From Bacteroidaceae bacterium (lineage in GTDB: Bacteria; Bacteroidota; Bacteroidia; Bacteroidales; Bacteroidaceae): a stretch of 37,944 bases of DNA. The stretch covers positions 1 to 37,944 of the forward strand of contig JAFUVM010000028.1 in assembly GCA_017483665.1 (NCBI GenBank), given 5' to 3'. Below the pieces are notes generated by a model that was not told where the DNA came from, made no database searches, and worked only from the letters and a program-made list of their open reading frames with translations. The position numbers were made by a program, and so were the translations under genes. Of the stretch, positions 1-37,944 are shown piece after piece; position 1 is the stretch's first letter; every line of letters begins with the position of its first letter.

Positions 1-600
1 CAAAGCACAGACGGGTACATAAGCCCCTTCCCTGCTCCCCCTTTGGGGGAGTGCCGCAATGCCGCCGCCCCTCGGGTCAGCGGGACTGAAGCACTCCCCC
101 AAAGGGGGAGCGGGGAGGGGGCTTTTTTCTCCAATCCCCTGACACAGACGCTCGTCCATCGCCTGCGGGCAAGGCATCAGGCCATCCTCGTCGGCACCCG
201 TACAGCCATCGTCGACAATCCGTCCCTCACCACGCGCCTCTGGCCGGGACCCAACCCCCTGCGCCTCACCATCGACCGCCACAACAGCCTGCCCCCCACC
301 CTCCGCCTGAAGGACGGCAGCGTGCCGACCGTCATCTATACGCACGAGACCATCCCGGAAATCCTTGACGACCTCTACGGACGCGGCATACAAAGCCTCC
401 TCGTGGAAGGCGGAGCACGACTGCTGCAAAGCTTCATCGACGCCGGACTGTGGGACGAAGCCCGCATCGAGACCGCTCCCTTCGCCCTCGGCACAGGCGT
501 CGCAGCACCCGCCCTGACAGACGCTCTGCTGCAAGACAGCGAGGACTACGGCGGCCAACGCCTGCAACACTTCGTTCATACCCCGAAAGAAACATCATAA
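1..600 (+). CDS. ribD: Riboflavin biosynthesis protein RibD, reductase domain (5' truncated by window)
   Basis: The frame is open from base 1 to a TAA at 598-600, so this is the C-terminal part of a longer gene. The translation begins QSTDGYIS, matching the reductase-domain strand that usually reads AxSxDG. It continues with NPLTQTLVHRLRARHQAILVG, TAIVDNPSLTTR and LLVEGGARLLQSF, the conserved blocks of the NADPH-dependent 5-amino-6-(5-phosphoribosylamino)uracil reductase (riboflavin step 3). The deaminase half, normally N-terminal in RibD, would lie to the left. About 30 residues between DGYIS and FFSNPL come from an inverted-repeat element (22-123) that keeps the frame; the normal link there is only a few residues. 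Whether the enzyme tolerates this loop is unknown. A TTG at 43 could be taken as a start, but family sequence continues upstream of it. Confidence 0.88.
   Translation, partial: QSTDGYISPFPAPPLGECRNAAAPRVSGTEALPQRGSGEGAFFSNPLTQTLVHRLRARHQAILVGTRTAIVDNPSLTTRLWPGPNPLRLTIDRHNSLPPTLRLKDGSVPTVIYTHETIPEILDDLYGRGIQSLLVEGGARLLQSFIDAGLWDEARIETAPFALGTGVAAPALTDALLQDSEDYGGQRLQHFVHTPKETS
22..123. repeat. Inverted-repeat element inserted in frame in ribD
   Basis: The arms 22-54 and 91-123 (33 nt each) are reverse complements with two mismatches. Each arm contains CTCCCCCTTTGGGGGAG, itself a palindrome. The 36-nt loop is GC-rich. The element is read through as coding sequence and carries no stop. Related C-rich/G-rich palindromes occur at 28324-28350, 29187-29212 and 36696-36802. 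Confidence 0.85.
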
Positions 601-699
601 AGTGTTACACAAGGCGCTCCAATCCCTAATTAAACTTAAAACAAGTCCCCGTTCCTCATTTAATTCTTAATTATTGACTTTTAATTCTTAATTTCTTTG

Positions 700-707
700 T
701 ATCTTTG
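700..707 (+). promoter_or_regulatory. Bacteroidetes -7 box TATCTTTG
   Basis: TATCTTTG lies 24 nt before the ATG at 732. A TTG at 674-676 is about 23 bp upstream, slightly longer than the usual spacing to the -33 element. The rest of 601-731 is AT-rich with repeats of TTAATTCTTAATT and shows no gene. Confidence 0.6.
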
Positions 708-731
708 CACCTTGAAATTAACACACACGCT

Positions 732-2123
732 ATGCGCGCCACTAAATATATGAATTTCCGCTGGCTGACCGTGCTCCTGGCAATGCCCCTCCTGTGGACA
801 TCCTGCTCGACGGACGACAACACCACGGTCACCAACGACTACTGCTACATCAAGTCCGTTACGCTGGGCACGGTAAAGCGTAACGTAGAGAAACGCGACC
901 GACAGGGAAACGTCATCAGCACCGTTGCCATGCCCTACACCGCCGGCAACTACGCCATGACCATCAACCACCGGGACGGCACAATCGAGAACCGCGACTC
1001 ACTGCCCTATGGCAGCGACCTCACAGCCGTTGTCGTCACCATCAGCTTCGACGGCAACATGGTTTCATACCGCGAGAAAGGCTCCGACGCCACGTGGCTC
1101 GCATACAACCCCACCGACAGCCTCAACCTGACGAAGGCGCTGGAACTGAACGTCCTCTCCAACGACGGACAGAGCTCCCGCATGTACACCTTCCGGGTCA
1201 ACGTGCACCGGCAGGAAGGCGACTCCCTCTACTGGAAACGCTGCGAGAGCGAAGTGGAGCAACTCACCGGCATGACCGACATGAAGGCCTTCACCCTCGA
1301 CGACAAACTCATGGTGCTCGGACAGAAGACCTCCGGCATATCACTGGCCGAACGCTCCACGACAGAAGCGGAAGGCACATGGACAGAACAGACAACCAAC
1401 CTGCCCCTCACCGCCGACGTGCAGACTCTGCGGCAACAGGGCGGCAAGCTCTACCTCAGCACAGGCGACGGCAACATCCTCGCTTCGGACGACGCCAAGG
1501 ACTGGCAGCAGGTGGGCACGACACATTCGCCCGGACTTACCCTCGTCGAGAAGAGCGCAGACTACTTCTACGCCATCGCCGAAGGCAAGATGCTACGCTC
1601 TGCCGATGCTGAAAGCTGGGAGGAAGACAAGCTGGACACAGAAGCCGACATGCTGCCCGACAGCGGCATCAGGTCGCTGACCGTACAGCAGGACAATGAC
1701 AACACACGCATCATCATGGTCGGACAAAAGGAAGGCAACAAGAACGCCTCCGTCTGGAACAAGATGTGGAACGACGGGGAACCCGAGGAAGACGCCGAAT
1801 GGATCTACTTCCCCGTCAGCCCCGACAACAAGATACCCTGCCCGCAACTGCAAAGCCTCAACCTGATTGCCTACGACGGCAAATGCATTGCCTTCGGAGG
1901 CGCATCGGACGACGGCTCGCACACGGCACTCGATGCCATGTACATCAGCCAGGACTTCGGCATCACATGGCGCCCGAGCACAGAACTGCACACGCCCGTG
2001 CTGACCGAAGGCACCGCCGCGTGCATCACAAGCACCGTAGACAAGAACCACTTCATCTGGATAATCACTGACGCACAAGTATGGCGAGGAAGACTGAACA
2101 GACTTGGATTCGAACAGCAATAA
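732..2123 (+). CDS. Probable lipoprotein, DUF6242-like, with a possible beta-propeller-like C-terminal region
   Basis: 463 residues from the ATG at 732; a second in-frame ATG at 750 is also possible. A TTG at 705 falls inside the -7 box and is unlikely. The N-terminus is a lipoprotein signal (LTVLLAMPLLWTSC), so the mature protein would be anchored at the cysteine. The first ~140 residues hold a YCYIKSVTLGTVKR segment and look like the N-terminal domain of Bacteroidales DUF6242 proteins (recalled, not searched). The remainder repeats motifs such as GKLYLSTGDGNILASDDAKDW and ISQDFGITWRPS, resembling sialidase or photosystem-stability type propeller blades. The function is unknown. It overlaps the next gene by 43 nt, which suggests cotranscription. 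Confidence 0.72.
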   Translation: MRATKYMNFRWLTVLLAMPLLWTSCSTDDNTTVTNDYCYIKSVTLGTVKRNVEKRDRQGNVISTVAMPYTAGNYAMTINHRDGTIENRDSLPYGSDLTAVVVTISFDGNMVSYREKGSDATWLAYNPTDSLNLTKALELNVLSNDGQSSRMYTFRVNVHRQEGDSLYWKRCESEVEQLTGMTDMKAFTLDDKLMVLGQKTSGISLAERSTTEAEGTWTEQTTNLPLTADVQTLRQQGGKLYLSTGDGNILASDDAKDWQQVGTTHSPGLTLVEKSADYFYAIAEGKMLRSADAESWEEDKLDTEADMLPDSGIRSLTVQQDNDNTRIIMVGQKEGNKNASVWNKMWNDGEPEEDAEWIYFPVSPDNKIPCPQLQSLNLIAYDGKCIAFGGASDDGSHTALDAMYISQDFGITWRPSTELHTPVLTEGTAACITSTVDKNHFIWIITDAQVWRGRLNRLGFEQQ

Positions 2124-2821
2124 CCGTCTGCTGTATGCTCATCTCCCTCTCCGCCATGCACGCTGAGGAAGAGATAGAATACAAGATGGACATGGGCGCG
2201 GGCCTTGGCGGATGCTTCTACATGGGCGATGCCAACGGCGTCCCGTTCGCCGATCTCAGCATGATGGGCGCCATCACGGCACGTCGCATACTCAATGCAC
2301 GCATGGCTGTCAAGGCGGACATCGCCTTCGGACACATCCACGGCTCAAGCAACGGAACCTTCCTCCCCACGAACGGATTCAGCCATACCGCAGAGGGCGG
2401 CATCCCCACAAAAGTGGACTTCTCCCGAAACATCCTCGACATCGGCCTGCAGTTCGAGCTGAACTTCTGGGGCTTCGGCACCGGAGTAGGCTACAAAGGC
2501 AACAGCCGCATCACACCGTACATACTGGCCGGAGCAGGCCTGACCATCGGCATGGGAGGCGGAGCACCCGCCTGCGGAGGACTGAACATCCCGGTCGGCA
2601 TCGGCGTGAAGTACAAGGTCAAGCCTCGCATCAACATCGGCTTCGAGTGGACCATGCGCTTCTCCACAACCGACAAGCTCGACGCCACACCCGAAGGCAC
2701 ACAGCTGAAAGACCCATACGGCGTGGAGAGCAAGTTCTTCAAGAACAGAGACAGCTACAGCTTCGCCATGTTCTTCATCACATACGACATGTTCCCCAAG
2801 TATCGCAAATGTAACAACTGA
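2081..2821 (+). CDS. Outer membrane beta-barrel family protein (DUF6089-like)
   Basis: 246 residues. The start lies inside the end of the preceding gene (43-nt overlap, different frame). The N-terminus has a signal peptide (RTAITVCCMLISLSAMHA) followed by the mature start EEEIEYKMDMGAGLGGCFYMGD. The body alternates glycine-rich and aromatic strands (GFGTGVGYKGNSRITPYILAGAGL) typical of small outer-membrane barrels. In Bacteroidales a DUF6089 protein usually sits directly before uppS and bamA, as here. Its role is not established; the location suggests envelope biogenesis. The family name rests on context and memory, not a search. Confidence 0.75.
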   Translation: MARKTEQTWIRTAITVCCMLISLSAMHAEEEIEYKMDMGAGLGGCFYMGDANGVPFADLSMMGAITARRILNARMAVKADIAFGHIHGSSNGTFLPTNGFSHTAEGGIPTKVDFSRNILDIGLQFELNFWGFGTGVGYKGNSRITPYILAGAGLTIGMGGGAPACGGLNIPVGIGVKYKVKPRINIGFEWTMRFSTTDKLDATPEGTQLKDPYGVESKFFKNRDSYSFAMFFITYDMFPKYRKCNN

Positions 2822-2835
2822 CACATACATACACA

Positions 2836-3576
2836 ATGGAAGATATTCTTGAACTCGACAGAAACAACATCCCGCAGTCCATCGCCATCATCATGGACGG
2901 TAACGGACGCTGGGCACAGGAAAGAGGTCTGCCACGCTCAAGCGGACACATACAAGGCGTAGAGAACGTGACTCGCATCACCTCCGAGTGCGCCAGGCTC
3001 GGCGTCAAGTTCCTGACCATGTACACCTTCTCGACCGAGAACTGGAACCGGCCGGAAGCCGAGGTGGGAGCACTGATGCAACTCGTGGCAGACAAGCTCG
3101 AGGATGAGATTTTCATGAAGAACGACGTTCGGTTCCGCTACATCGGCGACATCGACAGACTGCCCACTCCGGCCCGCCGACGCGTACTGGAATGCATGGA
3201 GAACACCAAGAACAACAAACGCATGACCGCCGTCACCGCACTCAACTACAGCAGCCGGTGGGAACTGACAAAAACCATGCGCGATGCCGTCAGAGAAGCA
3301 TGTGCCAGACACATCACCCCGGAGGACATCAACGAAGAGTACGTCTCCAGCCACCTCGAGACAAACTTCATGACCGACCCCGACCTGCTCATCCGCACCG
3401 GAGGCGAGCTCCGCATCAGCAACTACCTGCTCTGGCAGTGCGCATACAGCGAATTCTACTTCTGCGACACCTACTGGCCCGACTTCCACGAGGAAGACCT
3501 CCACAAAGCCATCGCAGCTTACCAACACAGACAGAGACGCTTCGGAATGACCGGAGAGCAAGTGACAAAAGGCTAA
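2836..3576 (+). CDS. uppS: Isoprenyl transferase (undecaprenyl diphosphate synthase)
   Basis: 246 residues, normal for cis-prenyltransferases. MDGNGRWAQERG near residues 20-31 contains the catalytic Asp21 and the phosphate-binding GNGR. TMYTFSTENWNRP is the conserved second region. LLIRTGGELRISNYLLWQ, followed by YSEFYFCDTYWPDF, is the C-terminal signature that binds isopentenyl diphosphate and Mg2+. The enzyme makes the C55 lipid carrier for peptidoglycan and surface polysaccharides. It lies 14 nt after the DUF6089-like gene and 33 nt before bamA, in an apparent operon. Confidence 0.96.
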   Translation: MEDILELDRNNIPQSIAIIMDGNGRWAQERGLPRSSGHIQGVENVTRITSECARLGVKFLTMYTFSTENWNRPEAEVGALMQLVADKLEDEIFMKNDVRFRYIGDIDRLPTPARRRVLECMENTKNNKRMTAVTALNYSSRWELTKTMRDAVREACARHITPEDINEEYVSSHLETNFMTDPDLLIRTGGELRISNYLLWQCAYSEFYFCDTYWPDFHEEDLHKAIAAYQHRQRRFGMTGEQVTKG

Positions 3577-3609
3577 CGACAAGCAATCCAAGCAACCCAA
3601 GTAAACACA

Positions 3610-6237
3610 GTGAAAAGAATAAACCTTATTCTATTAAGCCTCTTCGGACTACTGCTCCCTTCGTTCTCGCAAGTCGTGAAGCGCGAAGTGAACCCCGAAA
3701 TCGACTACAACCGCACTGCGCGCGAGTACCTTATCGGCAATATCACAGTGGATGGCGTGTCGAACTACGACGACTACCTGCTTATCGGACTGAGCGGACT
3801 GAGCAAAGGACAGAAGATAGAGATTCCCGGCGAAGAAATCACCAAAGCGGTGAAACGCTATTGGCGCAACGGACTCTTCAGCAACGTTGCCATCAGTGTG
3901 GACAGCCTCGTCGGGGACTCCGCCTACCTGCACATTCAGCTTACACAGCGGCCACGCATTTCCCAAATCAACTTCAACGGCGTCAGGAAGAACGAACGCG
4001 ACGACCTGAAGGAAAAACTGGGCCTCGTCAAGGACAACCAGCTCACGCCAAACATGATAGACCGCGCCAAGATATTGGCCCAGCGCTACTTCTCGGAGAA
4101 GGGATACAAGAACGCCGTCATCAACATCGTGCAGCAGGACGACGTCAGCGCCCCCGATAAGATTATCGTGGACGTCAACGTCGAGAAGAAGGACAAGGTG
4201 AAGATCAACCGCATCCACATCATTGGCAATGAACACCTGAGCACAACCAAGATAAAGGGCAACCTCTTCAAACCCGGCGTACTGAAGAAGATACATGAGA
4301 AGCATTCCATGGCCGGGTGGTTCAGAAGCAAGAAGTATGTAGAGGGAAAGTACAAGGAGGCAAAGGAAAACCTGCTCACGAAATATGGTGAACTGGGCTT
4401 CCGCGATGCCGTTATCGTGGCAGACAGCGTGGTTCCCTACGGGGAGCAGGACGTTGACATCCGCATCCACGTCGAGGAAGGACAGAAGTATTACATCCGC
4501 AACCTCGAATGGGTCGGCAACACACTCTACCCCACCGAGACACTGAACAAAGTGCTCCGCATGTCGAAAGGCAACGTCTACAACCAGAAACTCCTTGAGG
4601 AACGTCTGAAGAGCGACGAGGACGCCGTTGGCAATCTCTACTACAACAACGGCTACGTCTTCTCGTCTATCGACCCCGTCGAAACGAACATTGTGGAAGA
4701 CTCCGTCGACCTGGAGATACGAATCTTCGAGGGACAGCAGGCCTACATCAGCCATGTGCGCATCACAGGCAACGACCGCGTCTACGAGAACGTAGTGCGA
4801 CGTGAACTCCGCAACAAGCCCGGCGACCTCTTCTCGAGAGAGGCTCTCATGCGTTCCTACCGTGAAATAGCATCGCTGGGGCACTTCGATGCCGAAAGCA
4901 TTGAACCCAAAGTGGAGCCGGACCGCGTGAACGGCACGGTCGACGTCAACTGGAATCTTACAAGCAAGAACAACGACCAGATAGAGTTCTCGCTGGGCTA
5001 CGGACAGACAGGCGTCATCGGACGAATCGGACTCAAGTTCAGCAATTTCTGCATGGCAAATCTCTTCAGGGGGAAAACCTTGCGCCGCGGCGTGATGCCA
5101 ATGGGCAACAGCGAGGAGTTCAGCATCAGCGGACAGACAAACGGACGCTACTATCAGGCATACAGCCTGAGCTACTCTAATCCCTGGTTCGGCGGCAAAC
5201 GCCCGAATATGTTCAGGCTTAGTGCTTTCTTCTCGAAGCAGAACGACGTGGCCGACAACTACTATAACTCCGCATACTACAATAATTATTATAACAGCTA
5301 CCTTTACGGTTTCGGCAACAGCAGCTACAATTACTACGAGAACTACTACGACCCCGACAAATACGTGATGCTGTTCGGCATGTCCATCGGTTGGGGTAAG
5401 CGTCTGCGCTGGCCCGATGACTGGTTCTCGCTGTACGCTGAATTGAGCTACACACGCTACATGCTCAAGAACTGGCAGTACTTCCTGATGTCGAACGGCA
5501 ACTGCAACAATATCAACTTCGGCATCACCCTGAGCCGCAGCAGTACCGACTTCCCGATTTATCCGCGCTCGGGTTCCGAATTCCAGTTTAGCGTTACGCT
5601 GACACCGCCCTACAGTCTCTTCAGCAGCAAGGACTATGCACACTTGGCCACCAACAGCAGCAGCGCCACTTACAACCAGGAGATGCAGGAGAAGTACCGC
5701 TGGATAGAGTACCACAAGTGGAAGTTCAAGAGCCGCACCTACACGGCTCTGGGTGGGGGCAACAAGTGCTTTGTGCTGTCAACCCGTGCCGAAATAGGCA
5801 TTCTGGGACACTATAACAGCGACCTGCGCTCGCCCTTCGAGACATTCTACGTGGGCGGCGACGGCACCAGCGGCTACAGCACCAACTATGCCACCGAGAC
5901 GATTGGCATGCGCGGCTACGACAACGGTTCACTCACGCCGAGAGGTTCGGCCGGCTATGCCTACGACCGCTTCACCGTGGAACTGCGCTATCCCTTCATG
6001 CTGGGAGCCAGCACCAACATCTACGGCATGGTCTTCGCCGAGGGAGGCAACGCGTGGAACAACATCAAGGACTTCAATCCCCTGGACATGAAGCGCTCCC
6101 TGGGTGCAGGCGTCCGCATCTTCCTGCCCATGGTGGGCCTGCTCGGCATCGACTGGGCCTACGGCTTCGACAGCGTCTACGGCAGCAAGTCATACTCCGG
6201 AAGCCATTTCCACTTCATCCTCGGACAAGAGTTCTAA
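3610..6237 (+). CDS. bamA: Outer membrane protein assembly factor BamA
   Basis: 875 residues starting with GTG; a signal peptide follows (INLILLSLFGLLLPSFSQ). POTRA-type repeats fill roughly residues 40-430 (YLIGNITVDGVSNYDDYLL, ISQINFNGVRKNERDDL, NRIHIIGNEHLS, YIRNLEWVGNTLYPTETL, AYISHVRITGNDRVYENVV), followed by a C-terminal barrel. MRGYDNGSLTPRGSAGYAYD resembles the conserved barrel lid-loop region, and the protein ends in HFHFILGQEF, an aromatic-terminated outer-membrane beta signal. BamA inserts barrel proteins into the outer membrane. A Tyr/Asn-rich stretch near residues 550-580 is a lineage-specific loop. The next genes encode its periplasmic chaperone family (Skp). Confidence 0.96.
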   Translation: MKRINLILLSLFGLLLPSFSQVVKREVNPEIDYNRTAREYLIGNITVDGVSNYDDYLLIGLSGLSKGQKIEIPGEEITKAVKRYWRNGLFSNVAISVDSLVGDSAYLHIQLTQRPRISQINFNGVRKNERDDLKEKLGLVKDNQLTPNMIDRAKILAQRYFSEKGYKNAVINIVQQDDVSAPDKIIVDVNVEKKDKVKINRIHIIGNEHLSTTKIKGNLFKPGVLKKIHEKHSMAGWFRSKKYVEGKYKEAKENLLTKYGELGFRDAVIVADSVVPYGEQDVDIRIHVEEGQKYYIRNLEWVGNTLYPTETLNKVLRMSKGNVYNQKLLEERLKSDEDAVGNLYYNNGYVFSSIDPVETNIVEDSVDLEIRIFEGQQAYISHVRITGNDRVYENVVRRELRNKPGDLFSREALMRSYREIASLGHFDAESIEPKVEPDRVNGTVDVNWNLTSKNNDQIEFSLGYGQTGVIGRIGLKFSNFCMANLFRGKTLRRGVMPMGNSEEFSISGQTNGRYYQAYSLSYSNPWFGGKRPNMFRLSAFFSKQNDVADNYYNSAYYNNYYNSYLYGFGNSSYNYYENYYDPDKYVMLFGMSIGWGKRLRWPDDWFSLYAELSYTRYMLKNWQYFLMSNGNCNNINFGITLSRSSTDFPIYPRSGSEFQFSVTLTPPYSLFSSKDYAHLATNSSSATYNQEMQEKYRWIEYHKWKFKSRTYTALGGGNKCFVLSTRAEIGILGHYNSDLRSPFETFYVGGDGTSGYSTNYATETIGMRGYDNGSLTPRGSAGYAYDRFTVELRYPFMLGASTNIYGMVFAEGGNAWNNIKDFNPLDMKRSLGAGVRIFLPMVGLLGIDWAYGFDSVYGSKSYSGSHFHFILGQEF

Positions 6238-6288
6238 ACCGGATACTATACATTATATATAATATATACACACAAAAAGAAACAAGCT

Positions 6289-6798
6289 ATGAAGAAGATC
6301 TTATTTGCAATGCTGATGCTGCTGGGCAGCACTTCAGCCTGGTCCCAGAAGTTTGCACTGGTCGACATGGACTACATACTGAAGAACATCCCCGCCTACG
6401 AGCGTGCCAGCGAGCAGCTCAACCAGGTGAGCAAGAAGTGGCAGGCAGAAGTTGACGCCCTGACCAGCGAAGCACAGACGCAGTACAAGAACTACCAGTC
6501 GGAAGCCGTCTTCCTGAGCGAGGAGCAGAAGACCAAGCGCGAGGAGGCAATCGTGGCTAAAGAGAAGGAAGCTGCCGAGCTGAAGAAGAAATACTTCGGC
6601 CCGGAGGGTGAGCTTTTCAAGAAGCGCGAAAGCCTGATGGGTCCCATACAGGAGGAGATATACACCGCCGTCAAGGACATCTGCGACCAGAAGGGCTACA
6701 GCCTCGTACTGGACCGTGCCAGCGATGCCGGCATTATCTTTGCCAGCCCGAAGATCGACATTTCGAACGAAGTGCTGACCAAGCTGGGCTACAACTAA
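6289..6798 (+). CDS. skp: OmpH/Skp family periplasmic chaperone, copy 1
   Basis: 169 residues. A signal peptide (ILFAMLMLLGSTSAWSQ) precedes FALVDMDYILKNIPAYERA, the conserved first strand and helix of OmpH proteins. The middle (residues ~40-115) is charged coiled coil forming the Skp tentacle. The end (GYSLVLDRASDAGIIFASPKID) returns to the trimerisation body. Skp trimers hold unfolded outer-membrane proteins for BamA. First of three tandem paralogues directly after bamA. Confidence 0.92.
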   Translation: MKKILFAMLMLLGSTSAWSQKFALVDMDYILKNIPAYERASEQLNQVSKKWQAEVDALTSEAQTQYKNYQSEAVFLSEEQKTKREEAIVAKEKEAAELKKKYFGPEGELFKKRESLMGPIQEEIYTAVKDICDQKGYSLVLDRASDAGIIFASPKIDISNEVLTKLGYN

Positions 6799-6855
6799 AC
6801 GAACAGACAGACAACAAAGGAAACACCAATTAACAAAAAAACAATACAAAAGACT

Positions 6856-7356
6856 ATGAAAAAAATTGTGATTGCCATCCTTCTGATGGCTCCCCTGAGT
6901 GTATTTGTCCAGAAGTTTGCACACTTCAACACAGCAGACATCATCCCCAACATGAAGGAATACACCACTGCAATGGACGAGATGCAGGCCATGCAGAAGC
7001 AGTTCGAGGATGACCTGAAACTCATGCAGGACGAGCTGCAAAAGAAGACCGAAGAGTATCAGAAGGAGCAGGCCAACCTGCTGGAGAACGTACGTCAGCG
7101 CCGCGAGCAGGAGCTGCAGGACCTCTACAACCGTCTGCAGCAGTCTTACCAGGACAATCAGGCAGCCCTCCAGAAGGCACAGTCCGAGAAGCTGAGCGCC
7201 ATCAGCGAGAAAGTGATGGAAGTCGTGAAGAAGCTTGGCGAGGCTGGCGGCTACGTCTACGTCGTCGACACGAGCGCCGGCGTCATCCCCTTCGTCAATT
7301 CCTCACTGAGCACCGACATCACAAGCCAGGTGAAGAAGGAGCTGGGAATACAGTAA
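6856..7356 (+). CDS. OmpH/Skp family periplasmic chaperone, copy 2
   Basis: 166 residues. The signal peptide is short (KKIVIAILLMAPLSVFVQ). KFAHFNTADIIPNMKEYTTA replaces the usual VDMDxIL segment of the first paralogue. A long Gln/Glu-rich coiled coil follows (residues ~40-115), then GGYVYVVDTSAGVIPFVNSS and a short C-terminal helix. It lies 57 nt after copy 1. Divergence from copy 1 suggests an old duplication rather than a recent one. Confidence 0.91.
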   Translation: MKKIVIAILLMAPLSVFVQKFAHFNTADIIPNMKEYTTAMDEMQAMQKQFEDDLKLMQDELQKKTEEYQKEQANLLENVRQRREQELQDLYNRLQQSYQDNQAALQKAQSEKLSAISEKVMEVVKKLGEAGGYVYVVDTSAGVIPFVNSSLSTDITSQVKKELGIQ

Positions 7357-7375
7357 ACGCATTAACACAAAGCCT

Positions 7376-7942
7376 ATGAAACGCTTGTCTTTCATCCTCC
7401 CGCTACTGATATTCTGTGCCGTATGTCAGGCACAGATACAGTTCGGGTACGTCAGCTATGAGCAGCTCTTGAAGGAACTGCCCGAATATGCCAAGGCAAA
7501 ACAGGACCTGGCTGCGCTGAAAGCCAAGTACGAGGGAGAGGCCACAAGGAGCGAAGAGGAATTCCAGCGCAAGTTCGTGGACTTCCTGCAAGGGCAGAAG
7601 GACTTCCCGCAGGCCATCATGCAGAAGCGTCAGGCAGAGCTGCAGACACTCATGGACAATGGCATTGCCTTCCGTCAGAAGTCGCAGGAGCTGATTGCGC
7701 AAGCAGAGGAAGAGCTGATGCAGGAGGCACGCAAGAAGCTGAACCGCGCTCTGCTCGAGGTCGGCGTGGAGTATGGCTACGGCTATATCCTGAACACCGA
7801 CGGCAACAGCTGCCCGTACATCAACCCCGTAGTCGGCGTTGATGTGTCGGATCTCGTCCGCCAGAAGCTCGGTCTGTCCGTCGCTCCAGCACCGGAGAAC
7901 GCGCCGCAGGCCCCGGAGCAACCGGCTGCACCACAGCCCTGA
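7376..7942 (+). CDS. OmpH/Skp family periplasmic chaperone, copy 3, with Pro/Ala tail
   Basis: 188 residues. A signal peptide (LSFILPLLIFCAVCQA) precedes QIQFGYVSYEQLLKELPEYA, the OmpH body start. The coiled coil spans ~40-120 and the body closes with YGYILNTDGNSCPYINPVVG. Unlike the two upstream paralogues it ends in an unstructured Pro/Ala/Gln tail of about 18 residues (ending QPAAPQP). It is 19 nt after copy 2 and 19 nt before murI. Confidence 0.9.
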   Translation: MKRLSFILPLLIFCAVCQAQIQFGYVSYEQLLKELPEYAKAKQDLAALKAKYEGEATRSEEEFQRKFVDFLQGQKDFPQAIMQKRQAELQTLMDNGIAFRQKSQELIAQAEEELMQEARKKLNRALLEVGVEYGYGYILNTDGNSCPYINPVVGVDVSDLVRQKLGLSVAPAPENAPQAPEQPAAPQP

Positions 7943-7961
7943 GCGCGAACATCGTCGCTGT

Positions 7962-8810
7962 ATGATACAGAATGGTGTCCTCCCCACGGCTCCAGGCCCT
8001 ATCGGTGTCTTCGACTCGGGCTACGGCGGACTGACCATCTTGCGCCAGATACGCCGCCAGATGCCGCAGTATGACTACCTCTACCTTGGCGACAATGCCC
8101 GTGCCCCGTATGGCACACGCTCGTTCGACGTTGTCTACGAGTTCACGCGTCAGGCCGTACGCTTCCTCTTCGAGCAGGGTTGCCACTTGGTGATTCTGGC
8201 CTGCAACACCGCTTCGGCAAAGGCTTTGCGCAGCATCCAGCAGAACGACCTGCCGGAGCTGGACCCGCAGCGGCGCGTACTGGGAGTGATTCGCCCCACC
8301 GTGGAGGCCGTCGGCGACATTTCGAAGACCCGACATGTGGGCGTCATGGCAACGCCAGGCACCATTCGCAGCACAACCTACGAGCTGGAGATTGCCAAGC
8401 TGCACCCCGACATAAAGGTGACGGGCGAAGCCTGCCCGATGTGGGTGCCGCTGGTGGAGAACGACGAATACGACAGTCCGGGGGCCGACTACTTTGTCCG
8501 CGAGCGCATTGACAACCTGCTGCGCCGCGACCCGGACATCGACAGCGTCATCCTGGGCTGCACGCACTATCCGCTGCTGATGGGCAAGATACGCCGATAC
8601 ATGCCGCAGAGTGTCTGCATCATCGAGCAAGGCAGCTATGTGGCACAGAGCCTGCAGGACTATCTCACCCGCCACGACGAGATGGCAAGACGCATCACCT
8701 GCGGCGGGACGGCCCGTTTTCTGACCACGGAACAGGCCGAGACTTTCCGGCAGAATGCCACTACCTTCATGGGCGAGCCGCTCAGCGCAAAAAGGGTCTG
8801 CCTGAGGTGA
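7962..8810 (+). CDS. murI: Glutamate racemase
   Basis: 282 residues from the ATG at 7962. The frame is open further left, but that overlaps skp copy 3 and lacks family sequence. GPIGVFDSGYGGLTIL gives the catalytic Asp18-Ser19 motif. ILACNTASAKALR holds Cys81 and SVILGCTHYPLL holds Cys200; these are the two racemising cysteines. It makes D-glutamate for peptidoglycan. It closes the envelope block that starts with the DUF6242-like gene. Confidence 0.95.
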   Translation: MIQNGVLPTAPGPIGVFDSGYGGLTILRQIRRQMPQYDYLYLGDNARAPYGTRSFDVVYEFTRQAVRFLFEQGCHLVILACNTASAKALRSIQQNDLPELDPQRRVLGVIRPTVEAVGDISKTRHVGVMATPGTIRSTTYELEIAKLHPDIKVTGEACPMWVPLVENDEYDSPGADYFVRERIDNLLRRDPDIDSVILGCTHYPLLMGKIRRYMPQSVCIIEQGSYVAQSLQDYLTRHDEMARRITCGGTARFLTTEQAETFRQNATTFMGEPLSAKRVCLR

Positions 8811-8910
8811 AAAATTGGTATTATACCATAATTTCCAGCCCTACCCTTCCGTCCTATATGGCAGGGGAAAGTGACATTTTGTCCACAGAAGGGCAAAAAA
8901 ACACAGATAA

Positions 8911-8943
8911 CTTGCTGAATTAGCAAGAAAATTGCTAATTTTG
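8911..8943 (+). promoter_or_regulatory. Promoter with adjacent small inverted repeat
   Basis: TAATTTTG at 8936-8943 fits the Bacteroidetes -7 box and lies 24 nt before the ATG at 8968. Just upstream CTTGCT (8911-8916) and AGCAAG (8922-8927) form an inverted repeat over the expected -33 area, a possible operator. Nothing else was recognised between murI and the glycosyltransferase gene. Confidence 0.5.
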
Positions 8944-8967
8944 CAGTCAGACACACAAGAGACAATC

Positions 8968-9702
8968 ATGAAAAGCGACAGCATAGTCATCATACCGACA
9001 TACAACGAAAAGGAGAACATCGAGGCCATCATAAGGGCCGTCACCTCTCTGGAGAAAGCATTCGACATCCTTGTCATCGACGACGGCAGCCCCGACGGGA
9101 CAGCCGACATCGTGAAGGGACTGATGCAAGGGGAGCTGTCGGGGCGCGTCCATCTGGTGGAACGTTCCGGCAAACTCGGGCTTGGCACGGCATACATCTG
9201 CGGCTTCAAGTGGGCGTTGGAGAACGGCTACGACTATGTCATCGAGATGGATGCCGACTTCAGCCACTCGCCCAACGACCTGCCTCGGCTCTATGCTGCC
9301 TGCCACGACGAGGGCTACGATGTCTCGGTGGGCAGCCGTTATATCACCGGCGTGAACGTCGTGAACTGGCCCATCGGTCGCGTACTGATGTCGTACTACG
9401 CCTCGGCATACGTCCGCACCGTGCTTGGCATCTCCCTTCGCGACACCACGGCGGGCTTCGTGTGCTGGACGCGGAAGGTCCTGGAAACGATTTGCCTGGA
9501 CAACATCCGCTTCAAGGGCTATGCTTTCCAGATTGAGATGAAGTACACGGCCCTTCGCCTGGGCTTCAGGATCAAGGAGGTTCCCGTGGTCTTCGTCAAC
9601 CGCGAGCTGGGCACGAGCAAGATGTCCGGCGGCATCTTCAGCGAAGCACTCTTCGGCGTGATGCGCCTGCGCTTCACGAAGTTCAAGAGGAATGGGGATT
9701 AG
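8968..9702 (+). CDS. Polyprenol monophosphomannose synthase-like glycosyltransferase (GT2)
   Basis: 244 residues from the ATG at 8968. The frame stays open to 8932, but that would start inside the promoter. IVIIPTYNEKENIEAII and ILVIDDGSPDGTADIV are the GT2 nucleotide-binding segments. YVIEMDADFSHSPNDLP carries the DxD metal site. RFKGYAFQIEMKYTA and RELGTSKMSG match dolichol/polyprenol-phosphate mannosyltransferases without the C-terminal membrane domain. It probably moves a sugar onto a lipid phosphate at the inner membrane. The following gtrA gene fits a lipid-linked sugar pathway. Its TAG stop lies in the first unit of a GGGATTAG repeat. Confidence 0.88.
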   Translation: MKSDSIVIIPTYNEKENIEAIIRAVTSLEKAFDILVIDDGSPDGTADIVKGLMQGELSGRVHLVERSGKLGLGTAYICGFKWALENGYDYVIEMDADFSHSPNDLPRLYAACHDEGYDVSVGSRYITGVNVVNWPIGRVLMSYYASAYVRTVLGISLRDTTAGFVCWTRKVLETICLDNIRFKGYAFQIEMKYTALRLGFRIKEVPVVFVNRELGTSKMSGGIFSEALFGVMRLRFTKFKRNGD

Positions 9703-9778
9703 AGGAGTAGGGATTAGAGGAATAGGGATTAGGGAATAGAGGATTAGGGAATAGGGATTAGAGATTAGGGACTGGAAA
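9694..9778. repeat. Purine-rich GGGATTAG / GGAATAG repeat tract
   Basis: About nine degenerate units of GGGATTAG or GGAATAG fill the gap between the glycosyltransferase gene and gtrA. The stop codon of the upstream gene is the TAG of the first unit. The same repeat type appears at 10541-10577 (reverse orientation), 23421-23454 and 26168-26233. Confidence 0.8.
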
Positions 9779-9784
9779 TTAAGA

Positions 9785-10204
9785 ATGCTCGACAGAATAA
9801 AGGAACTACTTAGCTACAAGGAGACGCAGCAGTTTGTCCGTTTCTGCATCGTTGGTGCGACTTGTTTTCTGATAGATGCCGCAGTCTATCACATCGTGCT
9901 GAGCTTTGCGCCCTACTTGGTTGCCCTTATCTCAGGCTATATCATTTCCTTCTGCTTCAACTATTTCCTGACGGTCTACTGGACATTCCAGACGCGTTCT
10001 TCGGTGCTGAACCTGGTCGGCATTGTCGGAGCCCACATGTTCAATCTCTTTGTCGTACGCGCCGGGCTCTTGTTGCTTTTTGTCGAAGGCTTAGGACTGA
10101 GCGCAGGCATCGCATATTGGCCGATGGCTGTCATCTCGGCTGTGACGAACTATATCGTCATCCGCACCGTAGTGAAATTCACGAAAAAACAAAAGGAAGA
10201 ATAG
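9785..10204 (+). CDS. GtrA family membrane protein
   Basis: 139 residues with four predicted membrane segments: residues ~18-40 (FCIVGATCFLIDAAVYHIVL), ~44-65, ~75-95 and ~105-125. The pattern TQQFVRFCIVGATCFLIDAAVY and the late NYIVIRTVVKF are typical of GtrA proteins. These are thought to flip undecaprenyl-phosphate-linked sugars across the inner membrane. This fits the upstream GT2 enzyme, from which it is separated only by the repeat tract. Confidence 0.88.
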   Translation: MLDRIKELLSYKETQQFVRFCIVGATCFLIDAAVYHIVLSFAPYLVALISGYIISFCFNYFLTVYWTFQTRSSVLNLVGIVGAHMFNLFVVRAGLLLLFVEGLGLSAGIAYWPMAVISAVTNYIVIRTVVKFTKKQKEE

Positions 10205-10213
10205 CACGCGCCA

Positions 10214-10535
10214 CGCGCTTGTTCCGGAAGACCCTCGCGCTTATTTCCGAAGACCCTCGCGCTTATTTCCGAAGACCCTTGCGCTTATTTCCGAAGACCC
10301 TCGCGCTTATTTCCGAAGACCCTCGCGCTTATTTCCGAAGACCCTTGCGCTTATTTCCGAAGCTCCACGCTCTTATTTCCGAAGACCCTCGCGCTTATTT
10401 CCGAAGACCCTCGCACTTATTTCCGAAGCCCCTTGCGCTTATTTCCGAAGACCCTCGCACTTATTTCCGAAGACCCTCGCGCTTATTTCCGAAGCCCCTT
10501 GCGCTTATTTCCGAAGACCCTCGCACTTTTTCCGG
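10214..10535. repeat. 22-bp tandem repeat array 1 (14 units plus a partial)
   Basis: Units start every 22 bp from 10214 to 10522. The core reads CGCTTATTTCCGAAGACC. The first unit and the final partial one are degenerate. The array fills the space between gtrA (plus) and a minus-strand membrane protein, which converge. It is open in several frames only because 22 is not a multiple of three and the repeat lacks stops, so I call no gene here. The same family recurs at 15743-15830 and 23477-23696. Confidence 0.93.
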
Positions 10536-10577
10536 AAACAAACAAGCCCTATTCCCTAATCCCTATTCCCTAATCCT
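10527..10577. repeat. Flank of array 1: conserved 37-nt block plus CCCTAATCC repeats
   Basis: Bases 10527-10563 are the exact reverse complement of 23438-23474, which flanks array 2. The block contains the palindrome TTCCGGAA, then AACAAGCCCTATTCCC. It ends at the stop codon of the minus-strand gene. Confidence 0.85.
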
Positions 10578-12103
10578 TACTCCCTCTCATAAACCTGCAT
10601 CTTTTGGTTCAGGGTGACGGGCTCCATGACGTACTTCAGCAGGAAACGCGGCCAGGTCAGGTTCCACAGGAACTTGTGGGGCGTGGTGATGAAACGGTAG
10701 CGGAAGAGCTCCTCCTCGTCGTAGATGAGACGGTAATTGGCGGGGATGGGCGCGTCGTAGTACTCGTGGCACGTATTGATGGCCCCTATCTCGCGCACCA
10801 GATACTTCACTCGTCCCGACTCCACCAGCTCGGCCTGTTCGCGCTTTATGTCGGGGTCGAGAATGCTGGAAATGAAGAAATTCTTGTTGGGAGGCAGATG
10901 CCGCGTATGCTGATAGATGCCCGTATCGTAGGAACTGAAGGTCAGCACCTCGCTGTCCTCCGTCGTGTTGGCATTGATAATCTCAGCCATCTCCAGCACC
11001 CGGCAGGGGAATGTGCCGTTCAGCAGCGTCACGAGGTTCCAGTTCGTCGCTGCGCCGGCAATGGCAATGGCAATCATCACGGCGTGCGACCGCCAGGTCA
11101 GTCTGACGTTGGGACAGTAGTTGATGAGCAGCGGGAAGAAGGTGAAGATGGTCAGGAAGTAGTAGAACTGCACCGTCATCGTCGAGAAGGAGAGCAGCAG
11201 CACGCCGTAGGTGGAGAAGACGAGCAGCTTCACCTCGCGACGCGTCGGCAGGAAGATAACCGGCACCATCAGCACGCTCCAGATGCCAAGCTTCACGAGC
11301 GGGAACCACCAGAAGTCGGGCTCGCCGTTCGTCGCCACGCCGTGGTAGTGGAAGATGTTGACCATGAAGTACGACTGCCACAGCGCATCCAGCGTGCCAT
11401 GCACAGCAAAGTACGACAGCACGAGTATCGTCAGGCAGACAAACCCCGCCAGCACACAGGAGACGATAAGCCAGAAGCCCTTCATCCACCCGTGCTTCCA
11501 GGCGATATAGGCCAGCGCCGGGATGGCGACCACGTAGAAGAACAGCAGGTTGAACTTCATCCAGAAGATAAGGGCCACGCCCACACCCACAAAGAACGAC
11601 TGACGGACGGACGGCACATGGCCGTCGCGGGCAAACCGCACCATGTAGTAGAGGCTCTGGGCCAGAATGGGCAGTGAGAGCTCCTCCACGCTGTCGCCGT
11701 AGTAGAAGAAGTCCGACGAATAGGTCACCACCCCAAGCAGAAGCGTCAGGGACAACGTGGCATCCGAAGCAGAAAACTGCCGCATCGTGCGCAGCGAATA
11801 GTGTAGATAGAAATAGCAGCACACCAGTTCCACCAGCCAGATGCCCGCAAAACTGCTGCGGGACAGCATCGCTGCCGCCTCGTGCAGGAAGAAAAGCACC
11901 GGACCCTTATGGTCGAAGATGTCCACGTAAAGCTCCTTTCCGCTAAGCATGGCGTTGCCTATGGTCATGTACACATTGGCATCGTCCCAGGGATTGAGCG
12001 GGTAGAGGAACGAGCACGTACTGAACAGCGCCGTGAGCACCGCAGCAAAGAAGAACAATAGCAATTCCTCCCGGATTTGACTTAAACTCATATCTACACG
12101 CAT
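10577..12103 (-). CDS. Polytopic membrane protein, GT-C glycosyltransferase-like
   Basis: 508 residues with about ten hydrophobic segments in the first 380 residues and a soluble C-terminal part. Near residues 35-70, LNPWDDANVYMTIGNAML followed by YVDIFDHKGPVLFFLHE resembles the first periplasmic loop of GT-C enzymes (the acidic pair in WDD and the DHKGP segment), which take sugars from polyprenyl phosphates. The exact family and substrate are not recognisable. The GT2 and GtrA genes that converge on it could supply a lipid-linked sugar. It is read alone from a divergent promoter shared with the DUF1573 gene. Confidence 0.72.
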   Translation of the reverse strand: MRVDMSLSQIREELLLFFFAAVLTALFSTCSFLYPLNPWDDANVYMTIGNAMLSGKELYVDIFDHKGPVLFFLHEAAAMLSRSSFAGIWLVELVCCYFYLHYSLRTMRQFSASDATLSLTLLLGVVTYSSDFFYYGDSVEELSLPILAQSLYYMVRFARDGHVPSVRQSFFVGVGVALIFWMKFNLLFFYVVAIPALAYIAWKHGWMKGFWLIVSCVLAGFVCLTILVLSYFAVHGTLDALWQSYFMVNIFHYHGVATNGEPDFWWFPLVKLGIWSVLMVPVIFLPTRREVKLLVFSTYGVLLLSFSTMTVQFYYFLTIFTFFPLLINYCPNVRLTWRSHAVMIAIAIAGAATNWNLVTLLNGTFPCRVLEMAEIINANTTEDSEVLTFSSYDTGIYQHTRHLPPNKNFFISSILDPDIKREQAELVESGRVKYLVREIGAINTCHEYYDAPIPANYRLIYDEEELFRYRFITTPHKFLWNLTWPRFLLKYVMEPVTLNQKMQVYERE

Positions 12104-12114
12104 GTATTCGTCTA

Positions 12115-12122
12115 CAAAGATA
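12115..12122 (-). promoter_or_regulatory. -7 box TATCTTTG for the GT-C-like gene
   Basis: Read on the minus strand, TATCTTTG ends 11 nt before the ATG, leaving a very short leader. No clear TTTG is seen at the -33 distance. Confidence 0.5.
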
Positions 12123-12193
12123 CACCTTTACGGCGACTCTGCCATCTGTTTCTGCTAAAAAATGTAACAAGACGGGAAGTTTTTGCCATTTGC

Positions 12194-12225
12194 TTTGTCT
12201 TTCTCGCAAAAATAAGGTAACTTTG
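12194..12225 (+). promoter_or_regulatory. Promoter TTTG-N20-TAACTTTG
   Basis: TTTG at 12194-12197 and TAACTTTG at 12218-12225 have the ideal Bacteroidetes spacing. Only seven bases separate the -7 box from the ATG at 12233, so the transcript would be leaderless or nearly so. Confidence 0.8.
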
Positions 12226-12232
12226 CATTTCC

Positions 12233-13333
12233 ATGACACAGATTAAAGCATTACCATACGACACGAGACGTACCCTGTCGCTCCTCATATTCTTTGCCGC
12301 CGCAGCACTCGGCGCACTCGCACAGCCACGCTTTGTGCCCGACACCGACATCAAGAAGATGGGCGAAGTGGCATTCCAGATGCCACGGAAGTTCAGCATC
12401 GGATTCACCAACACAGGCGACAAGCCGCTGCTCATCCAAGAGGTGAAGGCCTCCTGCGGCTGCCTCGACGTGAAGTACCCCAAGGCGGCCATCGCTGCCG
12501 GCGCACGCGGCGAGATATCCCTGACCTTCGACGCAAAGCTCCTGGGCTCCTTCTACAAGGAACTCGAGGTGCGGACCAACGCCTCGGACGAACCGAAGTA
12601 CATCGGCATCCAGGGCACCGTCGTCACCGAGATACAGGACTTCAGCGACGAATTTCCCCTCGACCTCGGGGGCGTACGGCTGGAGACGAACACCATCGAG
12701 TTCGAGGACGTCAACCTCGGAGACAAGCCGACGGCCGAGCTACGCGTGCTGAACACCGACCGCACCGCCTACCGGCCCGAGCTCATGCACCTGCCCCCGT
12801 ACCTCAGCGCCGAATGCGAACCGAAGGACATCCCCGCAGGGAAGACAGGCACCATCCGCATCACGCTCGACAGCGAAAAGCTCAGTCAGCTGGGACTCAG
12901 CCAGACGAGCATCTACCTCTCGCGCTACCTGGGCGACAAAATCGGAGAGACTAACGAGATACTCGTCTCGGCCATCCTGCTGCCAAGCTTTGCCAAAATG
13001 ACAGAAGCAGAACTCGCCGCAGCCCCAGAGCTCACGGTCAGCGAATCGACAATCAGCATGGAGGTCAAGAGCGGCAAGAAGGCCCTCAGCCACATCGTCA
13101 CGCTCACCAACACCGGACAGAGCGACCTGCACATACAGCAGGTGCAGGTCTTCAACAAAGCCCTCAGCGTCAGGATTCCCGACCGCACCATACGTCCCGG
13201 CAAAAGCACACGCCTGAAGGTGAGCGTCACCGCAGGCTATCTGAGCAAGAGCAAGGGACGCATGCGCGTCCTCCTCATCACCGACGCTCCCAAGCAAGCC
13301 AAGCAATACATCAACGTGGAAGTCAAGAATTAA
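12233..13333 (+). CDS. DUF1573 domain protein, secreted
   Basis: 366 residues. The signal peptide covers about residues 14-30 (SLLIFFAAAALGALAQ). FSIGFTNTGDKPLLIQEVK, then ASCGCLDVKYPKAAIAAGARG, is the hallmark of DUF1573, an immunoglobulin-like fold with a CGC motif after a TNTG strand. The C-terminal part repeats the pattern (HIVTLTNTGQSDLHIQQVQV), so two or three such domains are likely. DUF1573 proteins are common periplasmic or surface proteins of Bacteroidetes with no assigned reaction. It is followed by an inverted-repeat element and then meaB. Confidence 0.88.
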   Translation: MTQIKALPYDTRRTLSLLIFFAAAALGALAQPRFVPDTDIKKMGEVAFQMPRKFSIGFTNTGDKPLLIQEVKASCGCLDVKYPKAAIAAGARGEISLTFDAKLLGSFYKELEVRTNASDEPKYIGIQGTVVTEIQDFSDEFPLDLGGVRLETNTIEFEDVNLGDKPTAELRVLNTDRTAYRPELMHLPPYLSAECEPKDIPAGKTGTIRITLDSEKLSQLGLSQTSIYLSRYLGDKIGETNEILVSAILLPSFAKMTEAELAAAPELTVSESTISMEVKSGKKALSHIVTLTNTGQSDLHIQQVQVFNKALSVRIPDRTIRPGKSTRLKVSVTAGYLSKSKGRMRVLLITDAPKQAKQYINVEVKN

Positions 13334-13334
13334 A

Positions 13335-13429
13335 AGTGAAAAGTGAAAAATGAAAAGTGAAAAATGAAAGTAACAGTCAAGAGCCGAATGTAACTCTGAT
13401 TCTTCACTTTTCATTCTTCACTTTTCACT
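13335..13429. repeat. Intergenic inverted-repeat element of the AGTGAA family
   Basis: The left arm (13335-13368) is built of AGTGAAAAGTGAAAAATGAA units. The right arm (13400-13429) is its complement with few mismatches. The ~31-nt centre contains TAACTCTGAT. The same plan, including TAACTCAGATTCTTCACT, is found in frame inside the ketosynthase gene at 29938-30043, and a half copy lies in the exporter gene at 35006-35040. It could form a hairpin between the DUF1573 gene and meaB. Confidence 0.85.
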
Positions 13430-13445
13430 AAATAATAATATCGAC

Positions 13446-14543
13446 ATGGAACACCCCGAGAACAATCCCGAATATGCCGGACTGACCGTGAACAGCGGCG
13501 TCGGACCCGTCTCAATCGTCAATCCGCACCTCAACCGCAAGCGCTTCTCGCGCCACCGGCTCTCGGCTGCCGACTACGTGGAAGGCATCCTGAAGGGCAA
13601 CATCACCGTCCTGGGACAGGCCGTGACGCTGGTCGAAAGCACCATCCCCGAGCATCAGGTCATCGCACAGGAGGTCATCGAGAAATGCCTGCCGTACTCA
13701 GGCCACAGCGTCCGCGTGGGCATCAGCGGCGTGCCGGGCGCAGGCAAGAGCACCAGCATCGACGAGTTCGGCATACACGTGCTGAAGGAATACGGCGGAC
13801 GGCTGGCCGTGCTGGCCAGCGACCCATCGAGCGAAAGAAGCAAGGGCAGCATCCTGGGCGACAAGACGCGCATGGAGAAACTCAGCGTCCACCCCGACTC
13901 GTTCATCCGCCCCAGCCCCTCGGCCGGCAGTCTGGGCGGCGTGGCCCGCAAGACGCGCGAGACCATCATCCTGTGCGAAGCGGCGGGGTTCGACAAAATC
14001 TTCGTCGAGACGGTCGGCGTAGGGCAGAGCGAGACGGCTTGCCACTCGATGGTCGACTTCTTCCTGCTCATACAATTGGCCGGCACGGGCGACGAGCTGC
14101 AGGGCATCAAGCGCGGCATCATGGAGATGGCCGACGGCATCATCATCAACAAGTGCGACGGCAACAACGTCGACAAGTGCCAGCTGGCAGCCACTCACTT
14201 CCGCAACGCGCTCCAACTCTTCCCGCTGCCCGAAAGCGGATGGGCGCCGCAGGTGCTCACCTACAGCGGCTTCTACGGCTATGGCATCAAGGAGGTCTGG
14301 GACATGGTCTACAGCTACCTGGACTTCGTCAAGAAGAACGGCTACTTCGACTACCGCCGGGCCGAGCAGGCGAAGTACTGGATGTATGAGAGCATCAACG
14401 AGCAATTGATGGGGAACTTCTATCACAATCCGACGATTGCCGACATGCTTCAGGCCGCCGAGCAAGGCGTGCTGAACGGCGAGCGCACGTCATTCGTCGC
14501 TGCCAAGCAGTTGCTCGATTCTTACTTTGCACTGCTCCATTAG
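13446..14543 (+). CDS. meaB: Methylmalonyl-CoA mutase-associated GTPase MeaB
   Basis: 365 residues. VGISGVPGAGKSTSIDEFG near residues 92-110 is the P-loop. VLASDPSSERSKGSILGDKTRM is the conserved MeaB/ArgK switch region. FVETVGVGQSE gives the G3 region and IINKCDGNN the G4 (NKxD-type) motif. MeaB proteins protect and reload the B12-dependent methylmalonyl-CoA mutase of the succinate-propionate route. No mutase gene is adjacent. The last 54 bp overlap the antiparallel 3' end of ispH. Confidence 0.94.
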   Translation: MEHPENNPEYAGLTVNSGVGPVSIVNPHLNRKRFSRHRLSAADYVEGILKGNITVLGQAVTLVESTIPEHQVIAQEVIEKCLPYSGHSVRVGISGVPGAGKSTSIDEFGIHVLKEYGGRLAVLASDPSSERSKGSILGDKTRMEKLSVHPDSFIRPSPSAGSLGGVARKTRETIILCEAAGFDKIFVETVGVGQSETACHSMVDFFLLIQLAGTGDELQGIKRGIMEMADGIIINKCDGNNVDKCQLAATHFRNALQLFPLPESGWAPQVLTYSGFYGYGIKEVWDMVYSYLDFVKKNGYFDYRRAEQAKYWMYESINEQLMGNFYHNPTIADMLQAAEQGVLNGERTSFVAAKQLLDSYFALLH

Positions 14544-15362
14544 CCATTTCGGTGTGCTCGTGGCACCACAGATGCCTATCGATTCACAATCTTGCAGCCA
14601 GCGGACATCAATTTCGCTGGCTGTGTCTATCAGGTAGGAACGCGGATTGGCTTTCTTGCATTCGTTGAAGAGGACGCGGCCGTTGCTGCTCTTCTTGCCG
14701 CAGACGAACAGCACGACGTCGTGCCTGAGGGCGAAGCTGCGGATGTTCGGCATGCGGTTGGCCACCTGTCGGCAGATGGTGTCGTAGTAGGTGAAGGTCG
14801 CTTCGGGGCTGATGTGCTGCTGGACGTAGTTGACAATCTTGCGGAACTCGTCGAGCGGCTTTGTGGTCTGGGAATAGAGACAGATGTCGCGGCTGAAGTC
14901 GAGCTTCTCCACGTCGTCGGCCGACTCGATGATGATGGCCGTCTCCTCCGTCTGTCCCACCAGCCCGAGCACTTCGGCATGTCCGTTCTTGCCGAAGATG
15001 ACGATTTGTTTCCGGTGCTCGGGGTCGGCATCGTATTCCTTCTTGATGCGTTCCTGCAAGTGGAGCACCACGGGGCACGTGGCGTCTATCAGGTTGATGG
15101 AGCGTTCGCGTGCCAGCGCATAGGTGGAGGGCGGCTCGCCATGAGCACGCAGCAGCACCTTGGCATCGTGCATCTGCCGCATCTGTTCGTGGTTGATGGT
15201 CACGAGTCCCATCTGCCCGAGGCGGTCGCACTCCCTGCCGTTGTGCACGATGTCGCCCAGGCAATACAACTGGTCGGCCTTTGCCAACTCCTCTTCTGCC
15301 TTGCCGATGGCGCGTGTCACACCGAAGCAGAAGCCCGAACCCTGGTCTATTTCTATCTTCAT
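14490..15362 (-). CDS. ispH: 4-hydroxy-3-methylbut-2-enyl diphosphate reductase
   Basis: 290 residues from the ATG at 15362; the open frame reaches 15521, but the upstream part has no family sequence and runs antisense to a FISUMP fragment. The three iron-sulfur cysteines are Cys12 (GFCFGV), Cys96 (DATCPVV) and Cys197 (TICRQVANR), the same numbering as in E. coli IspH. AHGEP and KNGHAEVLG carry conserved substrate-binding residues. The enzyme forms IPP and DMAPP, the last step of the MEP pathway, feeding UppS and the polyprenyl synthase in this window. It overlaps meaB tail to tail by 54 bp. Confidence 0.96.
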   Translation of the reverse strand: MKIEIDQGSGFCFGVTRAIGKAEEELAKADQLYCLGDIVHNGRECDRLGQMGLVTINHEQMRQMHDAKVLLRAHGEPPSTYALARERSINLIDATCPVVLHLQERIKKEYDADPEHRKQIVIFGKNGHAEVLGLVGQTEETAIIIESADDVEKLDFSRDICLYSQTTKPLDEFRKIVNYVQQHISPEATFTYYDTICRQVANRMPNIRSFALRHDVVLFVCGKKSSNGRVLFNECKKANPRSYLIDTASEIDVRWLQDCESIGICGATSTPKWLMEQCKVRIEQLLGSDE

Positions 15363-15367
15363 GCCTG

Positions 15368-15375
15368 CAAAGGTA
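15368..15375 (-). promoter_or_regulatory. -7 box TACCTTTG directly before ispH
   Basis: On the minus strand TACCTTTG ends five bases before the ATG of ispH. The predicted start of transcription is therefore at or next to the start codon. A TTTG at standard -33 spacing is not evident. This box also helps choose the 15362 start over longer frames. Confidence 0.6.
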
Positions 15376-15435
15376 CGAAATAATTCACAAACACCCCCCT
15401 CGGTTGAAACATTTTCTTGCCTTTTCCTTTGAAGA

Positions 15436-15663
15436 ATGATTATAAGCAAGCGCAACGGGAAACAAATCTTCCTGCCCGCGGCGGGACATTGCCAGGACAC
15501 GAATCTTGGCGGAGCCGGCACGGAAGGCTACTACTGGTCGCGCTCAATCTCCGTCGGCTACCCGGGCAGTGCGAGCAGCCTTTTCTTCAGCGCAGGCCAT
15601 CCTGTCTTAATGAACTACTACTACCGCTACGTCGGTCGGACTATCCGTCCTGTACGCAAATAG
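15436..15663 (+). pseudogene. 5'-truncated FISUMP-domain gene fragment
   Basis: 75 codons. From IFLPAAGHCQD to the end (GRTIRPVRK) it matches the last ~65 residues of the intact lipoprotein at 23779-24606, including YPGSASSLFF and HPVLMNYYYRY. Over 30 consecutive bases before the stop (the HPVLMNYYYRY region) are identical in both. It lacks signal peptide, lipobox and most of the domain, so it is a remnant or silent copy. The downstream terminator hairpin and 22-bp array also resemble those after the intact gene, so the whole 3' module is duplicated. Expression is doubtful. Confidence 0.8.
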
Positions 15664-15685
15664 TCGGAAACACAAAGTCGGAATC

Positions 15686-15733
15686 AGAAAGAAGGGAGCG
15701 TGTCGGCTCATGCTGACACACTCCCTTCTTTCT
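15686..15733. terminator. Strong hairpin after the FISUMP fragment
   Basis: The 19-nt arms 15686-15704 and 15715-15733 pair with one mismatch (AGAAAGAAGGGAGCGTGTC and its complement) around a 10-nt loop. The inner GAAGGGAG stem is shared with the hairpin at 23711-23754. The arms end in TTCTTTCT / AGAAAGAA, so it could terminate in either direction. Confidence 0.75.
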
Positions 15734-15742
15734 GTCACGGCA

Positions 15743-15830
15743 CGCGCTTATTTCGGAAGAGCCTAGCTCTTATCTCCGAAGAGCCTAACGCTTTTTTCCG
15801 AAGAGCCTAACGCTTATTTCGGAAGAGCAC
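15743..15830. repeat. 22-bp tandem repeat array 3 (4 units)
   Basis: Four degenerate units begin at 15743, 15765, 15787 and 15809 with the core CGCTTATTTCGGAAGAGCCT. They end seven bases before the cmk stop codon. The array lies between the FISUMP fragment (plus) and cmk (minus), again a convergent gap. No 37-nt flank is present here. Confidence 0.88.
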
Positions 15831-15836
15831 GGCGCT

Positions 15837-16529
15837 TCAGTCCTCGCCTGCCGCTCTGTGGTACTGCTCCAGCAGCCATGCCTTCTGTTCGGGAATGGTC
15901 ATGTCGCTGTTGTCCAGTACGATGGCATCGTCGGCCTTGCGAAGCGGACTGATGGCGCGGGTGGAGTCGATGCGGTCGCGCTCGATGATGTTGGCCCGAA
16001 TCTCGTCAAGGCTGCACGCCTCGCCCTTAGCCATGAGTTCGTCATAGCGGCGCTGGGCGCGGACATCGGCACTGGCCGTGACGAATACCTTCAGCTCGGC
16101 ATCGGGAAAGACGACCGTCCCTATGTCGCGTCCGTCCATGATGACCCCCTTGGCCTCGCCCATCAGGCGTTGCATGTCCACCATCGCTTCGCGCACAAAA
16201 CCCAGCGTAGCAATGGGGCTGACCCATTTCGAGACCTCCATCGTCCGTATCTCTTTCTCTACGCAGACACCGTTCAGATAGGTGTCAGGGCGCCCCGTCT
16301 CTTCGTTCAGGCAGAAGGTTATCATGATGTCCGCCATGCTCTGGCGCAACGACTCCTCGTCAATGCCGGCTTCAGTTATCAAGCCGTTCCGCAGGGCAAA
16401 GAGCGTCACGGAGCGGTACATCGCGCCCGTATCTATATATATGTACCCGATCTCCTTGGCAAGGTCCTTGGCCATCGTGCTCTTACCGCACGAAGAATGG
16501 CCGTCGATGGCAATCGTTATGAGTTTCAT
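15837..16529 (-). CDS. cmk: (d)CMP kinase
   Basis: 230 residues. [19 protein letters not shown] carries the P-loop at residues 10-18. [16 protein letters not shown] is the CMP-binding block. [20 protein letters not shown] and [20 protein letters not shown] are diagnostic of the type 1 cytidylate kinase. It phosphorylates CMP and dCMP. It lies 15 nt downstream of porQ on the same strand, so the two are probably one transcript. Confidence 0.96.
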
Positions 16530-16544
16530 AATTATAATAATGTC

Positions 16545-17552
16545 TTATTCTCTTGTTTTGGCAAAGTTATAGGCCAGCGTGAAGGCCAGCGTGGGAGCGC
16601 TGACGTGATACTTGGCATAGGCGATGCCCAGCTTCAGCCGCTTCAGGTTGATACCGCCGCCGAACGACAGGCCTGCAGCATGCGACGAGCCCGCTGCCGA
16701 CATCTCGTAGCCGCGGCGGAAGTTGTAGCCCAGACCGATGTAGAACTTGTCGGAAGGCAGGAACTCAGCCGCCAGCACAAAGTGGTTGATGAAGATGCTG
16801 CCGCCCTTGAGCTTCGTGCCCGTGGTGAAGTAGTCGTCCGACGTCCATCGCGTCAAGTCGACCATCGTCAGGGAGATACGGATGGGGGCGTGTCCCAGCG
16901 ACTTCGTGAAGCCTATCTCCAGGTCGGCAGGCAGGCGGTCGCGGGTCTCGGCGAAGCTCTTCACCTGTCCGCCAAGGTTGCGTGCTGCCATCGAGACAGA
17001 GAAGTCCAGATCCTCGTCGTAGTAGTTGAGCCCCAGGTCGGCAGCCAGGGCGCACGAAGAGTAAGGCCCATAGTGCGAGTAGATGAACTTGGCGGTGACA
17101 CCACCTGCCCAGCGTTCGCTCAGGATGTGGCTGTACTGGCCTGCAATGCAAAGGTCCAGGGGCTTGAACTCACCGACAATCTCGCCGGAAAGCAACGTCT
17201 CCTTCGTCGAGCCGTAACCCACGAACTGCACGTTGGCGCCCCAGGCTCCGCGCGAACCCACCTGCTGGGAATAGGCCGCAGCACCGGTGTTACAGCCCTG
17301 CATGTAGGTCATGAACGAGAACCCTACCGTATGGTTGCTCACCCCGGTCAGCAGAGCCGGATTCTGTATCGCCAGCGAGATGTCGTCCTCCACCAGGGAG
17401 ATATTCTTGCCGCCGAGCGCAGTGGAATGGGCCGAAACGGGCAGGTTCAGGAAATTGAACACACTGCCGCTTTCCTGTGCCGCCGCGGAAGAAAACAGCC
17501 CGAAGCAAACAGGAAGGAGCAGGTAACGTCGTATTTTTCTCTTTATATTCAT
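16545..17552 (-). CDS. porQ: Type IX secretion system protein PorQ
   Basis: 335 residues with a signal peptide (YLLLPVCFGLFSSAAAQ). Near residue 40, NLPVSAHSTALGGKNISLVE, followed by DDISLAIQNPALL, is typical of the PorV/PorQ barrel family. GSRGAWGANVQFVGYG and FIYSHYGPYSSCALAADLGL follow PorQ. The length and the pairing with cmk also fit. PorQ is an outer-membrane barrel of the Bacteroidetes type IX export machinery, in the attachment step with PorU/V/Z. The other T9SS genes are not in this window. Confidence 0.88.
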   Translation of the reverse strand: MNIKRKIRRYLLLPVCFGLFSSAAAQESGSVFNFLNLPVSAHSTALGGKNISLVEDDISLAIQNPALLTGVSNHTVGFSFMTYMQGCNTGAAAYSQQVGSRGAWGANVQFVGYGSTKETLLSGEIVGEFKPLDLCIAGQYSHILSERWAGGVTAKFIYSHYGPYSSCALAADLGLNYYDEDLDFSVSMAARNLGGQVKSFAETRDRLPADLEIGFTKSLGHAPIRISLTMVDLTRWTSDDYFTTGTKLKGGSIFINHFVLAAEFLPSDKFYIGLGYNFRRGYEMSAAGSSHAAGLSFGGGINLKRLKLGIAYAKYHVSAPTLAFTLAYNFAKTRE

Positions 17553-17562
17553 AAATCGCCCC

Positions 17563-17570
17563 CAAAGTTA
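17563..17570 (-). promoter_or_regulatory. -7 box TAACTTTG for porQ-cmk
   Basis: TAACTTTG on the minus strand ends 10 nt before the porQ ATG. The -33 element is not clear. The leader would be only a few bases. Confidence 0.5.
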
Positions 17571-17666
17571 ACGCTTTTTTTGCCAATATACGCTATCAAG
17601 AGCACAAAAACACTTCTAAAAAGAAAAAAAAGGGATTTTCGTGTACGCGGAATGAAAAAAATGATG

Positions 17667-17674
17667 TAAATTTG
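17667..17674 (+). promoter_or_regulatory. -7 box TAAATTTG for tonB
   Basis: TAAATTTG lies 45 nt before the tonB ATG, in the divergent gap with porQ. A TTTG at exact -33 spacing is missing. Confidence 0.45.
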
Positions 17675-17719
17675 TGGCACTAACAATGTGTTTAGGCAAT
17701 AAAAACAACAAAATACAAT

Positions 17720-18433
17720 ATGGAAGCTAACAAAACTGTGAACGAAGAGCTGCAGAGTCAAAAGTCGACCAACATCCTCATCGGATACGTCCTGGCACTC
17801 GCAGCCATGTTCGTTGCCTTCGAGTACACGCAACGCGAGGTGAAGGTAGTCGAAGAAGAGAAGATTTACGATTTCAAGATGGAAGAGGACATGATTCCCA
17901 TCACACAGCAACAGGAAGTGATGGCACCTCCCCCAGCAGCAGCTCCTACCGTCATGGAATTTATCAACGAGGTCGAGGACGACACCGAGATTCCTGAGGA
18001 AGAGATAGAGAGCAGCGAGGAAATGAACCAGGCCATCACCACCGTGGTGGGAACCGGCGCACCCAGTGCTGTCGTGACCGGTCCGGTTGGACCCGTCGTC
18101 GAGGCCGACGATGACGACCGCATCTACGATATGGTAGAGGAGAACGCACAGTTCCCCGGCGGCGAACAGGAATGCTTCAAGTGGCTGAGCGAGCACATCA
18201 AATATCCCAGCATCTGTCAGGAACAGGGCGTACAGGGACGCGTTATCGTTGCCTTCGTCGTCAACAAGGACGGCTCTATCGTCGACGTCAAGACGCTCCG
18301 CACTCCCGACCCCAACCTCGCCAAGGAAGCAGAGCGCGTCGTAAAGATGATGCCCAAGTGGAAGCCCGCACGTCAGGGTAACAAGACCGTGCGTTCGCGC
18401 TTCAACCTGCCCGTCATGTTCCGCCTGAACTAA
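17720..18433 (+). CDS. tonB: Energy transducer TonB
   Basis: 237 residues. There is a short cytoplasmic start, one membrane segment at residues ~18-35 (NILIGYVLALAAMFVAFEY), then an acidic, Pro/Ala-rich periplasmic linker (~40-140). The C-terminal TonB domain begins at AQFPGGEQECFKWLSEHIKY, with QGRVIVAFVVNKDGSIVDV and LAKEAERVVKMMPKWKPARQ, typical of Bacteroidetes TonB. It couples the proton gradient from ExbB/ExbD to outer-membrane TonB-dependent transporters. The exbBD operon is 2.2 kb downstream but separately read. Confidence 0.94.
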   Translation: MEANKTVNEELQSQKSTNILIGYVLALAAMFVAFEYTQREVKVVEEEKIYDFKMEEDMIPITQQQEVMAPPPAAAPTVMEFINEVEDDTEIPEEEIESSEEMNQAITTVVGTGAPSAVVTGPVGPVVEADDDDRIYDMVEENAQFPGGEQECFKWLSEHIKYPSICQEQGVQGRVIVAFVVNKDGSIVDVKTLRTPDPNLAKEAERVVKMMPKWKPARQGNKTVRSRFNLPVMFRLN

Positions 18434-18474
18434 GGGCTGCTATCCAAACAAGGCACAGACTCACAAACACAGCA

Positions 18475-18511
18475 GGGAGGCTGTTCGCTTTTCTGGCGGA
18501 CAGCCTCTCTT
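18475..18511 (+). terminator. Probable terminator after tonB
   Basis: GAGGCTGTTCGC (18477-18488) pairs with GCGGACAGCCTC (18496-18507) with one mismatch around a 7-nt loop. Only a short T-containing run follows, so efficiency is uncertain. Confidence 0.6.
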
Positions 18512-18529
18512 GCAATAAGGCACCCCCAT

Positions 18530-18601
18530 ATAAGTCCTATAAGTCCTATAAGACCCATAAGTCCCATAAGTCCTATAAGTCTCATAAGTCCCATACGACC
18601 T
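18530..18601. repeat. 9-bp tandem repeat ATAAGTCCT (8 units)
   Basis: Eight consecutive 9-bp units of ATAAGTCCT and variants (ATAAGACCC, ATAAGTCCC, ATAAGTCTC, ATACGACCT) lie between the tonB terminator and the start of the polyprenyl synthase gene at 18617. They are followed by AT-rich TATATATAATATAATAATG. No standard promoter is visible between array and gene. Confidence 0.9.
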
Positions 18602-18616
18602 ATATATAATATAATA

Positions 18617-19591
18617 ATGTATAACAGCGACCAACTCCTCCAGATGGTAAACACAGCCATCGCCGCCATGCCCCTCGAGCGCGAGCCGCAAGGACTCTAC
18701 GCGCCCATACGCTACGTCCTCTCGCTCGGAGGCAAACGCATCCGTCCCGTACTCATGCTCGCAGCCTACAATCTCTACCAGGAAGACGTCCGCCCATGCC
18801 TCATGCCTGCCATCGGACTCGAGACGTACCACAACTTCACGCTACTGCACGACGACCTCATGGACCGCGCAGAAGTGCGACGCGGCAAAGCATGCGTGCA
18901 CCGCAAGTGGGACGACAACACGGCCATCCTCAGCGGCGACAACATGCTGGTGCTCGCCTTCCAATACATGATGCAATGCGACAAGGAGAAGATGCCGGCC
19001 GTCATGCGCATCTTTTCACAAACAGCCATCGAGATAGACGAGGGACAACAGTACGACATCGACTTCGAGACGCGCGACGACGTGACCGAAGCCGAGTACA
19101 TCGAGATGATACGCCTCAAGACATCCGTCCTGCTGGCATGTGCCCTGCAGATAGGAGCCACGCTGGCCGGCGCACCAGAGCAGGACGCCAACGCGCTCTA
19201 CCGCTTCGGCGAACGCATCGGACTTGCTTTCCAGCTGCAGGACGACTACCTCGACGTCTACGGCGACCCCGCTGTCTTTGGTAAGAAGATAGGCGGCGAC
19301 ATCCTCTGCGACAAGAAGACCTTCATGCTCATCAACGCCCTGCGCAACGCCTCCGCCCAGGACCTTGCCGAACTGCAGCACTGGATTGGCAACAAAAACT
19401 GCGAGCCGCAAGAGAAGATACAGGCCGTCACAGCCCTCTACACGAAGATCGGCGTCGACCGCATGGCACAGGAACGCATGGACGCCTACTTCGCCCAGGC
19501 CGAAGCCTGCCTCGACGAAGTCAGCCTCCCCGAAGAACGGAAGCAGATGCTCCGCAGCCTCGCGCACGGACTCATGGGACGCCAGAGCTAA
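18617..19591 (+). CDS. Polyprenyl (geranylgeranyl/farnesyl-type) diphosphate synthase
   Basis: 324 residues. YVLSLGGKRIRPVLMLAAYN is the first conserved region. LLHDDLMDRAEVRRGK holds the first Asp-rich motif (D79, D80, D83) with the following RRG. LAFQLQDDYLDVYGDP near residues 205-220 holds the second Asp-rich motif. These bind Mg-diphosphate in trans-isoprenyl synthases. Residues upstream of the first motif set the chain length, and I cannot assign C15, C20 or longer. Seven bases separate it from tatD, so they are cotranscribed. Confidence 0.92.
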   Translation: MYNSDQLLQMVNTAIAAMPLEREPQGLYAPIRYVLSLGGKRIRPVLMLAAYNLYQEDVRPCLMPAIGLETYHNFTLLHDDLMDRAEVRRGKACVHRKWDDNTAILSGDNMLVLAFQYMMQCDKEKMPAVMRIFSQTAIEIDEGQQYDIDFETRDDVTEAEYIEMIRLKTSVLLACALQIGATLAGAPEQDANALYRFGERIGLAFQLQDDYLDVYGDPAVFGKKIGGDILCDKKTFMLINALRNASAQDLAELQHWIGNKNCEPQEKIQAVTALYTKIGVDRMAQERMDAYFAQAEACLDEVSLPEERKQMLRSLAHGLMGRQS

Positions 19592-19597
19592 AGCCGC

Positions 19598-20413
19598 ATG
19601 ATAGACACACACAGCCACATCTACGAACCCGAGTTCAACGCCGACCGCGAAGAAGTCGTACAGCGTGCACGCCAGGCCGGAGTGGAGCACATCCTGCTGC
19701 CCAACATCAACGCCGACAGCATCACCCCCATGCTCGAGCTTTGCCATCGCCACCCCGGCTACTGCTATCCCCTGCTCGGGCTGCATCCCGAAGACGTGAA
19801 GCCCGACACCTACCTCCAAGTCCTTTCCGACATGGAGACACGCCTGGCCGCCCCCGACCATCCCTTCATCGCCATCGGCGAAGTGGGACTCGACTACTAC
19901 TGGGACACAAGCAACGCCCGCGAACAGGAAGCCGCCTTCCGCATACAAATCGAATGGGCCGTCCGTCACAGCCTGCCCCTCGTGATACATGCCCGCTCGG
20001 CACACCGGCAGCTCGTGGCAGCCATATCAGAGTATCGCGGCGAAGCCCTCACCGGCATCTTCCACTGCTTTGGCGGCACAGCCGACGAGGCACAGGAGCT
20101 CCTTCAGTTCCCCGGCTTCATGCTTGGCATCGGCGGCGTAGTGACATACAAGAAGAGCATCCTGCCCGAAACGCTGGCAACCGTCCCCCTGGAACGCATC
20201 GTGCTCGAAACCGACGCACCCTACCTTGCTCCTGTACCTTATCGGGGCAAGCGAAACGAGAGCGCTTTCATCGTCGAAGTGCTGCGGAAAATAGCATATA
20301 TATATAATGTAAGCGAGCAGGAAGCCGAAAGTGTCACAAACAACAACGCAAAACGCATATTTCCGTGCCTGAACACGCCGGAAGACGTCAAACACAGCAA
20401 AAAAACAACATAA
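19598..20413 (+). CDS. tatD: TatD family metal-dependent hydrolase (DNase)
   Basis: 271 residues. The N-terminal IDTHSHIYEPEF has the HxH metal site. AIGEVGLDYYWD, LPLVIHARSAHRQ, IFHCFGGTADEA and VLETDAPYLAPVPYRGKRNE are the remaining conserved metal-binding and catalytic blocks of TatD. Members are 3'-5' exonucleases acting on single-stranded or damaged DNA. The end (SKKTT) runs into the tRNA-Ser upstream region. Confidence 0.94.
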   Translation: MIDTHSHIYEPEFNADREEVVQRARQAGVEHILLPNINADSITPMLELCHRHPGYCYPLLGLHPEDVKPDTYLQVLSDMETRLAAPDHPFIAIGEVGLDYYWDTSNAREQEAAFRIQIEWAVRHSLPLVIHARSAHRQLVAAISEYRGEALTGIFHCFGGTADEAQELLQFPGFMLGIGGVVTYKKSILPETLATVPLERIVLETDAPYLAPVPYRGKRNESAFIVEVLRKIAYIYNVSEQEAESVTNNNAKRIFPCLNTPEDVKHSKKTT

Positions 20414-20460
20414 AACAAAACTTTTTGCCTAAAAGCTATGGCAGTATAAGAAAAAAAAGG

Positions 20461-20468
20461 TATTTTTG
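20461..20468 (+). promoter_or_regulatory. Possible -7 box TATTTTTG for tRNA-Ser
   Basis: TATTTTTG lies 51 nt before the tRNA. The distance is longer than for most tRNA promoters, and no TTTG is found at the expected -33 position. Confidence 0.35.
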
Positions 20469-20519
20469 TAGTCGAAAAGTGCAATGTGAGGCATAACTGC
20501 CCCGCTTTGCGCCCCAAAA

Positions 20520-20607
20520 GGAGAGATGCTCGAGTGGCTGAAGAGGCACGCCTGGAAAGCGTGTGACCGGCAAAACTGGTTCGCGAGTTCGAATCTCGCT
20601 CTCTCCG
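20520..20607 (+). tRNA. tRNA-Ser (anticodon GGA)
   Basis: 88 nt. The acceptor stem GGAGAGA (20520-20526) pairs with TCTCTCC (20600-20606). The anticodon stem CACGC/GCGTG closes the loop CTGGAAA with anticodon GGA. A long variable arm (ACCGGCAAAACTGGT) marks a class II tRNA, and the T arm reads CGAGTTCGAATCTCG. The CCA end is not encoded (GCAA follows), so it must be added. It lies 52 nt before exbB without a visible terminator. Confidence 0.96.
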
Positions 20608-20659
20608 CAACAAAACAATAAAACAAATAAAATCTACAAACATCTAAACAAACTACACA

Positions 20660-21502
20660 ATGAAAAAGTTATTTGCAATTATTGCAATGGTTGCTGCCTG
20701 CTCTTTCGGAGCAACATCATCTGTTATGGCTCAAGAGGACGACGCTGCTGCTACAGAAGTTGTAGACAGCGCTGCCGTTGATACAGCCGCTGTAGAATCT
20801 GCCGCCGAGGAAGAGGCCGTCGAAGCCGCTCCCATCGTAGAAGAAGAGAACGAAGGCATCTTCAAGACCCTCAAGACAAAGTATATCGAAGGTGGCGCAG
20901 GCTTCATGTCACTCGTAGCCATCGCCCTCGTACTGGGTCTCGCATTCTGCATCGAGCGCGTCGTTTACCTGACTCTCGCTCAGATCAACACTCGTCAGTT
21001 CACCAAGAAACTTGCTGACCTCGTAGCAGCAGGTAAGATTGCAGATGCCATCGAGTTGTGTAAGGGCACACGCGGCCCCGTGGCACAGGTTAGCCGCAAG
21101 GCTATGGAATGCCTCGACAGCTCCGACCGCAACGACATTGCCACCATCGAGCGCACCATCAACATGGAGGCAGAGGTTCAGGGTTCTTACCTCGAAGAGA
21201 ACTGCTCTTGGGTAACCCTCTTCATCGCCATGGCTCCCTCTCTCGGCTTCCTCGGAACCGTGATCGGTATGGTACAGGCATTCGACGACATCCAGCGCGC
21301 AGGTGATATCAGCCCGACAGTCGTTGCCGGCGGTATGAAGGTCGCCCTTATCACCACCATCTTCGGTATCATCGTTGCCCTGGTTCTGCAGATTTTCTAC
21401 AACTACATCCTCGCAAAGATCGAGTCGCTGACCAGTAACATGGAAGAGACCGCTCAGGAACTCCTCGTTATGTGCGTGAAGAGCGACAAGTGCAAGAAGT
21501 AA
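20660..21502 (+). CDS. exbB: MotA/TolQ/ExbB proton channel family protein
   Basis: 280 residues. A signal peptide (KLFAIIAMVAACSFGATSSVMAQ) is followed by an Ala/Glu/Val-rich acidic extension (~25-70) that classical ExbB lacks. A membrane segment follows at ~85-105 (FMSLVAIALVLGLAFCIERVV). The conserved block WVTLFIAMAPSLGFLGTVIG and the last segment VALITTIFGIIVALVLQIFYN are the ExbB/TolQ channel helices. The protein forms the pentameric channel powering TonB. It is first in a four-gene operon with two exbD genes. Confidence 0.93.
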   Translation: MKKLFAIIAMVAACSFGATSSVMAQEDDAAATEVVDSAAVDTAAVESAAEEEAVEAAPIVEEENEGIFKTLKTKYIEGGAGFMSLVAIALVLGLAFCIERVVYLTLAQINTRQFTKKLADLVAAGKIADAIELCKGTRGPVAQVSRKAMECLDSSDRNDIATIERTINMEAEVQGSYLEENCSWVTLFIAMAPSLGFLGTVIGMVQAFDDIQRAGDISPTVVAGGMKVALITTIFGIIVALVLQIFYNYILAKIESLTSNMEETAQELLVMCVKSDKCKK

Positions 21503-21544
21503 TTTCCTGAGTCTTAACTCTTAATTCATAATTATAGGAAGACT

Positions 21545-22030
21545 ATGAAAATCGAGAAAATATCAAGTCGTGTGCTGATGGCTTGCATCGCACTGATTGT
21601 CGTATGCTTTGGAGCTTTCATGACCATCGGCTATGACAATCCGGTAGGTGACAACAACGAGCCTATGCTCACCGACGTCATCATGTGGCTCATGTACCTG
21701 CTCACCTTTGCAACGGCACTGCTCGTTGTATGGTCATTGGTTCGCAGCGCACAGAGCAGCAAGGGCAACGACCCTGCTGCCACCACGGGCGTTCCCGGCG
21801 GAAAGATTATCATGTGCACAGCATGCCTGACCATCGCATCATTCGTTATCGGATGGCTGTGCGGACTTGGCGAGAAGGACTTCACTGCCACCGACGGCAC
21901 AGTGACCACGGCAGGCTGGGTGACTGTAGTCGACGCCTTCTGCATCAGCATGGGCATACTGTTCGTGGCAGCAGCCGCTGCTGTCGTAGTTAGCATGACA
22001 GGAGTACTGACAAAGAGCGCAAGCAAGTAA
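21545..22030 (+). CDS. Small membrane protein of the exbBD operon, unknown function
   Basis: 161 residues with about four hydrophobic helices: residues ~12-30 (LMACIALIVVCFGAFMTIG), ~42-65 (IMWLMYLLTFATALLVVWSLV), ~88-105 and ~130-152 (AFCISMGILFVAAAAAVVVS). Short polar loops and a hydrophilic tail follow. I recognise no named domain. It lies 42 nt after exbB and 27 nt before exbD, so a role in the same energising complex is plausible. AT-rich TTAACTCTTAATTCATAATT lies before it. Confidence 0.75.
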   Translation: MKIEKISSRVLMACIALIVVCFGAFMTIGYDNPVGDNNEPMLTDVIMWLMYLLTFATALLVVWSLVRSAQSSKGNDPAATTGVPGGKIIMCTACLTIASFVIGWLCGLGEKDFTATDGTVTTAGWVTVVDAFCISMGILFVAAAAAVVVSMTGVLTKSASK

Positions 22031-22057
22031 ACAGATTCTAAAAAACAAGAAAAAGAT

Positions 22058-22660
22058 ATGGCAAAGAAGAAAAAGAAGATGCCGGGCCTGAACACCAGTT
22101 CAACAGCCGATATCTCTTTCATGTTGCTCATCTTCTTCCTGATTACGACCTCGATGGACACGGACCAGGGCTTGGCACGACGCCTGCCCCAGCCGCCCGA
22201 CCCGGATCAGGAAGATGCCACCATGGACATCAAGAGCCGCAACATCCTCTACGTCCGCATCAATGCCGCAGGCCAACTGTGGATTAAGGACGAGACGAGC
22301 AGTGGAGAAGGCGACTTCCGCGAACTGCGTGCCCGTGTGAAAGAGTTCGTCAAGAACGAGCACAACCTGAGCAAGCTGCCAGAGAAGCACGTCAAGAACA
22401 TCGACCTGCTGGGTCAGTGCTTCGTGACGGACAAGCATGTAATCAGCGTACAGACCGACCGCGGCACGCCTTACAACGCTTACTTCCAGGTGCAGAACGA
22501 GCTGGTGGCAGCCTACAATGAACTGAGAAACGAACTGGCTAAGCAGAAGTTCGGACGTGAGTTCCAGTATCTCACGAAAGAAGAACAGGGTGCAGTAAAG
22601 AAGTACTATCCCCAGAACATCTCTGAGGCCGAACCTAAAAAGTATGGAGGAGACCAATAA
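22058..22660 (+). CDS. exbD: ExbD/TolR family biopolymer transport protein, copy 1
   Basis: 200 residues. A Lys-rich start (MAKKKKKMPGLN) precedes TSSTADISFMLLIFFLITTSM, the single membrane helix with the proton-carrying Asp in TADISFM. The periplasmic domain is longer than in copy 2, with a dipping helix and a C-terminal region (residues ~140-200) rich in Lys and Glu. It works with ExbB and TonB. Its stop overlaps the next start by one base (TAATG), implying translational coupling. Confidence 0.92.
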   Translation: MAKKKKKMPGLNTSSTADISFMLLIFFLITTSMDTDQGLARRLPQPPDPDQEDATMDIKSRNILYVRINAAGQLWIKDETSSGEGDFRELRARVKEFVKNEHNLSKLPEKHVKNIDLLGQCFVTDKHVISVQTDRGTPYNAYFQVQNELVAAYNELRNELAKQKFGREFQYLTKEEQGAVKKYYPQNISEAEPKKYGGDQ

Positions 22661-23118
22661 TGGCAGGATTCAAGAAAAAAGCAAGTCGTGAAATGCCGGA
22701 GATGAACACCTCATCTCTGCCCGACCTTATCTTCACCATCCTATTCTTCTTCATGATGGTAACCACGATGCGCGAAGTGACCCTGAAGGTGAAGTTCGTC
22801 ATCCCCGCCGGTACCGAGTTGGAGAAGCTGGAGAAGAAATCGGTAGTATCGTTCATCTACGTCGGTCCTCCCACCGATAACCTGCGTGCTCAGATGGGTA
22901 GCAGTACCCGTATTCAGCTGAATGACCGTTACGCAGAACCGCGCGAAGTCATGGACTTTGTGGCAGCAGAGCGTAAGGGCATGACGAATCAGGCAGAGCA
23001 GATTATCAGCATCAAGGCCGACCAGCACACACAGATGGGCTACATCACCGACATCAAAGAAGTGCTCCGTAAGTCGTGGGCGCTGCGTATCAACTACTCA
23101 GCCTCACGCAGAAACTGA
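22660..23118 (+). CDS. ExbD/TolR family biopolymer transport protein, copy 2
   Basis: 152 residues. NTSSLPDLIFTILFFFMMVTTM is the membrane helix with the key Asp in SLPDLIF. The periplasmic part ends ITDIKEVLRKSWALRINYSA, typical of Bacteroidetes ExbD. Two distinct ExbD proteins suggest a heteromeric ExbD pair. It is the last gene before the terminator at 23218-23252. Confidence 0.92.
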   Translation: MAGFKKKASREMPEMNTSSLPDLIFTILFFFMMVTTMREVTLKVKFVIPAGTELEKLEKKSVVSFIYVGPPTDNLRAQMGSSTRIQLNDRYAEPREVMDFVAAERKGMTNQAEQIISIKADQHTQMGYITDIKEVLRKSWALRINYSASRRN

Positions 23119-23217
23119 CAAGAGACCTTGCGTCTGGCCTGAATGCAAACGGCGCTTTGCTTAGCGCAAAACAGACAGACTGCATGCAGGGGAGCTTTGA
23201 GACAACAAAAGGAAAAG

Positions 23218-23252
23218 TGGTTCTCTCGGAAAGGAGGGAACCATTTTTTTTA
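23218..23252 (+). terminator. Rho-independent terminator of the exbB operon
   Basis: TGGTTCTCTC (23218-23227) pairs with GAGGGAACCA (23234-23243) across a 6-nt loop, then eight T bases. Bases 23253-23420 hold no gene I can support. Confidence 0.85.
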
Positions 23253-23437
23253 TAATCGCTTTACCCATGAATGAAAACAAAGGTGATTATATAGGGAACA
23301 CATCACGCGGCGACAGGAGACAAAACACGTGACGATGAGCAACACGGCATGTATTGATGGGAATCACGACATGAAGCGATAGCAAACACTCCAGGTACAA
23401 ATAGATTGTAACTGTGGAGATTAGGGATTAAGGAATA

Positions 23438-23474
23438 GGGATTAGGGAATAGGGCTTGTTTGTTTCCGGAAAAA
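23438..23474. repeat. Flank of array 2: conserved 37-nt block
   Basis: Exact reverse complement of 10527-10563. GGATTAGG-type units precede it (from 23421), and it ends with GTTTGTTTCCGGAAAAA. Confidence 0.88.
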
Positions 23475-23476
23475 AG

Positions 23477-23696
23477 GCGAGGCTCTTCCGAAATAAACGC
23501 GAGGCTCTTCCGAAATAAGCGCGAGGCTCTTCCGAAATAAACGCAAGGCTCTTCCGAAATAAGCGCAAGGCTCTTCCGAAATAAGCGCGAGGCTCTTCCG
23601 AAATAAGCGCAAGGCTCTTCCAAAATAAGCGCGAGGCTCTTCCGAAATAAGCGCGAGGCTCTTCCGAAATAAGAGCAAGGCTCTGCTGAAACATTT
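23477..23696. repeat. 22-bp tandem repeat array 2 (10 units)
   Basis: Ten units start every 22 bp from 23477; the core on this strand is GCGAGGCTCTTCCGAAATAA. Read on the minus strand this is the same repeat family as arrays 1 and 3. The last unit is degenerate. It lies between exbD copy 2 (plus) and the FISUMP lipoprotein (minus), a convergent gap. Minus-strand frames here arise only from the repeat. Confidence 0.93.
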
Positions 23697-23710
23697 ACGG
23701 ATTACGATAG

Positions 23711-23754
23711 GAGGAAGGGAGTGTGTCTGCCTTAGGCGTCACGCTCCCTTCCTC
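23711..23754 (-). terminator. Hairpin terminator after the FISUMP lipoprotein
   Basis: GAGGAAGGGAGTGTG (23711-23725) pairs with 23740-23754 with one mismatch, and an inner GCC/GGC extends the stem. It resembles the hairpin at 15686-15733 in sequence (AAGGGAGyGTG) and position. Confidence 0.75.
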
Positions 23755-23778
23755 ATTAGATTTATTTCGTTGTTGCGG

Positions 23779-24606
23779 TTATTTGCGTACGGGACGTATG
23801 GTCCGACCGAAGTAGCGGTAGTAGTAGTTCATTAAGACAGGATGTCTCGAGGAGAAAAACAAGCTGCTCGCACTGCCCGGGTAACCAGCGGTGGGGATTG
23901 AGCGCGACCAGTAGCCACCTTCCGTGCCGACTGCAACAATATCCGAGTCTTGGCAATATCCTGCCGCGGGCAGGAAGAGTTCTTTATCTGTGTACTCGTT
24001 CCTAATCAGCAAGCCATTTACGCCGTTCCGCGTGACCCACTTCACGGTTTTGACGTTTCGTTTGACTTCTATGGCGTTCCCCCCGTGGTCGATTACCACC
24101 TCAATTACTTTGATGTTACTCCCGTCGATTAACTCTGCGATTTGCGCCGGGCTGGGTGTCTGCCAACTGCCGCCCCATTTCTCTGTTGCGGCATCATCCC
24201 CGGAACTAAGCTCCTTTACTCCATCCACATAGCCTTCATAGCCGCAGTTGCGCTGCAAACAGTATTTTGTCAGCAAGTTGGTTGAATTGTAACTGAACTT
24301 GTAGCTTTCCCAAGAGAAATGTGTTTTGCCGCTCTCCCTGCCTTGCGTCTCGCCCCAGGCAAAGTAATCGCCGTATTCCTCGGGGCCAGATGCCCCCACA
24401 TTGCACGTGGCCCATAGTGTGCCGCTTGGCAGGCCAAGGTCTACCCATTCGTGTCCGTCCGTGGAGCCGTACTCGCCGATAGAACCTCTGTCATTCCCCG
24501 CAGGAGCGTTCTCGTCAATGTCATTTTTTGAACAGCTTCCGATGATGCAGCTGCCAGAGCACACAGCCAACAGAAGCAGGACTGAGAAAAAGTTACTTTT
24601 CTTCAT
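23779..24606 (-). CDS. FISUMP-domain lipoprotein
   Basis: 275 residues. The start is a lipoprotein signal (FFSVLLLLAVCSGSC; a second candidate cysteine sits in GSCSK). HEWVDLGLPSGTLWATCNVG is the opening of the Fibrobacter succinogenes major paralogous domain, with YFAWGE, WGGSWQTPSPAQIAEL, LFLPAAGY and a C-terminal GYWSRS to RTIRPVRK block. The domain is related to the C-type-lectin-like formylglycine-enzyme fold and is common on Bacteroidetes surfaces; ligands are unknown. A 5'-truncated copy of the last ~65 residues lies at 15436-15663. Lower GC in its first half than the neighbouring genes hints at transfer. Confidence 0.88.
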   Translation of the reverse strand: MKKSNFFSVLLLLAVCSGSCIIGSCSKNDIDENAPAGNDRGSIGEYGSTDGHEWVDLGLPSGTLWATCNVGASGPEEYGDYFAWGETQGRESGKTHFSWESYKFSYNSTNLLTKYCLQRNCGYEGYVDGVKELSSGDDAATEKWGGSWQTPSPAQIAELIDGSNIKVIEVVIDHGGNAIEVKRNVKTVKWVTRNGVNGLLIRNEYTDKELFLPAAGYCQDSDIVAVGTEGGYWSRSIPTAGYPGSASSLFFSSRHPVLMNYYYRYFGRTIRPVRK

Positions 24607-24629
24607 TGTTTAATACCTTTTATTCTTGC

Positions 24630-24909
24630 TCTTCCAGTCCCGCAAAGAGCTGTTATTAGATGGAGGAAGCGTGGAACTGTATCCACATCTCTACTCTGAG
24701 GTCCTAGGAAAACCCTGTACAAGAGATATGGCTGGTAGTCCACGCTTACGCATGGAAGCCATCATGTCCTCTTGCTGTACTTGAAATTTCCTAGGTTCCA
24801 GAGTGCAAGACGAGCATAACGCTTCGTTTTTTTCCCGAGAAGGTTTGAAGGGAGAGCCTCCGCTGAAGCTATTCCTCTCCTGTCCGGAGAGCTTTTTCAT
24901 TCCCTTTTC
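24630..24909 (-). ncRNA. Candidate structured RNA (alternatively a 69-aa small gene)
   Basis: A promoter on the minus strand points here. Nested helices form one long hairpin: 24693-24698 with 24799-24804, 24703-24711 with 24787-24795, 24717-24725 with 24769-24780 (three-base bulge), 24728-24733 with 24757-24762, and 24739-24745 with 24750-24756, closed by a GUAA tetraloop of the GNRA class. A second stem-loop (CTCTCC/GGAGAG) lies near the 5' end, and GCTCTT/AAGAGC pairs near 24630-24652. A 69-codon frame (24691-24900, ATG start) crosses the fold; it has no recognisable domain. The RNA ends just before the FISUMP gene on the same strand, so it could be an independent RNA or a leader. I do not recognise the family. 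Confidence 0.5.
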
Positions 24910-24914
24910 GTTTG

Positions 24915-24945
24915 CAAAGTTAGTGATTTATTTCATTCAAGCAAA
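24915..24945 (-). promoter_or_regulatory. Promoter TTTG-N19-TAACTTTG
   Basis: On the minus strand TTTG (24942-24945) and TAACTTTG (24915-24922) are 19 bp apart, a good Bacteroidetes promoter. It would start RNA near 24909, for the structured region and possibly the FISUMP gene beyond. Confidence 0.72.
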
Positions 24946-24997
24946 GGAAATGACGAGAAAATGTTTTGTGCGATAGATGTATTTATGAATTATTTCG

Positions 24998-25005
24998 TAT
25001 CTTTG
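24998..25005 (+). promoter_or_regulatory. -7 box TATCTTTG before the polyene cluster
   Basis: TATCTTTG lies 63 nt before the methyltransferase ATG and is the best candidate promoter for the first half of the cluster. A properly spaced -33 TTTG is not seen. Confidence 0.5.
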
Positions 25006-25068
25006 CATAAGAAATGAGACATACAGAGAAGAAGATACATATTAACTTACCATACATATTCAAAACGT

Positions 25069-26184
25069 ATGAACCTCTTCCCTGACACAAAGAAAAGGTA
25101 CACGACGGAGCAGCTATCGACGAGAGAGGCACAGCGACAGGCGGAGTTCATTGCATGGGGACCTATCGTATTCCAGGCAACGAGACTGATGCTTAAGTTC
25201 GGCATTCTCGACATGCTGCGCGACAGCGACAAGGGGCTCACAGAGAAAGAGATTGCTGCGGGAACAGGACTTTCCCTCTACGCCGTCAAGTGCCTGCTGG
25301 AGGCTTCACTCTCGATTGGCACAGTCCTCATCAACACGGAGACAGACCGCTACACAATCTCCAAGACTGGCTGGTTCGTCCTGAACGACCCGGCCACGAG
25401 AGTGAACATCGACTTCAACCACGACGTCAACTACATCGGGCTGTTCCATCTGGAGGAGGCATTCAGGGAGGGCCGTCCGGCGGGGCTGAGACATTTCGGC
25501 AACTGGCCGACGATCTACGAGGGACTCTCCAGCCTGCCCCGGCAAGCACAGGAGAGCTGGCTGAACTTCGACCACTTCTACAGCGACGCGTCCTTCCCGG
25601 AGGCACTTCAGATTGTCTTCGGGCAACACCATGTGCGCTCGCTCTACGACGTGGGCGGCAACACGGGCAGATGGGCGCTGCAGTGTGTCAGCTACGACGA
25701 TGAGGTGGAAGTGACCGTGCTCGACTTGCCGCAACAGATAGAGATGATGAACGGCTGCATAGCAGACAAGCCCGGAGCCGAACGCATCAAAGGCTACGGC
25801 ATCAATCTGCTCGATGCAAAAGCTCCATTCCCAAGGCGCGAAGGGGGACTCGATGCCATCTGGATGTCGCAATTCCTCGACTGCTTCTGCGAAGAAGAGA
25901 TTGTCAGCATCCTGAGCCGCGCACGGGAAACAATGGATGCCGGCACGCGCCTGTTCATCATGGAAACATTCTGGGACCGCCAGCGCTTCGAGCCTGCTGC
26001 CTTCTGTCTCACAATGACCAGCCTCTACTTCACGGCAATGGCAAACGGCAACAGCAAGATGTACCATTCCGACGACATGCGGCGACTCGTGGAAGAAGCA
26101 GGGTTGGAAATCGAAGCCATCCACGACGGACTGGGACTCGGACACAGCATCATGGTGTGCAGGAGATTGGGGATTAAGGATTAG
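25069..26184 (+). CDS. SAM-dependent O-methyltransferase of the polyene cluster
   Basis: 371 residues. The N-terminal ~100 residues form a winged-helix dimerisation-like region (FQATRLMLKFGILDML, LTEKEIAAGTGLSLYAVKCLLEA). SAM motif I is SLYDVGGNTGRWAL near residue 194. DAIWMSQFLDCFCEEEIVSIL and RLFIMETFWDR follow the O-methyltransferase fold, and the end has a short histidine-rich GLGLGHS. Aryl polyene clusters often contain a methyltransferase acting on the aryl head group; the exact target is inferred. The final codons and the TAG stop are made of the GGGATTAAGGATTAG repeat, so the C-terminus may be repeat-derived. Confidence 0.82.
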   Translation: MNLFPDTKKRYTTEQLSTREAQRQAEFIAWGPIVFQATRLMLKFGILDMLRDSDKGLTEKEIAAGTGLSLYAVKCLLEASLSIGTVLINTETDRYTISKTGWFVLNDPATRVNIDFNHDVNYIGLFHLEEAFREGRPAGLRHFGNWPTIYEGLSSLPRQAQESWLNFDHFYSDASFPEALQIVFGQHHVRSLYDVGGNTGRWALQCVSYDDEVEVTVLDLPQQIEMMNGCIADKPGAERIKGYGINLLDAKAPFPRREGGLDAIWMSQFLDCFCEEEIVSILSRARETMDAGTRLFIMETFWDRQRFEPAAFCLTMTSLYFTAMANGNSKMYHSDDMRRLVEEAGLEIEAIHDGLGLGHSIMVCRRLGIKD

Positions 26185-26233
26185 GGAATAGGGAATAGGG
26201 AATAGAGATTAGAGATTAAAGATTAAAGTATAG
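26168..26233. repeat. GGATTAGGGAATAG repeat tract
   Basis: Degenerate GGATTAAGG, TAGGGAATA and AGAGATTA units begin inside the last codons of the methyltransferase gene and fill the gap to the acyltransferase start at 26240. Same family as 9694-9778. Confidence 0.78.
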
Positions 26234-26239
26234 GGAGAG

Positions 26240-27223
26240 ATGACAAGACAAGAGTGGGCAGGAACAACCTACGGCAACGAATGGATGCACAGGTGGCTCA
26301 TTCGCTTGCTGCAGCACATTGACACGCGGGTGATGTACGCTTTCGTGGCTCTCTTCGTCATCCCCGTCTGCCTGATACTTAATCCAAGCCGGGGCATCAT
26401 CTACCGCTACTTCCGCCAGCGCATCGGGTATGGCCGGATGAAGTCCGCCTGGAAGACCTACGTCAACCATTGTCTCTTCGGTCAGGTCGTTATCGACAAG
26501 TTCGCGATGTACGCCGGCAAGAAGTTCAACATCCAGATAGAAGGGAACGAAAGGTTCACCGAACTCACGAAGCAGAAGGAAGGCTTCATGCTGCTGAGCG
26601 CACACATCGGCAACTACGAGATAGCGGGCTACACGCTCGTCAGCAAGGAGAAGCGGATCAAGGCCCTTGTCTTCGCAGGAGAGAAAGCTTCCGTCAAGAG
26701 GAACCGCAGCAAGATGTTTGCCGAGACGAACACCGACATGATTGCCATCCAGCCCGACATGAGCCACCTCTTCGAGATAGACAAGGCCCTGACCGACGGC
26801 GAGATAGTCAGCATGTCAGCCGACCGCATCAACGGCTCGCCGAAGTTCATCGAGCATGACTTCCTGGGGACATCGCAGGTAGAGCACACCAGCGATGCAC
26901 AGAGCCACGGCGCAAAGGCAAAGTTCCCCCTCGGACCTTTCGCCATTGCCACAGCGCGTTCGGTCAACATCCTGGCTGTCAACGTCATGAAGTCCTCGCT
27001 CCGGGGCTACAAGATTTACGTCACACCGCTCCGTTACGACAAGTCTGCTCCCCGACAAGAACAGATAAGGCAGCTCTCCGACGCCTACGTGAGCGAGCTG
27101 GAGAGGCTGGTCCGCAGGTATCCGACGCAATGGTACAACTACTTTGACTTCTGGGACGAGAGTCCGAAGCATAGTGACGAGAGAACGAAGTTAAGTGCCG
27201 AGAGCCAGAGAAAACATGATTAA
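26240..27223 (+). CDS. LpxL/HtrB-type acyltransferase of the polyene cluster
   Basis: 327 residues. One N-terminal membrane segment (VMYAFVALFVIPVCLIL, ~33-50) precedes the acyltransferase domain. LLSAHIGNYEIAGY has the catalytic His122-x4-Glu127. ADRINGSPKFIEHDFLG and AKFPLGPFAIATARS are the later lauroyl-acyltransferase blocks. About 15 residues (TSQVEHTSDAQSHGA) between DFLG and KAKFPLG look inserted relative to the family pattern. It probably transfers the polyene or a fatty acyl group to a lipid. It overlaps the ketosynthase start by 8 nt. Confidence 0.86.
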   Translation: MTRQEWAGTTYGNEWMHRWLIRLLQHIDTRVMYAFVALFVIPVCLILNPSRGIIYRYFRQRIGYGRMKSAWKTYVNHCLFGQVVIDKFAMYAGKKFNIQIEGNERFTELTKQKEGFMLLSAHIGNYEIAGYTLVSKEKRIKALVFAGEKASVKRNRSKMFAETNTDMIAIQPDMSHLFEIDKALTDGEIVSMSADRINGSPKFIEHDFLGTSQVEHTSDAQSHGAKAKFPLGPFAIATARSVNILAVNVMKSSLRGYKIYVTPLRYDKSAPRQEQIRQLSDAYVSELERLVRRYPTQWYNYFDFWDESPKHSDERTKLSAESQRKHD

Positions 27224-28913
27224 CGTATTGTCCACCAACATAACATCTCCCTTGGGACTAACCACGGAGCAGAACTACCGGGCAGTCCTGTCGGGAGCCT
27301 CTGCCCTGAGGCGCTACGGACCAAAGGCTGGCGAGGACCGAGGTCCGTGGGGCACTACGGAGCCGTTCGCAGCGTCTCTGTTCAGCGAAGCGCAGAGGGC
27401 TGAGTTTGTCATCGACGGACACACGTTCTTCGAAGCCCTTGCCATCCGTTCCGTCCGGGAGGCTCTTTCGCACACGAAGCTGGACATCTCTTCCCCGAGG
27501 GTCGTACTTATCCTGAGCACGACGAAGGGAAACATCGGGCAACCTGTCCGCTACTATCCCTCGGAGGCAGCAACGGAGATAGCGAAAACCCTTGGCGTGA
27601 CGACGACACCCATCGTCGTCTGCAACGCCTGCGTCTCGGGGCTGTCGGCACAACTGCTCGCCGACCGTCTGCTCTCGCAGGGCATCTACGACTATGCCAT
27701 CGTAGTGGGAGCAGAGGTGCAGGGGCTGTTCATCGTCTCGGGATTCCAGGCTCTGAAAGCCGTTTCCGAAGACCCTTGCCGACCGTTCGACATGGAGCGG
27801 AACGGTCTCAACCCCGGCGAGGCAGCCGCCACCATCGTCTTTGCAAAGACTGCCGACGGGCAGGGATGGTGGCTTGCGGACGGAGCAGCTCAGGGCGACG
27901 CCTACCACATCGTGTCGCCTTCGCCCGGGGCCGAGGGCCTGACCGCAGCCATCGAAGCTGTAATGAAAGGGCGTGACAAAGGGCAACTCGGGGCGGTCTG
28001 CGTACACGGAACAGCCACGCTCTACAACGACCAAATGGAGTCGAAAGCCATACAGAAGGCCGGACTCACGGACGTGCCGCTGTCTGCCCTCAAGGGGAAC
28101 TACGGGCATACGATGGGAGCGGCCGGCGTGCTGGAAACCATCCTGAGCATGCGGGCCGCAGACGCCGGGACAGTCCTGCCGACGAAGGGTTTCACGGAGC
28201 TGGGCGTCAGGGGGAAAGTCAGCATCTCAGACGCGCCACAGCTGACCGACAAGACAGCCTTCCTGAAGATTATGTCGGGCTTCGGCGGCTGCAACGTAGC
28301 GGCATTGTACCAGAAGCAGGCAGTCCCCCCGACTCCCTTTAGGGGGAGCACTCGCCCGTGGACAAAGGTTCGTACCGTCAAACTCTGCTCCAAGGACGGG
28401 CAGACGCTGACCGACATCTACCGGCAGGAGATTGGCAACTACCCCAAGTTTCACAAGATGGACATCCTCTCGCGCCTTGCTTTCGTGGTGGCTGAACGGC
28501 TCCTGAAAGCCTCGTCGCAGGAAGCGGAAACCGGCGAAGGGCAGGGTTCGGAGGTTGACGTCATACTCTTCAACCACTCGTCCTCCGTCGTGGCCGACCG
28601 CCAATACCTTGCCACCATCTGCGAAGACGCGGAGTCCTTCATTCCGCTCAGTCGCGAGCGGTTCTTCCCCAGCCCCGCCGCCTTCGTCTACACCCTGCCG
28701 AACATCGCGGCGAGCGAGGTTGCGATACGCCATCACCTGCACGGCGAGACGTCTTTCTACATCCTTCCCGAGCGAGACGAGGCTTTGATGCAGCAGATAC
28801 TGGAAGCCACGCTCGCCAAGACAAACATGCGGACTGCCATCAGCGGCTGGGTGGATGCCGAGAGCGAAACGAACTACGAATGCGAACTATCAATATACAA
28901 AACAACATCATAA
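27216..28913 (+). CDS. Beta-ketoacyl synthase 1 with C-terminal CLF-like domain
   Basis: 565 residues from the ATG at 27216. The catalytic triad is complete: Cys139 (CNACVSGLS), His264 (VHGTATLYND) and His298 (KGNYGHTMGAAG). The FabF-like fold ends near residue 365 (IMSGFGGCNVAALY). The last ~170 residues (LSRLAFVVAERLLK, VILFNHSSSVVADRQ, SPAAFVYTLPNIAASE) resemble the short ketosynthase-like domain I know as chain-length-factor type (PF13723-like, not searched). A half palindrome (28324-28350) encodes VPPTPFRGS at the domain junction. It probably extends the polyene. ACP follows after 6 nt. Confidence 0.85.
   Translation: MINVLSTNITSPLGLTTEQNYRAVLSGASALRRYGPKAGEDRGPWGTTEPFAASLFSEAQRAEFVIDGHTFFEALAIRSVREALSHTKLDISSPRVVLILSTTKGNIGQPVRYYPSEAATEIAKTLGVTTTPIVVCNACVSGLSAQLLADRLLSQGIYDYAIVVGAEVQGLFIVSGFQALKAVSEDPCRPFDMERNGLNPGEAAATIVFAKTADGQGWWLADGAAQGDAYHIVSPSPGAEGLTAAIEAVMKGRDKGQLGAVCVHGTATLYNDQMESKAIQKAGLTDVPLSALKGNYGHTMGAAGVLETILSMRAADAGTVLPTKGFTELGVRGKVSISDAPQLTDKTAFLKIMSGFGGCNVAALYQKQAVPPTPFRGSTRPWTKVRTVKLCSKDGQTLTDIYRQEIGNYPKFHKMDILSRLAFVVAERLLKASSQEAETGEGQGSEVDVILFNHSSSVVADRQYLATICEDAESFIPLSRERFFPSPAAFVYTLPNIAASEVAIRHHLHGETSFYILPERDEALMQQILEATLAKTNMRTAISGWVDAESETNYECELSIYKTTS
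28324..28350. repeat. Half C/G palindrome element inside ketosynthase 1
   Basis: CCCCCCGACTCCCTTTAGGG, then GGAG, matches one arm of the element at 36696-36802. No partner arm is nearby. It is in frame and sits between the two domains. Confidence 0.7.
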
Positions 28914-28919
28914 TACGAT

Positions 28920-29180
28920 ATGGAACAACTCATTAAGGACCTCAAGCTGCAGATTAAGGAAGTCCTCAACCTGGAGGAGCTTTCCCTGGAAGACTTCGAC
29001 ACAGATGCACCTCTCTTCGGCGACGAAGGCATCGGCCTCGATTCTATCGACGTGCTGGAAATCATCGTGCTCTTAGAGAAAGAGTATGGCATACGCCTTG
29101 CCAACCCGAAAGAGGGAAAAGCCATCTTCAAGAGCGTGAGGACCATAGCTGAATACGTGCAACAGAACAGGAAGAAGTAA
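28920..29180 (+). CDS. Acyl carrier protein 1 of the polyene cluster
   Basis: 86 residues. GLDSIDVLEIIVLLEKEYG carries the phosphopantetheine serine, Ser42. The N-terminal helix and LFGDEGIGLDS region match FabF-partner carrier proteins of type II polyketide systems. Its position between two ketosynthases suggests that it carries the growing chain. Confidence 0.92.
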   Translation: MEQLIKDLKLQIKEVLNLEELSLEDFDTDAPLFGDEGIGLDSIDVLEIIVLLEKEYGIRLANPKEGKAIFKSVRTIAEYVQQNRKK

Positions 29181-29186
29181 CAAAAG

Positions 29187-29250
29187 ACCCCCTAACCCCC
29201 TTTAGGGGGAATTAAATTGTAAATAGTAAATCATTAAATAGTAAATCAAG
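29187..29250. repeat. Intergenic C/G palindrome arm plus AAATAGTAAATCA repeats
   Basis: GACCCCCTAACCCCCTTTAG followed by GGGGAATT is an arm of the same palindrome family. Next come two AAATAGTAAATCA units. The GTG start of ketosynthase 2 (29253) follows immediately, so translation may depend on this tract. Confidence 0.7.
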
Positions 29251-29252
29251 TT

Positions 29253-31121
29253 GTGGACATCACAGTAGCAGGTTACGGCATTATCTGCGCGATAGGCAAC
29301 GACGCGACGGCAGTCCTGGCTTCCCTCAAGGCGGGGAGGACGGGGATTGGCCCCATGCGCTATCTGCAGTCGAGTCACAAGGAACTGCCCGTTGGCGAAG
29401 TGAAACTCTCCAACGCGGAAATGCTGCGGATGCTCGGACAGGACGAGTCGGCCATCGTCAGCCGCACGGCCCTGATGGGAGCCATCGCTATCCGTCAGGC
29501 CTTGCAGCATGCCCATCTGGACACAAAAGGCAAGCGCATCGTCGTCATCAACGGCACAACCGTAGGCGGAATGGACGTCACGGAACGCTTCCTCCGGCAG
29601 ATGAGAGAGGACGACGGCCTGCTGCCACTCCTGGAGAAGCACGACTGCGGCAGTTCCACACGCCAGATGGCCGACCTGGCCGGCCTGGGGGATGCCGAGG
29701 TCTGCACCGTGTCCACGGCCTGCTCGTCTGCCGTCAACGCCATCATTCTCGGGTCGGAAATGCTGAAGGCGGGCGAGGCAGACGTGGTCATCGCAGGCGG
29801 TACGGAGGCCCTGAGCCGCTTCCACCTGAACGGATTCAACTCTCTGATGATACTCGACAAAGAGCCGTGCCGACCGTTCGACAGGAACCGTGCCGGCCTG
29901 AACCTCGGCGAAGGAGCCGCTTACGTGGTGCTAACACACTCTTTAGTTAAGAGTGAAGAGTTAAGAGTGAAGAATAAAAGCAACAATTTAGAGTGCGAAG
30001 ATAACTCAGATTCTTCACTCTTCACTCTTAACTCTTCACTTTATATTTGCGGCTACGGCAACCGTTGCGACGCTTTCCACCAGACGGCTTCGTCGGAGGA
30101 CGGCGAAGGTGCCTACCTTGCCATGTGCGACGCCTTGCAGATGGCCGGGCTCCGACCGGCGGACATCCACTACATCAACGCACACGGGACGGGCACTCCC
30201 AACAACGATGCCAGCGAGAGTGCTGCCATACGGCGCGTCTTCGGGCAGAAAATTCCGCCCGTCTCCAGCACGAAAGGCTTTACGGGCCACACCACATCGG
30301 CCTGCGGAGCCATCGAGACCGTCATTTCTATCCTGGCCCTGCAACACCAGTTCCTGCCCGTCAACCTCGGTTGGAAGGAGCAGGACGAAGCGTGCATCAG
30401 GCCTTACGACAATTCAATTTTATTAAATTCAACATTCAAAGACTCTTCTTTGAAGGCAGTCCTCTGCAACTCATTCGGCTTCGGGGGCAACGACTCGGCA
30501 CTTGTAATTGGGAGCCTCCCCCGCCCTTCCCAAGAAGAGGAACAGCCGATGGAGCGCCACAGGGCCTGCACTTTGGCAGAAGCCGTCGTTACCGATACGG
30601 AGCAACTCAGCGAGCTTCGGGAGTTCGTCACGGCAGGCGAGGCCCGACGGATGTCGCGGCTCATGAAGGCAGCCACCTTGTCGTCGATGCAGGCGCTGCG
30701 GAAAGCCGGCGTGGAGTGCCCGGATGCCATCATCACAGCCACGGCCTACGGCATGCTCGAGACGAGCGCGAAGTTCCTCACCGACATGCTGGAGAACGGC
30801 GAAGAGACGCTCAGCCCTACCCTCTTCATGCAGAGCACGCACAACACGCTCAGCTCGGCCATTGCCATACGACTCAGGTGTCACGGCTACAACATGACCT
30901 ACAGCCAAGGCTCCGACTCGCTCCGATGGGCGCTTCGCGACGCCACCCGACTGATAGAGACAGGCCGCGCCCGGACCGTCCTCGTCGGTCTGCACGACGA
31001 AGCTACGCCCTCGTTCCAAGACTTCTGCCGCCGGCTGGGCAAACCTGTGCCGCCGATGCTCTTCTCACGAAGCGTCGTCCTGGGAAGAAGCACGTGTGAT
31101 GAATCGGTTTATCACGTGTGA
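29253..31121 (+). CDS. Beta-ketoacyl synthase 2 fused to a CLF-type domain, with in-frame repeat insertions
   Basis: 622 residues with a GTG start (no ATG begins this frame at the right place). Residues ~1-420 are a FabF-type ketosynthase with Cys157 (VSTACSSAV), His311 (NAHGTGTPNND) and His346 (GFTGHTTSACG). Residues ~430-610 (MSRLMKAATLSSMQALR, ITATAYGMLETSAKFL, FMQSTHNTLSSAIAIR) match the beta-ketoacyl synthase chain-length-factor type. Residues ~229-264 come from an inverted-repeat element (29938-30043), in the surface loop that normally bears an Ala/Arg/Gly helix. The last nine or so codons and the TGA stop belong to a 22-bp repeat array. The core triad is intact, so I expect activity. 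Confidence 0.83.
   Translation: MDITVAGYGIICAIGNDATAVLASLKAGRTGIGPMRYLQSSHKELPVGEVKLSNAEMLRMLGQDESAIVSRTALMGAIAIRQALQHAHLDTKGKRIVVINGTTVGGMDVTERFLRQMREDDGLLPLLEKHDCGSSTRQMADLAGLGDAEVCTVSTACSSAVNAIILGSEMLKAGEADVVIAGGTEALSRFHLNGFNSLMILDKEPCRPFDRNRAGLNLGEGAAYVVLTHSLVKSEELRVKNKSNNLECEDNSDSSLFTLNSSLYICGYGNRCDAFHQTASSEDGEGAYLAMCDALQMAGLRPADIHYINAHGTGTPNNDASESAAIRRVFGQKIPPVSSTKGFTGHTTSACGAIETVISILALQHQFLPVNLGWKEQDEACIRPYDNSILLNSTFKDSSLKAVLCNSFGFGGNDSALVIGSLPRPSQEEEQPMERHRACTLAEAVVTDTEQLSELREFVTAGEARRMSRLMKAATLSSMQALRKAGVECPDAIITATAYGMLETSAKFLTDMLENGEETLSPTLFMQSTHNTLSSAIAIRLRCHGYNMTYSQGSDSLRWALRDATRLIETGRARTVLVGLHDEATPSFQDFCRRLGKPVPPMLFSRSVVLGRSTCDESVYHV
29938..30043. repeat. In-frame inverted-repeat element (AGTGAA family) inside ketosynthase 2
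   Basis: The left arm at ~29950-29973 has AGTGAAGAGTTAAGAGTGAA and the right arm at 30011-30040 is its complement. The centre contains GATAACTCAGATTC. Arms and centre match the intergenic element at 13335-13429. It is ~106 nt but adds no stop and keeps the frame. Confidence 0.88.
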
Positions 31122-31200
31122 CGAATCGGTTTATCACGTGTGAAAAAGGCAAAGTTCACGTGTGAAGAAAGCCAAGTTCACGTGTGAAGTCCGGTTTCCA
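31091..31200. repeat. 22-bp tandem repeat with CACGTGTGA core (5 units)
   Basis: CACGTGTGA starts at 31091, 31113, 31135, 31157 and 31179, exactly 22 bp apart. Spacers are of two kinds (TGAATCGGTTTA-like in units 1-2, AAAAAGGCAAAG-like in 3-4). The second core supplies the stop codon TGA of ketosynthase 2 (31119-31121). Bases 31201-31256 hold no gene. Confidence 0.93.
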
Positions 31201-31256
31201 TTCCTGGAGGCTTTGCTGGTTAAAAACTCGTTTTTTTGCCGTACCCGCAGAACTTA

Positions 31257-31288
31257 TTTGGAAAGTACCGATATTTGTTGTATCTTTG
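31257..31288 (+). promoter_or_regulatory. Promoter TTTG-N20-TATCTTTG of the second half of the cluster
   Basis: TTTG (31257-31260) and TATCTTTG (31281-31288) have ideal spacing, 19 nt before the ATG at 31308. It starts a transcript that probably runs to the terminator at 37844. Confidence 0.85.
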
Positions 31289-31307
31289 CACACATAATTC
31301 ATTCGGT

Positions 31308-31658
31308 ATGCATCTGTTGCCTTTAGCCATCGTACAAAGCCTGTTGCTGGCCGGCGGGCAGGTCTTCCTGAAGCTTGCCCTCGGCAAGATGGAGCCTTTC
31401 GCCTGGAGCTGGGAGTTCTGGCGCTCGGCGCTCACGAACTGGCAGTTCGCTCTTTGTGGCCTCTGCTACGGCGCCGGCACCCTGCTTTGGTTCTACATCA
31501 TCAAGCATTTCCCCTTCAGCATGGCCTATCCGATGGTGTCGCTCAGCTACGTGCTGGGCATGGTGGCGGCAATCGTGGTGTTCCGCGAGGAGGTGAGCCC
31601 GACGCAATGGCTGGGCGTACTGCTCATCATGGCCGGATGTTACCTGATAGCAAAGTGA
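31308..31658 (+). CDS. EmrE-like / EamA-type small membrane protein
   Basis: 116 residues from the ATG at 31308; the longer frame begins inside the promoter. Four membrane helices: ~1-20, ~38-58, ~63-85 (PFSMAYPMVSLSYVLGMVAAIVVF) and ~95-113 (QWLGVLLIMAGCYLIAK). The pattern SxAYPxVxxSYV and the end WLGxxLIxxG are typical of the drug/metabolite transporter superfamily. In the cluster it may help move a lipid-linked intermediate; this is inference. Confidence 0.78.
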   Translation: MHLLPLAIVQSLLLAGGQVFLKLALGKMEPFAWSWEFWRSALTNWQFALCGLCYGAGTLLWFYIIKHFPFSMAYPMVSLSYVLGMVAAIVVFREEVSPTQWLGVLLIMAGCYLIAK

Positions 31659-31706
31659 GGGATGGAAGTGTGGAATTTGAAGATTAAGGACAGGAAGGAA
31701 CGGCAG

Positions 31707-32288
31707 ATGAAACGGTTGATACTCTTTTTCGGTTGTTGCCTAATGGCAATTACGCTCTCGGCTCAGACGCTGAGCGAACAGGACATCATACAGAAGATGG
31801 CGTCGGCTGCCCGGGAGACGAAGTCCATCAGTGCCGATTTCACGCAGACGCGCCACTCGAAGATGCTGAAGAAGGCGCAAGTGTCGGAGGGCAAGATGTT
31901 CTGCCGGCAGCCGGACAAGCTGCGCTGGGAGTACACGTCGCCGCGGCAGAGCGCACTCATCCTGGACGGAACAAACGCACGTCTGACGAAAGACGGAAAC
32001 GGGAACGGCGGACGGAACAAGTTTGCCGGCGAGATGGCACGCCTGATCATGAACAGCGTGGCGGGCAAGTACCTGACCGACGACAAGGCCTTCCAGGTGT
32101 CGGCCACAGCGTCGGCCACGGAATATGTGGCAACGCTTGTGCCCGTCAGAAAGGAGATGAAGCGGCTGTACACAAAGCTCGTCCTGCACTTCGACCCCGA
32201 GCAATCCGTCGTAACCCAAGTGGAACTGTACGAAAAGGACGCAAGCCACATAGCCATAGAACTGCATGACATCCAGACAGACAGATAG
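31707..32288 (+). CDS. LolA-like outer membrane lipoprotein carrier
   Basis: 193 residues from the ATG at 31707 (MKRLILFFGCCLMAITLSAQ, a signal peptide). A start at 31662 would add 15 charged residues before it and is unlikely. ISADFTQTRHSKMLKKAQVSEGKMFCRQPDKLRWEYTSP is split by loops in the LolA manner: FxQxR, then GxM, then PxKLRWEY. Aryl polyene clusters carry a LolA homologue thought to ferry the lipid product across the periplasm. The last codons and TAG stop lie in a CAGA repeat that also overlaps the next gene by 23 nt. Confidence 0.86.
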   Translation: MKRLILFFGCCLMAITLSAQTLSEQDIIQKMASAARETKSISADFTQTRHSKMLKKAQVSEGKMFCRQPDKLRWEYTSPRQSALILDGTNARLTKDGNGNGGRNKFAGEMARLIMNSVAGKYLTDDKAFQVSATASATEYVATLVPVRKEMKRLYTKLVLHFDPEQSVVTQVELYEKDASHIAIELHDIQTDR

Positions 32289-33771
32289 ACAGACACTTCG
32301 CGACAGAGGCATCTGCGTCGTGATTCCTACATATAATAATGCAGGAACCATCGCCGATGTCGTCCGGCGCACGCTTGCCTGGTGCCTCGACGTCATAGTC
32401 GTAGCCGACGGATGCACGGACGACACGCTCGGCATCCTGCAGGGCATCGAAGGCATCACCGTTGTCTCCTACCCCAAGAATGCGGGCAAGGGCACAGCCT
32501 TGAAGCGCGGTTTCCGCCGGGCACTCGCGATGGGGTTTGCCTATGCCATCACCTTGGATGCCGACGGCCAGCACTTTCCCGAGGACATACCCGTTTTGCT
32601 CCAGGCCAACCGGCAGCATCCGGGAGCCCTCGTCGTGGGCCGGCGGCAGGGACTCGACATGGCTCGGCGCAGCTGGGGCAGCAAGTTTGCCAACGCCTTC
32701 AGCAACTTCTGGTTCGCCATTCAGACGGGCCATCGGCTCGCGGACACGCAGTCGGGCTATCGTCTCTATCCCCTGAAGAAGCTCCGCGGCCTGTCCCTGC
32801 TCACCGCCCGCTACGAGGCTGAGCTCGAGTTGCTGGTCTTTGCCGCCTGGCACGGCGTGGAGCTGGTCTCTGTTCCCGTAGGCGTCTTCTACCCCGCGCC
32901 GGAGGAACGTGTGTCGCACTTCCGGCCGGTCCGCGACTTCTCGCGCATCTTCATCCTCAACACCCTGCTTTGCGTCCTGGCCCTCGTCTATGGTCTGCCG
33001 CTCGCACTCTGGCGTGTCTCGACGACCTTCCTGCGCACCGCCTACTCCCTCCTCTTTTTCCTCGGCTTCATGCTCCTCGTCGCACCGCCCTGCGCCATGT
33101 ATCATCTGCTGTTCGTCAAGGACTTGGAAAGGAAACGCATGGGCTTGCACAGGCTGATATACTTCTTTGCCAGGCTCGTCACAATCTGGCACGGCATCCC
33201 TGGCGTCAAGCTCTCCGTCGGCAATCCTCACCAAGAAGATTTCACCCGCCCGGCCATCATCATCAGCAACCACCAGTCTCACCTCGACCTGATGACCATG
33301 CTGATGCTCTCGCCAAAGCTTGTCTGCCTGACGAAAGACTGGGTTTGGAACAACCCTCTCTACGGCTACATCATCCGCGGAGCCGAGTTCTATCTGGCCA
33401 CAGAAGGCATGGACGTCCTGCTGCCGAAGCTGCAGTCGCTGGTGGACAGAGGCTATAGTATCGTCGTCTATCCCGAGGGAACACGTTCGGCGGACTGCTC
33501 CGTCTCGCACTTCTATCAGGGAGCCTTCTACCTGGCTAAACAGCTTGGCATCGACATTCTGCCCATCGTCTCGTACGGAGCAGGCAAGGTTTTGCCCAAG
33601 AAGGGGAAGTACCTCCGCAAGTGGCCCATAAGGATAGAGATAGACAGACGCCTCAGCCCCGAGGAGATGCAGGCGTTCGGAGCGACGGCGAGGAAGCAGG
33701 CTTCGGGAATGAGAACGTATTACATGCACCGATACAACGAAATAGCCAACCGGATAGAACAGGATGTCTAA
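32266..33771 (+). CDS. GT2 glycosyltransferase fused to PlsC-type acyltransferase
   Basis: 501 residues. Residues ~14-230 are GT2: ICVVIPTYNNAGTIADVV, VIVVADGCTDDT and ITLDADGQHFPEDIP with the DxD site. Membrane segments lie at ~230-285. Residues ~300-495 are a 1-acylglycerol-phosphate-type acyltransferase with ISNHQSHLDLMTML (HX4D) and VYPEGTRSADC. The fusion may glycosylate and acylate the polyene carrier lipid. The first ten codons (MTSRQTDRQT) are made of a CAGA repeat, so slippage there would change expression. It overlaps lolA by 23 nt and the exporter by 8 nt. Confidence 0.87.
   Translation: MTSRQTDRQTLRDRGICVVIPTYNNAGTIADVVRRTLAWCLDVIVVADGCTDDTLGILQGIEGITVVSYPKNAGKGTALKRGFRRALAMGFAYAITLDADGQHFPEDIPVLLQANRQHPGALVVGRRQGLDMARRSWGSKFANAFSNFWFAIQTGHRLADTQSGYRLYPLKKLRGLSLLTARYEAELELLVFAAWHGVELVSVPVGVFYPAPEERVSHFRPVRDFSRIFILNTLLCVLALVYGLPLALWRVSTTFLRTAYSLLFFLGFMLLVAPPCAMYHLLFVKDLERKRMGLHRLIYFFARLVTIWHGIPGVKLSVGNPHQEDFTRPAIIISNHQSHLDLMTMLMLSPKLVCLTKDWVWNNPLYGYIIRGAEFYLATEGMDVLLPKLQSLVDRGYSIVVYPEGTRSADCSVSHFYQGAFYLAKQLGIDILPIVSYGAGKVLPKKGKYLRKWPIRIEIDRRLSPEEMQAFGATARKQASGMRTYYMHRYNEIANRIEQDV
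32274..32295. repeat. CAGA tetranucleotide repeat at the lolA / GT overlap
   Basis: CAGA, CAGA, CAGA, TAGA, CAGA, then CA. It holds the lolA stop codon and the 5' codons of the glycosyltransferase gene. Confidence 0.85.
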
Positions 33772-36274
33772 GCACATATCATTCTTCGTAACGCGTCTGC
33801 TCACGCTCTTCCGCGCGCATCCATTTGCCCGCATCGCATCGCTCACCGCGGTGACGCTGGTCATGCTGTGCTCTGTCCTGCGCCTCAGCTACAAGGAGGA
33901 CATCCAGGACTTCCTGCCTCTCGGCGAGACGGACAGGCAGCGGATGGCGGTCTACCAGGACATCTCGGGCATGAACCGCCTTTTCGTCATCTTCGAGAGC
34001 AACGGCGATGCCGAACGGACGACGCAGGCCATCGACCGCTTTGCCCTTGCCGTGGAGGAAAAAGACACGGCGGGCTGGTGCAGCGGACTGCAGACTGCCT
34101 TCGACCTCGAAAGCCTCTCCGAACAGGCGGACTTCGTCTTCAGCCACATCCCGCTGTTCCTTGCGGAAGCCGACTACAGGCGGATGGACAGCCTTCTGGC
34201 AAGCAACGGATTCATGGACTCAAGGCTCGACGACGACCTCAGCGCCCTGACATTCCCCACAGGCGGCTTGGCGGAACAGAACATCGGGCGCGACCCGCTC
34301 GGACTCTTCACACCCCTTTTGGAAGAACTGGGGCAGCAAGCGGGGCAGATGCGCTTTGAGATGTACGACGGCTACATCTTTACGCCCGACATGAAGCACG
34401 CCGTCGCAATGCTCCCGTCGCCTTTCGGCAGCAGCGAGACGGCAAGGAATGCCGCGCTCATCGCCTTGCTCGAAGAGGCTGTCGGCACGATGCAGGCGGA
34501 CTTCCCGGACATCAAGGCACACGTGGCAGGCGGGCCTCAGATTGCCGTTGGCAACGCGCGGCAGATTGCCCGCGACAGCATCTTGGCTGTCTCGTTGGCC
34601 GTCGTGCTCATCCTCGGCCTGCTGTTCTATGCCTTCCGCCGCTGGCGAAGCATCCTGCTCACCTGCTTCTCCGTGCTGTGGGGCTGGCTCTTCGCCCTCG
34701 GCGCGCTGGCTTTGGTGCACGACAACGTCTCGATGATTGTGGTGGGCATCTCAAGCATCATCATCGGCATCGCCGTCAACTATCCCCTTCACCTTGTCAG
34801 CCACTTGCAGCATCAGCCAGACGTCCGGCAGACACTTCGCGAAGTGACGAAGCCCCTCCTGGTGGGCAACGTCACGACCGTCGCGGCGTTCCTTGCCCTC
34901 GTCCCGCTCAGGTCGGCCAGCCTGCGCGACCTCGGTCTGTTCGCCTCCTTCCTGCACGTCGGCACCATCCTCTTCGTGCTCGTCTGGTTACCACACGCTT
35001 TGGCGAAGAGTGAAAAGCTAAAAGTGAAAAACAAGAGTAACCAATCACCCGACTTCCTGTCCCGCCTTGCGTCCCTTCAGATTGAGCGAAAGAAATGGGT
35101 GGTCGCCCTGGTTGCTGCTCTGACGCTTGTCTTTGGCTACTTCAGCCTGTCCGTAGAGTTCGACCCGAACGTGTCGCACATCAACTACATGACCGAAGAG
35201 CAGAAAGCGGACATGGACTACTTCGGGAAGCTCATGGAGGGCGACGGCTCAGGGGACATGGTCCGGCTCTACCTGCTTTCGTTCGGCACGGACTTCGACG
35301 AGGCGCTCTCCGTCGCGGAGTCCAGGCAGGCTGTCATCGATTCGCTGCAGGATGCCGGACTGCTTGCGAGCCGTCGCGGAGTGAAGCGCTTCCTGCCGTC
35401 CGAGGCGGAGCAGGCTCGTCGCATCGGTCTTTGGAAAGAATGGCGGGAAGGGCATCGGCAGCTCCTTGCGGACTTGAATGCCGTTGCCACGAGACATGGC
35501 TTTGCGGACGATGCCTTCGCGGACTTTGCCGACATCATCCTTTCGGAACCAACCGCACATCCCTTCTCCGACTTCCTTCCCCTGACCTCCAACGCCTTTG
35601 CGGGAAACGTTTCGCTGGCAAGCAAGGGGAAAGCCTGCATTGCCGAAGTGCTGACGACGAAGAAAGAGAACGCCGACAGGCTCAGGGAGGCTCTGCCCGA
35701 AGCTTTCGACATCAGCTCGCTCCATGCCTCCGTGGCCGAAGCACTGAGTGCCGACTTCAACTACATCGGCTGGGTCTGCTCGTCGGTCGTCTTCCTGTTC
35801 CTCTGGCTTTCGTTCCGCAGCTTCAGGCTGGCCGTCATTTCGTTTGTGCCGATGGCCGTCAGCTGGATATGGATACTGGGCATCATGGCTTTGCTGGGCA
35901 TCAAGTTCAACATCGTCAACATCATCCTTGCCACCTTCATCTTCGGCCAAGGCGACGACTACACCATCTTCATGACCGAGGGCTGCGTCTCGGAATACGC
36001 CAACGGACGGCCTGTCCTCGTTTCCTACAAGCGGAGCATCATCCTTTCCGCCCTGATAATGTTCATCGGCATCGGCACGCTCATCTTCGCCCGCCATCCC
36101 GCTCTCCATTCGCTGGCCGAAGTCACCATCATCGGCATGTCCTGCGTCGTGCTGATGGCTTACCTGCTGCCGCCGCTGCTCTTCAATTTGTCAAACCGCA
36201 TAACAGATAACATCGCACATGAAAGAACGTATCATAGAACTGCTGAGGACGGCTCTGCCGATGGTAGACCTTGA
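33764..36274 (+). CDS. MMPL/RND family exporter of the polyene cluster
   Basis: 836 residues with two repeats of one helix, a large periplasmic domain and five or so helices. The first set is near residues 20-40 and 265-410 (ILAVSLAVVLILGLLFYAF, IIIGIAVNYPLHLVSHL), the second near 450-470 and 660-820 (FIFGQGDDYTIFMTEG, IILSALIMFIGIGTLIF). The GIAVNYP and GQGDDY segments are equivalent intramembrane positions in the two halves. It probably lifts the polyene lipid out of the inner membrane. A half AGTGAA element (35006-35040) encodes KSEKLKVKNKSN in the cytoplasmic linker between the halves. The last 56 nt overlap the next ACP. Confidence 0.87.
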   Translation: MSKHISFFVTRLLTLFRAHPFARIASLTAVTLVMLCSVLRLSYKEDIQDFLPLGETDRQRMAVYQDISGMNRLFVIFESNGDAERTTQAIDRFALAVEEKDTAGWCSGLQTAFDLESLSEQADFVFSHIPLFLAEADYRRMDSLLASNGFMDSRLDDDLSALTFPTGGLAEQNIGRDPLGLFTPLLEELGQQAGQMRFEMYDGYIFTPDMKHAVAMLPSPFGSSETARNAALIALLEEAVGTMQADFPDIKAHVAGGPQIAVGNARQIARDSILAVSLAVVLILGLLFYAFRRWRSILLTCFSVLWGWLFALGALALVHDNVSMIVVGISSIIIGIAVNYPLHLVSHLQHQPDVRQTLREVTKPLLVGNVTTVAAFLALVPLRSASLRDLGLFASFLHVGTILFVLVWLPHALAKSEKLKVKNKSNQSPDFLSRLASLQIERKKWVVALVAALTLVFGYFSLSVEFDPNVSHINYMTEEQKADMDYFGKLMEGDGSGDMVRLYLLSFGTDFDEALSVAESRQAVIDSLQDAGLLASRRGVKRFLPSEAEQARRIGLWKEWREGHRQLLADLNAVATRHGFADDAFADFADIILSEPTAHPFSDFLPLTSNAFAGNVSLASKGKACIAEVLTTKKENADRLREALPEAFDISSLHASVAEALSADFNYIGWVCSSVVFLFLWLSFRSFRLAVISFVPMAVSWIWILGIMALLGIKFNIVNIILATFIFGQGDDYTIFMTEGCVSEYANGRPVLVSYKRSIILSALIMFIGIGTLIFARHPALHSLAEVTIIGMSCVVLMAYLLPPLLFNLSNRITDNIAHERTYHRTAEDGSADGRP
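35006..35040. repeat. Half AGTGAA element inside the exporter gene
   Basis: AAGAGTGAAAAGCTAAAAGT, then GAAAAACAAGAGTAA, matches the left arm and start of the centre of the elements at 13335 and 29938. No right arm is present. It is in frame. Confidence 0.72.
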
Positions 36275-36446
36275 GTCGGACTTCCTCTTCAGCGAACTCG
36301 ACTCGCTGGGCGTGACCACCATCCTGATGCTTCTCTCCGAGGAGTACGGCATCGAGCTGGAGGCAAAGGATGCCACACCGAAGAACCTGCGCAACATCGA
36401 CGCTATCGTGGGGATGGTGCAGGGGAAGATGAGAGTTGAAAGTTGA
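36219..36446 (+). CDS. Acyl carrier protein 2 of the polyene cluster
   Basis: 75 residues starting inside the exporter gene in another frame. FSELDSLGVTTILMLLSEEYG holds the phosphopantetheine serine, Ser29. It is shorter than ACP 1 and less canonical (DSLGV). Lying beside the AMP-ligase, it may carry the starter acid. The last codons run into a GAGAGTTGAAAGTTGAGAG tract. Confidence 0.88.
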   Translation: MKERIIELLRTALPMVDLESDFLFSELDSLGVTTILMLLSEEYGIELEAKDATPKNLRNIDAIVGMVQGKMRVES

Positions 36447-36459
36447 GAGTTTAGAGACT

Positions 36460-37797
36460 ATGAGTTTGGAGGATTCCATTGAGTATTTTGCAAGGTTGAC
36501 GCCGGAGAAGGCGGCGGTCATCACGGCCGGCGGGACACTTTCCTATGCGGCGCTTTGGGAACGCATCCGCGAGAAGGCGGACGCCCTGAAGCTTCGTGAA
36601 GGCGAACCTTACGCCTTCCCGACCACACAGGATGCCGACTTCATCGTCACCTACTGCGCCGTCCATCTCTGCGGAGGCGTGGCGGTGCCAAAGAGCCCCC
36701 GACAACAGACCCCCCGACCCCCTTTAGGGGGAGGAACAGGCGAGACTCAAGCGAAGAAAGACCTCCCCCTAAAGGGGGCCGGGGGGTCTTTGGTCGGGGG
36801 GGCCATCCTCTTCACCACGGGCACGACGGGCACTTCCAAGGGCGTGATGGTCTCCGGGGAGGCTTGGACAGCCAACGCCGAGAACCTCATCGACCGCCTT
36901 GGCTTCACGTCCGACCTGCTCTTCATCATCTGCGGACCGCTCAACCACCTCGGCTGTCTCTCCAAGGTGTACCCCACGCTCATGTGCGGCGCTACATTAT
37001 ATATATTAGAGAGTCTGAAGAACCTCCCTGCCTTCTTCTCGGTCTTCTCGCTGCCCTTCCTGAAGTTCGCGACGTTCCTTGTGCCGTCGAGCATCAGGAT
37101 GCTCCTGCAGGTTGCCTCGAAGGAGTTGGCTGCCGTCAGCCGGAAGATAGACTTCATCGAGACGGGAGCCGCTGCCATCTCGCAGCACGACATGGAGCGC
37201 CTCTGCCGGCTCCTGCCCCACTCGCGCCTCTTCAACACCTACGCATCGACCGAGACGGGCATCATCTGCAGCTACGAGTACAGCCGGTACGGCTGCGAGC
37301 CGGGCCTCCTGGGCAAGCCGATGAAGCATTCCTCCGTGCGCATCGGCGAGGGCGGCAGGGTGATTTGCTCTGGCCGAACCATCATGTCGGGCTACGCCGG
37401 CAGCCCCGAAGCCACGGCACAGGTCCTTCGCCACGGCGAGGTCTTCACTTCCGATACCGGCTTCATCGACGACGAGGGAATGCTCCACTTGCAGGGGCGG
37501 CTGGACGATGTCATCAACGTGGGGGGCTACAAGGTGAACCCTTCGGAGGTGGAGGATGCCGTCGCCGGCTTCGAGCCCATAGCCGACTGCATCTGCATCC
37601 CTGCCCCGCACATCCTGCTCGGCACAGTCCCCAAGCTCCTCTATGTGCCCCGGCCTGGCAGAGAAGCCAAGCCTCGCGACATTGCCGACTACCTGAAAGG
37701 CCGCATCGAGAGCTACAAGATTCCCTTGCTCTACGAGGCTGTCGAAGCCATCCGCCGCACCTACAACGGCAAGCCCGACCGCAAAGCATACACTTAA
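36460..37797 (+). CDS. AMP-dependent acyl/aryl ligase of the polyene cluster
   Basis: 446 residues from the ATG at 36460; TTG starts upstream lie in a repeat tract. AILFTTGTTGTSKGVMVSG (residues ~115-130) is the phosphate-binding A3 motif. YASTETGIICSYE, SDTGFIDDEGMLHLQGRLDD, VINVGGYKVNPSEVEDAV and the late Lys in YNGKPDRKAYT complete the ANL adenylation fold. In aryl polyene clusters such a ligase activates the aromatic starter acid onto an ACP. About 35 residues before A3 (~79-114) come from an in-frame inverted repeat. It is shorter than many ANL ligases, as in other APE ligases. Confidence 0.87.
   Translation: MSLEDSIEYFARLTPEKAAVITAGGTLSYAALWERIREKADALKLREGEPYAFPTTQDADFIVTYCAVHLCGGVAVPKSPRQQTPRPPLGGGTGETQAKKDLPLKGAGGSLVGGAILFTTGTTGTSKGVMVSGEAWTANAENLIDRLGFTSDLLFIICGPLNHLGCLSKVYPTLMCGATLYILESLKNLPAFFSVFSLPFLKFATFLVPSSIRMLLQVASKELAAVSRKIDFIETGAAAISQHDMERLCRLLPHSRLFNTYASTETGIICSYEYSRYGCEPGLLGKPMKHSSVRIGEGGRVICSGRTIMSGYAGSPEATAQVLRHGEVFTSDTGFIDDEGMLHLQGRLDDVINVGGYKVNPSEVEDAVAGFEPIADCICIPAPHILLGTVPKLLYVPRPGREAKPRDIADYLKGRIESYKIPLLYEAVEAIRRTYNGKPDRKAYT
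36696..36802. repeat. In-frame C/G inverted-repeat element in the AMP-ligase gene
   Basis: The core arms 36707-36734 and 36762-36789 (28 nt) differ at one position. Outer parts (CCCCCGACAACAGA and its near complement) lengthen the stem to ~40 nt. Each arm contains CCCCCTTTAGGGGGAGG. The frame stays open. Confidence 0.9.
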
Positions 37798-37843
37798 AAC
37801 AAATATTGCTGTCCGCTAAAACTTTTTTCTCGATATAAAAATT

Positions 37844-37879
37844 AGGCTGAAGCCCTCGCTTGGGTTTCAGCCTTTTTTT
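37844..37879 (+). terminator. Rho-independent terminator of the polyene cluster
   Basis: AGGCTGAAGCCC (37844-37855) pairs with GGGTTTCAGCCT (37862-37873) around a 6-nt loop, then seven T bases. It ends the cluster transcript. Confidence 0.92.
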
Positions 37880-37881
37880 GT

Positions 37882-37889
37882 TATCTTTG
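37882..37889 (+). promoter_or_regulatory. -7 box TATCTTTG for the gene at the right edge
   Basis: TATCTTTG follows the terminator directly, 24 nt before the ATG at 37914. Confidence 0.5.
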
Positions 37890-37913
37890 CTTTCGCTACA
37901 AAACATCAATAAC

Positions 37914-37944
37914 ATGGACAAAGGTACACATTTTATCGGACAGC
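37914..37944 (+). CDS. Start of a gene cut by the window edge, possibly an IS4-type transposase
   Basis: Ten codons are visible, MDKGTHFIGQ. They resemble the first residues of Bacteroidetes IS4-family transposases as I remember them, but ten residues cannot prove it. No inverted terminal repeat is seen within the window. Confidence 0.35.
   Translation, partial: MDKGTHFIGQ

Follow-up and report, generated by a model that had tools for sequence, protein, structure and literature searches.

The window (the whole stretch of DNA analyzed, 37,944 nucleotides) is one whole contig of a 3.06-Mb assembly in 150 contigs that is 78% complete. Three tandem arrays of a 22-bp unit, here called family A, lie in it, each with units head to tail. 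Array 1 (10214..10534, + strand; TRF 22 bp × 14.6; variant TTTCCGAAGACC) is flanked by a GtrA gene (9785-10204, +) and a gene on the other strand (10577-12040, −); array 2 (23464..23691, units on the − strand; TRF 22 bp × 10.4; variant TTTCGGAAGAGC) is flanked by an ExbD-like gene (22693-23118, +) and a gene for a 275-aa protein (23779-24606, −); array 3 (15740..15837, + strand; about four units; TRF 15745-15828, period 22, × 3.8) ends at the stop codon of the cytidylate kinase gene cmk (15837..16529, −; Pfam PF02224, E 3.9e-65). An earlier note on this DNA had reported these 22-bp arrays, and they are real, far above chance and at or near the positions given there: when up to three mismatches are tolerated, an 18-mer from that note has 27 matches in the window, 27/27 in arrays 1-3, where 0.03 matches are expected. 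The end that it gave for array 1, 10577, takes in a run of CCCTAAT heptads (10547-10585) that lies outside the 22-bp array. Its view that all three belong to one unit family stands in that family A is found throughout, but exact copies of the unit it described are confined, within the window, to array 1, and the units of arrays 2 and 3 belong to a sister variant of CGCTTATTTCGGAAGAGC type, 2-3 mismatches away.

The count of three was itself incomplete. A fourth phased array (31090..31187, + strand; found by TRF), of a non-A unit family, lies in a tandem gap and overlaps the stop codon of a + strand gene; it consists of five (G/T)CACGTGTGA cores (TCACGTGTGA-type) exactly 22 bp apart, starting at 31090, 31112, 31134, 31156, and 31178, with linkers that switch after the second core, and its exact two-core pattern had 0 matches in 352 loci. 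Flanking sequence is shared within the window by arrays 1 and 2 as a 38-bp boundary and by arrays 2 and 3 as a duplicated gene end. The boundary of array 1, TTTTTCCGGAAACAAACAAGCCC (10527..10549, +), after which the CCCTAAT heptads follow, has a nearly identical counterpart in sequence and flank at the end of array 2 (23452..23475, −), the two flanks matching at 92% over 38 bp. Heptad repeats occur in the window at 9686-9771, 10547-10585, 13320-13369, 23419-23454, and 26164-26225 (GGGATTA/GGGAATA, AAAAGTG, and many others). Rfam, at gathering score, gives only tRNA in the window.

Array 3 has as its full-length neighbors cmk and ispH/lytB (14490..15383, −; NCBIfam NF002187, E 2.4e-116), both on the − strand and co-directional. 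The claim of the earlier note that each array lies where two genes converge therefore applies to arrays 1 and 2, and to array 3 only by way of a gene fragment, a 75-aa ORF (15436..15663, +) with a BLASTP match of 70% over 76 aa to the C-terminal end of the product of gene 23779-24606; the ORF resembles only the last 76 residues of that 275-aa protein. Arrays 2 and 3 each adjoin a copy of this gene end, and between cmk and ispH the C-terminal fragment is accompanied by a similar terminator-like hairpin, with the same gene end found there in the related Prevotellaceae bacterium UBA4336. The orthologous spacer of UBA4336 (L067) holds an array as well. In 15 of 30 cmk loci of the genus, counting those of this genome and UBA4336, ispH comes directly after cmk or overlaps it on the same strand; in 3 it stands 76-113 bp away with a different 22-bp array between, and in 9 it was not found; the distance is 457 bp in this genome, 545 in UBA4336, and 1389 in one locus, where the match is partial. 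At 28 cmk loci of the genus, 8/17 arrays have period 22, three of these between cmk and ispH. Downstream of cmk in genome G114 (L314), two distinct 22-bp arrays are stacked with 2.9 copies of a 44-bp repeat within about 500 bp.

Family A is abundant in few genomes. Genome-wide, CKCTTATTTCSGAAGA at up to 2 mismatches gave 422 matches, and the reversed control gave 8. Paired units were found in named relatives, namely Prevotellaceae bacterium UBA4336, Bacteroidales RUG14526, and an uncultured Prevotella from reindeer (69 stretches: 33 + 34 + 2). Among 121 genomes of the genus, paired units at up to 2 mismatches occurred in 8, with the mass in G000 (306) and G053 (260) and 1-3 in the six others; the pattern of conserved blocks (see below) occurred in 17/139, with the mass in G000 (311), G053 (173), and G135 (266) and 1-5 in the rest, so that family A is massive in 3/139 genus genomes. 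The block pattern was seen in 1 other genome among 60 of the order and in none except the own genome among 41 of the phylum. Copy number ranges from 2 to 14.6 units per array.

Placement relative to genes was scored in 60 stretches of the own genome (the first stretch of each of contigs C1-C60, 0.88 of 3.06 Mb), chosen regardless of arrays, and in loci of relatives; genes were called by a purpose-written codon-score caller, not a standard program, and arrays of at least 2 units were counted. The gap statistics exclude edge arrays (8 own, 5 UBA4336, 1 G053, 4 RUG14526) and one G053 array in a called gene; the UBA4336 loci and G053 represent the same genome, so that these samples are not independent. 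When the refuting condition set in the earlier note was checked in the 60 stretches, 20 of the 32 family-A arrays placed outside the window were found to lie in tandem gaps, 10 in convergent, and 2 in divergent gaps. Since most placed arrays are tandem, the arrays are not specific to convergent pairs, and the convergent-only rule was rejected as a rule and kept as an enrichment: with the window excluded, family A occupies 10/69 convergent, 20/481 tandem, and 2/76 divergent gaps, an enrichment of convergent spacers, per gap, of about fourfold (convergent vs. tandem, p = 0.0019; convergent vs. divergent, p = 0.014; tandem vs. divergent, p = 0.75; all gaps, own genome). When only gaps of at least 100 bp are considered, the own genome has 10/39 convergent, 20/177 tandem, and 2/71 divergent (p = 0.037 for convergent/tandem, 0.0005 for convergent/divergent, and 0.045 for tandem/divergent). 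At the same gap length, loci picked for the pattern gave 10/13, 19/48, and 2/22 in UBA4336 and 11/14, 14/61, and 7/22 in RUG14526, where divergent gaps are no poorer in arrays than tandem ones. The unchosen G053 sample was without convergent enrichment (1/12, 7/82, and 1/26). Arrays of any sequence with period 22 in nine relatives occupy 15/134 tandem, 4/21 convergent, and 2/47 divergent gaps, where the ratios are of all array-holding gaps over gaps of at least 100 bp and 4 arrays are unplaced.

In tandem gaps the array is nearer the upstream stop in 41/55 cases (p = 0.0004), and its strand relative to the gene (34 same, 21 opposite) shows no significant preference (p = 0.10). No family-A array lies inside a called gene in the own genome (0/43), and 1/12 does in G053, near the gene start. 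"Downstream of genes" is therefore a fairer placement rule than convergent pairs, and the same placement is reported for REP elements (PMC3733652). Four of 40 arrays lie within 400 bp of contig ends where 1.7 are expected, which is unremarkable; some array copies in UBA4336 contain runs of N.

Spacing within family A is nearly exact: neighboring cores up to 100 bp apart are spaced by 22 bp in 139/142 cases in the own genome (the other 3 at 44), 172/178 in UBA4336, and 145/145 in RUG14526. Variation within the unit is very unevenly distributed over its columns in arrays of at least 3 units (41 own, 39 UBA4336, 35 RUG14526). In interior units of arrays of at least 4 units (29 own, 31 UBA4336, 32 RUG14526), the blocks CTTAT and GAAG and a C three bases on differ from the array consensus at 0.3-0.9% (9/980 own, 9/1300 UBA4336, 3/1120 RUG14526), vs. 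11-14% in the remaining columns (135/1176, 203/1560, and 188/1344, respectively). Columns of the search pattern that lie outside the blocks vary equally (67/588, 90/780, and 88/672); the arrays themselves were found by the family-A pattern. The block columns were selected post hoc; the test of variance between columns involved no such selection, and in each of the three species the between-column variance exceeded all 2000 permutations. Such near-invariant blocks are unlike a drifting minisatellite.

The earlier note had remarked that a period of 22 bp is about two DNA turns, and this period turned out to matter more than the note could tell: largely irrespective of unit sequence, 22 ranks first or second among intergenic periods in every genus sample. 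Period 22 accounts for 85/324 intergenic arrays in the own genome, 20/115 in G053, and 23/116, with dissimilar units, in nine relatives without mass family A (36 stretches, 0.67 Mb); period 7 is likewise frequent, with heptads making up 65/324, 22/115, and 19/116, respectively, and ranking second to period 22 in the own genome. Other genera of the order had 0/18 intergenic arrays at period 22 in a small control (39 loci from 31 genomes, one of them from the same family; 42.8 kb intergenic), for which our own arithmetic at genus rates gives an expectation of about 9-11, and 50 kb of E. coli K-12 had 0/1. Exact 22-bp spacing thus marks intergenic repeats across the sampled genus members, with unit sequences that differ among them.

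Some relatives reuse cores of their own at this spacing. A TCAACRTGTTGA-type core followed by 10 variable bases (N10; 3 mismatches) gave 536 pair matches in G054 and 0 in 11 other genomes, with 0-11 per genome in the reversed control (12 genomes), and ACCTTAGG followed by N14 (1 mismatch) gave 73 in G096, 74 in G069, 1 in G016, and 0 in nine. In four G054 stretches (18 cores vs. 3 in shuffles), neighboring cores are 22 bp apart in 8/8 pairs; among the matches listed, linker identity is 0.53 for 6 adjacent pairs vs. 0.42 for 153 cross-array pairs, and 2/6 adjacent pairs are 80% alike. Arrays of both G054 and G096 mix core orientations. G069 also has the ACCTTAGG core inside a family-A-like CTTATTTCGGAAG frame, so the ACCTTAGG family and family A may be related. 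For 29 units of period 22 taken from 8 relatives, two units of one genome share 10.87 matches on average vs. 10.25 for units of different genomes (label permutation, p = 0.002); a grouping of 102 22-mer units at a loose threshold was dropped, as 98 merged. Dyad symmetry is moderately enriched in 71 22-mers outside families A, B, and C (4.11 vs. 3.59 in shuffles; s.d. of mean 0.13), is 3.18 vs. 2.99 in 73 arrays of other periods, and is at the null level in the consensus units of families A, B, and C (4, 3, and 3).

Orthologous spacers were compared with UBA4336/G053 (68), RUG14526 (42), and four distant relatives (19). In the first two sets, the array is shared by both genomes at 9 spacers, confined to the other genome at 3, and absent from both at 98; no arrays were seen in the 19 spacers compared with the distant relatives. 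Own-only cases cannot be fairly counted, since most compared loci were picked for arrays. Among the three spacers with an array in the other genome only, one has own-genome units, one holds a degenerate relative of the 22-mer, and the third, by eye, has no family A and two copies of another 22-mer. Orthologous flanks mostly align closely, and unit variants differ between species. Unit identity is 0.82-0.84 within arrays, 0.77-0.80 between arrays of a species, and 0.72-0.76 between species, a mild pattern of concerted evolution; the likeness of family-A neighbors (82-84% within arrays) means that duplication clearly contributes.

From the spacing, block conservation, clade-specific cores, and placement described above, we infer a reader of the arrays, and consider it about an even bet (probability roughly 0.5) that they are phased duplex DNA sites for a putative, species-diversified DNA-binding protein. 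Of the roles suggested in the earlier note, protein binding is the one that the data favor, the protein itself being putative. Telling against this reading are the dyad symmetry, which is no more than moderate, the arms that do not covary within a species, the part played by duplication, the small out-of-genus control, and the samples in which a placement contrast is missing (convergent in G053, divergent in RUG14526). Each 22-bp unit would comprise a short recognition core and a freer linker; the core would be the CTTAT and GAAG blocks with the C three bases on in family A, and TCAACRTGTTGA or ACCTTAGG in sister species. Spacing by two turns would place all cores on one face of the helix, where copies of one putative protein could sit side by side and bind cooperatively, and the specificity of the putative binder would shift along with the core of the clade. 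Since three or more clades of the genus each have their own core, the specificity of any binder must have changed too. In plasmid iterons, a Rep protein binds direct repeats that are about 20-22 bp long and are likewise in phase with two turns of the helix. The likeness to iterons is one of repeat length and phasing, as these are found at one origin and the present arrays are scattered genome-wide. Because most arrays follow a gene and few separate divergent genes, their output would fit a structural or boundary role in the chromosome, or a spreading site, rather than a promoter switch. More tentatively, this Prevotellaceae-type genus may maintain a genome-wide system of sites at exactly 22 bp whose core is replaced by clade, possibly driven by a putative fast-evolving dimeric DNA-binding protein, which might serve the nucleoid or chromosomal boundaries, or give specificity to a system of genome marking or conversion. 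Hundreds of intergenic sites spaced by exactly 22 bp, with different sites in related species, hint at a DNA-binding protein matched to each species' site, and constant spacing with sequence turnover is the signature expected of a co-evolving site-and-reader system. If a reader exists, these genomes offer many natural core-reader pairs from which a specificity code could be worked out, and bacteria would have a new way of marking intergenic DNA; if there is none, the arrays show that mutation by itself can measure out two helical turns. Both outcomes are directly testable.

A selfish or neutral dispersed minisatellite, which would grow by slippage and unequal exchange, spread by ectopic gene conversion between loci, and survive where it does least harm, in spacers behind genes, is a possible but rather doubtful alternative. 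The range of copy numbers, the gradient of identity from within arrays to between species, the retention of arrays with species-specific unit variants in orthologous spacers, and the placement itself are what it predicts. Free drift, however, should affect all columns alike, and the blocks are nearly invariant; slippage sets no period, yet 22 is kept across dissimilar units and species; and neighbors in G054 keep their cores while their linkers vary. A phased array of binding sites explains the invariant blocks, the fixed spacing, and the conserved cores with changing linkers, which a drifting minisatellite does not. A partial counterpart is BrickBuilt, a minisatellite-MITE of Porphyromonas gingivalis that is described as having leader and tail segments and IS5-like terminal inverted repeats at 19 loci (PMC4596501). 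As there described, both are scattered, intergenic, head-to-tail repeats without spacers (23 bp in BrickBuilt, 22 here), with conserved and variable parts of the unit and a copy number that varies (in BrickBuilt between strains) (PMC4596501). The present arrays differ in that their units number in the hundreds and that the 22-bp spacing recurs in sister species with cores of another sequence. Common ends of the MITE kind were not seen by eye in 38 arrays, and the flank comparison gave no common leader or tail at the own arrays, where 21/85 flanks match another flank vs. 15/86 control intergenic pieces. Several array edges carry ACACGGC/GCCGTGT motifs, which are also present in family-C units. 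The BrickBuilt paper mentions that an earlier description of P. gingivalis W83 had listed tandem repeats of 41, 23, and 22 bp without their locations; these may be related (PMC4596501). Open-licence literature on Prevotella and relatives yielded no account of 22-bp phased arrays, which is weak evidence of novelty. Copying with a 22-nt step that is independent of sequence (e.g., by a nick pair or template switch), with core conservation secondary, would account for dissimilar period-22 units in many species, for periods 11 and 44, and for the peak at 22 that persists under looser TRF settings in nine relatives (41 arrays at 22 vs. 5 at 20 and 6 at 23, with 23 at 21 and 29 at 11). It is very improbable, as G054, G096, and G069 each reuse one core at many loci and adjacent G054 linkers are mostly not copies of one another.

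Folding of the arrays bears on two further readings. Candidate hairpins with AAG-N-GC...GC-N-CTT arms, in RNA or single-stranded DNA, were rejected for now, as no covariation was found in junctions (142 own, 170 UBA4336, 38 G053, 140 RUG14526) or units; in array 1, two inner arm pairs are mismatched, and the excess of pairing at unit positions 2/16 (0.63 vs. 0.49) appears only with species pooled and so reflects a between-species difference. Arm complementarity without covariation within species leaves a folded single strand unsupported, and an RNA-hairpin role is unsupported as well. The idea of the earlier note that the arrays block read-through, or end transcription, behind genes would fit their position behind genes near the upstream stop, the folding of array 3, which is better than that of shuffles (z −2.7, −2.3), and three overlapping − strand matches of a terminator scan at the edge of array 1 (10203-10219); the scan had no match in arrays 2 and 3, gave 21 matches in the region vs. 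14.4 expected, and missed three folded hairpins. These hairpins are strong and separate from the arrays: array 2 sits between a hairpin with a T run downstream of the ExbD-like gene (23215..23251, +; fold z −4.9), about 200 bp before the array, and another past the array, before the stop of gene 23779-24606 (23711..23754, both strands; z −6.0 and −5.9), and array 3 sits between the cmk stop and a two-way terminator-like hairpin (15686..15733, both strands; z −8.4 on + and −9.1 on −). Stretches of five units from arrays 1 and 2 show no folding beyond that of their shuffles (z +0.55 to +2.37), the strand of the arrays shows no significant preference, and read-through blocking is thus unsupported and, as an explanation, quite improbable.

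Spread as REP-like mobile palindromes, by a transposase of TnpA_REP/RAYT type acting on single-stranded hairpins, is unlikely, if less so than termination. REPs are reported to alternate in orientation or occur as pairs and to carry a stem-loop and, next to the palindrome, a GT(A/G)G or CGTC tag (PMC2817692, PMC3733652), and they resemble the present arrays as many short extragenic elements per genome in species-specific families, behind genes and between convergent genes (PMC2817692, PMC3733652). The placement in tandem and convergent gaps near upstream stops is as reported for REPs (PMC3733652), the families here are clade-specific, and both core orientations occur within arrays of G054 and G096, as in BIMEs. 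Family-A units, unlike REPs and BIMEs as there described (PMC2817692, PMC3733652), follow one another head to tail in steps of exactly 22 bp, although G054 and G096 do mix orientations, and neither tag was seen, by eye, in the own family-A consensus GCGCTTATTTCGGAAGAGCCTC. The own genome has a RAYT-like Y1 transposase gene, its sole Y1 match, at L226, but that gene is flanked by other palindromes, and the 3.2-kb locus has no family-A core at up to 4 mismatches, hence no inverted family-A copies around it, so that the case for a RAYT/REP origin is weak. Y1_Tnp matches occur in 10/18 genus genomes searched (G135 not among them) with no clear link to arrays, and of the three top matches G078 and G067 account for two, although both genomes are without family-A pairs; the head-to-tail units of the window and the folding and covariation results given above also argue against this origin.

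Two other kinds of repeat were observed. The RAYT-like gene at L226:1402-1938 lies amid GGCGGATTTGCAATCCGCC-type palindromes that are separate from the 22-bp arrays. A second recurrent element is built on the palindrome GGAAATATATTTC, which is set in a 21-bp repeat present in 3-4 copies, at loci that include L130:11079-11164, L127:4308-4389, L164:7079-7160, and L169:17072-17157 and also in G053; in 0.92 Mb, 13/19 of its loci have a 22-bp array, variable in sequence, no more than about 70 bp away.
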